From: Candidatus Pelagibacter sp. RS40
Lineage (GTDB): Bacteria > Pseudomonadota > Alphaproteobacteria > Pelagibacterales > Pelagibacteraceae
Assembly: GCF_002101295.1 (NCBI RefSeq)
Contig: NZ_CP020778.1
Span: 558,001 to 622,000 of the forward strand
DNA length: 64,000 nt
Direction: 5' to 3'
The notes under the pieces were generated by a model. That model did no database searches. It saw only the letters and a list, made by a program, of their open reading frames with translations, and was not told the origin of the DNA. The translations under genes and the position numbers were made by a program. Positions 1 through 64,000 of the stretch are shown here, piece by piece. How positions within the stretch are numbered: position 1 is the stretch's first letter; every line of letters starts with the position of its first letter.

Positions 1-12
1 ATTAAAAATTGG

Positions 13-450
13 ATGAAAGATGCTGCAAATATTTTATTTGATGATAGCAAAAATGATCTACGTGCACTTCCTAAAACAGTAAGACTACAAATTTTATTAG
101 TTTTAAGTTTTATTTGGACTACAGTTTTTAGTTTATATGTTTTTTCATATACAACTTTTGCATTTGGGTGGGCTGGTCTTTTTTTAGCTCATATAGGATT
201 AATATTTGCTGTCTACATGACTTTTAAACAATTCCATAAAGCAGAAGCAAAATCCGCAAGTGTTTTTCAAACAAAAAATTTTGACCCTTTTAAAATAATG
301 GTAATTGTTTTTGTAATAGTATTTATTTTTATTTTTTCAAAAGGTATTGAAGTTTTAACTAGTCCGAATCCAAATTCTTACTCAATTCCATATGATGGTC
401 CTTTAAAATCAGCGTTTGAAAAATGGCTACCATTTACTAAAGGTAAATAA
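13..450 (+). CDS. hypothetical three-helix membrane protein
   Basis: I do not recognise this 145-residue protein. It has three clear hydrophobic stretches (about residues 25-48, 52-70 and 94-111), separated by a short Lys/Ala-rich loop, and a soluble C-terminal tail of about 30 residues, so it should sit in the inner membrane. The ATG follows GG at positions 11-12. Its stop codon shares one base with the ATG of the next gene (TAATG), so the two are probably translationally coupled. No function is assigned. Confidence 0.7.
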   Translation: MKDAANILFDDSKNDLRALPKTVRLQILLVLSFIWTTVFSLYVFSYTTFAFGWAGLFLAHIGLIFAVYMTFKQFHKAEAKSASVFQTKNFDPFKIMVIVFVIVFIFIFSKGIEVLTSPNPNSYSIPYDGPLKSAFEKWLPFTKGK

Positions 451-830
451 TGGACAATATTACAAAAAACTTACAATTAGCTTTAATGTGTATTATTTTA
501 GTGAGCACAGTTATTGCTGTTGGCATAGAAATTAAAAATATGTTCACCAATCAGTTGGTAACATTAGCTGATTTACTTTTAATGTTTCTTTACTTAGAGG
601 TGCTAGCTATGGTTAGAGTTTTTTGGAACCAGCAGTCTATTAGTATTACACTTCCATTGCTTATTGCGATAACGGCTCTTGCCCGATTTATTATTTTACA
701 AGGTAAGGAGATGGATCCTACTGCACTTGTTTACGAAGCAGTTGCAATTTTGTTAATTGCTGGAGCAATTGTTGTTTTAAGGTTGAGACACAGTGATAAA
801 TTAGGTCTAAAGAAAAAAAAATCGAAATAA
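450..830 (+). CDS. PsiE-family (phosphate-starvation-inducible E) membrane protein
   Basis: 126 residues with four hydrophobic segments (about 10-30, 38-56, 65-84, 92-112) and a Lys-rich cytoplasmic tail. The segments around EIKNMF, LLMFLYLEVLAM and ALARFIILQG match my memory of the PsiE family, whose biochemical role is unknown. It overlaps the preceding membrane gene by one base and is followed 9 bases later by a photolyase-like gene. PsiE naming rests on family resemblance only; I see no Pho box in the short upstream sequence. Confidence 0.7.
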   Translation: MDNITKNLQLALMCIILVSTVIAVGIEIKNMFTNQLVTLADLLLMFLYLEVLAMVRVFWNQQSISITLPLLIAITALARFIILQGKEMDPTALVYEAVAILLIAGAIVVLRLRHSDKLGLKKKKSK

Positions 831-839
831 TTAAAAGCA

Positions 840-1976
840 ATGTTTGAAGCTTCAAGGGCTAAGGCCATAAATCAATTAGATAATTTTGTTGAAAATAATC
901 TTTCAGAATATTCTAGACTAAGAAATTTTGATTTTGGACCTGAAAAGAGGTTAAATGTGTCTTGTTTATCACCATATATAACTCATGGGATAATTAATGA
1001 AAAAGAAGTGATACAAAAATCACTAAGTAAGTTTTCTTTCTCAAAAAATGAAAAATTTATTCAGGAAGTTTTATGGCGAACATATTGGAAAGGTTGGTTA
1101 GAATTAAGACCTAATGTTTGGACAGATTATCTTCTAGAATTAGATAAGATAAAAAAAGAATTTCAAAATAATCAAGATTATCTGTCTGCAATTGATGGAA
1201 AAACAAATATAGATTGCTTCAATGAATGGGTAAACGAGCTTAAAGAGAATAATTATTTACATAATCACACAAGAATGTGGTTCGCTAGTATTTGGATTTT
1301 TACTTTAGAATTACCTTGGCAATTAGGTGCGGAATTTTTTATGCAACATCTTTTTGATGGAGATGCTGCTTCAAATACACTTGGATGGAGATGGGTTGCG
1401 GGTATTCAAACTCAAGGTAAACATTACTTAGCGAGTGAATGGAATATTAAAAAATTTACTAACAATAGATTTCAAAAAGTTAAATTAAATGAAAATGCTC
1501 CTCCAAAAGTATCTGAAAAATCTTATAATGTAGTAAAACAAAATTTTACTAACCCACAAAATTTTGAAGAAAAAAACCTGTTGGTTTTTGAAAATAATCT
1601 CTCATTCGAAATTACTGACTTTAAAGATAAACACTTTAAGAAAATTTACTTAGTTTCTAATAAAAATAATAATAGATCTATAAAGCTTAGTGAGAAATTA
1701 TTGAAATTTAAATCTCAGTTAATTGAGGATCAAGAAAAAAGATTAAAAGATCAATCTATTGATTGTGAAATTATTAACATTAGTGAAATAACAAATGTTG
1801 AAAATTGTTGTGGTTTATATCCAACAATAGGTGAGAATTTAGATTTTTTAAATTCGAATAATTTAGGAATTCATTTCTTATATAGAAATATTGATCAAAA
1901 CGCATGGAAATATTGTAACAAAGGATTTTTTAATTTTAAAAAATATATTCCCAAGATTATAGAGCATATTTTGTAA
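840..1976 (+). CDS. photolyase/cryptochrome-like protein with N-terminal FAD-binding domain
   Basis: The first 210 residues resemble the helical FAD-binding domain of DNA photolyases: CLSPYITHGIIN near residue 42, a LWRTYWKGW helix near 78, NNYLHNHTRMWFASIW near 137, and DGDAASNTLGWRWVAGIQTQGKHY near 174, which corresponds to the FAD/substrate region (usually HxxGDxAxNxxxWQWVAG). Normal photolyases place an alpha/beta antenna domain before this region. Here it is absent, and about 140 residues with alternating beta/alpha character (LLVFENNL, KKIYLVSNKN, CEIINISEI, IHFLYRNI) follow instead. This suggests a flavin photoreceptor or repair enzyme with rearranged domains. At 378 residues it is shorter than usual photolyases (about 450-500). 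Confidence 0.75.
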   Translation: MFEASRAKAINQLDNFVENNLSEYSRLRNFDFGPEKRLNVSCLSPYITHGIINEKEVIQKSLSKFSFSKNEKFIQEVLWRTYWKGWLELRPNVWTDYLLELDKIKKEFQNNQDYLSAIDGKTNIDCFNEWVNELKENNYLHNHTRMWFASIWIFTLELPWQLGAEFFMQHLFDGDAASNTLGWRWVAGIQTQGKHYLASEWNIKKFTNNRFQKVKLNENAPPKVSEKSYNVVKQNFTNPQNFEEKNLLVFENNLSFEITDFKDKHFKKIYLVSNKNNNRSIKLSEKLLKFKSQLIEDQEKRLKDQSIDCEIINISEITNVENCCGLYPTIGENLDFLNSNNLGIHFLYRNIDQNAWKYCNKGFFNFKKYIPKIIEHIL

Positions 1977-2006
1977 TAAAAATTTTATGTGATATAAATT
2001 ATTTCT

Positions 2007-2234
2007 ATGAATAATCCTCAAATATTAGAAATTATTGAAAACTTAAAAGGAAGAAGAGCCTATGAAGAAAAAAGAGCTTCTAAGTTAGGTTTTAGTTCAT
2101 TGTATGCCTATATCGAGGATAAAATTTTAAAGAAAAAAGTTTTTGAAGAGTCTAAAGTTATTCAAAATAAAATAGAAAAAGATAATCCTGAAAAGATAAA
2201 AAAAGAAAAAAAAAGTAGTTGCTCTTGCTGCTAA
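2007..2234 (+). CDS. small charged protein with Cys-rich C-terminus
   Basis: 75 residues, unrecognised. The body is strongly charged and predicted helical (Lys/Glu-rich, coiled-coil-like). The chain ends in SSCSCC, giving Cys at 72, 74 and 75. A Cys-rich tail like this could bind metal or be lipidated or oxidised, but that is inference. It lies between two photolyase-like genes, one base from the end of the convergent DUF2256 gene, so a link to light repair or flavin/iron chemistry is possible. Confidence 0.6.
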   Translation: MNNPQILEIIENLKGRRAYEEKRASKLGFSSLYAYIEDKILKKKVFEESKVIQNKIEKDNPEKIKKEKKSSCSCC

Positions 2235-2235
2235 T

Positions 2236-2361
2236 TTAAGATCTCGAGCACTTTTTAGAACAATATTTAACTCTTTCCCAGTTCAACTTCCATTTTCGTC
2301 TCCATGCAAATGATCTTTTACATATTGGGCATATTTTAGAAGGTAGATTTTGTTTTTTCAC
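2236..2361 (-). CDS. DUF2256 zinc-ribbon small protein
   Basis: A 41-residue gene. The translation contains CPICKRSF near residue 11, WRRKWKLNWE in the middle and YCSKKC near residue 33. This is the layout of DUF2256: two Cys pairs around a Trp/Arg-rich core, probably a zinc ribbon. The start is GTG at 2361-2359, overlapping the TGA of the upstream photolyase gene (2360-2358) as GTGA, so translation is probably coupled. From memory, DUF2256 genes often neighbour cryptochrome/photolyase genes, as here; the function is unknown. Confidence 0.85.
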   Translation of the reverse strand: MKKQNLPSKICPICKRSFAWRRKWKLNWERVKYCSKKCSRS

Positions 2362-3851
2362 TGGATTGTATTTTGTTTTATAAATTTTTCTGCCTCGGAT
2401 AATATCAGTTTTTTCCTTTCAGCTTTCATTTTATCAAAAATTCTCACCATCATCGATAATCTTGGGTTTTTTAAAAAAAAACTTCTATTCCTGTTGATAA
2501 ACCTCCAGTACAAACCATCCATTGTGTTGCACCATTCTCCTTTTTTAAAATCCATCATCTTCATAAAATAACTGGATCCACAAATGTAAGGTTTGGTTGC
2601 AAAAATACCTCCATCACTAAACAAGCCCATACCATAAACATTTGGAACCATAACCCAATCAGAGGAGTCAACAAACATTTCCATAAACCATTTATAAACG
2701 ATGTTAGGTTTAATTTCACAAAGGTTCATAATATTAGACAAAATCATTAATCTCTCTATGTGATGTGACCATCCATATTTCAACGCGTTCTTAATTGCGT
2801 AATCTAAAGGTGGAAGGCCAGTTGATCCATCGTACCAACTTTTTTTCATTTTTCTATTTTGTTTAAAGAAGTTTCTTGTTTCCATTTCATTAGAATAACT
2901 TTGATAAATACCTCTCATAAATTCTCTCCACCCTATAACTTGTCGGATATATCCCTCTAATGAATTTAATCTAATTTTATTTTTCTTATGAAAATCTAAG
3001 ATTTTTTTTATTATAAGCTCAGGGGTAATTAATCCTAAATTTATATAAGGACTTAATGCGCTGTGAAATAATATATTGTCTTTTTGATCAACAGCATCCT
3101 CGTAATCACCGAATAAATTAGATTTTTCCTTAATAAAAAAATTTAATAGCTTGATGACATCCTCATATTCCGTTGCAAACCAAAAGTTTTCCACATTTCC
3201 AGGATGATCTTTAAAGTATTTTTCAATAATAAGTTTTAATTTTTTTGTATGAGATGTCTCTTTTATTTTTGGAAATTTTGGAATTGAAATATTTTTTGGT
3301 AGTTTGTTCCTATTATCTTCATCAAAACTCCACTTTCCTCCCTCGGGGGTTCCATCTTTTTTAATTAAAACATCTAATTCTCTTCGTGTATCTTTATAAA
3401 AGACAGCCATAAAAGGTTTTTTTGATTTTGATAGATATTTTTTAAAGTTTTCTCTTGAATTCAAAAACATCGGTGTTTGGACAATATTCCAGTTAATATT
3501 TTCTTTTTTGGTGAAATTACTTATTTTTTTTTCAAAAAATTTATCTTCAATTTCGAAGCTAGAAATTTCAGTAATTTTTTTTGATTTTATAATTTTTTTT
3601 AATTTTTCAGTGTAATTTAACTTAAATATCTTTTCCTCTATTGATGAGTATTCAATTTTAAAATTACTTTTTTTTAATCTTTCTGCATGCGACCGCATGG
3701 ACGAGAGAAACAACAAAATTTTATTTTTGTGGTGTTTTTCGTAAGTACATAGTTCAAAATCCTCAGCCATATAAAAAATATGGTCTTTTTTAAATTTTTC
3801 TAAGTATTTTTCATCAAATAGCTGGTTTCCTAGTAGAAAAAATAATTTCAT
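2358..3851 (-). CDS. cryptochrome/photolyase-family protein, FeS-BCP ((6-4) photolyase-like) type
   Basis: 497 residues. The N-terminus (LFFLLGNQLFDE) and the C-terminal region (GWREFMRGIY near 307, HHIERLMILSN near 363, VPNVYGMGLFSDGG near 402, MDGLYWRFI near 444) fit the prokaryotic FeS-BCP/CryB family, which repairs (6-4) photoproducts with FAD and usually a [4Fe-4S] cluster. The usual DYCxxC pair is not present: the corresponding stretch reads DFKKGEWC. Nearby Cys are C378, C424 and C441, so cluster ligation differs or is lost. Its stop overlaps the DUF2256 start. Divergent from the SDR gene with a 28-base gap. Confidence 0.88.
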   Translation of the reverse strand: MKLFFLLGNQLFDEKYLEKFKKDHIFYMAEDFELCTYEKHHKNKILLFLSSMRSHAERLKKSNFKIEYSSIEEKIFKLNYTEKLKKIIKSKKITEISSFEIEDKFFEKKISNFTKKENINWNIVQTPMFLNSRENFKKYLSKSKKPFMAVFYKDTRRELDVLIKKDGTPEGGKWSFDEDNRNKLPKNISIPKFPKIKETSHTKKLKLIIEKYFKDHPGNVENFWFATEYEDVIKLLNFFIKEKSNLFGDYEDAVDQKDNILFHSALSPYINLGLITPELIIKKILDFHKKNKIRLNSLEGYIRQVIGWREFMRGIYQSYSNEMETRNFFKQNRKMKKSWYDGSTGLPPLDYAIKNALKYGWSHHIERLMILSNIMNLCEIKPNIVYKWFMEMFVDSSDWVMVPNVYGMGLFSDGGIFATKPYICGSSYFMKMMDFKKGEWCNTMDGLYWRFINRNRSFFLKNPRLSMMVRIFDKMKAERKKLILSEAEKFIKQNTIQ

Positions 3852-3879
3852 TACCTATATATAACCCTTCAAAAAAAAT

Positions 3880-4590
3880 ATGTCAGATAAATATTTAATA
3901 GTTGGTGCAACAGGATCAATAGGATCTAATTTAGCAGAGCAATTGTACTCACTAGGTAAAAAAATTCACCTAGTAGGTAGAGATGAGGAGCAAACCAAAT
4001 CTTTATCTGAAAAATTTAACTGTGATTACACTATATTAAATGTTTTAGATGATGGTTTTGTAGAAAAACTAAGGTCAGACATTGAGGAAGTTAAAGGTAT
4101 AGCATACTGCGTTGGTTCAATTGATCTGAAGCCATTTAGAATGGTAACCGAAACAGATTTAAACAAATGTATGAAGCTTAATCTTTACTCTGCAATAGAT
4201 TTAATAAAAGGGTACCAAGAGTCATTAAAAAAAAATAAGGGGTCAATAGTACTATTTTCAACAGTCGCAGCTCAAAGAGGTTTTACTAATCACTCTATAA
4301 TTGCATCAACAAAAGCAGCTGTTGAGGGACTTACTGTGTCATTAGCTGCTGAATTTGCTCCAAATATCAGAGTTAATTGTATTGCACCTAGTTTAACAAA
4401 TTCAAAAATAGCTGAACCAATGTTAAAGAATAAAGTTTTAGCAGAGGGAATTGCTAAAGCACATCCTCTTAAAAGAATTGGAGAAGGAAAAGACTCGGCT
4501 TCGCTAGCAAAATTTTTGATTACTGATGAAAGTTCTTGGGTTACAGGTCAAATAATTGCAGTTGACGGTGGAAGATCAAAGCTATCCTAG
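3880..4590 (+). CDS. SDR-family protein lacking the catalytic Tyr
   Basis: 236 residues with a Rossmann fold. The glycine motif is GATGSIGSN (9-17), the usual Ser is at S127, and the C-terminus is VTGQIIAVDGGRS, typical of short-chain dehydrogenases. The YxxxK motif reads I141-A-S-T-K145, so the catalytic Tyr is Ile. From memory, a subgroup of SDRs next to photolyase genes in marine bacteria shares this kind of change. It may bind NAD(P) without classical oxidoreductase activity. It is divergent from the photolyase gene and is followed within two bases by the sugar dehydrogenase gene. Confidence 0.85.
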   Translation: MSDKYLIVGATGSIGSNLAEQLYSLGKKIHLVGRDEEQTKSLSEKFNCDYTILNVLDDGFVEKLRSDIEEVKGIAYCVGSIDLKPFRMVTETDLNKCMKLNLYSAIDLIKGYQESLKKNKGSIVLFSTVAAQRGFTNHSIIASTKAAVEGLTVSLAAEFAPNIRVNCIAPSLTNSKIAEPMLKNKVLAEGIAKAHPLKRIGEGKDSASLAKFLITDESSWVTGQIIAVDGGRSKLS

Positions 4591-4591
4591 A

Positions 4592-5653
4592 GTGAAAAAA
4601 TTTTTTTTTCTATTTATTTTTATACTTTCATTTTCAAAAGCTAATTCGGAAAACTTTAAATTTGTAAAGATTGCTAATTTAAATAATCCTTGGGGCTCTT
4701 CTTTTTTAAATAATGATGAAATGATAATAACTGAAAAAGGTGGTCTCATTAAGATTGTAAATATTATTAATAATCAAGTTAACGATGTTGAGCACAATCT
4801 TAATTTTTTGGAAGATGGACAAGGAGGACTGCTTGATATTCTACATCAAGAAAATAAAGTTTGGATTTCATATACAGAAAATAGAGGAAATGGGAAAACT
4901 AGTACTTCAATAGCTTTAGCAAATTTAGATAAAAAAAATTTAGTTTTTAGAAATATATTCCAAGCTAATCCACCAATAGATTCTGGCTATCACTTTGGTT
5001 CTAGATTAGCTATTAAGGGTAAATATCTTTACGCGTCAGCTGGTGAAAGAGGCAAAGGGATGATCGCACAAGATACATCAAAACATCCAGGTAGCATAAT
5101 CAGAATTCATTTAGATGGAAGTATTCCAAATGATAATCCTAAATTTGATGGAAAACCCAACTGGTTACCTGAAATTTATCAAATTGGTATTAGAAATCCT
5201 CAAGGACTGACTGTTTCACCTTTTGACGGTAAAGTTTATATGAGTAATCACGGTGCTAAAGGTGGAGATTGGTTTGGTGAAGCAAAAAAAGGTGAAAATT
5301 ATGGTTGGAAAATTCTTGGTTGGGGAGGAAAGAATTACTCGGGTTTACCTATAGGTCCAAAATGGAAACCAGGATTTACAAAAGCAATAAAATATTGGGT
5401 TCCTTCAATAGCAACAAGTGCAATTACTATTTATCAGGGCGAGGAATTTAATGAATGGAATGGTCATGCGTTAATTACATCTCTTAAAGATCAATCTTTA
5501 AGGAAATTGAAATTTGATGACTTAGATAAAGTAGAGGAAGAGGTTATTTTTAAAGGAGAAATTGGAAGAATTAGAGATATTCAAGTTCACCCTGTATCTG
5601 GAAAAATTTATTTTCTAAATGAAAATGGGCTCTGGTTAATGAAAAAAAGTTAA
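4592..5653 (+). CDS. PQQ-dependent aldose (glucose/sorbosone) dehydrogenase-like, secreted
   Basis: I use the GTG at 4592 because it gives a signal peptide (MKKFFFLFIFILSFSKANS) directly after the SDR stop; an in-frame TTG at 4556 would add an unlikely 12 residues. The 353-residue product has glucose/sorbosone dehydrogenase features: NNPWGSSF, EKGGLIKI, GQGGLLDI, YASAGERG, RNPQGL, SNHGAKGGDW, ENYGWKI. These are blades of a beta-propeller that binds PQQ and Ca in E. coli YliI-type enzymes. It likely acts in the periplasm on aldoses. The stop overlaps the convergent MBL gene by 4 bases (TTAA). Confidence 0.85.
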   Translation: MKKFFFLFIFILSFSKANSENFKFVKIANLNNPWGSSFLNNDEMIITEKGGLIKIVNIINNQVNDVEHNLNFLEDGQGGLLDILHQENKVWISYTENRGNGKTSTSIALANLDKKNLVFRNIFQANPPIDSGYHFGSRLAIKGKYLYASAGERGKGMIAQDTSKHPGSIIRIHLDGSIPNDNPKFDGKPNWLPEIYQIGIRNPQGLTVSPFDGKVYMSNHGAKGGDWFGEAKKGENYGWKILGWGGKNYSGLPIGPKWKPGFTKAIKYWVPSIATSAITIYQGEEFNEWNGHALITSLKDQSLRKLKFDDLDKVEEEVIFKGEIGRIRDIQVHPVSGKIYFLNENGLWLMKKS

Positions 5654-6708
5654 TTATAATTAAGAAGTTTTTTAAGTGATTGAAACTCTCCAATTTTAAA
5701 AATTAAAGCTTCATCACTTTTATATCCATAATTTTGTGCATTATCTTTAAATCTTTGCCTTGGCTCCATAATTGGTTCTAAGGAAAGCACAAATGTTCCC
5801 CAGTGCATTCCTAAAACCTTTTTACTTTTGAGATTTCTGGCTATGCTCAATGCTTCTTCTGGATTTGTGTGATAAGTTGATTTATCTTTATAGGGTGCCA
5901 TGGGGTAAAAGTTATAAGCACCTATATTTAAAATCGTTAAATCTATTGGTCCATATTTCTCACCAAGATCTTTGTAAATATTTCCAACACCTGTATCACA
6001 AGCAAAAAGTATTTTTTTACCCTTGTAATTAATCAAAAAATTTCCCCACAAAGTTTTATTGGTATCTGTCAAACTTCTTTTAGACCAATGAACTGCTGGT
6101 AAAAAAGTTACTTTTAAATCATTATTCACTGTGATCTCGTCGTACCAATCCATTTCATTAACGTCTTTATACCGTTTAAAATATTTTCCTAATTTTAGAG
6201 GAAGCATTACCTTTGCTTGCTTGTATGGAAATTTTCTTATTGTACTCATATCTTGATGATCATAATGATTATGAGTTAGTAAAAATAAATTAATTTCTGG
6301 TAATTCATCTAAATTTAAAGCTGGTTCAGTAAATCTTTTGGGCCCAAATATAAGTGGTCCAGCGTTTTTGGAAAAAACAGGATCTGTAATAATCGTGGTC
6401 TCACCTAATTTAATCAAAAAAGTAGCATGACCAATCCAACCAATATAATCATCATTTTTTAGGATATTAAATTCTTTAATTACATTACTTTTTTCTACAA
6501 CATGATCACTCGGAACAGTCATATCCAAATATTTTTTTTCTTGTCTAAACTTTTTAAATGACCAATTAAAATTTTTATTTCTCTCAGGGGATCCTTCAGG
6601 ATTTCTAAATGTTCCATCTGGTAAGTGATGATAAGGTTTATTTTCCATACTTATTGTGAATGAGTTATAAGTTAAAAAAATAACAATAAAAATTGCTAAT
6701 TTTTTCAC
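5650..6708 (-). CDS. MBL-fold hydrolase, NAPE-PLD-like, secreted or membrane-anchored
   Basis: 352 residues. An N-terminal hydrophobic leader (MKKLAIFIVIFLTYNSFTIS) is followed by a metallo-beta-lactamase fold: GWIGHATFLIK near 90, TDPVFS near 108, the metal motif HNHYDH at 146-151, and later ACDTGVG and MHWGTFVLS. FGPKRF and WGNFLI match the N-acylphosphatidylethanolamine phospholipase D-like branch. Two metal ions are expected. The physiological substrate is unknown; a lipid phosphodiester is plausible. It stands 9 bases upstream of folD on the same strand's far side. Confidence 0.85.
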   Translation of the reverse strand: MKKLAIFIVIFLTYNSFTISMENKPYHHLPDGTFRNPEGSPERNKNFNWSFKKFRQEKKYLDMTVPSDHVVEKSNVIKEFNILKNDDYIGWIGHATFLIKLGETTIITDPVFSKNAGPLIFGPKRFTEPALNLDELPEINLFLLTHNHYDHQDMSTIRKFPYKQAKVMLPLKLGKYFKRYKDVNEMDWYDEITVNNDLKVTFLPAVHWSKRSLTDTNKTLWGNFLINYKGKKILFACDTGVGNIYKDLGEKYGPIDLTILNIGAYNFYPMAPYKDKSTYHTNPEEALSIARNLKSKKVLGMHWGTFVLSLEPIMEPRQRFKDNAQNYGYKSDEALIFKIGEFQSLKKLLNYN

Positions 6709-6717
6709 AGTAATAAT

Positions 6718-7566
6718 TTAATTTTTTTGTGATCTTTTGAAACAATCTATTGTGTTTTTTAGTAAACACGCGATAGTCATTGGGCCAACACCTCCAGGAA
6801 CGGGTGTTAATGCTTTTGCAACTTTTGAAACTTCATCAAATGCTACATCTCCAACTATACCTTTTTCCGTTTTATTAATTCCAACATCTATAACAATTGC
6901 ATCTTTTTTAACCCAGTCACCTTTTACTAATTCAGGGATACCAACTGCTGCCACTATAATATCCCCCTCTAAACACTCTGCTTTTAAATCTTTTGTTTTT
7001 GAATGAGTGATAGTTACGGTACAATTTTCCTTTAATAATAATTGCGTCATAGGCTTTCCGTTTAAATTTGATCTACCAACTACAACTGCCTTTTTTCCGT
7101 TTAAGTTAGGTTCAATTTTTTTAATAAGAAGATAACATCCAAGAGGTGTACATGGAATTGAGCTTTCATATCCGGAAGATAAATTACCAACATTCATAGG
7201 ATGAAATCCATCAACATCTTTTGCTGGATCAATAGCCTCAATAACTTTCTGTTTATCAATATGTTTTGGCAGTGGAAGCTGTACTAAAATTCCTGAAACA
7301 CTATTATCTTTATTTAGCTCTTCTATTTTTCCTAAAACAGTTTTTTCTTCGACTGAGTCTGGATACCTTATTACATCAGATTTTAAGCCGACCTCAATTG
7401 CTGATTTCTCCTTATTTCTCACATAAATTTGACTAGGAGTTAAATCTCCTATTAGTATTACTGTTAAACCAGGGACTTGATTATATTTTTTTTTTAATTC
7501 AGAAACTTCTTCTTTTAGTTCCTGTCTAAGTTCAGCCGCAGCTTTTTTTCCATCGATTAAAATCAT
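6718..7566 (-). CDS. folD: bifunctional methylenetetrahydrofolate dehydrogenase/cyclohydrolase
   Basis: 282 residues, the usual length. Motifs: Y48VRNK (catalytic Lys region), VQLPLPKHI, DVDGFHPMNVG, PCTPLG, VVVGRSNLNGKP (NADP site) and PGGVGPMTIACLL. FolD interconverts 5,10-methylene-, methenyl- and 10-formyl-THF in the cytosol, supplying formyl-THF for purine synthesis (purH is also in this window) and linking to C1 oxidation. It is on the minus strand, four bases after yggT. Confidence 0.97.
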   Translation of the reverse strand: MILIDGKKAAAELRQELKEEVSELKKKYNQVPGLTVILIGDLTPSQIYVRNKEKSAIEVGLKSDVIRYPDSVEEKTVLGKIEELNKDNSVSGILVQLPLPKHIDKQKVIEAIDPAKDVDGFHPMNVGNLSSGYESSIPCTPLGCYLLIKKIEPNLNGKKAVVVGRSNLNGKPMTQLLLKENCTVTITHSKTKDLKAECLEGDIIVAAVGIPELVKGDWVKKDAIVIDVGINKTEKGIVGDVAFDEVSKVAKALTPVPGGVGPMTIACLLKNTIDCFKRSQKN

Positions 7567-7569
7567 AAA

Positions 7570-7863
7570 TTAATTAAATATAATTGGTGCTAAGTAGAGC
7601 TTCATACACATTTCTACAAACCATATCAACAAAAGAAGAATGATAGGGGAAATGTCAAAAGCACCTAAATTAGGAAGAAATCTTCGAATTCTTGATAGAG
7701 CTGGTTCTGTAAACCTATAACCAAACTGTAATATGGAATAAACAAATCTATTTGAAGTATTTATTATATTAAAACCAACCAACCAGCTTAATATTACATA
7801 GCCAATTACTACATAAGAATATAATTTCAAAACTTGAAGAGCTAAGTAATAAATAGCTATCAT
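7570..7863 (-). CDS. YggT-family membrane protein
   Basis: 97 residues with two hydrophobic regions and the family-like stretch YVILSWLVGFN then EPALSRIRRFLPNLGAFDISPIILLLLIWF. YggT proteins are small inner-membrane proteins of unclear role, linked to osmotic stress and envelope. It overlaps the upstream mscS gene by four bases (ATGA), suggesting coupled expression of two envelope/osmotic genes. Confidence 0.88.
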   Translation of the reverse strand: MIAIYYLALQVLKLYSYVVIGYVILSWLVGFNIINTSNRFVYSILQFGYRFTEPALSRIRRFLPNLGAFDISPIILLLLIWFVEMCMKLYLAPIIFN

Positions 7864-8945
7864 TTTTTTTCTACATATATTGATTGACTTGGGAATGCAA
7901 AAGAAGCTTTATTTGTCTCAACTATTTGCTTTATAGAAAGCGCCAAATTCTCTTTTACTTTTAACCATTCGTTCCAACTATTTGTTTTACTGAAACATCT
8001 TACATACATATCTATGGAACTGTCTGCAAATTTGTCCACCCTCACAGCAACTCCAATTGATTGGTCAAAATCCTCACTTTTATTTATATGTTCTTCTATT
8101 TGATTCCTAATAGTTTTAAGTTGGTCAACTGTGGTGTCATATTGAAGTGTAATTATCCAACTAATTAACCAGTTCGTAGTTTGACTAACATTTATTACTG
8201 CGTTTTCAGCAAATTGAAAATTTGGAATTATTGCAAGTGATTTGTCAAATTTTCTTATCACTGTAGATCTAAATCCAATTTTTTCAACAACACCCTCTAT
8301 TATTCCGTCTACTCTGATCCAATCACCCATCCTAAATCTTTTTTCAACTAGAACTAAAATTCCTGAAATTAAATTTTTAAATAAGTCCTGCGCACCTAAT
8401 GCAACAGCAACTCCAAATAAACCTAAACCAGCAATAATTGGTCCAATTTTAATTCCCCATAACTCAAGAACCGCAGCAGCACCTAAAATAAAAATTAGAA
8501 TTTTTAAAGATTTAATAATCCATCCTATTAGTTCTCTTGTTAAAATTTTATCTAATCCACTTAAAATATAAGAAATTGGCTCTATTATTTGATGAATAAT
8601 CCAAAATATTAAAATGGTTATTAAAGTCCTGTTTAAATTGTCCACAAAATCTCTCATGTCGTCAGAAAATGACATGTAATAACTCGCAAAAAAAACTCCT
8701 AAGACAATTGGAAGAAACCTTGCAGGTCCCATCATTGATTTAACAAATGTATCGTCAAGTTTATTAGTTGTGCGTTTGGAAATTATTTCAAGTTTTTTAA
8801 TAATTAATCTGCTTATTAAGCCCCTAAAAACAAGAAAAAGAAGAAAAATTCCCAAACCAACCAGGATCTGAAAAAAATCTATCCCAAGGATGCCTTTTTC
8901 CCATACTGATAAGAATAAGCTTTTAAAATTGTTTAAGACTTCCAT
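7860..8945 (-). CDS. MscS-family mechanosensitive ion channel
   Basis: 361 residues. Several transmembrane helices lie in the first half. The pore-lining segment reads IAGLGLFGVAVALGAQDLFKNLISGILVLVEKRF around residues 170-205 in parts, with the GxxxxGxxxALGAQ pattern of MscS. It is followed by the beta domain (MGDWIRVDGIIEGVVEKIGFRST) and an alpha/beta domain. It should relieve turgor on osmotic down-shock. It overlaps yggT downstream; hemD lies just upstream on the same strand. Confidence 0.92.
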   Translation of the reverse strand: MEVLNNFKSLFLSVWEKGILGIDFFQILVGLGIFLLFLVFRGLISRLIIKKLEIISKRTTNKLDDTFVKSMMGPARFLPIVLGVFFASYYMSFSDDMRDFVDNLNRTLITILIFWIIHQIIEPISYILSGLDKILTRELIGWIIKSLKILIFILGAAAVLELWGIKIGPIIAGLGLFGVAVALGAQDLFKNLISGILVLVEKRFRMGDWIRVDGIIEGVVEKIGFRSTVIRKFDKSLAIIPNFQFAENAVINVSQTTNWLISWIITLQYDTTVDQLKTIRNQIEEHINKSEDFDQSIGVAVRVDKFADSSIDMYVRCFSKTNSWNEWLKVKENLALSIKQIVETNKASFAFPSQSIYVEKK

Positions 8946-8948
8946 AAT

Positions 8949-9647
8949 TTAAATTTTATATAGTAAATACTCTTCTTCACCAGGATTAAATAAAAATATT
9001 TTTTTCCACTTTATTTCGTTAAGAACAGCTGATGATTTTTCACCTAAACACATTAAATTTGTATCCATCCAATTATCAATTAAATTATATTTTTTAAGCA
9101 GATTTAGATAACTACGAGCACTATTTTCAGAATAAATAAAAACTATCTCTGGTATAGAATTCTTTAATTGCCCTACAAATTCATCAGATAATTTTTCAAT
9201 GGAACTTACAGAATAATTAATAATTCTTTTCACATAGTAACCTTCTATTTTTAATTCTTTGTCCAAGTCATAAGAAACTAGCTCTCCACTTACATAAATT
9301 AAATTACCATTTTTAGGATCGAAGTTTTGTAAAATTATTTCTTTTAAATTTGAAACATTTCCTTCAGCAGTAAAAATATTTTGAAAACCTTTTTCTTTTG
9401 CAATTTTCTCTGTTGCATTTCCTACACAAAAACAAAATATATCTTTATTTATTTTTGAAATGTCTAAATTTTTAATTGCGTTAGAACTTGTAAAAATTAT
9501 TCCTCTGAATTCATTATAATTTGGGTCCTCATAATCTTTTTTTTCAATTGTTATTACTGGCAGATGTGAAACTTGATGACCTAGTTCTTTAAACCTCATA
9601 ATCAAATCTTTAGAATCCTCTAGAGGTCGTGTTAATAGTATGTGCAT
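8949..9647 (-). CDS. hemD: uroporphyrinogen-III synthase
   Basis: 232 residues. The N-terminus LLTRPLEDSKDLIMRFKELGH, then IFTSSNAIKNL near 50 and FIYSENSARSYLNLL near 167, fit HemD, a weakly conserved two-domain enzyme that closes hydroxymethylbilane to uroporphyrinogen III. It follows hemC by one base on the same strand, the classical hemCD pair. The product feeds HemE, encoded at 46979. Confidence 0.9.
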   Translation of the reverse strand: MHILLTRPLEDSKDLIMRFKELGHQVSHLPVITIEKKDYEDPNYNEFRGIIFTSSNAIKNLDISKINKDIFCFCVGNATEKIAKEKGFQNIFTAEGNVSNLKEIILQNFDPKNGNLIYVSGELVSYDLDKELKIEGYYVKRIINYSVSSIEKLSDEFVGQLKNSIPEIVFIYSENSARSYLNLLKKYNLIDNWMDTNLMCLGEKSSAVLNEIKWKKIFLFNPGEEEYLLYKI

Positions 9648-9648
9648 T

Positions 9649-10557
9649 TTAACCTTTATATGATCCTTTAGATTTAATCTTCAAGTCTCCTGCAATCTTT
9701 TTTGCTAAAATCATGTGATTTTCTATGTCATCATCTTCCTTGATAAAAAATCTGCTTTTTCCATCAACAGAGAATAATTCTGCTGTGAGTTCAATTTTAT
9801 TGTTCTCTATTGTTGCAAAAACGCCTATGGCTGTATCACAATCTCCCTCTAATATTTTAAGAACTTCTCTTTCTGTATTTGCAATAATTCTAGTTTGTTT
9901 GTCATTTATTTTCTCTATTAATCTAAGTATGTCTGGATTATTTTCATTGCACTGTATTGCTATTATACCTTGTCCAGCACAAGGAACTAGTTTTGAAACA
10001 TCAAATTCATCTGTAATTTTATTTTGTAAATTTAAAGAGTCTATTCCTGCTTTTGATAAAATGATTGCATCGTACTCATCATTTTCTAATTTTTTAATTC
10101 TTGTATCAACATTTCCTCTTATCAATTTATATACCAAATCAGCTCTAACATTTCTTAACTGATATTCTCTTCTAAATGAGGACGTACCAATAACTGATCC
10201 TTGCTTAAGCTCATTAAATTTTAAATTTTTACTGATTAGTATTTCATTTGGTGAATTTCTTTTCAAAAAACAATTTGTTGTTAGTCCGATAGTATCGGCA
10301 GATGGCATATCTTTGAGAGCATGAACGGCTATATCAATTTTATTTTCTAATAGTTCTTTTTCAATATCTGTCGAAAACATTCCTTTTCCACCCATACTTG
10401 AAAGTCTTTCATTTTGATTTTGATCACCGCTGGTTATAATTTTTCTTATCTTAATTTTTCCAGAATAGAATTTTGATATCTCACTCTTCACCTTTTCTGC
10501 ATAAATTATAGCAAGCTTACTTCCTCTTGATCCAATTATGATGTTATCTCTTTTCAT
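9649..10557 (-). CDS. hemC: hydroxymethylbilane synthase (porphobilinogen deaminase)
   Basis: 302 residues, the normal size. Motifs: IIGSRGSKLAI at the start, HALKDMPS near 79, GTSSFRREYQL near 124, and LEGDC240DTAIG, where C240 should carry the dipyrromethane cofactor. It polymerises four porphobilinogens to hydroxymethylbilane. It is divergent from tsaD across 58 bases and in operon with hemD. Confidence 0.97.
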   Translation of the reverse strand: MKRDNIIIGSRGSKLAIIYAEKVKSEISKFYSGKIKIRKIITSGDQNQNERLSSMGGKGMFSTDIEKELLENKIDIAVHALKDMPSADTIGLTTNCFLKRNSPNEILISKNLKFNELKQGSVIGTSSFRREYQLRNVRADLVYKLIRGNVDTRIKKLENDEYDAIILSKAGIDSLNLQNKITDEFDVSKLVPCAGQGIIAIQCNENNPDILRLIEKINDKQTRIIANTEREVLKILEGDCDTAIGVFATIENNKIELTAELFSVDGKSRFFIKEDDDIENHMILAKKIAGDLKIKSKGSYKG

Positions 10558-10615
10558 AAAATTAATTTCTATTACATTCTTATAATTTAATTGTATTAAT
10601 TAAAAAAAAAATTTT
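10558..10615. promoter_or_regulatory. divergent promoter region hemC/tsaD
   Basis: 58 bases between the starts of the divergent genes hemC and tsaD. It is almost pure A/T, including TATAATTTAATT near 10581, which could supply a -10 element to the plus strand. I see no operator or SD of note. This is inferred from gene orientation only. Confidence 0.4.
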
Positions 10616-11689
10616 ATGTCAGAAAAACCAATAATATTAGGTATAGAGACTAGTTGTGATGAAACAGCAGTTTCATTAATTCAAGATAAACAAAATGGAA
10701 CACCAAAAATTCTATCAAACATAATCTCAAGTCAATTTGATATTCATAAAGAGTTTGGTGGTGTAGTTCCTGAATTAGCTGCTAGATCACATGTTGAAAA
10801 AATCGACCTTATAGCGAAAAAAGCAATTAGCGATAGTGGAATTGAATTAAATAAAGTTTCTGCGATAGCGGCGACTTATGGTCCTGGTTTAATAGTTTGT
10901 CTCTCAGTTGGACTAAGTTTTGGTAAAGGATTAGCATCAACTTTGGGCATTCCCTTTATAGGGATAAATCATTTAGAAGGACACGCTTTAAGTCCAAAAC
11001 TCCAAGATAAAATTGATTACCCTTATCTTCTACTATTGATTTCTGGAGGCCACAGTCAGTATCTATCTGTAAATGGTTTGGGAGATTATAAAAGACTTGG
11101 TACTACAATAGATGATGCATTGGGGGAAGCTTTTGATAAAACTGCAAAATTGTTGGGTATAGATTTTCCTGGAGGGCCTAAAATTGAAGAGTTTGCCAAA
11201 AAAGGAAATCCAGAAAAATATGATTTACCAAAACCAATAATTAATAAAGGTGGATGCAATCTATCTTTTGCAGGACTAAAGACTGCAATTTTAAGAATTG
11301 TAAAAAATATTAAAAGTGATCAGGAAAAATTTGATCTTGCAGCATCATTTCAGAAAACAATAGAAGAAATATTGTTTACAAAAACAAAAGTTGCATTAGA
11401 TGAGTTTAAAAAATTAAATTCAACAAACAAAGGTTCATTTGTAGTAGCTGGAGGAGTAGCTGCAAATAAAGGTATAAGAAAAAAATTAATTGAAGTAAGT
11501 ATGCAACATAATTTCAAACCTATTTTTCCTGATTTACATTTGTGTGGTGACAATGCTGCAATGATAGCAATGGTAGGATTAGAAAAATTTAAAAATAAAC
11601 AATTTGATAATTTAGATTTACCCGCAGATCCAAGACTTCCTCTAGATGCAAATGCCAAATTCCTAAAAGGAGCAGGGGTAGAATTATAA
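10616..11689 (+). CDS. tsaD: tRNA N6-adenosine threonylcarbamoyltransferase
   Basis: 357 residues. GIETSCDETAVS opens the ASKHA fold. The metal-binding His are H119 and H123 (HLEGH), and GGHSQ, GEAFDKTAKLLG, CNLSFAGLKTA and VAGGVAANKGIRK follow. With TsaB/E/C it makes t6A37 in ANN-decoding tRNAs. The stop shares its last base with the ATG of the EVE-domain gene. Confidence 0.98.
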   Translation: MSEKPIILGIETSCDETAVSLIQDKQNGTPKILSNIISSQFDIHKEFGGVVPELAARSHVEKIDLIAKKAISDSGIELNKVSAIAATYGPGLIVCLSVGLSFGKGLASTLGIPFIGINHLEGHALSPKLQDKIDYPYLLLLISGGHSQYLSVNGLGDYKRLGTTIDDALGEAFDKTAKLLGIDFPGGPKIEEFAKKGNPEKYDLPKPIINKGGCNLSFAGLKTAILRIVKNIKSDQEKFDLAASFQKTIEEILFTKTKVALDEFKKLNSTNKGSFVVAGGVAANKGIRKKLIEVSMQHNFKPIFPDLHLCGDNAAMIAMVGLEKFKNKQFDNLDLPADPRLPLDANAKFLKGAGVEL

Positions 11690-12102
11690 TGAGATACTGG
11701 TTACTTAAGTCAGAACCAGACGTCTGGTCTGTTGATCAACAAATCAAGGCTGGATCAAAAGGTGCAAATTGGGATGGAGTTAGAAACTATCAAGCAGCAA
11801 ATAATCTAAAAAGTATGAAGAGGGGTGATCTCTGTTTTTTTTACCATTCTAATATTGGTAAAGAAATTGTCGGTATAGTCGAGGTCATCAAAGCTGCCTT
11901 TATAGACCCAACAGATAAAAAAAAGAAGTTTGTTGCTGTTAAAGTAAGATTTAAAAGTAAACTACAAACTCCAGTTACTCTTGAAAATATCAAAAAAAAT
12001 AAGGATTTAAGCCATTTAGCTTTGATCAAACAAAGTAGACTTTCAGTAATGCCAGTTGATTATAAAAGCTGGAAAATTATAAATAACATGAGTAAAATTT
12101 AA
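11689..12102 (+). CDS. EVE-domain (PUA-like) protein
   Basis: 137 residues. [15 protein letters not shown], then [28 protein letters not shown] and [15 protein letters not shown], match EVE-domain proteins, a PUA-like fold thought to recognise modified bases in RNA or DNA. It is one-base coupled to tsaD, a common neighbour in alphaproteobacteria. The biological target is unknown. Confidence 0.92.
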
Positions 12103-12116
12103 AATTAAATTATTAC

Positions 12117-14192
12117 ATGCCTAAAAAAAAAAAGAAAATTACAAAAAAAAGAACAAAAATTTCTAAAAAATTAAAATATAGCTCTAAAATCAAAAAAAAA
12201 TCTTCAAAAAAAATTAAAAAAAAAATAAAAATTCAAAAGCAAGAGGCAAATCAAGTCTCAGAGGTAATAATAAAAACAAAACCTGAATGGATAAAAAGTA
12301 GTTTAGCAAATAAAAGTAAATACCAACAAAAGTATTCTCAATCTATAAAAAGCAATGATGAATTTTGGAGAAAAGAAGGAAAAAGAATTTCATGGATTAA
12401 ACCATATAAAAAAATCAAAGATGTAAAATACAGTACTAAAGATGTAAGAATTAAATGGTTTGAAGATGGAACTTTAAATGCATCTGCAAACTGTATTGAT
12501 AGACATTTAAAAGATAAAAAAGACAAAACTGCAATCATTTGGGTTGGAGATGATCCAAAAGATAGTCAAAAAATAACTTATAAACAACTCCATCAAAAAG
12601 TATCTAGAGCAGCAAATGGTTTAAGAAAATTAGGAATTAAAAAAGGTGATAGAGTTACTATTTACTTAACAATGATACCTGAGCTTGCAATTTTAATGCT
12701 TGCTTGTGTGAGAATTGGCGCAGTTCATTCAATAATTTTTGGTGGTTTTTCTGCTGAGTCTATTTCTGGAAGAGTTAACGATTGTGAGTCAGAATACATT
12801 ATTACTGCAGATGAAGGAGTTAGAGGAGGAAAAACTATTCCTCTTAAATATACAACTGATGAAGCGCTATTAAATTGTCCAAATGTTAAAAAATGCATTG
12901 TAGTAAAACGTACAGGTAATTATATCAATTGGGATAATGAAAGAGATGTTTGGTACCATGATTTAATTAAAGATGTTTCAAATCAATGTGAACCGGAGGA
13001 AATGAATGCGGAAGATCCTTTATTCATTTTATATACATCAGGTTCAACAGGTAAACCGAAGGGCGTACTTCACACGACTGGTGGATACATGGTTTATGCC
13101 TCAATGACACATCAATATATTTTTAATTATAAGCCAAAAGATATTTACTGGTGCACAGCTGACATTGGTTGGGTTACAGGTCATAGCTATATAATTTATG
13201 GGCCACTTTCCAATGGAGCAACTACAATTATGTTTGAGGGTATTCCAAATTACCCTGACAGTTCAAGATGGTGGCAAATAGTTGACAAATATAAAGTAAA
13301 TACATTTTACACTGCTCCAACTGCAATCAGAGCTCTAATGCGAGAAGGCGATAAACCCGTTAAAAAAACATCACGTAAATCATTAAAACTTTTAGGCACA
13401 GTTGGAGAACCAATCAATCCTGAAGCATGGATGTGGTATTATAAAACTGTAGGAAATTCTAAATGCCCGATTGTAGATACATGGTGGCAAACAGAAACAG
13501 GTGGAATTATGATTGCTCCTCAAACTGGAGCTATTCCACTTAAGCCAGGTTCAGCAACAAAACCGTTCTATGGAATTAAACCAGTCTTAGTTGATAAAAA
13601 CGGTGATGAAATTAAAGGTGCTGGAGAAGGAAGACTTTGTATTGCACAATCATGGCCTGGTCAAATGAGAACTGTTTATGGGGATCATCAAAGGTTTATT
13701 GATACTTACTTCTCTCAGTTTAATGGAAAATATTTTACAGGAGATGGATGTAGAAGAGATAAGGATGGTTACTATTGGATAACAGGTAGAGTGGATGATG
13801 TAATTATAGTATCAGGACATAACCTGGGAACTGCAGAAATAGAAAGTGCATTTGTAGCTCATCCAAAAGTAGCAGAGGCGGCAGTAGTTGGGTATCCACA
13901 TGATATTAAAGGAAATGGTCTCTACTGTTATGTAACTCTAAATGCTGGAGAAACAGAAACAGGGGAGCTTGAAAGAGATTTAAAACTTTGGGTAAGAAAA
14001 CAAATTGGACCTCTAGCAACTCCAGACCTTATTCATTTTACTCCAGGTCTTCCAAAAACAAGATCTGGTAAAATAATGAGAAGAATTTTAAGAAAAATTG
14101 CTGCTAATGAACATCAACAATTAGGTGATACTACCACTTTGGCAGATCCTAGTGTTGTAAACAGTTTAGTTGAAAATAGGAAAAATATTTAA
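12117..14192 (+). CDS. acs: acetyl-CoA synthetase with Lys-rich N-terminal extension
   Basis: 691 residues versus about 650 for typical Acs. Motifs: [19 protein letters not shown] (phosphate loop), [25 protein letters not shown] and [13 protein letters not shown] near the end, whose last Lys region is the usual acetylation site. It makes acetyl-CoA from acetate, ATP and CoA. The first 46 residues hold 22 Lys and have no counterpart in E. coli Acs; I find no alternative ATG before the domain. Residue 569 is Asn where most family members have Arg (SGHR). The stop overlaps the convergent gene by 4 bases. The symporter pair at 14948 may supply substrate. Confidence 0.96.
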
Positions 14193-14812
14193 AATTGAAT
14201 TAAACTTACGAATTCTTTTTTTATAATATCCCATTTTAAAATCATTGAATTAAGTACAATCTGTCGATCTAAAGTTTTCAACTCTTCTGCTATTGGGGCC
14301 CATCTATATAATGACAAAGCACTAGGATTGAATGGCAAATCTTGATAATATTCATTCCAATTAATTTTTTCTAACCTTTCATCAAAACTTTTTCTAGCCG
14401 ACTCAATTATGTCCAATGGCATCTTATTTGAAATTTCATCATCTAAAATCTTATTGAAAATCTCTTTCGCTTTATTTATTTCTTGAAAATTAAAATTTAC
14501 ATTTAAATATGAGAACGTAAAAAAAGTTAAATCCTGCAAAGATACCGAATAAATATTCCATTTTGCAAGATTTACTGATCCCATAAAAACATCATTTTCA
14601 AAATGAAGTACATATCTCGTTCCCATTCTAGTTTTTAAATAGTTATACAAAGTAACTTGAGTTACCCATGCAGATTTTGTTTGAATAAACTCTTCTAATT
14701 GGTCTAAATTTTTGATTTTTTTCTTTGGAATAAACGCTTTGAACATAGCGAATAAATATATTTTGAAATCTCTTAGAGTGAGATCTTTCCAGGTTAATTT
14801 GTATTTTCCCAT
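14189..14812 (-). CDS. conserved alphaproteobacterial hypothetical protein
   Basis: 207 residues, no signal peptide. The stretch [21 protein letters not shown], then [25 protein letters not shown], resembles a family I recall from other alphaproteobacteria near acs or transport genes, with no established function. It is mostly alpha-helical with aromatic residues and likely cytosolic. It converges on acs with a 4-base stop overlap. Confidence 0.7.
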
Positions 14813-14947
14813 AATTTATGTGAGGTGAGTCAATTATACCTTAAAAAAGTAAGTAAATAAGTACTTTATATGTATAATTTTTAGTCTTTTCAAAGCTCTG
14901 ATAATGGTTATGGTTTTATCAAGTTATAACTTAATAGAGAGGTAAAA
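14813..14947 (+). promoter_or_regulatory. upstream region of the symporter operon
   Basis: 135 bases between the divergent hypothetical gene and DUF4212. It contains AAAGTA...TACTTT (6-base arms, 10-base spacer, about 14846-14867), then TATGTATAATTTTT, a plausible -10 region, and a purine-rich GAGAGG (14937-14942) just before the ATG that works as a clear ribosome-binding site, unusual in this AT-rich window. No riboswitch fold is evident to me. Confidence 0.4.
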
Positions 14948-15208
14948 ATGTCAAATCAAACAAAACATTGGGAAAAAACCCGTGGCTTGTTGTTTATAAC
15001 ACTTGCTATATGGTTTGTATTCTCAATTGGCATCTTTCTCTTTGGAGCTGAAATGAACGAGGTCACTGGACCTTTTGGATATCCGTGGACATATTGGTTT
15101 ACATGTCAAGGATCTCTAGGAATCTTTGTAATTTTAATTTTCTGGTTTGCAAATAGGCAAGAAAAAATTGATGAAGAGTTCGGCTTTAGCGAAAGAGAGG
15201 ACGAATAA
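14948..15208 (+). CDS. DUF4212 small subunit of sodium/solute symporter
   Basis: 86 residues with two transmembrane helices (about 13-33 and 52-70), the HWEKTRGLLFITLAIWFVFSI-type start, FPG-like FGYPWTYWFTCQGSLG and an acidic C-terminus. DUF4212 proteins precede VC_2705-type solute:sodium symporters and are believed to be their partner subunit. The stop overlaps the ATG of the symporter gene by one base. Confidence 0.93.
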   Translation: MSNQTKHWEKTRGLLFITLAIWFVFSIGIFLFGAEMNEVTGPFGYPWTYWFTCQGSLGIFVILIFWFANRQEKIDEEFGFSEREDE

Positions 15209-17019
15209 TGAAAGGTAGTTTTATAGATAATTTGCCAAGAGTTTATGGAATTTATACTGGAGGATTTATAGGTTTCATAGTCATCATGGCAATTGCTGAA
15301 CAGATGGGTATGTCTGCTAAAGCGATAGGTATCGCTTTTGTTGCATTTACAGTATTCATCTATGCATTAATTGGTTATCTATCACGAACAGCCCAAGCAG
15401 ATGCTTATTACGTAGCTGGAAGGCAAGTACCAACAGTGTTCAATGGAATGGCCACAGCAGCAGACTGGATGTCTGGTGCTTCATTCGTTGCAATGGCAGG
15501 TGGTATTTACTTTAAAGGTTATGGTTATATGGCTCTACTTGTAGGTTGGACTGGTGGTTATGTGCTTGTTGCATCCTTATTAGCACCATACTTAAGAAAA
15601 TTTGGCTGTTACACAGTCCCAGATTTTATAGGTACAAGATACGGTGGTAATTTAGCTAGGTTCTGTGCGGTGGCTGTTTTAACTGTTGCATCGTTCACTT
15701 ATGTAACAGCTCAAATTAACGCTACAGGAACTATTGCATCTGTTGCACTTGATATTCCATTTCAGTACGCTGTTTATATTGGATTAATAAGTATCTTATT
15801 ATGTTCAATGTTGGGTGGTATGAGAGGAGTAACTTGGACACAAGTTGCACAATATATCGTGCTAATTATAGCTTACCTACTTCCAGTATTCTGGATCAGT
15901 AACAAAATGGGTGCAGGGTTCTTCCCTCACTTTATGTTAGCTGATGAGGTTGCTAGAATTGGTGAACTTGAACAGCAGTTTGGTTTCGTTGCAAATTCTA
16001 AGGAAGATCTTGCTTTAGTACCAAAAGGCTTAGCAGGAATAACTAAAGCTCACTCTGCAGTTAACGCTACACCTTGGGCATTTATTTCATTAGCATTGGC
16101 AATGATGATGGGAACAGCTTCATTACCACACGTTATGATGAGATACTTCACTACTCCAAGCGTAAAAGCAGCTAGAAAATCGGTAGGTTGGTCATTATTC
16201 TTTATCTTCTTACTTTATTCTTCTGCTCCAATGTTAGCTACACTATCCAAGTTGTCATTGATTGATCCAACTTTATCAACTGGTATAATCGGTAAATCAA
16301 TAGCAGAAGTTCAAGCGATAGATTGGTATCAAAACTGGAACCAAGCAAACTTGATGTTTATCAGCGACTTTAACGGAAATGGAACTGTTGAATTAAACGA
16401 GTTCTTCATGGGTGGTAAAGCCGTTGTATTAGCAACTCCAGAGATCGCAGGATTACCATATGTAATTTCGGGTCTGGTTGCTGCTGGAGGTATGGCTGCT
16501 GCCATGTCAACAGCTGATGGTTTAATTCTAGCGATTGCAAACGCTATATCACATGATGTTTACTACAAAATCATTGATCCAAAAGCGGAAACTGCAAAGA
16601 GACTAGTTGTTGCAAGGGTATTACTTGTAGTAATTGGTTTTGCTGGAGCAACTATCGCAGCGATGGAGATACAAGGTATCTTAGGTTCGGTTATTTGGGC
16701 ATTTGACTTTGCGATGTCTGGATTGTTCTTCCCACTTGTACTTGGTGTATGGTGGAAGAGAGCCAACAGACAAGGTGCAATTGCTGGAATGATCTTAGGT
16801 TTAGTTTCAGGTGCTTGGTACTTAGTTTGGGTACGAAGTGGTGGAAGTGGTTTCCTAGGTATTACACAATTAACATTTGGTATCTTTGGATCAGCTGTAA
16901 GTTTAGTTTCTATGGTTGTTGTAAGTTTAATGACACAAGAGCCAGATAAAGCTACTCAAAAAATGGTTGATAACGTACGTGTACCGAGTGGTAAAACAAT
17001 TCTTGGTAAACAACACTAA
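15208..17019 (+). CDS. VC_2705-type sodium:solute symporter (acetate/short organic acid candidate)
   Basis: 603 residues with about 13 hydrophobic helices. AQADAYYVAGRQVPTVFNGMATAADWMSGASF and GLAAAGGMAAAMSTADGL-like segments are hallmarks of the SSS family, near ActP. The extended loop around 387-398 reads D-F-N-G-N-G-T-V-E-L-N-E, a canonical EF-hand calcium loop. It probably imports acetate or a related monocarboxylate with Na+; nearby acs supports acetate, but the substrate is not proved. A terminator follows. Confidence 0.92.
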   Translation: MKGSFIDNLPRVYGIYTGGFIGFIVIMAIAEQMGMSAKAIGIAFVAFTVFIYALIGYLSRTAQADAYYVAGRQVPTVFNGMATAADWMSGASFVAMAGGIYFKGYGYMALLVGWTGGYVLVASLLAPYLRKFGCYTVPDFIGTRYGGNLARFCAVAVLTVASFTYVTAQINATGTIASVALDIPFQYAVYIGLISILLCSMLGGMRGVTWTQVAQYIVLIIAYLLPVFWISNKMGAGFFPHFMLADEVARIGELEQQFGFVANSKEDLALVPKGLAGITKAHSAVNATPWAFISLALAMMMGTASLPHVMMRYFTTPSVKAARKSVGWSLFFIFLLYSSAPMLATLSKLSLIDPTLSTGIIGKSIAEVQAIDWYQNWNQANLMFISDFNGNGTVELNEFFMGGKAVVLATPEIAGLPYVISGLVAAGGMAAAMSTADGLILAIANAISHDVYYKIIDPKAETAKRLVVARVLLVVIGFAGATIAAMEIQGILGSVIWAFDFAMSGLFFPLVLGVWWKRANRQGAIAGMILGLVSGAWYLVWVRSGGSGFLGITQLTFGIFGSAVSLVSMVVVSLMTQEPDKATQKMVDNVRVPSGKTILGKQH

Positions 17020-17031
17020 ATAAACTCTTTT

Positions 17032-17062
17032 AAGGGGCGATTAATTTCGCCCCTTTAATTTC
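17032..17062 (+). terminator. hairpin terminator after the symporter
   Basis: A 9-base perfect stem, AAGGGGCGA (17032-17040) with TCGCCCCTT (17047-17055), has a 6-base loop and is followed by TAATTT. The stem is GC-rich in an otherwise AT-rich region. The T-tract is short, so it may also be a processing or 3'-end stabilising hairpin. Confidence 0.78.
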
Positions 17063-17088
17063 AACTATTTTTCCAATATAAATTTTAA

Positions 17089-17445
17089 ATGTCAGCAAAC
17101 TTTCATCCTTTAATCTATTTTATAGATTATTTGCTTGGAATAATTATGTGGACCTTGATTGGAAGAGTTGCAATGAATATTTTTCAACGTGAAGACTCTG
17201 AGTTTTTTTTCATGAAAGTTTTTGTTAAATATACAAATCCTTTGATTAATGTATTTAAACCAATAACACCTTCTTTTATTGTTGGACCTCTGGTACCATT
17301 ATATGTCGCTTGGTTTTTTTATATGATTAGATTTTATTTAATGCCTTGGATATTGGGTTATTCTGTAATGGGAATGTTGTCTTTTCCTCTTGAGAGTGAA
17401 ATTTCAAGACAAATCTATCAATTTTTTAATTCAATTAAATTTTAA
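17089..17445 (+). CDS. YggT-like membrane protein
   Basis: 118 residues with three to four hydrophobic stretches. LIGRVAMNIF, KYTNPLINVFKPITPSFIVGPLVPLYVAWFFYMIRFYL recall YggT-like membrane proteins of alphaproteobacteria. Its function is unknown. It follows the symporter terminator and precedes rpe by 27 bases. Family assignment is moderate. Confidence 0.7.
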   Translation: MSANFHPLIYFIDYLLGIIMWTLIGRVAMNIFQREDSEFFFMKVFVKYTNPLINVFKPITPSFIVGPLVPLYVAWFFYMIRFYLMPWILGYSVMGMLSFPLESEISRQIYQFFNSIKF

Positions 17446-17472
17446 AAATTGGTACTAGTAAACCTAGCACTA

Positions 17473-18132
17473 ATGAAAAAAATTCAAATTTCACCATCAA
17501 TTTTATCAGCAGATTTTAGTCAATTGGCTTATGAAATAAAACGGCTTGAAGAAGGTGGAGCAGACATGATCCACGTTGATGTGATGGATGGACATTTCGT
17601 TCCTAATCTCACAATTGGTCCACCAGTCATTAAGGCGCTTAGAAAACATTGTTCATTGAAGTTTGATGTACACTTAATGATATCCCCAGTGCATAAATAT
17701 ATAAAAGACTTTTCAGATGCTGGCGCTGATATAATTACATTTCATCCAGAGGCAACAGAAAACATGAAAGAAACAATATCTTTAATTAAAAGTTTGGATA
17801 AAAAAGTAGGTGTTTCATTAAATCCTGATACTGAAATTAAAACAATATCTGACTACTATGACAATATTGATTTAGTATTAATAATGAGCGTATTTCCAGG
17901 TTTTGGAGGCCAGAAATTTATACCAGAGGTATTGGATAAAATAAAATCACTCAAAGAAATAAAAGATAAAAATAATTATAATTTTGATATTGAAGTTGAT
18001 GGTGGAGTTAATTTTTCAAACTCTAAAGATATTCTGAATGCTGGAGCAAATATATTGGTCTCTGGTACTACAATTTTTAAAGAAAATAGAGGGGACATTA
18101 AAAAAAATATTGAGACACTAAGATTAGTGTAA
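17473..18132 (+). CDS. rpe: ribulose-phosphate 3-epimerase
   Basis: 219 residues from ATG 17473; an in-frame TTG at 17449 adds eight residues that do not resemble the family. SPSILSADFSQL, DMIHVDVMDGHFVPNLTIGP, KFDVHLMI, VLIMSVFPGFGGQ and DIEVDGGVN are the TIM-barrel metal and phosphate motifs. It interconverts ribulose-5-P and xylulose-5-P in the pentose phosphate pathway. It is directly followed by the heparinase-like gene. Confidence 0.97.
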   Translation: MKKIQISPSILSADFSQLAYEIKRLEEGGADMIHVDVMDGHFVPNLTIGPPVIKALRKHCSLKFDVHLMISPVHKYIKDFSDAGADIITFHPEATENMKETISLIKSLDKKVGVSLNPDTEIKTISDYYDNIDLVLIMSVFPGFGGQKFIPEVLDKIKSLKEIKDKNNYNFDIEVDGGVNFSNSKDILNAGANILVSGTTIFKENRGDIKKNIETLRLV

Positions 18133-18133
18133 A

Positions 18134-19765
18134 ATGAAATTGAATAATTTCACGCTGATTATTAATCAATCACTTTATCAAGTCTTAAAAAAAATAAGAA
18201 AAATTTATTTAAATTCTGCTATTTACGACAAGAGAATCTCATCAAAAAGTCTTAAAGCATTAACTTATAAACCTTCCTTAAAAATTTTGGGTTCAATTGC
18301 AAAATATGAAAAAACAAAAAATAAAATTGAAGATTTTGAAACAGAAAAAATTTGGGAAGTAAAAAAACTTTCTTATAAGGACTATAAAAAATTAAATAAT
18401 TTTTTTTGGCTATTTTCAGTTGATTTAAAGTCTTCTAAAAAAATTTGTATATCAGTAATTGATAAATGGATTGAGAGTAATCAAAAATACAATGATGATT
18501 TGTGGGAAATCGACACTTTATCAAGAAGAATTATTTCATGGATCACAAATTCACAATTAACATACGATGAAGGGGGCAAAATATTTAAAGAGAAATTTAA
18601 TAAAATAATTTTTAAACAAACAAATCATTTAATTAATGAAATAAAAAGATCGGACAATTACCATGATAAATTAATAGGATGTTCTGCAATTATTTTAGCA
18701 GGAGTATCTTATAATCATGAAAAATATTTAGATTTTGGACTAGAACTATTAAAAAAAATAATAACCACCTCTTTTGATACTGAATATTTTCCAAAATCTA
18801 GAAATATTAGACAACTGGTATTCTACTTAAAATATTTTATTATTTTAAGAGAGTTTTTGAAAGAGTCATCCACTGAAATCCCTGAATATCTTGATGAAAT
18901 AATTTTTCACTTGGGCAAGGGATATAACTTTGTTTGGGGTTCAGTTAAACAAAGTTTATTATTTAATGGTAATCATAATAGCAATTTAGAAGATTTTGAT
19001 ATTTATCTGGATTATCAAAAATACTCTTTTAAAAGTGAAAAAAGAGATTTAGGTGGATACGGTATTTTAAAAAATAAACACGTAATTTTAGGAATGGATA
19101 TTGGATCTCCTCCAGAAAGTAAATTTTCTGAAAATTACCAAAGTGGACCTCTTTCGTTTGAAGCAATATATAGAGGAACAAAAATAATTTGCAATTCAGG
19201 TTATTATCAAAATATAAAAAACAAATTGAATCTGATTTCAAGATCGACTGCAGCACACTCTACTTTGATACTAAATAACAACTCTATAGTTACTTTTAAG
19301 AGAAATTTTAAAGGTAAAATATATAATAAATCAAATTTCAATACTTCAAAAAAAAATATTGTATGTGAAAAAAACTATTGGCTAATTAAAAGTTCACACG
19401 ATGGATACTTAAAAAATTATGGAACTATTCATGAAAGGTCATTAGAATTTTTTCCAGAAAAAAACAAGTTTGTAGGAACAGATAAACTTATCAAAAATAA
19501 AAATTTTATACCTACAAGTTTTGATATTAGATTCCATTTGATGCCAACCACAAAAGTAACAAAGACTCAGGATAAAAATATAATACTAATTGAACTTGAA
19601 AATTCTGCTTGGAGATTTTATTCAGTAAATGGGTCTATTGATGTTGAAACTGGATTATATTTTGGTAATAAAAATAATTATTTAGAAAATCAAAATATTT
19701 TTATCTCTGGATTGACTGAAAAAGATGATCAGGTGATAAAATGGGAAATAACTAAAATTGAATGA
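18134..19765 (+). CDS. heparinase II/III-like protein
   Basis: 543 residues. An N-terminal helical toroid-like part is followed by the C-terminal heparinase II/III beta domain with DLGGYGILKNKHVILGMDIG, SGPLSFEAIYRG and RSTAAHSTLILNN. I see no signal peptide, as is normal for the alphaproteobacterial genes placed just before purH, a conserved arrangement. A polysaccharide or envelope-glycan substrate is likely but unknown. The stop overlaps the purH ATG by 4 bases (ATGA). Confidence 0.85.
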   Translation: MKLNNFTLIINQSLYQVLKKIRKIYLNSAIYDKRISSKSLKALTYKPSLKILGSIAKYEKTKNKIEDFETEKIWEVKKLSYKDYKKLNNFFWLFSVDLKSSKKICISVIDKWIESNQKYNDDLWEIDTLSRRIISWITNSQLTYDEGGKIFKEKFNKIIFKQTNHLINEIKRSDNYHDKLIGCSAIILAGVSYNHEKYLDFGLELLKKIITTSFDTEYFPKSRNIRQLVFYLKYFIILREFLKESSTEIPEYLDEIIFHLGKGYNFVWGSVKQSLLFNGNHNSNLEDFDIYLDYQKYSFKSEKRDLGGYGILKNKHVILGMDIGSPPESKFSENYQSGPLSFEAIYRGTKIICNSGYYQNIKNKLNLISRSTAAHSTLILNNNSIVTFKRNFKGKIYNKSNFNTSKKNIVCEKNYWLIKSSHDGYLKNYGTIHERSLEFFPEKNKFVGTDKLIKNKNFIPTSFDIRFHLMPTTKVTKTQDKNIILIELENSAWRFYSVNGSIDVETGLYFGNKNNYLENQNIFISGLTEKDDQVIKWEITKIE

Positions 19766-21303
19766 AAAAAATATCACAGGCTCTAATTTCAGTTTCAGAT
19801 AAACGTAACTTAAAAAAAATCTTATCAGTTCTTAAAAAATTTAAGATTAAAATTATAAGCTCTGGTGGGACATTTAAAGAAATAAAAAAAAATGGTTTTA
19901 AATGTAATGAGGTTTCAAATTTTACAAAATTTCCAGAAATTCTTGATGGAAGAGTGAAAACCTTGCACCCAAAAATTCATGCTGGAATTTTAAATGAAAG
20001 AAATAAAAAATCCCACAAACTTGCAATGAAATCTTATAATTTTGAAAATATAGATTTAGTAATTGTAAATTTTTACCCATTTGAGAAAGCCTTAAATAAA
20101 AGTACAAATCACAATAAAATTATAGAAAATATTGATATTGGTGGACCAACAATGGTCAGAGCAGCAGCAAAAAATTATAAAGATGTCACAATTATCACAA
20201 AATTGGATCAATACGAAAAATTAATATCAGAATTAAATGAAAATAAAGGATCAACTTCATTATCTTTTAGACAAAAAATGTCTGAGGAGGCTTTTACTGA
20301 AACTGCATCTTACGATGCAATGATTTCAAATTACTTTATAGAAAAAAATAAGACAAGTTTTCCAAATAAAAAAGTAATATCAACAAACCTTGTTGAAAAA
20401 CTTAGATATGGAGAAAACCCACATCAAATTGCTTCAATATACAGCTATTCTTTATCAACAAATTTAGATCAGCTACATGGAAAAAAACTCAGTTATAATA
20501 ACTATAATGATATATATGCAGCACTTAACACATCAAAATCATTACCAACTGGAGTTGGCACAGTAATTGTTAAACACGCAAATCCCTGTGGTGTATCAAT
20601 TAACAAAAACAAAGTTGGTAGTTTTAAAGAAGCGCTATCTTCAGATCCTATAAGTGCCTTTGGTGGAATAGTTTCTTGTAATTTTAAAATTAATATCAAG
20701 CTGGCAGCTGAATTATCTAAAACTTATTTTGAAGTAATAATTGGCAATGGTTATGAGAAAGATGCTATTAGAATCTTAAAAAAAAGAAAGAATTTAAGAA
20801 TAATAGACTCTTCAAAAATTAAATTAGAAAACATAAATAGTATTGTCTCAAATTTTAACTCCTTACTTATACAATCACCTGATAATAAAAAGTTTGAAAG
20901 TAAAAATTTTCAAGTAGTTTCTAAAAAAAAACCTTCGTCCAAAATATTTAGAGAACTAATGTTTGCCCTAAATGTTTGCAGATATGTAAAATCTAATGCG
21001 ATTGTTCTTACCTCTAATAATAGAACAGTTGGAATAGGATCGGGTCAACCAAGCCGTCTGGATAGTTGTAAAATTGCAATTGATAAAATGTATAACTTTC
21101 AAAAAATAAAAGAGAATGATGAAGTAGTCGCTGCTTCTGATGCTTTTTTTCCTTTTGTAGATGGAATTGAAACTTTAGTTCAAGCAGGTGTGAGCGCAGT
21201 TATTCAACCCTCTGGTTCAATTAGGGATAAAGAGATTATAAAATATGCTAATGAAACAGAGACTGTGCTTGTATTTTCAAAAACACGTCACTTTAAGCAT
21301 TAG
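19762..21303 (+). CDS. purH: bifunctional AICAR transformylase/IMP cyclohydrolase
   Basis: 513 residues. The N-terminal IMP cyclohydrolase (SVSDKRNL, SSGGTFKEI, RVKTLHPKIHAGIL) is followed by the AICAR formyltransferase (RYGENPHQ, KHANPCGVS, SDPISAFGG, SDAFFPFVDGIE). It does the last two steps of purine synthesis, using formyl-THF from FolD. The stop overlaps the convergent phhB gene by 11 bases. Confidence 0.98.
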   Translation: MKKISQALISVSDKRNLKKILSVLKKFKIKIISSGGTFKEIKKNGFKCNEVSNFTKFPEILDGRVKTLHPKIHAGILNERNKKSHKLAMKSYNFENIDLVIVNFYPFEKALNKSTNHNKIIENIDIGGPTMVRAAAKNYKDVTIITKLDQYEKLISELNENKGSTSLSFRQKMSEEAFTETASYDAMISNYFIEKNKTSFPNKKVISTNLVEKLRYGENPHQIASIYSYSLSTNLDQLHGKKLSYNNYNDIYAALNTSKSLPTGVGTVIVKHANPCGVSINKNKVGSFKEALSSDPISAFGGIVSCNFKINIKLAAELSKTYFEVIIGNGYEKDAIRILKKRKNLRIIDSSKIKLENINSIVSNFNSLLIQSPDNKKFESKNFQVVSKKKPSSKIFRELMFALNVCRYVKSNAIVLTSNNRTVGIGSGQPSRLDSCKIAIDKMYNFQKIKENDEVVAASDAFFPFVDGIETLVQAGVSAVIQPSGSIRDKEIIKYANETETVLVFSKTRHFKH

Positions 21304-21637
21304 TAATTTTATCAATTTTTGCAGCTAATATAAAATCACTTTCAGCCAATCCTTTTATTGCGTGAGTATAGATTTTTATTTTAGCATATCCCCATCCAAA
21401 CCATATATCTGGGTGATGACCTTCACTTTCTGCAATTTCTCCCACTTTATTTACAAATTCTTGGCTTTTTAAAAAGTTTTCAAATTTAAAATCTTTTGTT
21501 AAATGATAACCATCTAATCCATCTTCTTTAACTGTCCAACCATCAACTTTTTTTAAATAGTTGTGTATTTCCTCTATTTTAAAAGGAGGAATATTTCCTT
21601 CACAAGGAACACATTTTTTATTAGCTAAATCACTCAT
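21293..21637 (-). CDS. phhB: 4a-hydroxytetrahydrobiopterin dehydratase (PCD)
   Basis: 114 residues. The core EGHHPDIWFGWGYAKIKIYTHAIKGL carries the paired His of pterin-4a-carbinolamine dehydratase. It dehydrates 4a-hydroxypterin made by phenylalanine hydroxylase, or acts in molybdopterin/pterin recycling. The ATG is only 10 bases after the tRNA-Gly 3' end, so the two probably share a transcript. Confidence 0.93.
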   Translation of the reverse strand: MSDLANKKCVPCEGNIPPFKIEEIHNYLKKVDGWTVKEDGLDGYHLTKDFKFENFLKSQEFVNKVGEIAESEGHHPDIWFGWGYAKIKIYTHAIKGLAESDFILAAKIDKITNA

Positions 21638-21647
21638 AATTTTTTTT

Positions 21648-21722
21648 TGGAGCGGGCAATGGGACTCGAACCCACGACCTTCTCGTTGGCAACGAGACGC
21701 TCTACCACTGAGCTATGCCCGC
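21648..21722 (-). tRNA. tRNA-Gly(GCC)
   Basis: 75 bases on the minus strand with all arms visible. The acceptor pairs GCGGGCA with TGCCCGC, the D-arm is GCTC...GAGC, and the anticodon loop TTGCCAA sits on stem TCTCG/CGAGA, giving anticodon GCC. The T-arm has GTGGG TTCGAGT CCCAT, and discriminator T plus an encoded CCA ends at 21648. Its 5' half is duplicated at 22763-22803. Confidence 0.97.
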
Positions 21723-21794
21723 TTGTTAAAAAACTATTATAGTTAGCGGTTTTTAGAAATGCAAGTGTTAGTTAAATTATTAAAATTTAAAACC

Positions 21795-21816
21795 AACTGT
21801 GTCGTGAGTGTGTCGA
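21795..21816 (+). repeat. 22-bp direct repeat, copy 1
   Basis: The sequence AACTGTGTCGTGAGTGTGTC plus GA occurs exactly here and at 22682-22703. It is more GC-rich than its surroundings. Copy 1 lies 70 bases inside the left tRNA repeat end, suiting an integrase arm-type binding site; function unproved. Confidence 0.85.
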
Positions 21817-21856
21817 ATATATAGATGATAAATGAATTATTTGTTATGCTACGCGT

Positions 21857-22444
21857 ATGTTGGGTGATTTAATTCTAGACTTCTTAGATCAAAAAAAAGT
21901 TATTAAAAATTCATCTAAAGAGTTTTTGAGGCTCTTTGAATTTTTTGAAATTCATAAAAAATCGACCCCAGAAAATTTTCAAAAATATATTGATGAAAAA
22001 AACACATATATAATTTCAGAAATTTTAACTACTTTCTACTTAATTGCATACGTGTCTAAAGTTAGAAATAATAAAAAATTAATATTTAAATCTGCTTTTC
22101 AAAAAGACGAATTTTTTATGCAGGATATTTTTCTTGAAAATAAAGATATTAGAAAGGTTTTTACTACAGAATACGAAATCATGATTAACGCCTTCACAAT
22201 TAAAGGAATGGATAAGAAAGATGCTAAGTTAATTATTGATGGATTACACGCAATTTTGATACTAGATACTGAAGAAGAAAATAAAAAAAATCCTAAAGAA
22301 ACACCGTTGCCTGATTTTGCCTCTATTGCTCAATCACTCAATAGTGACTTTCGGAAAATTGAGGATTTAGAAGAAGATTCGACTGATAAAATAGACAATT
22401 TTATAAAAAAGCTAGTTAAGAAACATTATTGGGGAAAAAATTAG
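21857..22444 (+). CDS. unrecognised helical protein, cargo of mini-element
   Basis: 195 residues, unrecognised. It is mainly alpha-helical and charged, with no signal peptide or membrane segment. Notable stretches are SEILTTFYLIAYVSKV (about 51-66), GMDKKDAKLIIDGLHAILIL near 122-141, and an acidic C-terminal part (ILDTEEE, DLEEDSTDK) before a basic end. It starts at ATG within ACGCGTATGTTGG, without a clear SD. It converges with the 61-residue gene with a 4-base overlap (TTAG). It lies within the tRNA-flanked element, so it may be horizontally acquired. Confidence 0.7.
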   Translation: MLGDLILDFLDQKKVIKNSSKEFLRLFEFFEIHKKSTPENFQKYIDEKNTYIISEILTTFYLIAYVSKVRNNKKLIFKSAFQKDEFFMQDIFLENKDIRKVFTTEYEIMINAFTIKGMDKKDAKLIIDGLHAILILDTEEENKKNPKETPLPDFASIAQSLNSDFRKIEDLEEDSTDKIDNFIKKLVKKHYWGKN

Positions 22445-22626
22445 TATTTACTATTAAGCTTTTTTAATTTTTTATTTTGATAATAAATTATTCCAATAAG
22501 TATAAATACGAATAAAGGATAACCTATAATAAATATAATAATATTTATTAATTCATAAGTAGTTCCAGTAAGATCTGCTAACCAAACTAATATATCTACA
22601 CATAAGTAAAAAATATAATCAATCAT
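22441..22626 (-). CDS. small two-helix membrane protein
   Basis: 61 residues with hydrophobic segments (about 3-19 and 25-50) and a Lys/Asn-rich C-terminal tail. Segments like LTGTTYELINIIIFIIGYPLFV remind me of short membrane proteins found in many bacteria with no known function. It ends convergently on the 195-residue gene (4-base overlap). It lies inside the tRNA-bounded element. Confidence 0.6.
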   Translation of the reverse strand: MIDYIFYLCVDILVWLADLTGTTYELINIIIFIIGYPLFVFILIGIIYYQNKKLKKLNSKY

Positions 22627-22681
22627 TTAAATAACAATTTAGATGTAATAATGGTTTAAAGTTATGTTCATTTTTGTATCG

Positions 22682-22703
22682 AACTGTGTCGTGAGTGTGT
22701 CGA
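22682..22703 (+). repeat. 22-bp direct repeat, copy 2
   Basis: Exact copy of 21795-21816 in the same orientation, 59 bases before the right tRNA fragment. Flanking bases differ (TATCG before, GATC after), so the conserved unit is sharply defined. Paired placement near both element ends suggests an arm-type recombinase site or a trace of a duplicated sequence. Confidence 0.85.
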
Positions 22704-22762
22704 GATCAACTAAACGTTGAGAAAGACTATGATTACTAAAGGAAAAAGAGCTTGAATTATGG

Positions 22763-22803
22763 CGTTGGCAACGAGACGCTCTACCACTGAGCTATGCCCG
22801 CTT
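22763..22803 (-). pseudogene. partial tRNA-Gly (5' half) remnant
   Basis: 41 bases identical to 21684-21724. In tRNA orientation it runs from two bases upstream of the 5' end through the D-arm and the anticodon loop to CAACG, then diverges to CCATAATT. It cannot form a T-arm or acceptor stem, so it is non-functional. It marks the right end of the inserted segment. Past it, 22804-22867 shows only AT-rich sequence with nothing I can name. Confidence 0.92.
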
Positions 22804-22867
22804 ATAATAATTTTTAAATTAGTAGTTTTTTTTCAATTAAGCAAGTAGCAAAATTTGTGAGAAAAAA

Positions 22868-23719
22868 TTAAAGATAATGCAATTCTTGTAGGTTCTTTTT
22901 AAAAACTTCGTTAACCTTAATTTGAAAGTTTTTATCCAACTTATTTTTCCAATTATTTTCTGGCCCTAAATGAAAAAATGGTATCCTTTCATTTTTTATT
23001 TTTGAATCCAAAGCTTCGGAAAAACCTTTTGTATTTTCAATTTTTTTTAAGTTAGTAAAACTTGTGCTTGACAAAGCATTAAGGGCTTTTGTTTTTTGAA
23101 ATTCATTGTCTTTTTCGATTAAATTATCTACAAATTTTATTATTTTTTTAAATTCTTCATAAGTTTGTTTGATTAAGTCTTCATATTTAATAACTAGTGT
23201 CGGAAAAATTTTATTATTAATCCAGGTTTGGTAATTTTTTTCCCATGAACTTAAAAACTGAAAATCACTAAAATCATTTTTTTTGAAATAGTCGTAAGTG
23301 TATTTTCTTTCATTAACCATAAATTCCAAAGATTCTTCATAACTCATCTCAAAATGGTTTTTTAGAGAAGTAATAACATTTCGTGGATCTCTTATTATAT
23401 ATATCGCAGCTAAAGTATTTTTTTCGTCTGTAAATTGAGTATTACCAATTTTTCCTAAAAAATTATGAGTTTTAAAAAATCTGAGTTTTTTGTCTTTATT
23501 AATTAGCTCCTGAGCTTGAATCCAAAATTTAGCTGTATCACCAGGAACTGTCATATTATAATCAAATTTTTTGAAATGTTTTTTTTCAGGAAATTGACCA
23601 ATATTTTTTAATAAAGAATCATTAGTAAAAACTCCATCATTTGTATAATAATATGAGCTAAGAAGTGATCTTATCCATGTATTGCCACTTTTTGGGTAAG
23701 AGGCTATCCAAAGAATCAT
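22868..23719 (-). CDS. sulfotransferase-domain protein
   Basis: 283 residues. WIASYPKSGNTWIRSLL (residues 4-20) contains the PAPS 5'-phosphosulfate loop, and YIIRDPRNVITSLKNHFEMS near 107 is the 3'-phosphate site; a KYEDLIKQTYEEFKKI segment follows. It should transfer sulfate from PAPS to a glycan, lipid or small hydroxylated molecule; the acceptor is unknown. Three bases separate it from the TPR-sulfotransferase gene on the same strand, so they form an operon. Confidence 0.9.
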   Translation of the reverse strand: MILWIASYPKSGNTWIRSLLSSYYYTNDGVFTNDSLLKNIGQFPEKKHFKKFDYNMTVPGDTAKFWIQAQELINKDKKLRFFKTHNFLGKIGNTQFTDEKNTLAAIYIIRDPRNVITSLKNHFEMSYEESLEFMVNERKYTYDYFKKNDFSDFQFLSSWEKNYQTWINNKIFPTLVIKYEDLIKQTYEEFKKIIKFVDNLIEKDNEFQKTKALNALSSTSFTNLKKIENTKGFSEALDSKIKNERIPFFHLGPENNWKNKLDKNFQIKVNEVFKKNLQELHYL

Positions 23720-23722
23720 TGT

Positions 23723-25375
23723 TTAGAATTTAATATTATTATTTTTAAGTATTTCCATAACAGGAATTAAATATTTTTCATACTTTTTCCAATTTTTTGA
23801 ACTATTTTGATATACTTGGTCTCTAACTTGCAACAAAGAGTTTGTTTCAACTGCTCTATTATTCTCGTGAAATTTCAAAATTTTGTCCTCCCAATTCAAA
23901 CCTATATCTTTAATTATACTTTTAGAACCTGAAACATAATCCATTACAAAATTATCATAATCAACTTCAATTAAACTATTAGGATAGATCTCATTCCAAA
24001 ATTTCATTGTTTCATTATAAATTACATAAAATTCTCCAATAGTTTCTAATTTGTGGGCATAATCCATACCAATATTATCAAAAAAATTTGCTTTGTAATT
24101 TGACCAGCAAATCGCCATTGGATTTCTATGCATATGTATGATTTTTGCCTCAGGAATAGAGTTTAAAATAAATCCTACATAAAAGAAATTAAATGGCATT
24201 TTATCAATTATAAATTCTTTATTTGTATTAAGTTTTGAGATTTTAGATAAATATTCCTCCCTAACAAAATTTAATAGTTCTTGAGGATTTGTATTTTTAT
24301 CCCAAATAGAATTGTGTATTATTTTTGGAAGAATGGTTAGTTCGCCTGCACCATAAACCTTTGAATGTGTTGAAACAATTTGTTCTATTAGGCTAGTGCC
24401 TGATCTTGGCATACCAATAATAAAAATAGGATTTTTTTTGAAGGTATTATTAAAATCTGACTTTGGAAATTTATTGCTTAAAAAATATTGCTTTACTTTT
24501 ATAAAATGATTTTTTTCCTCAGTTATTGAATAATTATTTAATGCTGTGTAAGCTACTTTTGCTTTTTTTAGTAGTTTAAATCCAGGTTCAATTTTATCAA
24601 TATCAAAATATATTTTACTTAGGGCATAACAAAAGTTTTGTATTAATTTATTATCAAGACCTTCTATTTCTAAAAGTTCCTCTAAAACCTTTATGATACT
24701 ATCGTCCTCTTTAATTTTTCTGGTATTTACATAATGAACATAGGCCTCTGACAAAAATTTATCTTTCTCAATTGCTTTTAAAAAATAATTTTTCGCTTCC
24801 TCAAACTTTCCTTGAACAGATTTTATTTGTGCAATTAAAAAATACGATTTAGGAAATTCTCTATTAATTTCTATAACTTTTTCATAGGATGTAAGAGCTT
24901 CATCGAATTTTTTTTCATCATATAACAAATTTCCTAAATTAAAATATGCCTCGAGATTGTTTTCTTTTATTTTAATAGAATTATTATAGTTTTGAATTGC
25001 TTCATTAATTAAACCAATTTTTTTTTGTGAACTAGCTAGATTATTATATGCTTCAAAAAAATCATGTTTCAACTCAATAGCTTTTTTATAAAAAATTATT
25101 GCCTCCTCAAATTTATTTTTTAGTTTAAGAACATTTCCGTGAATATAATTTGTCTCAGCGTCATCTTTTAAAAGTAGAAGTTTTTCAGAGACAACTAAAG
25201 CTTTGTCAATATTTTTCTGGTTAATCTCACTATATATTATAATTTTATAAATCTCTTTATCATTTGCAAAAGCTTTTAAAATCGATTTTGAAATCTTTGA
25301 TATTTTGAGGTATTTTTTATCTTGAAAAAATTTTAATATTTTTTGTTTATTGAAATTTAAATTTTTTTCTCTCAT
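23723..25375 (-). CDS. TPR-repeat plus sulfotransferase protein
   Basis: 550 residues. About five tetratricopeptide repeats occupy residues 40-215 (AEAYNNLASSQKKIGLINEAIQ-like units such as AYFNLGNLLYDEKKFDEALTSYEKVIEI). The C-terminal half has a sulfotransferase fold: NPIFIIGMPRSGTSLIEQIV near 316, YGAGELTILP, and HMHRNPMAICWSNYKANFF. This tandem architecture is common in marine alphaproteobacteria; the TPRs probably bind a protein acceptor or partner. A partial TPR gene at 63284 may be a relative. Confidence 0.88.
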   Translation of the reverse strand: MREKNLNFNKQKILKFFQDKKYLKISKISKSILKAFANDKEIYKIIIYSEINQKNIDKALVVSEKLLLLKDDAETNYIHGNVLKLKNKFEEAIIFYKKAIELKHDFFEAYNNLASSQKKIGLINEAIQNYNNSIKIKENNLEAYFNLGNLLYDEKKFDEALTSYEKVIEINREFPKSYFLIAQIKSVQGKFEEAKNYFLKAIEKDKFLSEAYVHYVNTRKIKEDDSIIKVLEELLEIEGLDNKLIQNFCYALSKIYFDIDKIEPGFKLLKKAKVAYTALNNYSITEEKNHFIKVKQYFLSNKFPKSDFNNTFKKNPIFIIGMPRSGTSLIEQIVSTHSKVYGAGELTILPKIIHNSIWDKNTNPQELLNFVREEYLSKISKLNTNKEFIIDKMPFNFFYVGFILNSIPEAKIIHMHRNPMAICWSNYKANFFDNIGMDYAHKLETIGEFYVIYNETMKFWNEIYPNSLIEVDYDNFVMDYVSGSKSIIKDIGLNWEDKILKFHENNRAVETNSLLQVRDQVYQNSSKNWKKYEKYLIPVMEILKNNNIKF

Positions 25376-25418
25376 TGAATTATAATGATGTAATACTATA
25401 TACTTATACTTAAATTAA
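25376..25418. promoter_or_regulatory. divergent promoter region of sulfotransferase/LonN genes
   Basis: 43 AT-rich bases between two divergent starts, with TATACTTATACTTAAAT on the plus strand as a possible -10 region. Deduced from gene layout only. Confidence 0.35.
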
Positions 25419-26069
25419 ATGATCAATATGATAAACAAAGATTTACCAAAAAAAATTCCTGTTTTTCCACTATCTAATTTTATTATTTTTCCTAAAACAA
25501 CTGTTCCACTTAATATTTTTGAGCCAAGATATATACAAATGATTGATGATAGTATGAGGAATAATAGATATATTGGAATGATCCAGCCAAAGAGAACTGG
25601 AAATTTAAAAAAACCAGATCTACATAAAGTTGGCTGCATTGGTAAAATTACAAGTTTTAATGAAACAGACGACGGAAGATATCTTATAGTTTTAAATGGA
25701 ATATGTAGATATGAAACTATTGGCGAAATAAGTTCCAGTAAACTATACAGAGAGTGTGAAGTAAATTTTAATAACTTTTCAAATGACTTGGTCGAACAAA
25801 AAGAAATAATAAAGTTTTCTGATTTAAAACAAGTCTTTAATGATTTAAAGAAACTATTTGAGCAACAAGGTTATCAAATTAATTGGAAAGATCTTGAAAA
25901 CCAAAGTGTTGAGCAAACAATAAATACTTTGTCGATGGCTTCACCATTTACATTGGAGGAAAAACAAATCTTATTAGAGACAAAAAATTTAATGGATAGA
26001 AAAAAAAAATTAGAGGAAATATTAGTTACTTACACTAATTACAATTTTACAAATAAAACTATTCAATAG
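25419..26069 (+). CDS. Lon N-terminal-like substrate-binding domain protein
   Basis: 216 residues. KKIPVFPLSNFIIFPKTTVPLNIFEPRYIQMIDDSM and VGCIGKITSFNETDDGRYLIVLNGICRYE match the LonN (ASCH/PUA-like) domain, standing alone without the AAA or protease domains. Such proteins are widespread and their role is unclear; peptide or misfolded protein binding is assumed. ATG 25419 is used; ATG 25428 also fits. It converges on the UbiH-like gene with an 11-base overlap. Confidence 0.88.
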   Translation: MINMINKDLPKKIPVFPLSNFIIFPKTTVPLNIFEPRYIQMIDDSMRNNRYIGMIQPKRTGNLKKPDLHKVGCIGKITSFNETDDGRYLIVLNGICRYETIGEISSSKLYRECEVNFNNFSNDLVEQKEIIKFSDLKQVFNDLKKLFEQQGYQINWKDLENQSVEQTINTLSMASPFTLEEKQILLETKNLMDRKKKLEEILVTYTNYNFTNKTIQ

Positions 26070-27156
26070 CAAAATTTAAACCTTTATTAGCAATAGAAAT
26101 TGAATTACGTTTGAAGAATTCACTTTTGTCTAATAGACTAAAAATATTTTCAGATATTTTACCTTCAAACTCACTATCTAATTTAAAAAATTCATTAATG
26201 AAATTTATACCAACCCCAAAAATGTAATTTATATGTTTGCTTTTATCTCTAAACTCGAGGAGTGTGGATTTATCAATCTCTAATCCACATTCCAACTTGT
26301 TGTCTATTATAGAAGAAATGAGTTTCAAGTCTCTCAACGTCATATTAAATCCTTGTCCAGCAAGGGGATGTATCTTGTGCAAAGCATCCCCAAAACAAAG
26401 AATATTTTTGTGAACAAATTTTCTAGGGAAAGAATACTTGAGATCAAAATTTTCTAATTCAGAGATTTTTTTTAAATTATAATATTTTGAGTGCTTTAAA
26501 ATTTCATCTTTTATTTTAGCTGAATTAAGTCCAAATTTTTTTTGGACCGAATAAACTACGGAAGTTTTTTCTTTAGATAGTGGCAAGAAAGCTAAAGGTC
26601 CATATTTTGTAAAAACTTGTACAGCTGCGTGATTATTTATTTTTTTATGATCTAGGATCGCAGTAAATGCCATACTAGCATAATCTTTTTTAATACTGTT
26701 TGAAAAGAATTTTTTTATCAAAATATTGTTTGATTGAGAATTAAAAATTAAATTATAGTTATTTGTTTCTTCTAATTTTAAAATCTCATTTTGTGTACAT
26801 TTGGAAAAATAAATATCTTTTAATTGCTTACATTTTTTTAAAGATAACTGTAATAAATCACTTTGTCTAATTAAGAAAAAGTTTTCATCTTTTTTATCTT
26901 TAAATTTTATTTTTTTTGATGGATCATTTTTTAAATTTAAAATTTCGATTTGAAATATTGGCCAAAGATATTGATTTGGAATATTTAAAATTGATTTCAG
27001 AAATTCAATATTTTTTTTTGAAATACCAATTGTTCTATTATTTGATTTAGATTTATTTTTTTCATCAAAAACAATATCTACCTCAAAACCTTTTTTACTT
27101 AATAATATAGCCAGGAGAAAGTTTGTAAGATTAAAGCCTATTAAACATGTATTCAT
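26059..27156 (-). CDS. UbiH/COQ6-family FAD monooxygenase
   Basis: 365 residues. FGDALHKIHPLAGQGFNMTLRDLKLIS near 265 is the UbiH/COQ6 FAD motif, so the likely role is a ring hydroxylation in ubiquinone synthesis. The N-terminal FAD Rossmann motif, usually GxGxxG, reads IGFNLTNFLLA, so the glycines are mostly replaced. Short for the family (about 390-400). It is divergent from ftsK. Confidence 0.85.
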   Translation of the reverse strand: MNTCLIGFNLTNFLLAILLSKKGFEVDIVFDEKNKSKSNNRTIGISKKNIEFLKSILNIPNQYLWPIFQIEILNLKNDPSKKIKFKDKKDENFFLIRQSDLLQLSLKKCKQLKDIYFSKCTQNEILKLEETNNYNLIFNSQSNNILIKKFFSNSIKKDYASMAFTAILDHKKINNHAAVQVFTKYGPLAFLPLSKEKTSVVYSVQKKFGLNSAKIKDEILKHSKYYNLKKISELENFDLKYSFPRKFVHKNILCFGDALHKIHPLAGQGFNMTLRDLKLISSIIDNKLECGLEIDKSTLLEFRDKSKHINYIFGVGINFINEFFKLDSEFEGKISENIFSLLDKSEFFKRNSISIANKGLNFAIE

Positions 27157-27218
27157 TTATTATTTAATTTTAACAATAATAGTATAATGGTAAAAGTGAC
27201 AAATCTGATTTGTGTAAT
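27157..27218. promoter_or_regulatory. divergent promoter region ubiH-like/ftsK
   Basis: 62 bases between divergent starts, with TAGTATAATGG near 27181 resembling a -10 element for the plus strand. Nothing else recognised. Confidence 0.4.
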
Positions 27219-29300
27219 ATGAGAGAATTAATTAACAAAATTGGGACTTTTTGTGTAAATAGATTGGCTGAATTAGTAGGGATCATAATAATATTAGCAT
27301 CTATTTTTATCTTTGCATCGTTAGTAACTTATTCCCCTGAAGATCCAAATTTTATTTTTCCAGAAAATACATTGATTAAAAATTTGATGGGGTCCAAAGG
27401 AAGTTTTATATCTGACCTGTTCTTTCAAAGTTTTGGCTTAGTCTCTTTACTAATTCCTTTTACTTTTTTCTTTACTGGTTTAAGCGTTGCAATTTCAAAA
27501 AGCTTTCTATCAATTATTGAAAATTCTTTTTTCATAATACTTTACATTTTATTAGCTAGTTTATTTTTTTCAGCATTTAGAGAAGATTCTTATTGGCTGG
27601 TCATAAACGGAAATAATGGTTTTTTAGGCAATTTATACAACGAAACGTATATCTTAAGTTTAGTTAAAAGCTCAGAAAATTTTTCTTATTACATATTAAT
27701 TACTTTAATATTATTATTGTTTTTAAAGAGCGTGAATTTTAAAATAAATTATGTTTTAAATGTTTTAAAAAAAATATTTCTATTATTTAAAAAACAAAAA
27801 AAAACTGAAGTTATAGAAACATACCTCGATACTGAAGAAAATATCGAACCAAAAATTGAACCAACAACAATTCAAGAAAATTTCTCTTTTGATAAAAAAT
27901 CAGAACCAAAATCAAATACTTTAAAATTTAAACTTCCAACTTTAGATTTTTTAAAACAACCAACAAAAAAAGAAAGAGAGAACTCATCTGAAATAAAAGT
28001 TGATGAAGAAACCCTTGAAAAAATATTGTTAGATTTTGGTGTGGAGGGTAAAATAAATAAAATAAGCAACGGACCAGTTGTTACATTAAACGAGTTTGAA
28101 CCTGCGCCAGGAGTCAAAGTATCAAAAATAATTAATTTGTCAGAGGATATTGCAAGAAATACTAGTTCCGAGTCGGCTAGAATAGCAACAATTCCGGGTA
28201 GTAGCTCCATTGGGATAGAATTACCAAAATCTTCAAGAGAGAACGTTTATCTTAGTGAAATCATATCTAGCACTGAATTTTCAAAGAAAAATATAAAATT
28301 ACCTATTGCTCTTGGAAAAAGTATTTCTGGCATGCCCATTACAGGTGATTTAAGTGCTATGCCTCATTTACTTATTGCAGGTACTACAGGATCTGGGAAA
28401 TCAGTTTGTATAAATACAATAATACTATCACTGCTTTATCGACACTCTCCAGATAAGTGCAAATTTATATTAATTGATCCAAAAATGCTTGAGCTATCAA
28501 CTTACGAAGGCATCCCCCATTTATTATGTCCTGTTATCACAGAAGCAAAAAGAGCTGCATCAGTATTAGGGTGGGTCGTTAAAGAAATGGAGAGTAGATA
28601 TAGACTTATGACCAGAGAAGGAGTTAGAAACATTGATGGGTACAATGATAAACATAAATTATCGATGCCATATATTGTTGTAATTGTTGATGAGATGTCT
28701 GACCTTATGTTGGTTGCTGGTAAAGAAATCGAAAATTATATTCAAAAATTATCTCAAATGGCGCGAGCTGCTGGAATTCATATTATTATGGCAACACAAA
28801 GACCTAGTGTTGATGTGATTACAGGAACTATAAAAGCTAATTTTCCAACAAGGATATCTTTTCAAGTTACCTCTAAAATAGATAGTAGAACCATACTTGG
28901 CGAACAAGGTGCTGAACAATTGCTTGGAAAAGGTGATATGCTTTACATGTCTTCTGCGAACAGAATTGTTAGAATACATGCACCATTTGTATCTGAGAAT
29001 GAAATTGAAAAAATTAACAATTTTTTAAGAAATCAAGCTGAGCCAGATTACGTTGATGAAATTTTAAATTTTGCTGATGAAAAAGACACAAAATCGTCAA
29101 ACAAAGATGATGAAAATCTAGATGAATTATACGAAACTGCTCTTGAAATCATTAAAAGTGAAAGAAAAGCTTCTACGTCTTTTTTACAAAGGAAACTACA
29201 AATTGGATATAACCGTGCAGCAAGAATAATTGACCAAATGGAATCAAATGGTGAAGTAAGTAAAGCTAATCATGTGGGGAAAAGAGAAGTTCTTAAATGA
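27219..29300 (+). CDS. ftsK: DNA translocase FtsK
   Basis: 693 residues from ATG 27219; an in-frame TTG at 27210 is less likely. The N-terminus has four transmembrane helices, then a short linker (about 200-260, low complexity), a motor with Walker A GTTGSGKS near 387-394 and Walker B VVIVDEMSDL near 487, and a C-terminal gamma winged helix (RAARIIDQMESNGEVSKANHVGKREVL). FtsK moves the terminus region to the division septum for dif resolution. The stop overlaps the lolA ATG by 4 bases. Confidence 0.97.
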   Translation: MRELINKIGTFCVNRLAELVGIIIILASIFIFASLVTYSPEDPNFIFPENTLIKNLMGSKGSFISDLFFQSFGLVSLLIPFTFFFTGLSVAISKSFLSIIENSFFIILYILLASLFFSAFREDSYWLVINGNNGFLGNLYNETYILSLVKSSENFSYYILITLILLLFLKSVNFKINYVLNVLKKIFLLFKKQKKTEVIETYLDTEENIEPKIEPTTIQENFSFDKKSEPKSNTLKFKLPTLDFLKQPTKKERENSSEIKVDEETLEKILLDFGVEGKINKISNGPVVTLNEFEPAPGVKVSKIINLSEDIARNTSSESARIATIPGSSSIGIELPKSSRENVYLSEIISSTEFSKKNIKLPIALGKSISGMPITGDLSAMPHLLIAGTTGSGKSVCINTIILSLLYRHSPDKCKFILIDPKMLELSTYEGIPHLLCPVITEAKRAASVLGWVVKEMESRYRLMTREGVRNIDGYNDKHKLSMPYIVVIVDEMSDLMLVAGKEIENYIQKLSQMARAAGIHIIMATQRPSVDVITGTIKANFPTRISFQVTSKIDSRTILGEQGAEQLLGKGDMLYMSSANRIVRIHAPFVSENEIEKINNFLRNQAEPDYVDEILNFADEKDTKSSNKDDENLDELYETALEIIKSERKASTSFLQRKLQIGYNRAARIIDQMESNGEVSKANHVGKREVLK

Positions 29301-29851
29301 AAAAATTAATCTTAATATTTTTTTTTTTATCTACAACCATTACTCATGGGTCTGTAAAATCTCAAATAATTTCAAATTTAATTTCTACAGATAATTTAAA
29401 ATTTAAATTTAAACAAAAAATTGATGAAAAAATTGAGACAGGAAATTGCATAATTAATTACCCAAAAAAAATTTTTTGTGAATATGATGACTTCTACAAG
29501 AAAGTTTTAGTTTCTAATGGTAAGTCATTATTGATAAATTCAAACAAAAATAATCAGTATTTTAGATATTCTCTAGACAAAACTCCTCTTAATCTAATTT
29601 TGGATAAGGAATTTATTATCAGCCAAATTAGAGAACTTGGGGAAGAGATTTCAGTCGGTGATAATTACAAATTTGAATTAACTTACGAAAATTTAGATAT
29701 AATTATTTACTTTGATAATCAAAGTCTTAATTTAGTTGGTTGGTCAACAATCGATATATACCAAAATAAAGTTGAAACAAAACTCTCGATTGTTGAGAAA
29801 AATATTCAAGTCGATCAAAAAATATTCGATATTAGAAATTATACTAATTAA
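29297..29851 (+). CDS. lolA: LolA-like outer-membrane lipoprotein carrier
   Basis: 184 residues with an N-terminal signal peptide (MKKLILIFFFLSTTITHGSV). The pattern FKFKQKIDEK, GNCIINYPKKIFCEYDD, LINSNKNNQYFRYSLDKTPLNLIL, and VEKNIQVDQKIFDI fits the LolA half-barrel that ferries lipoproteins from LolCDE to LolB. The ftsK-lolA order is common in alphaproteobacteria. It overlaps the convergent GNAT gene by 8 bases. Confidence 0.85.
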   Translation: MKKLILIFFFLSTTITHGSVKSQIISNLISTDNLKFKFKQKIDEKIETGNCIINYPKKIFCEYDDFYKKVLVSNGKSLLINSNKNNQYFRYSLDKTPLNLILDKEFIISQIRELGEEISVGDNYKFELTYENLDIIIYFDNQSLNLVGWSTIDIYQNKVETKLSIVEKNIQVDQKIFDIRNYTN

Positions 29852-30356
29852 TATCTAAATTTATTGTTTCTGACTTAAATATTTTCATTCCCCGAGATAA
29901 ATAATTTTTAAGGGCGTTTTCATGGTCTAATGAGCAAGTATGAAGCCATACCTTATTAATTTTTTTTTCGAAACACTTTGTAATTGCTAGAGACAAGAGA
30001 TGAGCTCCATATTTTTTTCCATAAAATTCTTTTAAAATTCCAAAATATGCTATTTCGCAATCATTTTTTTCCTGATTAATAATTTGTTCAAAGTATCCAA
30101 CCAAATTGTCATTTTCTTTCAATACATAAGTTTTAACATTTGGATTACTTACATAAGATACCCATTTTTGATCATCCCAAACTAGACGGTCAATCCATCT
30201 ATGATCACTCCCAATTTGTTTATAAAAAAATTTATTTATTTGAAAATCTGGTGGATTTATCTTAAGTAGTTCACATTTATTGTTTGGGCTTTTTGAATAA
30301 TTTAATTCATCTATAGATTTTATCTCTAAATAATTTCGACTAATTTTTGTAATCAC
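29844..30356 (-). CDS. GNAT-family N-acetyltransferase
   Basis: 170 residues. IAYFGILKEFYGKKYGAHLLSLAITKCF around residue 100 is the acetyl-CoA-binding GNAT core, followed by VWLHTCSLDHENALKNYLSRGMKIF. The substrate is unknown. It overlaps the HIT gene by 4 bases (ATGA) at the end of the malyl-CoA operon. Confidence 0.85.
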   Translation of the reverse strand: MITKISRNYLEIKSIDELNYSKSPNNKCELLKINPPDFQINKFFYKQIGSDHRWIDRLVWDDQKWVSYVSNPNVKTYVLKENDNLVGYFEQIINQEKNDCEIAYFGILKEFYGKKYGAHLLSLAITKCFEKKINKVWLHTCSLDHENALKNYLSRGMKIFKSETINLDIN

Positions 30357-30718
30357 GAAACCATTTTACCTACTTTTTCACCACCAAATAAGTGAAAATG
30401 TAAATGTGGAACTTCTTGTCCTCCATCTTCATTAATGTTTGCTAAAGTTCTATATCCATTGCCATTTTCTGATGAAATACCTAATTTTTCAGCCACAATA
30501 GATATTCCATTTATAAGTCCAACAATCTCATCCTTGGATGCATTTTTATTAAAATCGTCCAGGTTAATATATTTCCCTTTAGGTATCACTAAAGCATGAA
30601 CTTTCTTTTGTGGATTTATATCATGAAAAGATAATACGAAATCATCTTCATAAATTTTTTTGCAAGGAATTTCTCCTCTTAAAATTTTTGCAAAAATATT
30701 TTGATCATCGTAAGGCAT
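30353..30718 (-). CDS. HIT-family nucleotide-binding hydrolase
   Basis: 121 residues. Ends with the histidine triad HLHFHL near 107-112, within QEVPHLHFHLFGGEKVG. HIT enzymes hydrolyse adenosine phosphoramidates or sulfates. It starts right after mtkB, so it is cotranscribed with the malyl-CoA genes. Confidence 0.95.
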   Translation of the reverse strand: MPYDDQNIFAKILRGEIPCKKIYEDDFVLSFHDINPQKKVHALVIPKGKYINLDDFNKNASKDEIVGLINGISIVAEKLGISSENGNGYRTLANINEDGGQEVPHLHFHLFGGEKVGKMVS

Positions 30719-31606
30719 TTACATTTTATCAAGAACAGATTTTACTGTGTCACCCATAACTGACGGATTTTTGGAAATTGTAACTCCACATTCTTTTAAA
30801 ATTTCAACTTTTTCGATTGCACTTTCTCCATATGCTGAGACTATCGCTCCAGCATGACCCATAACTCTTCCCTTTGGAGCTGTTAATCCAGCAATATAAC
30901 CTATAACTGGTTTTTTCATATTTTCTTTTGCAAATTCTCCAGCTGCTACTTCTTGTGGTCCTCCTATTTCTCCAATCATTAATACAGCATCAGTTTCATC
31001 GTCAGTTTCAAATTTTTCAATTATATCTCTAAAAGAACTTCCGTTGATCGGATCACCACCAATACCAACACTTGTTGATATTCCTATATCTAAATTTTTC
31101 ATTTGCTGAGCAGCTTCATAGCCTAATGTTCCTGATCTACTTATAATTCCAACTCTACCTTCTTTGTAAATGTGCCCAGGCATTATTCCTAACATCGATT
31201 TTCCTGGACTAATAATTCCAGCACAGTTAGGTCCAACTAAAGTCATTTTCTCTGTTCTAGAATATCTTCTCATGTATCTTTTAATTCTAATCATGTCGTG
31301 TGATGGAATTCCATCAACTATAGCTACACAAGTTTTAATACCTGCATCAGCTGCTTCCATTGCAGAATCTGCTGCAAATGCTGGGGGAACAAATAATATT
31401 GATGCTGTGGCACCAGTATGCTTAACAGCGTCTTTTACAGTATTAAAAACTGGTCTATCTAAATGCTTTTGGCCTCCTTTGCCAGGGGTAACTCCCCCAA
31501 CTATATTAGATCCATATTTAATCATTTCCTCAGCATGAAATGTGCCCATTTTTCCAGTAAACCCTTGGATAATAATTTTTGTATCTTTATGAATAATTAC
31601 TGACAT
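30719..31606 (-). CDS. mtkB: malate/succinate-CoA ligase alpha subunit (MtkB/SucD-type)
   Basis: 295 residues. The CoA site is near residues 14-21 (GFTGKMGT), and H251 (GHAGAI) is the phosphorylated His. Compared with what I remember of SucD, this has a longer loop KRYMRRYSRTEK (109-120) and PGKSMLGIMPGHIYKEG, features of malate-CoA ligase MtkB of serine-cycle methylotrophs. With the beta subunit and the malyl-CoA lyase it would make malyl-CoA from malate. Annotators often label it SucD; the distinction is inference. Confidence 0.9.
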   Translation of the reverse strand: MSVIIHKDTKIIIQGFTGKMGTFHAEEMIKYGSNIVGGVTPGKGGQKHLDRPVFNTVKDAVKHTGATASILFVPPAFAADSAMEAADAGIKTCVAIVDGIPSHDMIRIKRYMRRYSRTEKMTLVGPNCAGIISPGKSMLGIMPGHIYKEGRVGIISRSGTLGYEAAQQMKNLDIGISTSVGIGGDPINGSSFRDIIEKFETDDETDAVLMIGEIGGPQEVAAGEFAKENMKKPVIGYIAGLTAPKGRVMGHAGAIVSAYGESAIEKVEILKECGVTISKNPSVMGDTVKSVLDKM

Positions 31607-32767
31607 TTATTTTAATGCTGCAACAGCCTTGTTAGCAGCCTCCTCTAAAGTGCTTGCCTCAATATAATTTATATTACTGTCTTTTAAAATTTTGTTTCCT
31701 TTTTCAACATTTGTGCCAGCTAATCTAATAACCAATGGAACCTTTACCTCAATTTTTTCTAGCGCTTGAACAATGCCTTCTGCAACCCAATCACACCTAT
31801 TTATACCTGCAAAAATATTTACTAAAATTACTTTTACTTTTTTGTCCATTGTTATAAGCCTAAATGCTTTAACAATTTTTTCTGGCGTTGCTCCTCCACC
31901 AACATCTAAAAAGTTAGCGGGTTCTCCACCAGCTAATTTAATCATGTCCATTGATGCCATAGCAAGTCCAGCTCCGTTAATAATATTTCCTATGTTTCCA
32001 TCCAAACTCACATAATTCAAACCCCTATCTGATGCATATACTTCTTTTTCATCCTCTTGTGATTTATCTCTAAGTTCTGAAACTTTATTTCTTCTAAACA
32101 TTGCATTGTTATCAAAACTCATTTTACAATCTAAAGCTAATATTTGTTTTTGTTTTGAAATAACTAATGGATTAACTTCAACCATTGTAGCATCTAACTC
32201 ACTAAATGCTTTAGCACATCCTATTATCGTGTCTGAAGCTCTAGCTATTAACTCTGGATCAATACCTAGCCCAAATGCTAATTCTCTCGCTTGAAAACTT
32301 TGAATTCCTACTGCTACTTCAATTTTAGATCTAATAATTGTATCTGGTTTTTCTTTGGCAATTTCCTCAACGCTCATTCCTCCCTCTGTTGAGGCTACAA
32401 CCATTATGCTTTCAGAGCTTCTGTCAAATACTAAACCTAGATAAAGTTCCTTTTCAATATCAGTTGCTTCTTCAATATAAATTCTATTTACGATTTTTCC
32501 CTCAGGTCCTGTTTGATTTGTAACTAATTTTTTACCTAATAATTTATCTGTTGCCTGAGCAACCTCTAAAGGTGAATTACAAACTATTATTCCTCCTGCC
32601 TTTCCTCTTGCTCCAGAATGAATTTGTGCTTTTACAACCCATTTAGATCCACCAATCTCTCTAGCTTTATTTTCAGCATTTTCAGGACTATAAACAATGC
32701 CTCCTCTTGGAATAGTTACTCCAAAACTAGATAGAATTTCCTTTGCTTGATATTCGTGTATGTCCAT
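31607..32767 (-). CDS. mtkA: malate/succinate-CoA ligase beta subunit (MtkA/SucC-type)
   Basis: 386 residues with an ATP-grasp fold (HEYQAKEIL start, VKAQIHSGARGKAGGI 45-60, VEVNPLVI near 196). Residues 316-331 read VNIFAGINRCDWVAEG; usual SucC has VNIFGGIMRCD, whereas from memory MtkA has the AGINRCDW form. So malate-CoA ligase is more likely than succinyl-CoA synthetase. It lies between mtkB and mclA with one- to two-base gaps. Confidence 0.9.
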   Translation of the reverse strand: MDIHEYQAKEILSSFGVTIPRGGIVYSPENAENKAREIGGSKWVVKAQIHSGARGKAGGIIVCNSPLEVAQATDKLLGKKLVTNQTGPEGKIVNRIYIEEATDIEKELYLGLVFDRSSESIMVVASTEGGMSVEEIAKEKPDTIIRSKIEVAVGIQSFQARELAFGLGIDPELIARASDTIIGCAKAFSELDATMVEVNPLVISKQKQILALDCKMSFDNNAMFRRNKVSELRDKSQEDEKEVYASDRGLNYVSLDGNIGNIINGAGLAMASMDMIKLAGGEPANFLDVGGGATPEKIVKAFRLITMDKKVKVILVNIFAGINRCDWVAEGIVQALEKIEVKVPLVIRLAGTNVEKGNKILKDSNINYIEASTLEEAANKAVAALK

Positions 32768-32769
32768 AA

Positions 32770-33705
32770 TTATTTATTTATTAATTTATCTATATTAACA
32801 ATATTCTCTGCCATTCTTGCAGACGCTGCATCAATCATTCTGCCATCTAATTGGGCTGCACCTTTGCCTTCATTGGCGGCTTTTTCAAGTTCTTCTAAAA
32901 TTCTTTTTGCCTTGTTCACTTCAGTCTCTGGAGGTGAAAATACTTTATTTGCTAATTCTATTTGAGAAGGATGTATTGCCCACTTTCCTTCAATCCCTAT
33001 AGCTGCTCCTCTTTTTGCTGCAGCTATATAAGCATCTGGATCATTAAAATCTCCAAAAGGGCCGTCAATTGCCCTTAATCCAAAAGCTCTACAAGTCATT
33101 ACTAATTCTGATAAACCATGATGCCATTGATCACCAGGATAATCAGGATTTAATCCACCTATAACAACTGTTCTTGCTCTAAGACTTGCAGCATAATCTG
33201 CTACACCAAAATGCAAAGCCTCAAGTCTTTCGCTTGATGTTGCAATTTCTTTTATGTTTGACATTCCAAGTGCCGTTTCAATTAAACATTCAATTCCAAT
33301 TTTGTTTTTAATTTTTTTGTTTGTTTCAATTTGTGTAAGCATACAATCAACCATATAAACATCACTGGCAGTCCCTGCTTTTGGTACCAATATTGTGTCA
33401 ACATTTTCTCCAGCTTGCTCAACTATTTCTACAAGGTCACTGTACATATAGTGCGTATCCAAACTATTAATTCTAACAGATATTGTTTTTCCTTTTTCTC
33501 TCCAATTAATTTCTTTTAAAGCTTTAACAACATTTGCCCTTGCAGTTATCTTATCATTTGGAGAAACAGCATCTTCTAAATCTAAAAAGATATAATCGGC
33601 TTCAGAATTCAATGCTTTTTCAAACATTTTTGGAGACGATCCTGGAACCGCTAGTTCGCTTCTTTGAAGTCTAGATCTTGCAGGTTTATAAAATTTATGG
33701 CTCAT
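32770..33705 (-). CDS. mclA: malyl-CoA lyase-like (HpcH/CitE superfamily)
   Basis: 311 residues. RSELAVPGSSPKMFEKAL, DYIFLDLEDAVSPNDK (acidic Mg site), IETALGMSNIKEI, GVADYAASLRARTVVIGGLNPDY, IDGPFGDFNDPD and GKWAIHPSQIELANKVFSP match malyl-CoA/beta-methylmalyl-CoA lyases, closest in memory to the serine-cycle MclA. It cleaves (S)-malyl-CoA to acetyl-CoA and glyoxylate or runs in reverse. First gene of the operon mclA-mtkA-mtkB-HIT-GNAT. Confidence 0.92.
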   Translation of the reverse strand: MSHKFYKPARSRLQRSELAVPGSSPKMFEKALNSEADYIFLDLEDAVSPNDKITARANVVKALKEINWREKGKTISVRINSLDTHYMYSDLVEIVEQAGENVDTILVPKAGTASDVYMVDCMLTQIETNKKIKNKIGIECLIETALGMSNIKEIATSSERLEALHFGVADYAASLRARTVVIGGLNPDYPGDQWHHGLSELVMTCRAFGLRAIDGPFGDFNDPDAYIAAAKRGAAIGIEGKWAIHPSQIELANKVFSPPETEVNKAKRILEELEKAANEGKGAAQLDGRMIDAASARMAENIVNIDKLINK

Positions 33706-33753
33706 TTTTATAAAAAAAGTATATCTGGATTTAATTAATGTGAATACTTAATT

Positions 33754-34164
33754 CTACTTCAAAGATAAATTAAATTTAGATGGCTTCCAATCTTTAGGTG
33801 CAAGTTCTAAATCTTCAAACTCAAAAGCTGGAGCAACTGTGCAACCGATTAAGCTGTATTTGCCTTTGGGTTTCATTGCAAACCAAGTATTTTTTTCAAT
33901 ACTATAAATAAAATTGTTATTTGACCCAATTTGGTTAGTTTCAAACTCTTCTCCATCTTTGGAAGTATATATTTCTAAAGGATCTCCAGAATAAAAGTGT
34001 ACTGTTTCATTCTTAGTTATTCTATGCCAATGAGAATGTTCATGGCCTTCCAATAAAAAATAAATATGACTCACATCTTTATTTTTAAATACCTCAACAT
34101 AATGTCCACCTTCAGGATGAGGTATCATTTTGTGATATTCTATTAATGATTTTACAATGCTCAT
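33754..34164 (-). CDS. DUF985 cupin-domain protein
   Basis: 136 residues from ATG 34164; a GTG at 34176 gives four extra residues. HPEGGHYVEVFKN, FLLEGHEHSHWHRI (cupin metal His), ETVHFYSGDPLEIYTSKDG and APAFEFEDLELAPKDW are typical of DUF985, a cupin family of unknown activity. It is divergent from the lipoprotein gene with 35 bases between. Confidence 0.9.
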   Translation of the reverse strand: MSIVKSLIEYHKMIPHPEGGHYVEVFKNKDVSHIYFLLEGHEHSHWHRITKNETVHFYSGDPLEIYTSKDGEEFETNQIGSNNNFIYSIEKNTWFAMKPKGKYSLIGCTVAPAFEFEDLELAPKDWKPSKFNLSLK

Positions 34165-34199
34165 ATGCAAGCCCACAAATAATATTTAATGCCTAATTT

Positions 34200-34697
34200 A
34201 TGGCTAATTTTAAATCTAATCAAATAAATGTGAAATATATATTTATTTTATTTTTATCTCTATTTTTTGTTTCGTGTAACACGACCAACCCTTCTGATGT
34301 TAAAAAATCAGATACTCAAAGAATTAAATCAATTAAATATGGAAATATTGTTTCCTCTTTACCAGTAAAAGTTAAAGGTGAAGGAAGTTTAATTGGTGCT
34401 ACTACAGGCGCAATGATTGGTGGTCTGTTAGGAACTCAGGTTTGTGGAAAAGAACTAATTGCAGGTGCAAAATGTGAGGAAATTGCAATTGTTTATTCAA
34501 CAATAGGTGGGGCTGCACTTGGATATGTAACAGAAGCCTTGTTGGGGAACCATGATGGACATCAATATATTATTAACATTGATGATAGTGAAGATGATGT
34601 TGCCATCGTTCAAGGTAGTGAAACAAAATTAAGTAATAACGATAGGGTTGTAATAATTTTTGGTAAAACAATAAGAGTTCTACCTTACGATGGTTAG
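34200..34697 (+). CDS. glycine-zipper lipoprotein
   Basis: 165 residues. The N-terminal hydrophobic segment with lipobox LFFVSC predicts a lipoprotein (Cys about 28). Then a glycine-zipper-like stretch GSLIGATTGAMIGGLLGTQVCG and another IGGAALGYVTEALLG suggest membrane spanning, like SlyB/17-kDa-antigen proteins. It likely strengthens the outer membrane. Fourteen bases separate it from the convergent frameshifted gene. Confidence 0.78.
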   Translation: MANFKSNQINVKYIFILFLSLFFVSCNTTNPSDVKKSDTQRIKSIKYGNIVSSLPVKVKGEGSLIGATTGAMIGGLLGTQVCGKELIAGAKCEEIAIVYSTIGGAALGYVTEALLGNHDGHQYIINIDDSEDDVAIVQGSETKLSNNDRVVIIFGKTIRVLPYDG

Positions 34698-34711
34698 TTA
34701 ATTATATTAAA

Positions 34712-34996
34712 CTAGTTTATTCCAGATGCAGTGAACTTCACTGATTTATTATTTGTATCTTTACCTGACCCTGTAACTGAGTCGTCTGCGCTATTCCATT
34801 GAAGTGTTCCGGATGCACTCATTTTGTTATCACACATTATTGACCAAGTACCTTTAATTTCAGATAATGCATAGGTGCCATTGCAAATTCCATCATTTTT
34901 TGGAAGTCTTAGTTTAAAAGCCCCAACGTTTTCAGAAACTTTAAAATTAATATTCCCTACTATTAAATCTTTATAACCTTCCCATTGAATTGCCAT
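34712..34996 (-). CDS. C-terminal half of a frameshifted secreted protein
   Basis: 94 residues in a frame that overlaps the upstream part by 34 bases. It has GICNGTYALSEIKGTWSIMCDNKMSASGT, with two Cys and beta-rich repeats, and no own leader. A change of one CT unit in the (CT)5 tract at 34999-35008 would fuse it to the 34963-35583 frame as ...SGERAMAIQWEGYKD. I therefore regard it as the end of one broken gene. The function is unknown. Confidence 0.6.
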   Translation of the reverse strand: MAIQWEGYKDLIVGNINFKVSENVGAFKLRLPKNDGICNGTYALSEIKGTWSIMCDNKMSASGTLQWNSADDSVTGSGKDTNNKSVKFTASGIN

Positions 34997-35475
34997 TGCT
35001 CTCTCTCTCCCGACACAAATATTTTTTTAATATCTTGATCATTTGTTGATTTAGAGTTTTCTTGTTTGCTAGCACTGAGATTGCTTGAAGATTGAGAATA
35101 TGCTGGATCGTAAAATCCTAATTCTTGAAGTATTTGAAGAGTTTTTCCAGCTTTTATTTCTTTTCTCTTAAGCTTTCGTCTTTTTTTGTTGCTCCCGTTA
35201 TCCCACAAAATTTTGTAACCACTTGCAAACAAGTAGCATTCTTTTCCAGATTTTTTTTGACAATCTTTAAGAACCATACCAACATAATTTTTTGTATCTA
35301 CATTGCTTGCATCTACATGAGCTGGTCTTCTCATATAAGAAAAATCCGATCCATCCTCTGCAAATACTATAATTCCTGGGAACCATGCTGTTGATTGTTT
35401 TTCTGCATAAACACCCATTCTACCTCCGCTAAAAAAATACTCTAATAAATTTGCCATATCCTCACTAAGCACCAA
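34963..35475 (-). CDS. N-terminal/middle part of frameshifted secreted protein
   Basis: 170 residues from the TTG at 35475. The same frame is open further upstream to about 35583 and encodes KFYKFIIIFTLIFYPLSNVYG, a signal-peptide-like leader, but no ATG, GTG or TTG occurs there in frame. A TTG start one base out of frame lies before an 11-T run (35569-35579). The mature part has YVGMVLKDC, a KRRKLKRKEIKAGK basic patch and a Ser-rich linker. The end, REQWQFNGKVIKI, looks like an artefact of the downstream frameshift. No family recognised. Confidence 0.55.
   Translation of the reverse strand: MVLSEDMANLLEYFFSGGRMGVYAEKQSTAWFPGIIVFAEDGSDFSYMRRPAHVDASNVDTKNYVGMVLKDCQKKSGKECYLFASGYKILWDNGSNKKRRKLKRKEIKAGKTLQILQELGFYDPAYSQSSSNLSASKQENSKSTNDQDIKKIFVSGEREQWQFNGKVIKI
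34999..35009. repeat. (CT)5 microsatellite at the frame junction
   Basis: Five CT units plus C (GA units on the coding strand). Losing one unit joins the two coding frames. It could be a phase-variable tract, a mutation or an assembly/sequencing error. Confidence 0.8.
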
Positions 35476-35582
35476 TGGACCTTTTCCGTTTTTAAAAGTT
35501 TTAACGATCCCATATACATTGGATAAAGGATAAAAAATTAGAGTAAAAATTATTATGAATTTATAAAATTTTTTTTTTTCAA

Positions 35583-35855
35583 TTATTTCTTTCTTTGCTT
35601 TAATTCATTCATTACTTCTTCTATCATAATTCCACTTTTTTCGAGATAAATGATTAAATGATAAAAAACGTCTGCAGCTTCATGAATTTTGTTTGTATTT
35701 TTTTCTACAGATTCGATTAATTCACCTATCTCTTCTAGAACTTTTTCTTTTGATAAAGTTTTATCTTCTAAGAGTTTATTAGTATAAGATCCTTCGACTG
35801 GGTTCTTTTTTCTTTCTCTTGCAAGAGTAACAAGATCTTCTAAAGCTGTAAGCAT
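35583..35855 (-). CDS. hisE: phosphoribosyl-ATP pyrophosphatase
   Basis: 90 residues from ATG 35855; a longer reading from 35906 would overlap hisF and adds an unrelated N-terminus. SYTNKLLEDKTLSKEKVLEEIGELIESV and HEAADVFYHLIIYL are the HisE (MazG-like) helices with metal-binding acidic residues. It hydrolyses PR-ATP in histidine synthesis. It follows hisF by one base. Confidence 0.95.
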   Translation of the reverse strand: MLTALEDLVTLARERKKNPVEGSYTNKLLEDKTLSKEKVLEEIGELIESVEKNTNKIHEAADVFYHLIIYLEKSGIMIEEVMNELKQRKK

Positions 35856-35856
35856 A

Positions 35857-36609
35857 TTAGATCCTAACAGGTATATCTTTTGAAGCCAAATACTGCTTTG
35901 CCTCATTAACTGAGTATGTGCCGTAATGAAATATTGATGCTGCTAAAACTGCGCTTGCACCTGATTTTATTCCATCAACCAAATGATCTAAGGTTCCAAC
36001 ACCGCCAGATGCAATGACAGGAATATTTACACTTTCAGAAATAGTTTTCATTAATTCAATATCATATCCGGATTGAGTGCCATCCTTATCCATTGAGGTA
36101 ACAAGTAATTCCCCTGCTCCACTTTTTTCCATTTTAAGGGCAAATTCTATTGCATTAATTCCTGTTTCTTTTCTACCACCATGGGTAAATATTTCCCATG
36201 TGTCTCCTTTTTTTTTTGCATCTATTGCAACCACAATACATTGTGAACCGAATTTTTTAGAGCTTTCTTCAACAACCCTTGGGTTTTGGACTGCGGCTGT
36301 ATTTATGGAAACTTTGTCTGCACCACAGTTTAAAAGTTTGTTTATATCATCAACACTTCTCACACCTCCTCCAACTGTCAAAGGCACAAAACATTTTTTT
36401 GAGGTTTCCTTAACCACATCGTAAATAGTATCTCTATTTTCGTTTGATGCTGTGATATCTAAAAAACATATTTCATCAGCACCACCATCACTATAAATTT
36501 TTGCTTGTTCAACTGGATCTCCAGCATCTTTTAGATCAACAAAATTTATACCTTTGACAACTCTTCCATTTTTAACATCTAAACAAGGGATAATTCTATT
36601 TTTAAGCAT
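35857..36609 (-). CDS. hisF: imidazole glycerol phosphate synthase cyclase subunit
   Basis: 250 residues, a TIM barrel. [50 protein letters not shown] and [15 protein letters not shown] show the two phosphate loops and catalytic Asp residues. It works with HisH on PRFAR to form IGP and AICAR; AICAR is the PurH substrate. It overlaps hisA by 8 bases. Confidence 0.98.
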
Positions 36610-37327
36610 CTATTTCTTTCGCAAGTTCTTCTAACTTAATATCTCCATCATATATAGCTTTACCAACAATTATACCTTCAATATTTTCGTTATTTAATTC
36701 TTTTGCTTTTTTAATATCATCTATATTTGATACCCCGCCGGATATTATTACTGGACAATTCGAATTATTAGCCACTACCTCAGTCTCCTTGAAATTAGGA
36801 CTTTGCTTCATTCCATCTTTATTGATGTCTGTATAAATTAATCTACTTACTCCAAAGTTATTCACCTCTTTTAAATAATCCAAAGTCAGCTGGTTAGAGT
36901 TTTCTTTCCATCCTGAAACTGACAAATATCCATCTTTTGCATCTAGACCTAATGCAATTTTATTATGAAACTTTTCACAAGCACCTTTTAAAAAGTCTTT
37001 ATCTTTAATAGCCGCGCTTCCTAAAATAACCTTTTCAACACCAGCATCAGTATATTTTTTGATGCTTTCAAAGTTTCTAATTCCACCACCAATTTCAATT
37101 TTAAGATCACACTTCTTTACTATTTCTTGAATGATATCCAAATTAACAGTCTCCCCTGTTAAGGCTCCATCTAAATCTACAATGTGTAAATTTTTAAATC
37201 CATAATCTTTATATTTTGAAGCTTGTTCAAATGGAGACATCCCGTATTCAGTTTTATTTTCAAATTCTCCTTTAATTAGTCTTACACATTTTTTGTCTTT
37301 GATGTCTATTGCAGGAAAAATCTTCAT
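36602..37327 (-). CDS. hisA: HisA isomerase (ProFAR isomerase)
   Basis: 241 residues. [44 protein letters not shown] and [13 protein letters not shown] are paralogous to HisF. It isomerises ProFAR to PRFAR. It overlaps hisF by 8 bases and starts 4 bases within the end of the lyase-like gene. Confidence 0.97.
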
Positions 37328-38166
37328 TTACTTTTTTTAAATTTTTCATCTTTTTTTGGTTTTCTTAAGACTATACTGTCCAGATACACTGTTTGATCCT
37401 GCAAACTTTCCCAATCAGAATTCCAATATCCTATGGTTCTATGTCTATAAATTCCCATTTTCATATAACCACCTGTACATGTATCAGCTAATGTTTTAAT
37501 ATTTTTAAGATCAGCAATTACTTCATTATTTTTATAGATTTTAAATCTGCCTGTTTCATCTAGCTTCCATAAGACATGAAATTTAATGTGTGTCCATTTT
37601 CCTTTAAGATCATCTATTTTTCCAATTATTACTGGCTCAGATGAATATGCTGCCTTACTAGCCCAGCTATAATTATGTTCTCCTTTATATTTAAAATCCT
37701 GGAACCAGAAATGACAACAACTATGACAACCTTTGGCTTTGTTGTCTGTATGCATTTGACCAATAATAACCACAGCACCTTTCTTAAGAGGCTCATAACT
37801 TTCATCAAAATAAACTGCATACTCATAAATATACTCTTTATTTTTTAATTTCATGTGACCCAAATGCAATTCTTGTCTGCTTCTATTGCCTTTGCCATCA
37901 CACTGAATTTGGGTGGTTTGTGCTTTTCCTTTACCACATCCTGCATCTTCTCTATTTACTGTAAACTGAATACTAGTTTCACCCTCATAAACTGGAAAGC
38001 CATCTGATTTTTTTACCTCCTTAATTCTATTTGCTTTTTTTTCAGACATAGAAATAAATTGTTTTTTAAATCCCTTAATGTCTTTAAATTTTGTTTTATG
38101 ACTATCAGACCATGTTATTGTGCTATTAAAAAAAACGAAAATTAATAAGATTAAAAATTTTTTCAT
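37324..38166 (-). CDS. secreted heparin-lyase-I-like (polysaccharide lyase/jelly-roll) protein
   Basis: 280 residues with a signal peptide (MKKFLILLIFVFFNSTITWS). NRSRQELHLGHMKLKNKEYIYEYAVYF, KFHVLWKLDETGRFKIYKNNE, and GYMKMGIYRHR recall the heparin lyase I-like fold. Cysteines form a cluster C147-H-S-C-C-H152. It would act outside the cytoplasm, perhaps on a glycan, but the substrate is unknown. It sits inside the his operon between hisH and hisA and overlaps hisA by 4 bases. Confidence 0.78.
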   Translation of the reverse strand: MKKFLILLIFVFFNSTITWSDSHKTKFKDIKGFKKQFISMSEKKANRIKEVKKSDGFPVYEGETSIQFTVNREDAGCGKGKAQTTQIQCDGKGNRSRQELHLGHMKLKNKEYIYEYAVYFDESYEPLKKGAVVIIGQMHTDNKAKGCHSCCHFWFQDFKYKGEHNYSWASKAAYSSEPVIIGKIDDLKGKWTHIKFHVLWKLDETGRFKIYKNNEVIADLKNIKTLADTCTGGYMKMGIYRHRTIGYWNSDWESLQDQTVYLDSIVLRKPKKDEKFKKSK

Positions 38167-38177
38167 ACGAATATCTC

Positions 38178-38804
38178 TTATATATTTATAAAGTTCTTAA
38201 TTATTTTAAGCCCAATCTTATCACTCTTTTCTGGATGAAATTGAGTTCCGAGGATATTATCTTTTTCAACAGAGCAAACGACTTTAGAGGAATAATCTGT
38301 TGTTGCTGAAATCACGTCTTTATCTTCAGGGATAAACTCATAACTATGTACAAAATACATATGTGAATTATTTTCCACATCTTTAAAAATTTTGCTATCT
38401 TTAACTATATTTATTTGGTTCCAGCCAATATGCGGGAGTTTATATTCTCCATTTTTGTTATCGATTTTTGATACTTTTCCAGGTATCCACCCCAATCCTT
38501 TTGTCTCGGTTTCTTCATAACCAACATCAGCAAACATTTGCAAGCCCACACATATTCCAAAAAGTGGTTTTTTTTTATTTATCACAAACTCATTTAAAAT
38601 ATCTGTTAGACCATTTATGCTGTTTAAAGCGTCTATGCAGCTCTTAAATGAACCTTGTCCAGGTAACACGACTTTGTCGCTTGATTTAATTTTATTTAAA
38701 TCTGAAGTTACTTCTAGATTAACTGTACCTTTTGCAACCTCAGTGAAAGAATTAATTACTGAGCTTATATTGCCTGAGTTATAGTCAACAATTGTGACAT
38801 TCAT
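38178..38804 (-). CDS. hisH: imidazole glycerol phosphate synthase glutaminase subunit
   Basis: 208 residues. FGICVGLQMF puts the nucleophile at C85, and GTQFHPEKS supplies the His-Glu pair of the class I glutaminase triad. It supplies ammonia to HisF. Its companion genes lie on both sides with the lyase-like gene between it and hisA. Confidence 0.97.
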   Translation of the reverse strand: MNVTIVDYNSGNISSVINSFTEVAKGTVNLEVTSDLNKIKSSDKVVLPGQGSFKSCIDALNSINGLTDILNEFVINKKKPLFGICVGLQMFADVGYEETETKGLGWIPGKVSKIDNKNGEYKLPHIGWNQINIVKDSKIFKDVENNSHMYFVHSYEFIPEDKDVISATTDYSSKVVCSVEKDNILGTQFHPEKSDKIGLKIIKNFINI

Positions 38805-38809
38805 TAATT

Positions 38810-39400
38810 TTATAAAGAGCCTTTAGTAGAAGGAATAGTAGTTTTGTTCCTTGGATCCATTTCCAATGCAGCTCTTAAAGATCTTGCTAAGCCTTTAAAA
38901 CAAGATTCTATTATGTGGTGACTATTATCACCGTAAATATTTTCAACATGTAAAGTAATTCCTGCTGATTGTGAGAAAGCTTGAAACCACTCTTTGAAAA
39001 GCTCTGTATCCATTTCACCTAGCTTTTCCACTTTTAATTTCACTTTCCAAATTAAGTAAGGTCTATTAGACACATCGATTGCAACTCGAGTAAGCGTTTC
39101 ATCCATTGGTATCATTGCGTGTGCATATCTTTTAATGCCAACAAACTTTTTAGATGCTTTTTTTAAACATTCACCAATTGCAATGCCTGTGTCCTCTGTG
39201 GTGTGATGAAGATCAATGTGTGTATCACCTTTAGCTTTTATATTCATATCCATTGAAGAATGCTTTGATAGTTGTTCAAGCATGTGATCTAAAAATCCTA
39301 TGCCTGTGTCAACTTTGTATTTACCTTTTCCATCTATGTTAAGTTCAACATTAATGTTGGTTTCTTTTGTTTTTCTGCTTATTTTTGCTTTACGCTTCAT
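38810..39400 (-). CDS. hisB: imidazoleglycerol-phosphate dehydratase
   Basis: 196 residues. [47 protein letters not shown]-like and [16 protein letters not shown] carry the two Mn-binding His clusters. It is the monofunctional bacterial form. It starts the his operon hisB-hisH-lyase-hisA-hisF-hisE, opposite hslV. Confidence 0.98.
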
Positions 39401-39491
39401 AATTTAAAAGAGGTATATATATATAATTCAATTATGGCAATAATACTAAACCTGGGCTTGAACTATCAAATTTAGTATCCATTTATACTGC
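39401..39491. promoter_or_regulatory. divergent promoter region hisB/hslV
   Basis: 91 bases between the divergent hisB and hslV starts. AGGTATATATATATAATTC (39411-39429) could hold -10 elements for both strands. No his-leader peptide or T-box is visible, as there is no His-rich short reading frame here. Confidence 0.4.
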
Positions 39492-40007
39492 ATGACAACA
39501 ATAGTTTTGGTTAGAAAAAATAATGATGTAGTAGTCGCGAGTGACGGACAGGTCAGTATGGGGAATACCGTAATTAAGAAAACTGCTAACAAAGTCAGAA
39601 AGATTGAGAAAAGAAATGTGATCGCTGGATTTGCTGGATCAACAGCTGACGCACTTACTTTATTTGAAAGATTAGAGTCTAAATTAGAAAAACATGCAGG
39701 TAATTTAACAAGAGCTGCTGTCGAACTAGCTAAAGATTGGAGAACTGACAAATATTTAAGAAGACTTGAAGCATTAATGGCTATAGCTGATAAAGAAAAA
39801 AGTTTTATTATTTCTGGTACTGGAGATGTTTTAGAACCAGAAGGAGATGTTATTGGAATTGGTTCAGGTGGAAATTATGCTTTAGCAGCTGCAAAAGTAT
39901 TAATGGATGGTGATAAATCTGCTGAGGATATAGCAAAAAAAGCTATCAAAGTTGCATCTGAAATATGTGTTTTTACAAATGACAATTTGAGTATGGAGAA
40001 AATATAA
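39492..40007 (+). CDS. hslV: HslV peptidase of the HslUV protease
   Basis: 171 residues beginning MTTIVLVRK; after Met removal Thr is the catalytic nucleophile. [22 protein letters not shown] and [18 protein letters not shown] follow. It forms a double hexamer that HslU feeds with unfolded substrates. It is one base apart from hslU. Confidence 0.98.
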
Positions 40008-40008
40008 A

Positions 40009-41376
40009 ATGGAAAAAACTAACGTTACTACATTTCCAAAAGAAAAGGTTACAAAAGAAAATTCAACTATTGAAAATTCACTTTCCCCAAGAGAAATTGT
40101 TTCAGAGCTAGATAGATTTGTTGTTGGACAGAACAAAGCAAAAAGAGCAGTAGCTATAGCATTAAGAAATAGATGGAGAAGACAGGCTTTATCTGGAGAT
40201 ATGAAAGATGAAGTTCTTCCCAAAAATATACTTATGATTGGTCCAACAGGGGTTGGTAAAACAGAAATTTCAAGAAGACTATCAAAGCTTGCTGAAGCGC
40301 CCTTTGTAAAAGTTGAAGCGACAAGATTTACAGAAGTAGGTTACGTTGGAAGAGACGTAGAACAAATTGTAAGGGATTTGTTAGAGATTGCTATCTCAAT
40401 GGAAAAAGTAAAAAAAAGAAAAGAAGTCCACGCCCAAGCACAAAAGTTAGCTGAGGAAAGGGTTTTAGACGCATTAGTCGGCAACAAAGCAAGTGTTGCT
40501 ACGAGAGAAAGTTTTAGAAAAAGGTTGAGAGATGGAGATTTAGATGACAATGAGATTGAAATCGCTGTTGCAGAAAGTAATCAAATGCCATCTTTTGAAA
40601 TACCAGGAATGCCAGGTGCTAATGTTGGCATGATAAATATTTCTGATGTTTTAGGAAAATCAATGGGCCAAAAACCAAAGAAGAAGAAAATGAGTGTAAA
40701 AGAATCTCATGAAATTTTAATCAATGAGGAGTCTGATAAATTAATTGAACAAGATAAAATTATTAAAGCTGCAAAAAATTCAACAGAAAATAATGGTATT
40801 GTATTTTTAGATGAGATTGACAAAATTTCAGCTAGAACTGATCGTGTTGGAGGAGATGTTTCAAGAGAAGGGGTTCAAAGAGATCTATTGCCTTTGATTG
40901 AGGGAACAACTGTAAGTACGAAATATGGTCCTATTAAAACTGATCATATTTTATTTATTGCATCAGGAGCATTTCAACTAGCAAAACCATCTGACCTTTT
41001 ACCGGAACTTCAAGGAAGACTTCCAATAAGAGTTGAGCTTGATGCATTAAACAGTGATGATTTTAAAAGAATTTTGAAAGAACCAGATAACAGTTTGATA
41101 AAACAATATAAGGCACTTTTAAAAACTGAAAATGTAGATCTTGAATTCACAGACGACGGTATTGATACTATTGCTAATATTGCAAGCGAAGTAAATACAA
41201 CTGTTGAAAATATTGGTGCAAGACGTCTTCATACCATTATCGAAAGAGTTCTAGATGAAATTAGTTTTACAGCTACAGATAGAGCTGGTGAAAAAATAAC
41301 AGTAGACTCTGAATATATTAAGAAAAATATTGGAGAATTGGTAAAAGATACAGATCTTTCTAAGTTTATTCTATAA
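40009..41376 (+). CDS. hslU: HslU ATPase of the HslUV protease
   Basis: 455 residues. Walker A GPTGVGKT at 78-85, Walker [12 protein letters not shown] near 263, the I-domain between, and the C-terminal sensor region [19 protein letters not shown]+ unfoldase of the HslUV complex, in operon with hslV. Six-base overlap with the convergent smr gene. Confidence 0.98.
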
Positions 41377-41787
41377 CTTCTTTTTTAAGTAAATCTCAAA
41401 ATTTCCTTTTGAAGGACTATCAACAGCTTGCTGATCAATTTTGATAATTTTTGACATTAGGTGAGGGCTATCTTTAATGTAGTTAGGTACAGAGTGCTTC
41501 AGTATACTTAAATCTTTAGATTGATATGGATCATCTAAATTTTTTGATCTAAGTCCCTTGCCTGTGATTATATTTATTTTTATTACATTTTGATCATAAC
41601 AATCTTGGATAAATTCAGAAACTTTTTGATTTGCCTCCTCAAGAGTAAATCCATGAAGATCTATAACTTTCTCTCCAATTCTATTCTGGTGATCTAGAGT
41701 TTCTTTATCTTTATTGTCTAACTTTTCTGAGCTTTCTAGAAAATTTTGCCAGTCTTTTTTATCTTTATCTGAAAGTTTGTTTGTCAA
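41371..41787 (-). CDS. Smr-domain protein
   Basis: 138 residues. [20 protein letters not shown] near 52 and [12 protein letters not shown] near 83 give the LDLHG and TGKG motifs of the Smr (MutS2 C-terminal-like) nuclease domain. The N-terminus is charged and low-complexity. It may nick nucleic acid, role unclear. It directly follows the timA-like gene on the minus strand. Confidence 0.92.
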
Positions 41788-42375
41788 TTAAGCTTGGGTA
41801 TCAATTAGTACCCAATTTGGATTTACAGATCTACTATCTTTAGAAAATTTCCAAATGTCATGAACTTTTTTTATTTTCTCCGGATCTCCTGAAACTGTTT
41901 TGTTTTCTTTGTCTTTAATATGTGAAATGATTTCACTTACAAACTCGACGGTTACCTCTAACATATTTTTATTTTGTTCATGATTTTTAATTTCTGCAGA
42001 ATTAATTCCTATAAAAGTAGTGTTAGAAGATAAATTTTTAGATTTCCTGTCTTTTACTGCCTGATCAAATTGATCATAAACTTCTTTACCTAACAATGAT
42101 TTGATATCCTTTAACTTTCCTTCGGAAAAACTTGTGACAATCGTTTCGTAAGCAATTTGCGCACCTTTTAAAAATTCTTTTTTTGCATTATCATCAAATG
42201 TATCAGCGTTTAACTTTACGTCTGTTTTAACAACTGGCGTCTCATGAGGAAAGCTTTGGTTAATATCTTCTTCAAAGCCTGATTTTTTTCCTAAAATTCC
42301 TCTTAATCTCAAAAATATAAACCCTGCAATCATTGCAAGAAGGATAATATCGATATATTCAAAGCTATAACTCAT
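41788..42375 (-). CDS. Tim44/TimA-like membrane protein
   Basis: 195 residues from ATG 42375; a TTG at 42417 gives 14 residues unlike the family. SFEYIDIILLAMIAGFIFLRLRGILGKKSG is the N-terminal membrane anchor, followed by a Tim44-like domain (GKLKDIKSLLGKEVYDQFDQAV, VTVEFVSEII). TimA in alphaproteobacteria is thought to connect with protein transport. It neighbours fxsA/secB on the other strand, as in relatives. Confidence 0.9.
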   Translation of the reverse strand: MSYSFEYIDIILLAMIAGFIFLRLRGILGKKSGFEEDINQSFPHETPVVKTDVKLNADTFDDNAKKEFLKGAQIAYETIVTSFSEGKLKDIKSLLGKEVYDQFDQAVKDRKSKNLSSNTTFIGINSAEIKNHEQNKNMLEVTVEFVSEIISHIKDKENKTVSGDPEKIKKVHDIWKFSKDSRSVNPNWVLIDTQA

Positions 42376-42433
42376 ATGATAATAATATTTACTATGTTGC
42401 CTAATTTCAACTGGCAATTTACATTGTAGACAA

Positions 42434-42850
42434 ATGAACTCAGTATTAATTCTTATTTTATCTATTCCTTTAATTGAGATTTACTTATTTATTAAAATTG
42501 GATCCTCTATTGGAGCATTTAATACAATTAGTTTAATTTTGCTAACAGCTATTATAGGGGTTGCCTATGCAAGATACGAGGGATTTAACACTTTAAAATC
42601 TGGGATGGCGCAATTAGTTAAAAATGAAGTTCCAATTTATGAAATTGTGTCAGGCGCCGCCCTAACATTTGCTGCCATTCTCTTAATTATTCCGGGTTTT
42701 GCCACTGATTTTTTGGGTCTACTCTTAATTATTCCAATTACAAGAAAACTTATCTTTAATACTTTTTCAAAAAAATTTAATAAAAAAAATAATACCTACG
42801 AAAAAAAAGATTTTATTGAAGGTGAATATAAAGATATGGATGAAAAATAA
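42434..42850 (+). CDS. fxsA: FxsA-family membrane protein
   Basis: 138 residues. IPLIEIYLFIKIGSSIGAFNTISLILLTAIIG and IPGFATDFLGLLLIIP are the FxsA signature, with about four hydrophobic segments and a charged tail. FxsA is linked to phage F exclusion in E. coli but its general role is unclear. It overlaps secB by one base. Confidence 0.92.
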   Translation: MNSVLILILSIPLIEIYLFIKIGSSIGAFNTISLILLTAIIGVAYARYEGFNTLKSGMAQLVKNEVPIYEIVSGAALTFAAILLIIPGFATDFLGLLLIIPITRKLIFNTFSKKFNKKNNTYEKKDFIEGEYKDMDEK

Positions 42851-43275
42851 TGCCTATTAAACATAAAATCATAGTTACTTACACAAAAGATTTATCTGTT
42901 GAAATACCAGATGTGGAAACCCTTCTTTTAGCAAGAGAACGAATATCAAAATATAAAATCACTTTAGATATAACGTCAAAACCACTAAAAAATAAAATGA
43001 TAGAAGTTTTTACCAAGCTTAAATACACAGATGTAGAAGAAAGTAAAAAAAAAGCACTCTTTGAACTTCTCCATTCAACAGTTGTTGAAATTGAAGATAC
43101 AAAAATAGAAAAAAATGAAATGAAAAAATTTATACTTTGTGATTTACAAATAGAAGTTTTTCCAAAAATACGCGAAGCTTTTGTTCAAATACTCAGACAC
43201 TCTGGATTTCCAGAGGCTAATTTTTCAGGTGAAATTGATTTTAACAAATTATACGAGCAAAGATCAAATCAATAA
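42850..43275 (+). CDS. secB: SecB-like export chaperone
   Basis: 141 residues. Divergent in sequence, but the C-terminal FPKIREAFVQILRHSGFPEANFSGEIDFNKLYEQR aligns with the SecB end (FPxxRxxxxxxxxxGGFPPLxLxPIDFxxLY) and the neighbours timA/fxsA/dnaQ are the usual alphaproteobacterial context of secB. It would keep preproteins unfolded for SecA. Seven-base convergent overlap with dnaQ. Confidence 0.78.
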   Translation: MPIKHKIIVTYTKDLSVEIPDVETLLLARERISKYKITLDITSKPLKNKMIEVFTKLKYTDVEESKKKALFELLHSTVVEIEDTKIEKNEMKKFILCDLQIEVFPKIREAFVQILRHSGFPEANFSGEIDFNKLYEQRSNQ

Positions 43276-43937
43276 AAATTTTTTTTTAAATCTCTCTTCA
43301 AAAATTCCCTGTGTTGTTCAAGCTCTTCTGATGTGGGATAAACAATTTTTTTTGAATAAGTAATATTTTTATTTTGAGTTTCGACAGAATTAATATCAAC
43401 AGAGTTTGAAAAATTTAGTTTAGGCTCTTTTTGATCTAGTAGATTTATATAAACTTTTGCAAGTAGTTCACAATCAATTAACGCAGTGTGTTTTTCTCTT
43501 TTTGAATTATCTATTCTAAATCTCTTGCACAGAGCATCCAAACTTATACTTGAGCCAGGGAATTTGTTCCTAGCTAGGTCTAGTGTATCTACAGTATGTT
43601 CTTTATTAATTTCTGGTTTACCGGCAATAGATAGTTCGTTGTTTAAATGTGAAATATCAAATTCCGCATTATGTATTATAATTTTTTTATCTTTAATAAA
43701 ATTCAAAAAATCATCTGCTATTTCAAAAAACTTTTTTTTATTAGATAAAAATTGATCGGAATAGCCATGAACTTCAAATGCCTTTTCGGATACTTTTCTC
43801 TCTGGATTTAAATAGCAATGAAATATATTTTTTGTCGGAACCAGGTTATCAAGTTCTATACAACCGATTTCTACGATGCGGTGACCATCTTTAACAGATA
43901 GTCCAGTTGTTTCAGTATCTAAAATTATTTCTTTCAT
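43269..43937 (-). CDS. dnaQ: DNA polymerase III epsilon subunit (proofreading)
   Basis: 222 residues. LDTETTGLSVKDGHRIVEIG (DxE), IHNAEFDISHLNNEL and KREKHTALIDCELLAKVY (HxxxxD) are the DEDDh exonuclease residues. It proofreads with DnaE. Four-base overlap with coaE. Confidence 0.96.
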   Translation of the reverse strand: MKEIILDTETTGLSVKDGHRIVEIGCIELDNLVPTKNIFHCYLNPERKVSEKAFEVHGYSDQFLSNKKKFFEIADDFLNFIKDKKIIIHNAEFDISHLNNELSIAGKPEINKEHTVDTLDLARNKFPGSSISLDALCKRFRIDNSKREKHTALIDCELLAKVYINLLDQKEPKLNFSNSVDINSVETQNKNITYSKKIVYPTSEELEQHREFLKRDLKKNFY

Positions 43938-44509
43938 ATATTTAATATTTCAGTTTTTATATGTTTAACATCATTTTTAATTTTGGTTGCATTAAATGTA
44001 TTTTTAATAACAAAATTAGACAATTTTTTCTTTTTGGTTAATGGTAACTGTAAGCTTTTCAAATTTCTGTTTAGTTTTTTATTAAAATATTTCCTCTTCT
44101 CTAATCTTTTTTGAATATCTTTTCTTTTCGCTTCCACAAAAATTAAAACATCTCCCCTCTTATTTAGTTTATTTTCTAAATATAAAGGAATGTCTAGTAC
44201 TACTAATTTTTTAGTTTTATTCTTAATTAAAAATTTATTCATCCTATTTCTAACAATTGGATGAACAATTTTTGAAATCTTTTTAAGATTATTTTTACTA
44301 TCCAGCACAGCTTTCAGTAAAAATTTTTTATCAAGATGATCTGAAATAATATATTTAGGCAATGCTTTTTTAATTTTTTGATAACAAGATCTGTCATTTT
44401 TATAAATTTCAGCAACTTCTTTGTCAGCATTAAAGAGTGGACAATTAAATTGTTTGGAAACAAAGCTTTTGCCAGCACCTATATCTCCTAATATTGCTAT
44501 TCTAATCAT
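43934..44509 (-). CDS. coaE: dephospho-CoA kinase
   Basis: 191 residues. P-loop GDIGAGKS at 8-15, followed by FNADKEVAEIY and RKRL-like LEKRKYFNKKL near the lid. It makes CoA from dephospho-CoA. Eight-base overlap with aroE. Confidence 0.94.
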   Translation of the reverse strand: MIRIAILGDIGAGKSFVSKQFNCPLFNADKEVAEIYKNDRSCYQKIKKALPKYIISDHLDKKFLLKAVLDSKNNLKKISKIVHPIVRNRMNKFLIKNKTKKLVVLDIPLYLENKLNKRGDVLIFVEAKRKDIQKRLEKRKYFNKKLNRNLKSLQLPLTKKKKLSNFVIKNTFNATKIKNDVKHIKTEILNI

Positions 44510-45296
44510 CTAAAAGATTTAAGACCTGTTCATTAATTTCTGGCTTTAAATTATTCCACAATTCAAATGCTTTTTGTGCTTGATAAGCAAACATCATTTT
44601 GCCGTTTTCAATTATATTGCCTCTTTTTTTTGCCTCATCTAAAAATAATGTTTTTGATGGTTTGTATATTACATCATAGAAAAACTTATCCTTGCCAATT
44701 TTTTTATAATCTAAATCAATTTTATCGTTAGGATTAAGACCTAGGCTCGTCACATTTATTACAACATCGGCAGCTGGTGTCTCTCCCCAATCAACTACAT
44801 CGATATCACTGAATTTAGTTTTTAAATTTTCTGATTTAATCTTTGTTCTATTAGTAATTAAAATTTTTGATGCTTTAATTTTTTTTAAAACATAAATTAT
44901 AGATGGTGCAACACCTCCGGCTCCTAAAATTAAGACAGTTTTATTTCTTATTTTATCGATATAATTTAACAAAGATAACTCAAAACCATCTACATCTGTG
45001 TTAAATCCAAAAATTTTGTTATCTTTTTTAAATATTGTGTTCACAGATTGAGTGGCGCTGGCATCATCACTAAGTAAGTCTAAGTATTTAATTATTTTTG
45101 ATTTATAAGGAACGGTTACATTTACTCCAAAAATTTCATTTTTCCTAACTCGAGATACAATATCCTTTAGTTCTAATTCATTAACTTTTTTTTTTTCATA
45201 AACTGCATCAACATTATTTTGTTTGAACCAATAATTGTGTAATTTTGGGGAAAGTGAATGTTCTATCGGATCACCAATTACTAAAAATTTTTTCAT
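44502..45296 (-). CDS. aroE: shikimate dehydrogenase
   Basis: 264 residues. IGDPIEHSLSPKLHNYWF and NVTVPYKSKI (substrate site), LGAGGVAPSIIYVL (NADP site), and VINVTSLGLNPND. It catalyses step four of aromatic amino acid synthesis. Overlaps coaE and maf by 8 and 4 bases. Confidence 0.97.
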   Translation of the reverse strand: MKKFLVIGDPIEHSLSPKLHNYWFKQNNVDAVYEKKKVNELELKDIVSRVRKNEIFGVNVTVPYKSKIIKYLDLLSDDASATQSVNTIFKKDNKIFGFNTDVDGFELSLLNYIDKIRNKTVLILGAGGVAPSIIYVLKKIKASKILITNRTKIKSENLKTKFSDIDVVDWGETPAADVVINVTSLGLNPNDKIDLDYKKIGKDKFFYDVIYKPSKTLFLDEAKKRGNIIENGKMMFAYQAQKAFELWNNLKPEINEQVLNLLDD

Positions 45297-45874
45297 TTGT
45301 AATTTTCCATGTATGTTTTTATTTGTGTTATTGGTAAACCCATTATTGTGTTTTTATCACCTTCAATTTTCTCAAATAAATTTTTCCCTTCTCCCTCTAT
45401 TTGATAAACATTATAAGCATATAATGCTTCATCTGTGATTTTGTTTAAATAATCTTTTAGCTCTACTTCCGAAAAATTTTTCATAGTAAGCTTTGCTTTA
45501 TCAGTATGATTCCAAATCATTGAATTATTTTTTGAAATACAAACAGAACTTATTAGATAATGTGACTTACCATTCAACTTTTTTAGTATATTCATCGCCT
45601 CTTCCCTTGAAGATGGTTTTGAAATTAATTCACCATTTAAATCTATTACACTATCAGCTCCTAATACTAATTTGTCATACACATTAGAACTAACTTTATT
45701 TGCTTTTAACTCAGCTAGATTTCTAGAGATGATTTCAGGTGTCGCTCCTTCCGCGATTAAACTATCTTTAATTGGATCTTCATCAACGTTTGATTGAATA
45801 ACTTCACAATCTATATTGTGTTCAGTTAATATATCTTTTCTAACCTTGCTTTTCGAAGCCAATACTATTTTCAT
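45293..45874 (-). CDS. maf: Maf-family nucleotide pyrophosphatase
   Basis: 193 residues. ASKSKVRKDILTEHNI, LVLGADSVIDLNG and KPSSREEAMNILKKLNGKSHYLISSVC are Maf motifs; it hydrolyses non-canonical nucleoside triphosphates. It overlaps the start of ppsR by one base. Confidence 0.95.
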   Translation of the reverse strand: MKIVLASKSKVRKDILTEHNIDCEVIQSNVDEDPIKDSLIAEGATPEIISRNLAELKANKVSSNVYDKLVLGADSVIDLNGELISKPSSREEAMNILKKLNGKSHYLISSVCISKNNSMIWNHTDKAKLTMKNFSEVELKDYLNKITDEALYAYNVYQIEGEGKNLFEKIEGDKNTIMGLPITQIKTYMENYK

Positions 45875-46692
45875 TATCTATTCTTTATTTCATAAATTTT
45901 TATGATTGAAGCAGCAGTTTCTTCAACAGATTTTCTTGTAACATCTATTGTTGGCCATTGGTTTTTTCTGAAAATTTTTTTTGAGTTTTCAACCTCTTCT
46001 TTAATTTTTTCTAAATTTGTGTACTCCGTACTTTCATTTTCCTTCAAGCTATTCAGTCTATTCTTTCTTATATCAAACAATCTTTCAGCTTCAGTTGTTA
46101 AACCAACAATACAAGGTTTAAAATTCTTGCTTGTTATTCTTGAAGGTATTGATTTTTCATTAACTAATGGAATATTCGAAGTTTTGTAGCCTTTATTGGC
46201 CAAGTAAATCGAGGTTGGGGTTTTGCTTGTTCTACTGACCCCTAACAAAATAATATCAGATTTCTCTAAATCATCAGTTTGATTTCCATCATCGTGGTTC
46301 ATTGTAAATTGGATAGCTTCTATTCTTTGATAATATTCTTCATTAAGCACGTGCTGACCGCTTGGTTCGTGTGATGCTCTTTGATTTAATATTTTAGAAA
46401 AGCTTAGTATTAAATCACCTAAAACACCAAAACAGGGAATTTGTTTTGATTGAGCTTGATCCGCTAAATACTTGGCAAGTTTACTATTAACGATTGTATA
46501 AAGTATAATTGGGTTCTCTCTTTTCTTTGCTTTTTCTAAAATCTGCTGAATTTGACTCTCTGTTCTGGTGAAAGAAAAATTATTAAGTTCATATTCAAAG
46601 TTTGTAAACTGTGCTTTTAGTGCTAAGAAGATTCTATCTAGTGTCTCTCCAGTTGAATCAGAGATCAGATAAATTTGATGTTCGTTTCTCAT
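45874..46692 (-). CDS. ppsR: PPDK/PEPS regulatory kinase-phosphorylase (DUF299)
   Basis: 272 residues. YLISDSTGETLDRIFLALKAQF at the start and LLGVSRTSKTPTSIYLANKGYKTSNIPLV near 149 (P-loop-like) identify the bifunctional regulator of pyruvate, phosphate dikinase or PEP synthase, which adds/removes phosphate on a Thr. In alphaproteobacteria this gene often borders the chromosome origin, next to hemE. Confidence 0.96.
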   Translation of the reverse strand: MRNEHQIYLISDSTGETLDRIFLALKAQFTNFEYELNNFSFTRTESQIQQILEKAKKRENPIILYTIVNSKLAKYLADQAQSKQIPCFGVLGDLILSFSKILNQRASHEPSGQHVLNEEYYQRIEAIQFTMNHDDGNQTDDLEKSDIILLGVSRTSKTPTSIYLANKGYKTSNIPLVNEKSIPSRITSKNFKPCIVGLTTEAERLFDIRKNRLNSLKENESTEYTNLEKIKEEVENSKKIFRKNQWPTIDVTRKSVEETAASIIKIYEIKNR

Positions 46693-46978
46693 GTATAAAA
46701 TGTCAATAAAATATCACTAAAATTTAGTTATTAGTGATTAGTAAATATTTTCAATTATTATTATAAATAATTACAGAAATTAAACTTTTTTTTACATGTT
46801 AATTAATTAAAAACCAGAATTCTTTAATTGGTAATAATTATTAACTTACATTGGTAAATAGACGTTTAATATACGATTAAATGTTAATAAATCGTATATA
46901 AAGTGTGCAAATTAGATAATTTACGTAATTCACATATCATAATACTAATACAATAAATATTAATTGATCTATTTATAA
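46693..46978. other. candidate chromosomal replication origin (oriC)
   Basis: A 286-base non-coding gap between ppsR and hemE, the same flanks as alphaproteobacterial oriC (for example Caulobacter, hemE side). It is very AT-rich, contains an inverted repeat ATCACTAA (46713-46720)/TTAGTGAT (46731-46738), a second ATATACGATT (46869-46878)/AATCGTATAT (46890-46899), a TTAA-N7-TTAA site, and one DnaA-box-like TAATTCACA (46926-46934, two mismatches to TTATCCACA). No perfect DnaA box is seen. Genes run leftward from its left edge and rightward from its right. Confidence 0.68.
46866..46880. promoter_or_regulatory. possible CtrA-type site TTAA-N7-TTAA
   Basis: TTAATATACGATTAA matches the alphaproteobacterial CtrA consensus exactly and overlaps the left arm of the 46869-46899 inverted repeat. 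CtrA occupancy at oriC is known in Caulobacter; whether this organism has CtrA is not visible in this window. Confidence 0.45.
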
Positions 46979-47980
46979 ATGACTCCAATTCAAAAATGTA
47001 TAGTTGAGAAAAAGAGCAATCTTAATCCTATATGGTTAATGAGGCAAGCTGGAAGATATTTACCAGAATTTCGTGAGATAAGGAGCAAAAATCAAGATTT
47101 TATAAAATTATGTCTTAGTGAAAATTTAGCGTCTGAAATAACCTTACAACCTATAGAAAGATTTAATTTTGATGCTGCAATTATTTTCTCAGATATTTTA
47201 ATGTTACCATATGGTCTAAACCAGAAAGTCGAGTTTGAAAAAAATTTTGGTCCAAAGTTAGGCAATTTAAATCTAGATGACTTAAAAAATATTGATGAGG
47301 TAGATTTTTCTTTTAAGTTAAATTCTGTTTATAAGGCAATTAATATAACATCAAATAAGATTAACAGAGATGAAAAAGACTTAATAGGTTTTGTCGGTGC
47401 TCCATGGACAATTTTGGTATACATGATAAACAAAATCTCTCCTAAAAAAAAACTTAAAGAAGATTTTTTTAAAGATGAATTTTTAATTAATCGATTATTA
47501 TCTATCATTGATAAATTCCTCAAAATTCATATTAAAAATCAAGTTGAAGCAGGTGCAACGATTATACAAATATTTGATAGTTGGGCTGGACTGCTTGAAA
47601 ACAATATACCTGAGTATATTTATATACCAACATTAAGTCTTGTAGAGTATACTAAAAGCCTTGGTGTTCCAGTTATATGTTTTCCTAGAGGTATAAAAGA
47701 CTACAAGAACTTTTGTGATATTGTTAAACCAAGTGCTGTTAACATCGATTATGATATAGATCCAAAAGATATTGTAAAAAATATTGATATTCCGATTCAG
47801 GGGGGTCTCGATCCAAAAATTCTGTTACAAGATGAAGATACTTTAGAAAAAGAGACTAAAAAATATTTAAATATATTTAAAGATCATCCTTATATATTTA
47901 ATTTAGGACATGGAATTCAACCTCAAACAAAAATTGAGATGGTTGAAAAATTAGTAAAAACTGTGAGATCGTTTAATTAA
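46979..47980 (+). CDS. hemE: uroporphyrinogen decarboxylase
   Basis: 333 residues. PIWLMRQAGRYLPEFREIR (residues 17-35 in part), IFSDILMLPYGL, FVGAPWTILVYM and FNLGHGIQPQTKIE are UroD motifs. It converts uroporphyrinogen III to coproporphyrinogen III. One-base overlap with hemH. Confidence 0.98.
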   Translation: MTPIQKCIVEKKSNLNPIWLMRQAGRYLPEFREIRSKNQDFIKLCLSENLASEITLQPIERFNFDAAIIFSDILMLPYGLNQKVEFEKNFGPKLGNLNLDDLKNIDEVDFSFKLNSVYKAINITSNKINRDEKDLIGFVGAPWTILVYMINKISPKKKLKEDFFKDEFLINRLLSIIDKFLKIHIKNQVEAGATIIQIFDSWAGLLENNIPEYIYIPTLSLVEYTKSLGVPVICFPRGIKDYKNFCDIVKPSAVNIDYDIDPKDIVKNIDIPIQGGLDPKILLQDEDTLEKETKKYLNIFKDHPYIFNLGHGIQPQTKIEMVEKLVKTVRSFN

Positions 47981-48969
47981 TGGAAGACCACCCAAAAATT
48001 AATTTTGGAAAAACTGGAGTTTTACTAATTAATCTTGGAACTCCCGAATCCACAAGTTGGTTTGATATAAGAAGGTATCTTAAAGAATTTCTCTCCGATA
48101 GAAGAGTTATAGAAGTTAATCCTATATTATGGAAATTCATCCTGAATGTTTTCATTTTAACATTTAGGCCCTCAAAAACTGCAAAAGCATATAAAGAAAT
48201 TTGGATGGAAAAAGAAAACATGTCTCCTCTAAGATACTACACAAAGCTACAGGCAGAAAAAATTGACAAATTGATTGAAAATAAAAACGTTATAATCGAT
48301 TATGCAATGAGATATGGAAACCCAAGTATTAAAAGCAAGATAAATAAACTTCACGAAGCTGGTTGTGAGCACCTTTTAATTATTCCTCTATACCCACAAT
48401 ATGCTGCAGCAACAACAGCAACAGTATGTGATGAAGTATATAGATCTCTTATGAAAATGAGATGGCAACCAAGTTTAAAGATTGTTCCACATTATGAGTC
48501 AGAGGAACTTTATATTGATGCACTAGTAAATTCATTAAATAAAAAAATTTCAGAAATTAATTGGAAACCAGACCTTATAATTGCTTCTTATCATGGAATT
48601 CCACAAAAATATTTTGACAAAGGTGATCCTTATCATTGTTACTGTCATAAAACCACAAGACTAATCTCAGAAAAGTTCAAAGATGTTAAGATAAGAACAA
48701 CTTTCCAATCAAGATTCGGTCCCGAACAATGGTTAAAACCTTATACAGATAAAACTTTAGAAGAATTACCGAGCGACAATATAAATAATATCTTAGTAAT
48801 TTGTCCTGGTTTTGCATCAGATTGTGTTGAGACTTTAGAAGAAATCGCAATTCAAGGTAAAGAGAGTTTTTTAAAATCTGGGGGGAAAAACTTTGATATG
48901 ATACCTTGTTTGAATGATAACGAAGATCATATTAAGCTTCTAAAACATCTTATAAATAAAAATTTATAA
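47980..48969 (+). CDS. hemH: ferrochelatase
   Basis: 329 residues. GVLLINLGTPESTSWFDIRRYLKEFLSD, PLYPQYAAATTATV, IASYHGIPQKYFDKGDPYHCYC and TFQSRFGPEQWLKPYT show the catalytic His and the class-typical residues. It inserts Fe2+ into protoporphyrin IX. In operon with hemE and hemJ. Confidence 0.98.
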   Translation: MEDHPKINFGKTGVLLINLGTPESTSWFDIRRYLKEFLSDRRVIEVNPILWKFILNVFILTFRPSKTAKAYKEIWMEKENMSPLRYYTKLQAEKIDKLIENKNVIIDYAMRYGNPSIKSKINKLHEAGCEHLLIIPLYPQYAAATTATVCDEVYRSLMKMRWQPSLKIVPHYESEELYIDALVNSLNKKISEINWKPDLIIASYHGIPQKYFDKGDPYHCYCHKTTRLISEKFKDVKIRTTFQSRFGPEQWLKPYTDKTLEELPSDNINNILVICPGFASDCVETLEEIAIQGKESFLKSGGKNFDMIPCLNDNEDHIKLLKHLINKNL

Positions 48970-48973
48970 ATTT

Positions 48974-49408
48974 ATGAATTATTATTTGTTATTTAAGTCA
49001 CTACATTTAATAGCAGTTATATCTTGGATGGCTGGGTTGTTGTATTTGCCAAGAATTTTTGTTTATCACGTTGAAAATTATCAAAAAAAAGAAACAACTG
49101 AAATTTTTGAGACTATGGAAAGGAAGCTTTATTTTTATATTATGAGGCCAGCAATGTTAATATCCTGGCTCTTCGGCATACTTTTAATTTATCAAATAGG
49201 TTTTGAATCTTTCTCACAACTCTGGCTTCAATTAAAAATTTTTTTTGTAATAATTTTGACTGTTTACCACGAGTATTTGGGAAAATGTCTGACTTCTCTT
49301 AGAGATGGCTCTAACTCAAAATCTTCTAGATTCTTTAGAATAATTAACGAAATTCCAACAATACTGTTAATTTTAATAGTATTTATTGTAATTTTTAAAC
49401 CCATCTAG
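48974..49408 (+). CDS. hemJ: HemJ-type protoporphyrinogen oxidase
   Basis: 144 residues, four transmembrane helices. HLIAVISWMAGLLYLPRIFVYHVEN and MERKLYFYIMRPAMLISWLFGI are HemJ signatures with His/Arg for heme. It oxidises protoporphyrinogen IX just before HemH. Downstream of hemEH. Confidence 0.95.
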   Translation: MNYYLLFKSLHLIAVISWMAGLLYLPRIFVYHVENYQKKETTEIFETMERKLYFYIMRPAMLISWLFGILLIYQIGFESFSQLWLQLKIFFVIILTVYHEYLGKCLTSLRDGSNSKSSRFFRIINEIPTILLILIVFIVIFKPI

Positions 49409-49470
49409 CCTTGAAATTTGAGACTTAATATATATATTTATTATATCTAACAAACAAACTCCCCATAACC

Positions 49471-50742
49471 ATGAACATACAAGAACTAAAAGAAAAGAGC
49501 TCAGAGAAATTAATTACTGAAGCTGAAAAGCTTGGCATTGAAAATGCTAGTACTTTAAGAAGACAAGAAATTTACTTTGCCATATTAAAAAAATTGGCTG
49601 AAAAAGGTGAAGAAATTACTGGTGGAGGGGTTTTGCAGCTTTTACAGGATGGCTTTGGTTTCCTAAGAGCAATGGAGTCCAATTATCTCCCAGGTGCAGA
49701 TGATATATATGTAAGCCCAAGCCAAATTAGAAGGTTTGGATTAAGAACAGGCGATACTGTTGAAGGCCCAATAAGATCTCCAAAGGAAGGTGAAAGATAT
49801 TTTGCTTTATTGCAAGTGTCTAAAATAAATTTTGAGGAACCTGATAAATTTAAACACAAAATAGCTTTCGACAATTTAACTCCACTCTACCCTAACAAGC
49901 AATTTAGAATGGAAGTCGAGACTACAAAAATTGAAAAAAAACCAGACCTAACTCCAAGATTAATTGATCTCGTAAGTCCAATTGGAAAAGGACAAAGATC
50001 ATTGATCATATCACCACCAAAAGCTGGTAAAACGATGATTTTGCAAAGTATAGCAAACTCGATTACAGCAAATCATCCAGAGTGTTATTTAATGGTTTTA
50101 TTAATTGATGAAAGACCTGAAGAGGTAACAGACATGCAACGAACTGTTAAAGGAGAAGTAATAAGCTCAACATTTGATGAGCCCGCTCAAAGACACGTTG
50201 CAGTTGCTGAAATGGTTATTGAAAAAGCTAAAAGACTAACTGAGCATAAAAAGGATGTTGTAATTTTATTAGATTCCATAACAAGGCTTGGACGAGCTTA
50301 TAACGCTGTAGTTCCAAGTTCAGGTAAAGTTTTAACTGGAGGCGTGGATGCAAATGCACTTCAAAGACCAAAAAGATTTTTTGGTGCTGCAAGAAATATT
50401 GAGGAAGGTGGATCATTAACAATTATTGCTACAGCGTTAATTGATACTGGAAGCAGAATGGATGAGGTCATATTCGAAGAATTTAAAGGTACAGGTAACA
50501 GTGAAACAATTTTAGATAGAAAGATATCCGAAAAGAGAATATTCCCAGCAATAGACATAACTAAATCGGGCACAAGAAGAGAAGAACTATTGTTTGATAA
50601 AAACGACCTTCAAAAAATGAATGTGTTAAGAAGAATTATTGCACCAATGGGCTCAATGGATGCAATAGAGTTTATAAATTCTAAATTAAAAGATACTAAA
50701 AATAATGCAGAATTTTTTAATTCTATGAATAAGCCATCTTAA
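49471..50742 (+). CDS. rho: transcription termination factor Rho
   Basis: 423 residues. N-terminal RNA-binding domain ([33 protein letters not shown]), P-loop SPPKAGKTM near 181-190, [11 protein letters not shown] and [11 protein letters not shown]. Hexameric RNA helicase. The 62-base upstream gap shows only an AT-rich stretch and ACAAACAAACTCCCC. Confidence 0.98.
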
Positions 50743-50778
50743 AGATTTATTTTCCCAAAATACTGATATAATTTTCTG

Positions 50779-52107
50779 ATGACATTTTATGCTCTATCTT
50801 CAGGGCCAGGCATATCGGGTATAGCTGTTATTAGAGTTTCAGGATCTGAAACTGTGAACGTTATTAAACAGCTCACAAATTCTAGTTTGCCGAAACCTAA
50901 AGAGGCAACTTTAAGAAAATTTATTAATAAAAATAATGAATTGATAGATGAAGGTATACTTTTATGGTTTCCTGGACCAAACAGTTACACAGGTGAAGAT
51001 ATGGCCGAATTCCATGTTCATGGTAGCAGAGCAGTAATTGAAGCTATACAAAGTTCAATTTCAGAAGTATCTAATTGTAGACTTGCATCTCCTGGAGAGT
51101 TCACGAAAACTGCTTTCCAGAATGGAAAAATAGATTTACTGAAAGCAGAAGGTATTTCAGACTTAATTTCATCAGAAACAGAAATTCAGAGATTACAAGC
51201 TATAAAAATAATGGAGGGCAAAAGTTCAAAAATATTTGAAACTCTCAGACATACACTTATTAAAGTTTTATCTAAGTTAGAGGCTAAAATTGACTTTCCA
51301 GATGAAGATCTACCAATTGAAATCTTAGACGGAATAAAAGCAGATACAACTAAAGCATTAGCTGATTTAGAGAAGTTATTGGATGATCAAAGAGTAGGAG
51401 AAAGAATTAGAGAAGGTTTCAAAATTTCTATAATTGGTCCGACAAATGTGGGCAAATCTTCTCTTCTTAATCATCTAGCAAACCGTGAAGTAGCAATTGT
51501 GTCTGAAATAGCTGGGACTACAAGAGATGTTATAGAAACACATCTTAATTTGGATGGATATCCAGTTATTTTATCTGATACAGCCGGCATCAGAGACTCT
51601 AAAGATGAAATAGAAAGAAAAGGTATAAAGCTAAGTCTAAAAAATGCAAATGAAGCAGATTTAAATATCATTGTCTTGGAACCAAAAAGTGTTGAATTTC
51701 AAAGCTTTTTAAGTGCTTTGAGCAAGGATAAGAATATTATTGTCGTTAATAAATTGGATAATATTAATGAAACAATGGATGAAGAAATTAGAAAATTAAA
51801 TCCAATTTCTATATCAGTTAAAGAAAACAAAAATATTGATTTACTTATTAATGAAATAAAAAAAAAATTAGAAAATAAATTTATATCATCAAACGATATT
51901 ATAATCACAAGAAGCAGGCATAGAGACAATATTGAGAAATGTATTTATCATTTAAAAACCTTTCATAATAAAAATTCAGAAGAGGAATTTGATAAAGCCG
52001 CAGAAGACTTAAGATTAGCAGTTAGACATTTAGGATTAATAGTTGGAAAAGTAGATGTCGAAGAAATACTCGGATCCATCTTTAACGATTTCTGTATAGG
52101 CAAATAA
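50779..52107 (+). CDS. mnmE: tRNA modification GTPase MnmE
   Basis: 442 residues. N-terminal formyl-THF-binding domain (YALSSGPGISGIAVIRVSG), G-domain P-loop GPTNVGKSS at 220, IAGTTRD, DTAGIRDS, NKLD, and the C-terminal CIGK at 439-442. With MnmG it modifies wobble uridine 34. It precedes mnmG. Confidence 0.98.
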   Translation: MTFYALSSGPGISGIAVIRVSGSETVNVIKQLTNSSLPKPKEATLRKFINKNNELIDEGILLWFPGPNSYTGEDMAEFHVHGSRAVIEAIQSSISEVSNCRLASPGEFTKTAFQNGKIDLLKAEGISDLISSETEIQRLQAIKIMEGKSSKIFETLRHTLIKVLSKLEAKIDFPDEDLPIEILDGIKADTTKALADLEKLLDDQRVGERIREGFKISIIGPTNVGKSSLLNHLANREVAIVSEIAGTTRDVIETHLNLDGYPVILSDTAGIRDSKDEIERKGIKLSLKNANEADLNIIVLEPKSVEFQSFLSALSKDKNIIVVNKLDNINETMDEEIRKLNPISISVKENKNIDLLINEIKKKLENKFISSNDIIITRSRHRDNIEKCIYHLKTFHNKNSEEEFDKAAEDLRLAVRHLGLIVGKVDVEEILGSIFNDFCIGK

Positions 52108-52183
52108 TTATCAACTAAGAAAACCCCAGAAAGTGGAATAACAAGCATCTTGTAAAATTTTATAACGATAATAAATTAAAGGC

Positions 52184-54055
52184 ATGAAAAATGAGTTATC
52201 GTTTGATGTAGTGGTTATTGGGGGTGGTCACGCTGGTTGTGAGGCAGCAGCAGCATCTGCAAGATTGGGAGTTAACACTGCTTTATTCACACATAAGTTT
52301 GAAACTATAGGGGAAATGTCCTGTAACCCTGCAATTGGTGGACTTGGCAAAGGTCATTTGGTTAGAGAAATAGATGCACTAGACGGTGTTATGGGAGAAG
52401 TTGCGGACAAATCAGGAATACAATTTAGGCTCCTAAATAGAAGTAGAGGCCCTGCAGTTAGAGGACCAAGAACACAAAGTGATAGATCCTTATACAAAAA
52501 ATTTATGCAAGAAAAACTTGTAAACTACTGTAATTTAAGCATTTATTCTGATCCTGTAATAAGTTTCAATTTTAAAAATAATGCTATAATTGGATTTAAT
52601 ACTCAATCTGGTAAAGAAATCAGATCATCTAAGATAATTCTAACAACTGGCACATTTTTAAATGGTCTTATACATATTGGCGAGAAAAAAACTCCAGCAG
52701 GGAGATATGATGAAAAACCATCAACAGGTTTAAGTGAACAACTAGAAAAGTTTAATTTTAAAATTGGTAGATTAAAAACCGGAACTCCACCAAGATTAGA
52801 TGCACGTACAATTAATTTTGAAAATTTGGAAGCTCAATATGCAGACGAAGATCCATATTTTTTTTCTTTCTTAACCAAAAAAAATTTAAACAAGCAAATC
52901 TCTTGCAGAATGACTTATACCAATGAAGAAGTTCATAAAATCATTTCCAAAAATATCGCGCGAAGCGCTATGTACTCTGGCAGCATACAAGGAGTAGGTC
53001 CAAGATATTGTCCATCTATAGAGGATAAAATAAAAAAATTCGCTGATAAGGAGCGACACCAAATTTTTTTAGAGCCAGAGGGCTTAAATGATAATACTAT
53101 ATACCCAAATGGCATTTCAACTTCACTACCATCAGAGATACAACAGGAAATATGTAGTAAAATCAATGGTTTAGAGAATGTAAAAATATTAAGGCCTGGA
53201 TATGCTATTGAATACGATTATATTGATCCAAGAGAGCTATTCTTAACTTTAGAGACTAAAAAAATCAAAAATCTCTATCTTGCTGGTCAAATAAATGGAA
53301 CAACTGGATATGAAGAGGCTGCCGCCCAAGGCTTAATCGCTGGAATAAATTCTGCTCTATCTATCAAAGGCGAGGAACCTTTTATACTTGATAGATCGGA
53401 TGCATATATAGGAGTGATGATAGACGATTTAGTTACGAAAGGTGTAGCAGAACCATATAGAATGTTTACCTCAAGAGCAGAGTATAGATTATCATTAAGG
53501 TCAGATAATGCAGATGTTAGATTAACTCAAAAAGGTATTAATTTGGGAGTGGTGCTTAAAGATAGAGCTCGAATATTTAAAGATAAAAATTTTCAATTAA
53601 CAAAAATTGAAAATCAGATGTCAAAATTACAAATTACCCCTTCAAAAGTTGAAAAATACGGTATAAAAATTGCAAAGGATGGGGTTAGTAGAAATGCATT
53701 CCATATATTAGGCCAAAAATCTGTAAATATGAGTAAAATTAGGGAAATTTGGTCAGAAATACCTTATGTTTCACGTGAAATAGATCAACAATTAGAGATA
53801 AACTCTCATTATAAAGGTTATTTGAAGAAGCAAAAAGCTGATATTTTAGCTTTTAAAAGAGATGAAAATTTAATAATTCCAGATAATATTAATTATGATA
53901 GCTTTTCAGGACTATCAAATGAAGTTAAGTCAAAATTTAAGAAAATAAAGCCCAAAACAATGGGCCAAGCTCTTAGAATAGACGGCATAACACCTGCGGC
54001 TGTATATATTTTATTGTCTCATCTTAAAAGAAGGTCTATTAAGCATATAGCTTGA
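52184..54055 (+). CDS. mnmG: tRNA uridine-34 modification enzyme MnmG (GidA)
   Basis: 623 residues. FAD motif [12 protein letters not shown] near 11-22, [50 protein letters not shown], and [16 protein letters not shown]. Partner of MnmE. It contains a near-perfect parS (53767-53782). Its TGA overlaps the TTG start of rsmG. Confidence 0.99.
53767..53782. promoter_or_regulatory. parS-like site inside mnmG (one mismatch)
   Basis: TGTTTCACGTGAAATA differs by one base from the parS consensus. It encodes residues VSRE in MnmG. Confidence 0.75.
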
Positions 54056-54690
54056 TTGATTCGTATTTTTTAAAAACAGACCCAAAATTTAATCTAGATG
54101 TTTCACGTGAAACACTCGTAAGGTTAGATGAATATTCAAAAGACATAATTTTGAAAAATAAGGAAATAAATTTAATTAGCAAAAGCACAGAAAGCTCAAT
54201 AAAATCAAGGCATATTGCTGATAGTATGCAAACTATTGATTTTATTGATAAAAATGATATTAAAACATGTACAGACTTAGGGTCGGGGGCAGGTTTACCA
54301 GGAATTGTCTTAGGTATTATTATGAGTTCAAAAAAGCCAAATTTTAAAGTGATTTTTTATGAAAAAAGTTATCATAAAAGTAATTTCTTAAGAGAGATGT
54401 CCAAAAAATTTAATCTGGATGCGGAAATTTATCAAAAAAATATTTTTAATGAAAAAAATTTAATTACAGACGTCATAATTTCACGTGCCTTTAAACCTTT
54501 GCCAGTAATTTTTCAAATTGCGAAAACTAATTTTAAAAATTTTAAATACATAATTTTATTTTTAGGAAAAAGTGGAAAAAAGATTTTAAAAGATGCAATG
54601 AAAAATTGGAAATTTGATTATGAAGAGAGGAAAAGTTTAACCAACGAAGAGTCTATCATTGTGAAAATATCAAATCTTAAAAAAATATGA
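54052..54690 (+). CDS. rsmG: 16S rRNA (guanine527-N7)-methyltransferase RsmG (GidB)
   Basis: 212 residues. It starts with TTG overlapping the mnmG stop (TTGA). [33 protein letters not shown], and the SAM site [15 protein letters not shown] near 83-97. It methylates G527. The DVSRET codons hold a perfect parS. Four-base overlap with parA. Confidence 0.96.
54099..54114. promoter_or_regulatory. parS centromere site inside rsmG
   Basis: TGTTTCACGTGAAACA is a perfect 16-bp match to the bacterial parS consensus and a perfect palindrome. ParB, encoded at 55484, should nucleate here; it lies about 7 kb from the oriC candidate. Confidence 0.95.
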
Positions 54691-55487
54691 ATAGAAAAAT
54701 TATTTCAGTGATAAATCAAAAAGGTGGAGTAGGGAAGACAACAACAATAATTAATTTGGCTGCTGGTTTATCTCTTAAAGAAAAAAGAATTCTTGTGATT
54801 GACCTTGACCCACAAGGAAATGCTACAACAGGTCTTGGATTATCCAACTCAGGTACATCAGATAATACAATTTATAGTGTTTTAAATGGAAACAAAAAAA
54901 TATCAGACGTGATACAAAAAACTGAATTTGAAAACTTAGATATTATTACTTCTAATGTAGATTTATCAGGACTCGAGGTTGAAACTGCTGGTGACAGCCG
55001 AAGAGCATTTAAATTAAAAGATGAATTAGCCTCTATTTTAAATGATTCTAGAGCATCCTATCATTATATACTAATTGACTGCCCTCCATCTCTTAGTCTT
55101 CTCACAATTATGGCCTTAGTTGCCTCTGATGCTTTGGTAGTCCCTCTTCAGACGGAGTTTTTCGCTTTAGAGGGCCTAACTCAATTAATGAAAACTATTG
55201 AAAGAATTAAATCGAATTTAAATCCTATCCTAGAGATAAGAGGGATACTCCTTACGATGTATGATAAGAGAAATAAGTTGTCCAGTCAGGTGGAGACGGA
55301 AGCTAGAAATTTTTTTAAAGAAAAAGTTTACAACACAGCAGTACCAAGAAATGTAAGGTTATCCGAGGCGCCCTCCCATGGAGTTCCAGTATTAATCTAC
55401 GATAAGCTTTGTCCAGGTAGTAAAGCCTATTTTAGTTTCACTGAAGAATTTTTAGAACAAGAAAAAGAAATTGAGACTGCTGCATGA
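54687..55487 (+). CDS. parA: chromosome partition ATPase ParA (Soj)
   Basis: 266 residues. Deviant Walker A KGGVGKTTT at 12-20, DLDPQGNATTGLG, LIDCPPSLSLLT. It moves ParB-parS complexes after replication. Four-base overlaps with rsmG and parB. Confidence 0.98.
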   Translation: MNRKIISVINQKGGVGKTTTIINLAAGLSLKEKRILVIDLDPQGNATTGLGLSNSGTSDNTIYSVLNGNKKISDVIQKTEFENLDIITSNVDLSGLEVETAGDSRRAFKLKDELASILNDSRASYHYILIDCPPSLSLLTIMALVASDALVVPLQTEFFALEGLTQLMKTIERIKSNLNPILEIRGILLTMYDKRNKLSSQVETEARNFFKEKVYNTAVPRNVRLSEAPSHGVPVLIYDKLCPGSKAYFSFTEEFLEQEKEIETAA

Positions 55488-56332
55488 TAAATCCGTTCAA
55501 AAATAAAAAAGGATTAGGAAGAGGCTTATCATCCCTGATTGGAGATAGTGAGGTAAAGATTACAAACAATAAAATATCGATTAGTTCTATTATTCCAAAT
55601 AAATATCAACCAAGAAAAAAGTTTGATAAAAATAGTTTAGAAGAACTCACAGCATCAATTCGTGAAAGAGGAATTATTCAGCCAATTATTGTTAGAGCGT
55701 CAGAAGATAGCAATGACAAATATGAATTGATAGCAGGAGAAAGAAGATGGCAAGCAGCTCAAAATGCTGGCTTGCACGAAGTTCCAGTAGTAATTCTTAA
55801 TGTAGACAATCTTAAGTCCCTTGAATTTGCAATTGTTGAAAATGTTCAAAGAAAGGATCTTAATCCTATCGAGGAGGCTGAAGGATATCAAAGATTAATA
55901 AATGAATTTAATTATGATCAAGAAAAAGTTGCGAAATTTATTGGGAAGAGTAGAGCTCATATATCTAATTGTATAAGATTATTAAGTCTTCCAACCAAGG
56001 TGATTGAGCACATTATCAATGAAAAAATTTCTCAAGGTCACGCTAAAGTTTTAGTCGGCTTAGATAACTCTGAGTTACTAGCTGAGAAAATAATCAAAAA
56101 AAAATTATCAGTTAGACAAGCAGAAGCTCTTGCTAGATTAGTAAAGAGTAATAAAAGTTCAATTAAATCTAAGGATCCAAATTCAATAGATATTGAAAAT
56201 CAGTTAAGTTCTAAAATTGGGATGAAGGTATTTTTAAATAATAAAAAAAATAATACTGGCACATTAATTTTTGAGTATAAAGGTGTTGATCAACTTGATC
56301 GATTGATCAAAATAATAAAAGAAAACTATTAA
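55484..56332 (+). CDS. parB: chromosome partition protein ParB (Spo0J)
   Basis: 282 residues. KGLGRGLSSLIG leader (ParA-activating), IIPNKYQPRKKFD, IIVRASEDSNDKYELIAGERRWQAA (CTPase/ParB box), HTH region DQEKVAKFIGKSRAHISNCIRLL, and a C-terminal dimer domain. It binds the parS sites in mnmG and rsmG. Converges on holA with a 4-base overlap. Confidence 0.98.
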   Translation: MINPFKNKKGLGRGLSSLIGDSEVKITNNKISISSIIPNKYQPRKKFDKNSLEELTASIRERGIIQPIIVRASEDSNDKYELIAGERRWQAAQNAGLHEVPVVILNVDNLKSLEFAIVENVQRKDLNPIEEAEGYQRLINEFNYDQEKVAKFIGKSRAHISNCIRLLSLPTKVIEHIINEKISQGHAKVLVGLDNSELLAEKIIKKKLSVRQAEALARLVKSNKSSIKSKDPNSIDIENQLSSKIGMKVFLNNKKNNTGTLIFEYKGVDQLDRLIKIIKENY

Positions 56333-57303
56333 TAATTGCTTATTAAATCTGATACAAGATTAATAGAAGATGTATTTTTTTTGGTTAAAATCTCTAAATT
56401 AGATATTTGATAAATTTTTTCTTTAATCTCTTTTTCAGACCAATTTTTAATTTGTTGTTTAACTAAATCCTTTTCTTTCCAAAATATTGAGGGTTTGTAA
56501 GATGAAATTACTTCATCAATATTTTTTTTTTCTTTATGGATATTCTTTAATTTTAAAAGCCTTTTTGACCTACTTAGCAAGGTTCTTAGTATTAAAATGC
56601 AATCATCATTTACAAAATTATTTTCATTAAGAATTTTTGAAACTTTAATTTTATTTTTCGCTAAATAATTGTCTACGAGTTCAAATATTCCATAATCTTC
56701 CGAAAGATTTGTTAATTTAAAAATATCTTCTTGTGTAATTTTTTTTTTTGTTAGAGATAGAGCTTCTAACTTTTGAAGTTCACTATTTAAATTACCTCTA
56801 TCTCCTCGTGCTCTTTCAACAATTAAATTTAGAGTTTCTTGTGAAATTTTTATATTTTTCTCTTTTATAAATTTAATTGCAAAAATATTTAAACTTTGAT
56901 TGTTGTCTTCATAAAACGGTATACAGGCCAATTTTTTATCTTTCTCAAATAAACTTCTTAGCTTTGATTTTTTATCTAAATTTTCAGAATTTATTATTAT
57001 TTGAACGTTTGATATATTTCTTTCTAAAAACTCCTCAATGAAATCAAGTATTTTGTTAGAAGATCTTGAGATTATCATTAACTTCGTTTCACCAAATAAT
57101 GACCCATTAATTAAATCTTCAAGTATTGTGTCCTTGTTATCTAAAACTTCTGACTCTTCATAACATAATATTTCTCCTGTAAACCCAAATGAAATATTGT
57201 GTTTTATAACTTCTTCTTTAAAACCCCTATTAAGACCGTATAAAAGAATTGATTTAAAGTCAGAAAATTTAACTTTATTGACATCAAAAGATTTAATTAT
57301 CAT
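56329..57303 (-). CDS. holA: DNA polymerase III delta subunit
   Basis: 324 residues. The N-terminal segment KSILLYGLNRGFKEEVI, a KFIKEKNIKISQETLNLIVERARGDRGNLNSELQKLEALS middle part and a helical C-terminus fit the delta clamp-loader subunit. 11-base overlap with lptE. Confidence 0.9.
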   Translation of the reverse strand: MIIKSFDVNKVKFSDFKSILLYGLNRGFKEEVIKHNISFGFTGEILCYEESEVLDNKDTILEDLINGSLFGETKLMIISRSSNKILDFIEEFLERNISNVQIIINSENLDKKSKLRSLFEKDKKLACIPFYEDNNQSLNIFAIKFIKEKNIKISQETLNLIVERARGDRGNLNSELQKLEALSLTKKKITQEDIFKLTNLSEDYGIFELVDNYLAKNKIKVSKILNENNFVNDDCILILRTLLSRSKRLLKLKNIHKEKKNIDEVISSYKPSIFWKEKDLVKQQIKNWSEKEIKEKIYQISNLEILTKKNTSSINLVSDLISNY

Positions 57304-57778
57304 TACCCATTGGATTGACGATTAAATTTCCTGCAGAGTTTATAATATCAGATACAAGATTATCTATAAGGTTGTCTCTTAAAATTTCTTTTGATTTACT
57401 AAGCTCAAACTTATCTTGTATATTGTTATAAGTACTACTTTGAGTAGAAGATTTATGAATAAGGACTTTGTTATTTTCAGTTAGCTTATAATCTAAATTT
57501 ATTTCAATTTCATATATAGTTGGGTCACCTTTTAAGTCCTTAGATATTGTTTTTATAGTTTCCTCTGTATTTATGATTACTTTAAATGTTCTATTTCTCC
57601 CATCTACAACTTTAAGTTTTTCTTTAATCTTATAGTTTACTTGATCGTTACCACTGCTTTTATCAACTAGGATAGAAAAATTATAGTCAGAACCAACTAA
57701 TACTGGTTTAAAACCACAATTGTAAGTAAAAATTAAAATTAAAAAAATATTAAAAATTTTTAAATATTTTGCAATCAT
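57293..57778 (-). CDS. lptE: LPS-assembly lipoprotein LptE-like
   Basis: 161 residues. Hydrophobic leader with lipobox FTYNC (Cys about 21) followed by GFKPVL, the typical LptE start. The rest is a beta-rich domain ([25 protein letters not shown]). It partners LptD for LPS insertion. Between leuS and holA, the usual alphaproteobacterial context. Four-base overlap with leuS. Confidence 0.85.
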
Positions 57779-60318
57779 AATAAAATATTCATCAATCTAT
57801 TTTTTACAAAAATTACTTTTTTTATAGATAAATCTTTTAAATATTTATCTAATAATTTATCTTTCTTAACAAGGTCAAATAACAACTCTTGTTTAAGATT
57901 TTTTTCAGCATTTATTAATGATCTCTTTTTTCCATTTATTTGAATTACATAATCAATATTTTTATTTTCTAGATATTTTTTATCAACCAGAGGCCAATTA
58001 TTATTTTTAGCATAATTTAATTCCTCTAAACACTCACTTATAAGGTGAGGAAGGATTGGAGAAAAAATAATCAAAATTTTTTTATAACATTCATCGAGGT
58101 CATTTGAGTTCAAAGTTTTATTTAGATGTTTAATCAAAAAATTGTAGGTTTCATGCATGTTAGCGATAATGACGTTATAGTTAAAGTTATGTAGATTTTG
58201 GTCTATTTTTTGTATTAGCTGATTAGTAAATTTTTTTAGTATTATATCTTCTTTGCCATCTGATTTAATGTTTATTTTATCAATAATTTTTCGATGTAAA
58301 ACCCAAAATTTTTGCACAAATTTATATGATGATAACATGCCTTGGTCTGACCATTGTACATCTTTTTCGGGTGGGCTATCTGAAAGTATGAAAAATCTTA
58401 CAGCATCAGCTCCATAATTATTTATTATGTTTTCAGGATCAATAACATTTTTTTTTGATTTTGACATAGACTCTGATGGACCCACTATTACTTTTAATGA
58501 TGGATTATTTTTAATGTAATATTTATCCCCATTTATGTCGACATCATCTGGACTAAGCCAATTATTATTTTCATCTTTATATGTCTGATGGCAAACCATT
58601 CCTTGAGTAAAAAGTCCATCAAATGGCTCATTAAATTTAAAATTTTTATTATTGAAAGCTAGAGACCTCATAAAAAATCTTGAATACAACAAGTGAAGAA
58701 TGGCATGCTCTACACCACCAATGTACTGATCTACTGGCATCCAATAATTTATCTCATCTAAATCAAAACCATACTTATCATTTTTAGGTGAACAAAATCT
58801 TAAAAAATACCAAGATGAATCTACAAATGTATCTAGAGTATCTGTCTCTCTAAAATATTTGTTTCCATCTATATTGACAGTCTTCCAGGCTTCATTGTTG
58901 TCTAATGGATTTCCTTTACAATTAAGATTAATATTTTTGGGAAGTTTTACTGGTAGTTGATTTTTTGGTATCGGCTTAATTTCACCTTTTTCATCATATG
59001 CGATAGGAATTGGACATCCCCAGTATCTTTGTCTTGAAACGCCCCAATCTTTTAATCTAAAATTAATTTTTTCTCTTCCAATGTTTCTTTCTTCTAAAAT
59101 TTCTATGGCCTTTACTACCGATTGCTCAGGTGCTTTGAGACCATTCAAAAATTCCGAATTTATTATTATGCCTTCCCCAGGAAATGCCTCAGTTTTTGCC
59201 TCAAATTCTTGTTGATCTTTAGGTCTGACGACTGTTTTTATATTAAGATCATATTTTTTTGCAAAATCAAAATCTCTTTGGTCGTGACCAGGACAACCAA
59301 ATACTGCACCAAATCCATAATCCATTAGCACAAAATTTGCAAAGTAAACTGGAACTTTTTCATTTTCTTTAAATGGATTTATAGCTTTCAAACTTGTCTT
59401 AAAACCTATCTTCTCGGCCATTGCCAAAGACTCTTCCGTAGTACCTGTCTTTGAGCATTCATCTTTAAACTTTATAAAATCTGGATCGTTCTCATAATGT
59501 TTTGATATTGGATGATCTGGCGAAAGAGCTAAAAAAGAAAAGCCAAACAAAGTATCTGGTCTTGTAGTGAAACATTTTATTTCATCAACTGGCAAATCAC
59601 CCTCGATCTTAAAATTTAGCTCGCAGCCAAAAGATTTTCCAATCCAATTTTGTTGCATAACTTTAACTTTATTTGGCCAATTTGTTAATTCATTAAGTCC
59701 TTCTAATAAATCATCTGAAAATTTTGAAATATTAAAAAACCACTGATTAAGTTTCTTTCTTTGAACGACAGCTCCTGACCTCCAACCTTTGCCATCAATT
59801 ACTTGCTCATTTGCTAAAACTGTTTCATCAACAGGATCCCAATTTACAAAATTTTCTTTTCTATATACCAAACCTTTCTCATAAAGCTCTAAAAAGAATA
59901 ATTGCTGATGTTTATAATAATCTTCATTACATGTTGAAATTTCTCGATCCCAATCTATAGAAAGTCCAAGCTTTTTTAGTTGAGATTTCATTACTGAAAT
60001 ATTTTTCTCAGTCCAATCTTTTGGATCTAAATTATTTTGTTTAGCGGCATTTTCTGCAGGTAAACCAAATGAATCCCATCCCATTGGATGAAGAACATTA
60101 TATCCTTGAAGTGATTTATACCTTGATAGAACATCTCCTATTGTGTAGTTCCTCACATGACCCATGTGAATTTTTCCTGATGGGTAAGGAAACATCTCAA
60201 GACAATAAAACTTTTTTTTATTTTTATCAGTTTTAGCTTTAAAGGATTTATTTTTCTCCCAATAATTTTGCCATTTACTCTCTACAATTTTAAAATTATA
60301 TCTATTTTTTTGTTCCAC
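57775..60318 (-). CDS. leuS: leucyl-tRNA synthetase
   Basis: 847 residues. [12 protein letters not shown] (HIGH at 51-54), a CP1 editing domain in the middle (TTRPDTLFG), and SMSKSKKN (KMSKS). Class I synthetase charging tRNA-Leu. It follows the DUF3576 gene by 15 bases. Confidence 0.99.
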
Positions 60319-60333
60319 TTATGATTTACTCTT

Positions 60334-60888
60334 CTAATCGTCTTTTAGACCAGCTTTTCCTTTGTAAGGTTTAAAGTTTTTGTCTTTTGTTTCTTTCTCA
60401 TAAACAGCGGCTTTTGTTAGGATTTTTTTACTTAATTCTTTTCTAATATTTTCGGACTTCTCAACAATTTTACAATTTTCATTTGATGCGCATTTTTTAT
60501 AAAAAATCTTAATATCAAGGGCATCGGATCTAATTTCATTTGTTAAAAATCTTATTGATATTTTTATTGCTTCTGATGAGTTATTATTGTTAGAGTACCA
60601 GTCAGTTATAATTATCCCCCCACTGTAATTTGCTGATGCTAAAGGCATAAAGTCTATCGTATCAAGTGATGCTCTCCACAAACTATTTGAACTTGCAAAA
60701 TCAAAATTTCCTGAACCTCCTTTATTTTTGTCATCAAAAATTCTAAATCCTCTTCCTTCCTCAATATTTTTTTTAACTCTAGATTCTGCATCTGGGGGAA
60801 ACTGACGTGCATCCGCACCCATGCCACAGGCATAAAGAAACAGGATTAAAGTGCTTAAAATTACGAAGTTTTTAAGATTTTTAATCAT
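60334..60888 (-). CDS. DUF3576-family lipoprotein
   Basis: 184 residues with lipobox LFLYAC (Cys about 21), then a conserved domain with LWRASLDTIDFMPLASANYSGGIIITDWY, typical of DUF3576, an alphaproteobacterial family next to leuS. It probably resides in the outer membrane. The function is unknown. Confidence 0.9.
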   Translation of the reverse strand: MIKNLKNFVILSTLILFLYACGMGADARQFPPDAESRVKKNIEEGRGFRIFDDKNKGGSGNFDFASSNSLWRASLDTIDFMPLASANYSGGIIITDWYSNNNNSSEAIKISIRFLTNEIRSDALDIKIFYKKCASNENCKIVEKSENIRKELSKKILTKAAVYEKETKDKNFKPYKGKAGLKDD

Positions 60889-61084
60889 TTTGTTATTTTA
60901 TGTTTTATTTAATATTAATAATAAATAGTCAATTTTTACTAACTATCATAATATAGATGCAAAAATACAACACTATACAAAATAAAGATAAATTTACATG
61001 ATATGTGGGATTTTATTTAAAAAAAACTGATAAAAGGCTCATGTTTAATATTAATATTAACAATTTAATAAAGGAGTAATTAAT
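60889..61084 (+). promoter_or_regulatory. porin upstream region
   Basis: 196 non-coding bases between DUF3576 and the porin, divergent. Very AT-rich with repeated TAATATTAAT elements at about 60911 and 61047-61060. A strong promoter is expected from the terminator/SD/codon use of the porin, but I cannot pin -10/-35. No ORF. Confidence 0.45.
61071..61076 (+). promoter_or_regulatory. strong Shine-Dalgarno (AAGGAG) of the porin
   Basis: AAGGAG eight bases before ATG 61085. Most genes in this window lack such an SD, so this supports high expression. Confidence 0.9.
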
Positions 61085-62032
61085 ATGAACAATCTTAAAA
61101 AAGTAGGATTGACTGCATTAGGTACTGCTCTTGTAACTTCATCAGCTGTTGCTGGTTCTCTAGATGTTACAGGTACTGCTGGTATTACTTATGTAGGAAA
61201 TTCTGGAGCTGATAACGCTGACAGTAAGTTATCACAAAAAACTACTATCTCATTCACAGGTTCTGCTGATTTAGATAATGGTTTCACAGTTAGTTATTAT
61301 AACAACGTTTCAGGCGGTGCAATGACTGCAGCTAACAGCCACTTTGATGTAGACATGGGAGACATGGGTAAATTAAGGTTTGCTGGCAGAGGTGCATCTG
61401 GAAACGGTGCAGTAGGCGCATGGGATGATAAAACTCCAGCTGCTAACGAAGAGTCTTGGGATATCAAAGGCGGCGGCGGAGAAACTGGTCCAATTGCTCA
61501 ACAAACTACTAACGACTCTTTAATCTACACTAACAGCTCTGCAATTGATGGTGTTACAGTAATGTTAAACTACAAACCAGGTGAGACAACGCATGATAGT
61601 ACTACAGGTGCTGGTATTGCATTTACTGGTATGGAAGGTTTAAATGTTGGTGTTGCGGTAGAAGACAACAATACAACTGATGGTGCTGTAGTAGAAAATA
61701 CTGTCGTATACGCAACTTACGCAATGGATGCATTTACAGTAGGTTTCCAAGCTAACGAAACTGATAGCCAAACAGCTAACGCAGACACAGAGTTTGAGGC
61801 TTGGGGTGTATCTTATGCAATAAGTGAAGATGTATCAATTTCATATGGTTCATCAACTGTAGAATATGAATCAGGTTCAGGAAATTCAGATCAAGAAGCA
61901 GATGCTTTAGGTGTGTCTTGGACTAACGGTTCAATGTCAGTAACAGCTTCACGTCATTCAATTGACAATGTTGCTGGTACAGCAACTGATGATAGAGATG
62001 CAACAGAAGTTAACTTAACTTTTGCATTCTAA
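61085..62032 (+). CDS. major outer-membrane porin
   Basis: 315 residues. Signal peptide MNNLKKVGLTALGTALVTSSAVAG, then alternating beta strands of a porin barrel with acidic Asn/Asp/Thr/Ser-rich loops and a C-terminal NLTFAF ending in an aromatic residue, as needed for Bam insertion. Base use (many GCT, ACT, GGT codons) differs from its Lys/Ile/Asn-rich neighbours, typical of a highly expressed gene. Likely the dominant nutrient channel. Confidence 0.9.
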   Translation: MNNLKKVGLTALGTALVTSSAVAGSLDVTGTAGITYVGNSGADNADSKLSQKTTISFTGSADLDNGFTVSYYNNVSGGAMTAANSHFDVDMGDMGKLRFAGRGASGNGAVGAWDDKTPAANEESWDIKGGGGETGPIAQQTTNDSLIYTNSSAIDGVTVMLNYKPGETTHDSTTGAGIAFTGMEGLNVGVAVEDNNTTDGAVVENTVVYATYAMDAFTVGFQANETDSQTANADTEFEAWGVSYAISEDVSISYGSSTVEYESGSGNSDQEADALGVSWTNGSMSVTASRHSIDNVAGTATDDRDATEVNLTFAF

Positions 62033-62052
62033 TTATTTTATATAATTATATT

Positions 62053-62083
62053 AAAGGCCCCTTTTTAAGGGGCCTTTTTTTTT
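62053..62083 (+). terminator. strong intrinsic terminator after porin
   Basis: An 11-bp perfect stem, AAAGGCCCCTT (62053-62063) and AAGGGGCCTTT (62067-62077), with a 3-base loop is followed by a T-run to 62083. Clear Rho-independent terminator. Confidence 0.96.
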
Positions 62084-62092
62084 GCTCTAAAT

Positions 62093-62617
62093 TTAATTGA
62101 AATAACTAATTCCAGCGAAACCAGCACAATTAGTTAATCTAAGTATTTTAAGATTATGTCTATTAATACCCCCAAGAGCAATAATATTGATATCAGTTAA
62201 TTTTCCTAAATTTATAAATTTATAAAGACCAAGGTAATTTTTATTTTTCTTAAATACCGACGAAATAAAAATTGGACTAACTTTTTGTTTTTCTTTCAAC
62301 CGTATTTCTTTAATATTGTGAGCAGAGCCTAAAATCTTGAAATTTTTTTTTAATTTGTAATTTAAATGTCTTAAACTTTTGTTAAAAGCGGGGATGTAAG
62401 CCCCATCAAAACCTAGTTTAATAGCAAGTTGAATATTATTGGATAAATAAAGTTTTATCCCTTTTCTCTTGCAGAATGTCCTCATCTTCAAAAGTTCAGT
62501 AATTTTAGGCATTTTCTCGTAATTTCTATATATTACATCTGTATTTGAGTTTAAATTTTTAAGTTCTGTAGTATTAAAGTTTTTTATAAAGTAATATTTT
62601 TTTTTTAATCTATGCAT
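62093..62617 (-). CDS. ThiE/TenI-like thiamine phosphate synthase family protein
   Basis: 174 residues from ATG 62617 (the TTG at 62620 is less likely). KRKGIKLYLSNNIQLAIKLGFDGAYIP, FKILGSAHNIKEI, and IALGGINRHNLKILR match the ThiE/TenI TIM barrel with its C-terminal phosphate site. It is short and lacks some usual motifs, so the activity is uncertain. Its start codon abuts that of yggS in ATGCAT. Confidence 0.75.
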   Translation of the reverse strand: MHRLKKKYYFIKNFNTTELKNLNSNTDVIYRNYEKMPKITELLKMRTFCKRKGIKLYLSNNIQLAIKLGFDGAYIPAFNKSLRHLNYKLKKNFKILGSAHNIKEIRLKEKQKVSPIFISSVFKKNKNYLGLYKFINLGKLTDINIIALGGINRHNLKILRLTNCAGFAGISYFN

Positions 62618-63280
62618 CAATCAATAATAAATTTTACAAACATACAGAATTCAATAAAAGAAAATCAAGAGAAAACAAACAATAAAAATAATATTAAAAT
62701 TATTGCTGTTTCAAAAACATTTGAAATTAGTCATATAAATCCCTTGGTCGAATACGGTCATACAGATTTTGGAGAAAACAAGGTTCAAGAAGCAATTGAA
62801 AAATGGTCTGACATAAAACTTAAAAATCAAAACTTATCACTTCATTTAGTTGGAAGACTGCAATCAAATAAGACAAAATTAGCTTTAAAAATTTTTGATT
62901 ACATTCACTCACTTGATAATGAAAAACTTGCCAATAAAATTTCTGAGGAGCAAAAAAAAATAGATAAAAAACCTAAATTGTTTATTCAAGTAAATGTTGG
63001 AAACGAGGATCAAAAAAGTGGTGTAAATCCTAACAAGTTAAAATCATTCTACAAATATTGCATAAATAAAAATTTAGATGTCATTGGAACCATGTGTTTA
63101 CCACCCATTTCAGAAGACCCTGAGAAATACTTTATGAGGATGAATTATTTAAATAAAGATTTAGGCTTAAATGAACTCAGCATGGGTATGTCGGCTGATT
63201 TTATTTCTGCAATCGATAACAATGCTACTTTTATCAGAGTAGGTTCTAAAATATTTGGTGAAAGAAAAAAGAAATTTTAA
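62612..63280 (+). CDS. yggS: PLP homeostasis protein YggS
   Basis: 222 residues. IIAVSK35TFE carries the PLP Lys, followed by DFGENKVQEAIEKW, HLVGRLQSNKTKL, VNVGNEDQKSGV and LSMGMSADF. Cofactor PLP carrier. It starts at ATG 62612, immediately beside the opposed thiE start. Confidence 0.96.
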   Translation: MHQSIINFTNIQNSIKENQEKTNNKNNIKIIAVSKTFEISHINPLVEYGHTDFGENKVQEAIEKWSDIKLKNQNLSLHLVGRLQSNKTKLALKIFDYIHSLDNEKLANKISEEQKKIDKKPKLFIQVNVGNEDQKSGVNPNKLKSFYKYCINKNLDVIGTMCLPPISEDPEKYFMRMNYLNKDLGLNELSMGMSADFISAIDNNATFIRVGSKIFGERKKKF

Positions 63281-63283
63281 GTA

Positions 63284-64000
63284 ATGAAAAATAATAACGA
63301 TTTGCGAGAAAATTTAGATTTCGCAAATAAATTTTTTAGAAATAAAAATTTTGTTAAAGCAGAAAAATTATATAAAAAAATAATAAAGAAATTTCCTAAT
63401 AACTTTGATGCTAATTATTTTATGGCCTCAATCAAAGCACAAAATAATAGTTTCAATGAAGCTAAAGATTACATGGAGAAAGCTAATTCCATAAATCCAA
63501 ATCTTCCAGAGTTAAATAATAATCTAGGTTTAGTATATTTAAACTTAAATGAAATAGAAAAAGCTATAAAATATTTTAAAAAAGCAATTAGTCTAAATAA
63601 AAATTATCTACTCGCTTATACTAATCTTGGTATGGCTTATGTTAATCAAAAAAAAGTTTTGGAAGCAAAAGAAAATTATCTTAAAGCGCTTGAAATTGAT
63701 CCGGATAATCTTCTCGCAAACTATAATTTTGCTAATCTATTGAAAAGATTAGGGGACCATGAAAATTCTGAAAATTTTTATAAAAAAGCAATAGAGATTG
63801 ATCCAAATTATCTACCTTCTTATAATAATGTTATGGATTTGTATGATAAATCAAATCAAAATGAAAAACTTAAGGATCTAATAAATACTGCAGAAAAAAT
63901 ATTTTTAAATGATCAAGTAATCAAATCATTTAAAGCAAAGCTGTTTTATAAAAATAAAAGTTATAAAGAGGTAATAAGTCTATTAGAAAATACAGAATTT
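63284..64000 (+). CDS. TPR-repeat protein, truncated by window end
   Basis: 239 codons are visible with no stop before the window end. The translation is a series of tetratricopeptide repeats of the type LNNNLGLVYLNLNEIEKAIK and AYTNLGMAYVNQKKVLEAKE. It resembles the TPR half of the TPR-sulfotransferase at 23723, so a sulfotransferase or similar catalytic domain may follow outside the window. Begins 4 bases after yggS. Confidence 0.85.
   Translation, partial: MKNNNDLRENLDFANKFFRNKNFVKAEKLYKKIIKKFPNNFDANYFMASIKAQNNSFNEAKDYMEKANSINPNLPELNNNLGLVYLNLNEIEKAIKYFKKAISLNKNYLLAYTNLGMAYVNQKKVLEAKENYLKALEIDPDNLLANYNFANLLKRLGDHENSENFYKKAIEIDPNYLPSYNNVMDLYDKSNQNEKLKDLINTAEKIFLNDQVIKSFKAKLFYKNKSYKEVISLLENTEF

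Follow-up and report, generated by a model that had tools for sequence, protein, structure and literature searches.

The window (the whole 64,000-nucleotide stretch of RS40 DNA that was analysed) contains a single tRNA according to ARAGORN, a tRNA-Gly(GCC), whose 5′ half recurs 1,079 bp further along. The two copies form an exact 41-bp direct repeat (21684-21724 and 22763-22803), which extends to 48 bp at 94% identity when the edges are included, and chance is far too weak a source for such a match. The left copy is the 5′ half of the complete tRNA-Gly(GCC), with its left edge within the anticodon stem-loop, and the right copy is a half only. A 38-bp core (up to two mismatches) has two sites in the RS40 genome (one contig, 1.379 Mb), both at this locus. 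The features of the locus are as follows.

21648..21722, minus strand: intact tRNA-Gly(GCC), insertion target, with an element-supplied 5′ half (ARAGORN; genome core search)
21684..21724, no strand: left core copy (att core, tRNA 5′ half; exact 41-bp repeat)
21736..21764, minus strand: element-borne promoter-like pair TTGCAT (21759-21764), 17 bp, TATAAT (21736-21741), upstream of the restored tRNA
21795..21816, plus strand: left arm repeat with iterons at 21798-21804 and 21809-21815 (repeat search, genome search)
21857..22444, plus strand: cargo ORF of 195 aa, orphan, with a low-confidence all-helical model (ORF list, database searches, AlphaFold)
22441..22626, minus strand: cargo ORF of 61 aa, hydrophobic, membrane-like by eye (ORF list)
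22682..22703, plus strand: right arm repeat with iterons at 22685-22691 and 22696-22702 (repeat search, genome search)
22763..22803, no strand: right core, the displaced chromosomal tRNA-Gly 5′ half (exact 41-bp repeat)
22816..22844, minus strand: displaced native pair TTGCTT-17-TAATTT, ahead of the orphan half gene (pattern scan)

Neither cargo ORF matches a Pfam or NCBIfam family above the curated cut-off, and searches of both against PHROGs and PADLOC gave weak matches (best 0.007) and none, respectively. The 195-aa protein has no relative among named phage genomes, its AlphaFold model is poor (mean pLDDT 48.6), and its gene was present in only one of 299 genomes, namely RS40 itself. No integrase family matches either ORF, and the element's ORF of at least 100 aa is not among the matches of an integrase profile. 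In the entire RS40 genome, the sole match to Pfam Phage_integrase (C1:1337612-1338145, E limit 0.01) lies far from the element; the protein is nearest to XerD yet falls under the XerD family cut-off, and it scores 26.5 bits as an integron integrase against a cut-off of 265 bits. The initial annotation, made from the sequence alone, had claimed an exact 41-bp direct repeat of the tRNA-Gly 5′ half, a short segment with its own genes between the copies, and no integrase within it; all three claims held.

Empty and Occupied tRNA-Gly Sites

The same annotation had read the segment as an inserted mini-element, for which an empty tRNA-Gly site in relatives would speak and the constant presence of the segment would be a refutation. 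In the relative G116, the pterin dehydratase gene, tRNA-Gly, and sulfotransferase gene adjoin each other with one core copy and no insert, the sulfotransferase gene being 85% and the pterin dehydratase gene 93% identical to the window. The same joined arrangement, in which both flank matches lie on one contig and overlap at the core, was read from match coordinates in seven further genomes (G135, G131, G043, G094, G096, G112, and G045). Given eight relatives with an empty site, the segment is not always present, the insertion is confirmed, and the mini-element reading is supported as largely right.

The core (up to two mismatches) was found in 304 of 399 genus genomes, RS40 included, and is doubled in at least 18 of these, never with more than two copies. 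This number is a lower bound because many genomes are incomplete and the right core of G194 has diverged. Nor does a single core copy mean an empty site (G194 is occupied, and G048 stops at a contig end), and single-copy genomes were hence left out of the empty-site count. The contents of the doubled cores are of eight kinds, namely a 1.65-kb family shared by 11 genomes and seven further kinds, spanning 0.86-8.4 kb; two of the 18 encode an integrase, and the other 16 measure at most 2.3 kb. The element that had been noted as tiny and noteworthy is thus one of many and no lone case. The core spacings are listed below.

1,647 bp: G010, G047, G120, G256, G279, G284, G303, G315, G362, G388
1,689 bp: G152
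1,079 bp: window
861 bp: G172
1,098 bp: G357
2,273 bp: G291
2,329 bp: G324
6,066 bp: G180 (integrase-bearing)
8,355 bp: G124 (integrase-bearing)

Iteron Arms and Horizontal Movement

Inward of each core copy lies a nested direct repeat, AACTGTGTCGTGAGTGTGTCGA, which is absent from the initial annotation and newly found here. It comprises two TGTGTCG iterons with an 11-bp period, and its two occurrences are identical over 22 bp within a 31-nt repeat family (D2). The arm 16-mer GTGTCGTGAGTGTGTC occurs in the RS40 genome at those two arm positions only; the bare TGTGTCG motif occurs 25 times. The left arm begins 72 bp beyond the left 38-mer core, and the right arm stops 60 bp short of the right core, giving the layout core, arm, cargo, arm, core. 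Such a layout is expected once integration opens an attP site with two-sided arms, as for lambda-type integrases. The placement of the iterons resembles the arm-type sites of a tyrosine integrase; the arm role is inferred.

The 1,647-bp family and its 1,689-bp relative carry a single gene for a secreted-looking beta-propeller protein (Pfam choice-of-anchor I; 416-428 aa among the sequences displayed). In 10 of the 11 genomes their left arm is identical to that of the window, with G152 deviating by one base. For the right arm, five equal the window (G010, G047, G256, G303, and G315), another five deviate by one base (G279, G284, G362, G388, and G152), and G120 has another type, TGTGGCCG. Other contents include a pilin-like gene with TGTGTCCC-type arms (G172), two small genes with TGTGGCCG arms (G357), and a 626-aa protein (G291). 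G324 has TGTGCCG arms, no integrase match, and three genes related to those of the satellite-like viral contig L228, with identities of 61% (302 aa), 67% (76 aa), and 28% (149 aa). A flank of the right core, ACTACCTC, is common to G180, L200 (a viral contig described below), G357, and 10 of 11 members of the 1.65-kb family, and is lacking at the right core of the window element and of those in G124, G172, G291, and G324.

Between genomes, the element of the 1.65-kb family has a median identity of 96.3% (range 90.1-99.9%, 55 pairs), against 73.9% (range 67.5-91.4%) for the pterin-side flank in the 53 pairs that could be aligned (aligned lengths of 147-1,426 bp; two of the 55 pairs were unalignable). 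The element is more alike than the flank in 53 of 53 pairs, a pattern for which recombination in long shared flanks cannot account. This relative, which shares the window's left arm, has spread horizontally between SAR11 species, and because it remains 90-99.9% identical next to flanks with a median of 74%, mini-elements of this sort are mobile. The movement of the window element itself is inferred from these relatives, since its cargo was found in no other of the 299 genomes.

Related Cassettes at tRNA-Thr

The arm 16-mer is present in 26 of 399 genomes, in 13 of them at tRNA-Gly, in 11 at tRNA-Thr(TGT), and in two off both cores. At tRNA-Thr, a repeated 3′ half bounds cassettes, some of them in tandem, with pilin-like, signal-peptide, and other genes, and a tRNA-Leu lies farther along in several of these loci. 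In a sample unselected for arms, the tRNA-Thr half was found in 126 of 149 genomes, 40 of which contain at least two copies, not always close to each other. RS40 itself has a 683-bp tRNA-Thr insert (C1:1242891-1243615, L226) with one 167-aa ORF, bounded on both sides by tRNA-Thr 3′ halves. The ends of this insert showed no iteron match (12/18).

A 19-mer search in a collection with one genome per species delivered 43 stretches, 40 of them in SAR11-named records; of the other three, two look like chance. By place, 25 lie at tRNA-Gly, seven at tRNA-Thr, and 11 at neither exact core. The latter comprise two with a variant tRNA-Gly core, two that look like chance, and seven with the start of the beta-propeller cassette but no core. 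The window element belongs to a larger, little-described set of cassettes.

Several side observations were made on these loci. The seven coreless stretches (L238, L249, L255, L258, L259, L270, and L278) have a TGTGTCG arm at the cassette start without an adjoining tRNA core, and the sequence upstream of the arm is partly common to them. One stretch (L257), from the Flavobacteriales MAG MED779, combines a SAR11 tRNA-Gly core with a TGTGTCG arm and is probably a misbinned contig. The tRNA-Thr region of L202-L212 holds cassette arrays with many pilin-like genes that have a common start, FTLIELLVVVAIIGILAAVGVVAY, and also signal-peptide-like proteins that begin, for instance, with MKKLLGIVVLGLLLSGN.

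Matching of Left and Right Arms

The ends of these cassettes match more within than between elements. If the iterons are the sites of an integrase, the left and right iterons of an element are expected to match, because one enzyme would serve each element. In 28 dereplicated elements (26 near copies were removed from 54, and many loci had been picked by the arm at one end), the best 18-bp match was 15.46 for an element's own ends versus 13.63 for cross pairs. In 35 tRNA-Thr elements that were unselected for the arm, and from which no near copies were removed, the values were 15.77 and 13.50; a match of at least 16/18 was reached by 21 of 35 own pairs versus 78 of 1,190 cross pairs. In neither sample did any of 20,000 permutations attain the observed mean, although the two samples both include the tRNA-Thr site and are not wholly independent. 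The 35 elements derive from 32 of the 40 genomes with at least two tRNA-Thr halves. Left out were G000 (already covered), G084, G419, and G423 (copies far apart or on different contigs), as well as G093, G155, G309, and G336 (not among the matches used).

The motif types include TGTGTCG, TTGTCAG, TGTTACC, TGTGACG, TGTGTTC, TGTAGTC, and others. In integrase-bearing genomic elements with both ends, the arms match at 15/18 or better in six of seven cases; the integrase-bearing viral contigs L228 and L200 reach 16/18 and 13/18, respectively. In L228, GCGGACA iterons flank the tRNA-Thr core that adjoins its integrase, and the first cassette of the array in L202 has the same iteron type. Exceptions to the matching are L200, the tRNA-Thr insert of RS40, the 14 of 35 tRNA-Thr elements below 16/18, and the G120 element with its right arm of another type.

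A Promoter-Like Pair Carried for tRNA-Gly

Insertion on the 5′ side separates the tRNA from its native promoter, and a cassette at this site would thus bring a promoter copy of its own. Of 29 single-core loci, 28 have a TTGNNN-(16-18)-TANNNT pair ahead of tRNA-Gly, against 6.1% of random 62-mers from the window. Such a promoter-like pair was found in nine of nine tRNA-Gly mini-elements examined (window, G010, G047, G120, G152, G172, G291, G324, and G357); these include close relatives, so that the independent cases number about four or five. Among the integrase-bearing elements, G180 has no such pair and G124 only TTGTCC-16-TAGGGT. A general consensus promoter scan lists neither the element-borne nor the native site, and the first hexamer of the element's pair matches the consensus at 3/6 positions. 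That the pair would act as a SAR11-type tRNA-Gly promoter is inferred.

Integrase-Bearing Elements and the Inferred Helper

The initial annotation had proposed a search for an integrase with this att core elsewhere or in pelagiphages, which was positive in L200, G180, and G124 and found none in pelagiphages. G180 and G124 hold integrase-bearing elements of 6.07 and 8.36 kb at the identical tRNA-Gly site. Their integrases (317 and 316 aa, respectively) are 61% identical to each other and adjoin the right core, and each element has an arm pair of its own (TGCGTCCC in G180 and TGCATCCC in G124). The viral contig L200 (5,998 bp) is probably circular because it has a 123-bp terminal repeat. It encodes a tyrosine integrase of the same family adjoining an exact core copy, a small terminase subunit (PF03592), and an AAA_25 ATPase, and is a phage-satellite-like element. 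All three integrase genes start next to the core, at the end where mini-elements have their right arm.

In named phage genomes, all matches to the core were short; most lay in tRNA-Gly genes or unannotated sequence, and none was in a pelagiphage. The phage relatives of these integrases are distant (below 40% identity in the matches returned). Of 399 genomes, 17 hold relatives of the tRNA-Gly integrases, and some of these relatives lie at tRNA-Met or tRNA-Asn. In G010, a TGTGTCG mini-element occupies tRNA-Gly, and a further integrase of this family sits apart from it at a different tRNA-like site (C4 and C2).

The reading as first given has to be amended in that an integrase matching the TGTGTCG iterons was not found. 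With three integrases as tblastn queries, none with TGTGTCG arms was detected in the 43 stretches of the 19-mer search (at most 8 kb each). An integrase profile run on ORFs of at least 100 aa of the dereplicated elements matched G180 and G124 only; it missed the recombinase-like protein of L344.0, and other integrase types may escape it too. Moreover, tRNA-Gly mini-elements have 71-75 bp between the core and the start of the far arm, G180 and G124 have 108 bp, and the integrases of the latter two may therefore not act on the mini-elements. Among tRNA-Thr elements with an arm match of at least 15/18, the far arm lies at 52-76 bp in those below 3 kb versus 92-103 bp in those above 3.4 kb. Among the elements examined, none that bears an integrase showed a compact far arm.

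Of two attP-junction searches of viral contigs, one gave L200 alone and the other nothing, and no circular form of the window element was seen. A search of the viral contigs with a degenerate iteron pattern, TGTGTCGNNNNTGTGTCG, gave matches that were set aside. Three candidates were rejected: L201 and L227 as att-site carriers, being phage contigs with whole tRNA genes, and L005 as a helper source, its match (the only one to the exact arm 18-mer in viral contigs) being attributed to chance in GC-rich phage coding sequence.

A different, longer tyrosine-recombinase-like protein (451 aa) was spotted by eye in L344.0, a 7.7-kb element at tRNA-Thr in G039. It matched NCBIfam recombinase models below the cut-off only, its sole match as a query was itself, and no match was found in other large tRNA-Thr elements. 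The arms of L344.0, TGTAGTCAA, lie 92-98 bp from the cores, a spacing common to other large tRNA-Thr elements.

Proposed Explanation

We consider it likely (probability of about 0.74) that the segment is a non-autonomous integrative cassette that is moved by an integrase acting in trans, probably from phage satellites. Site-specific recombination of the 41-bp core on a circular form with the identical chromosomal sequence would take the cassette into the anticodon/5′ half of tRNA-Gly(GCC); the repeats and the empty site are shown. The enzyme would be a tyrosine integrase that acts in trans, or in cis if the element encoding it had settled alongside for a short time, and its most likely source a SAR11 phage satellite or temperate phage. 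The absence of an integrase from the cassette and the presence of integrase-bearing elements at the same core are shown, and the helper and the route between cells are inferred. The paired TGTGTCG iterons at each end are predicted to be the arm-type binding sites of that integrase, a role inferred for them, with the matching of arms itself shown. The cassette would thereby retain a full attP (core and two arms), with one or two cargo genes in place of the integrase, replication, and packaging genes of a satellite, and its own copy of a SAR11-type tRNA-Gly promoter, the activity of which is likewise inferred, would restore the interrupted gene. The cassette is real, probably mobile, and of a known broad kind.

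Alternative Explanations

The alternative that survives best is a cis-mobilised remnant, similar to a CIME, in which a satellite lost its own genes, kept attL and attR, and excises jointly with a neighbouring insertion. This remains possible, as tandem cassette arrays lie between tRNA-Thr half copies and G324 holds three L228-related genes with no integrase match. On the other hand, many mini-elements carry host-like cargo (pilin-like or signal-peptide genes, judged by eye) rather than decayed satellite genes, and their compact far-arm spacing is unlike that of G180 and G124, so that they are no plain deletions of those.

A dead relic, meaning a mini-element that was fixed long ago and is decaying while inherited or exchanged by homologous recombination, is unlikely. 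In its favour are the orphan cargo in one of 299 genomes and an RS40 genome without any integrase save the Xer-like protein. However, the core and both arms are intact, both ORFs are open, and the relative that shares the left arm is almost unchanged between hosts whose flanks differ by about a quarter.

Very little supports an integron-like cassette with a host integron integrase as mover. Single-gene cassettes do occur in arrays, but a tRNA half and paired iterons form the boundary and no IntI was found, the sole Phage_integrase protein scoring far below the integron cut-off. Finally, simple local duplication of the tRNA end, named at the outset as a possible source of the right copy, could by itself produce a 41-bp repeat but is ruled out, since the arm repeats are nested within it, other genomes have unrelated cargo at this position, and the empty site exists.

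Relation to Known Systems

Among known systems, tRNA-bounded cassettes of additive flexible genomic islands have been described in Actinomarinales (PMC7771536) and Methylophilaceae (PMC10872708). Like these, the window element is a small insert of few genes in a streamlined aquatic bacterium, with a direct repeat of a partial tRNA at both ends, and it meets the criterion that the site is empty in some relatives. Unlike the present analysis, the relevant sections of those accounts do not include arms, end matching, promoter carriage, or an integrase partner at the same core, and the window element differs from the cassettes in duplicating the 5′ half at tRNA-Gly. CIMEs of the ICE and IME families lack their own genes for integration and transfer, keep attL and attR, and undergo tandem accretion (PMC5704250). 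The window element meets this criterion with its two orphan ORFs only and retained attL/attR (assigned by anatomy and homology), but differs in its phage-satellite-like partners, its size of about 1 kb, and a cargo that is not recognisable as decayed element genes.

PICIs and similar phage satellites carry integrase, replication, and packaging-type genes. The window element has the tRNA core and general arm layout of L200 and G180 but no such gene, and thus differs from PICIs in gene content. Tycheposons (Hackl et al. 2023) are cargo-bearing elements that sit at tRNA genes and measure 4-200 kb, those of Methylophilaceae having a tyrosine recombinase (PMC10872708). The window element likewise brings cargo to a tRNA gene in a marine bacterium, but with 1,079 bp and no recombinase it does not qualify.

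In SAR11, the hypervariable region HVR4 contains pilin genes with tRNA genes on its flanks and no attC sites were found in it (PMC2217521), and tyrosine recombinases and tRNA genes lie alongside a phn operon in Pelagibacterales (PMC12416821). These cases resemble the present one in linking gene gain in SAR11 to tRNA genes. The tRNA-Thr arrays offer a mechanism for such cases, although their identity with HVR4 is not established. The published SAR11 O-chain islands concern a different region. The literature searched, from which subscription papers were mostly missing, yielded no account of matched iteron arms in SAR11 or of SAR11 cassettes that bring a promoter. Cassettes bounded by tRNA repeats were already known; what looks new is the arm and promoter anatomy. 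Foremost among the new points are the matching of the arms, the promoter brought along by the cassette, and the almost unchanged spread of a relative that shares the left arm.

Significance

SAR11 bacteria are among the most abundant in the ocean and have streamlined genomes. Their prophages have been described as rare (PMC7771536), and integron signatures were not found in their hypervariable islands (PMC2217521). If a minimal cassette, its ends made up of about 250 bp of att sequence, is mobile between species and restores its target tRNA, it would provide a testable route for single-gene exchange. The matched iterons predict a pairing of integrase and cassette, and the anatomy makes the mechanism testable.

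A bolder reading, to which we give slightly less than even odds, is that SAR11 practises an integron-free exchange of cassettes, in which many cassettes of one or a few genes bear a matched iteron "address" at both ends, the addresses are read by different satellite or phage integrases, several separate pools share tRNA sites, and tRNA-Gly cassettes bring a promoter for an apparently single-copy tRNA gene. If true, this would explain the variation of the pilin/signal-peptide island between tRNA-Thr and tRNA-Leu.

As a minor observation, the insertion site in the window adjoins a sulfotransferase-domain gene (22868-25375), and in relatives sulfotransferase-like pieces are also found across the tRNA; the region is therefore variable beyond the cassette.
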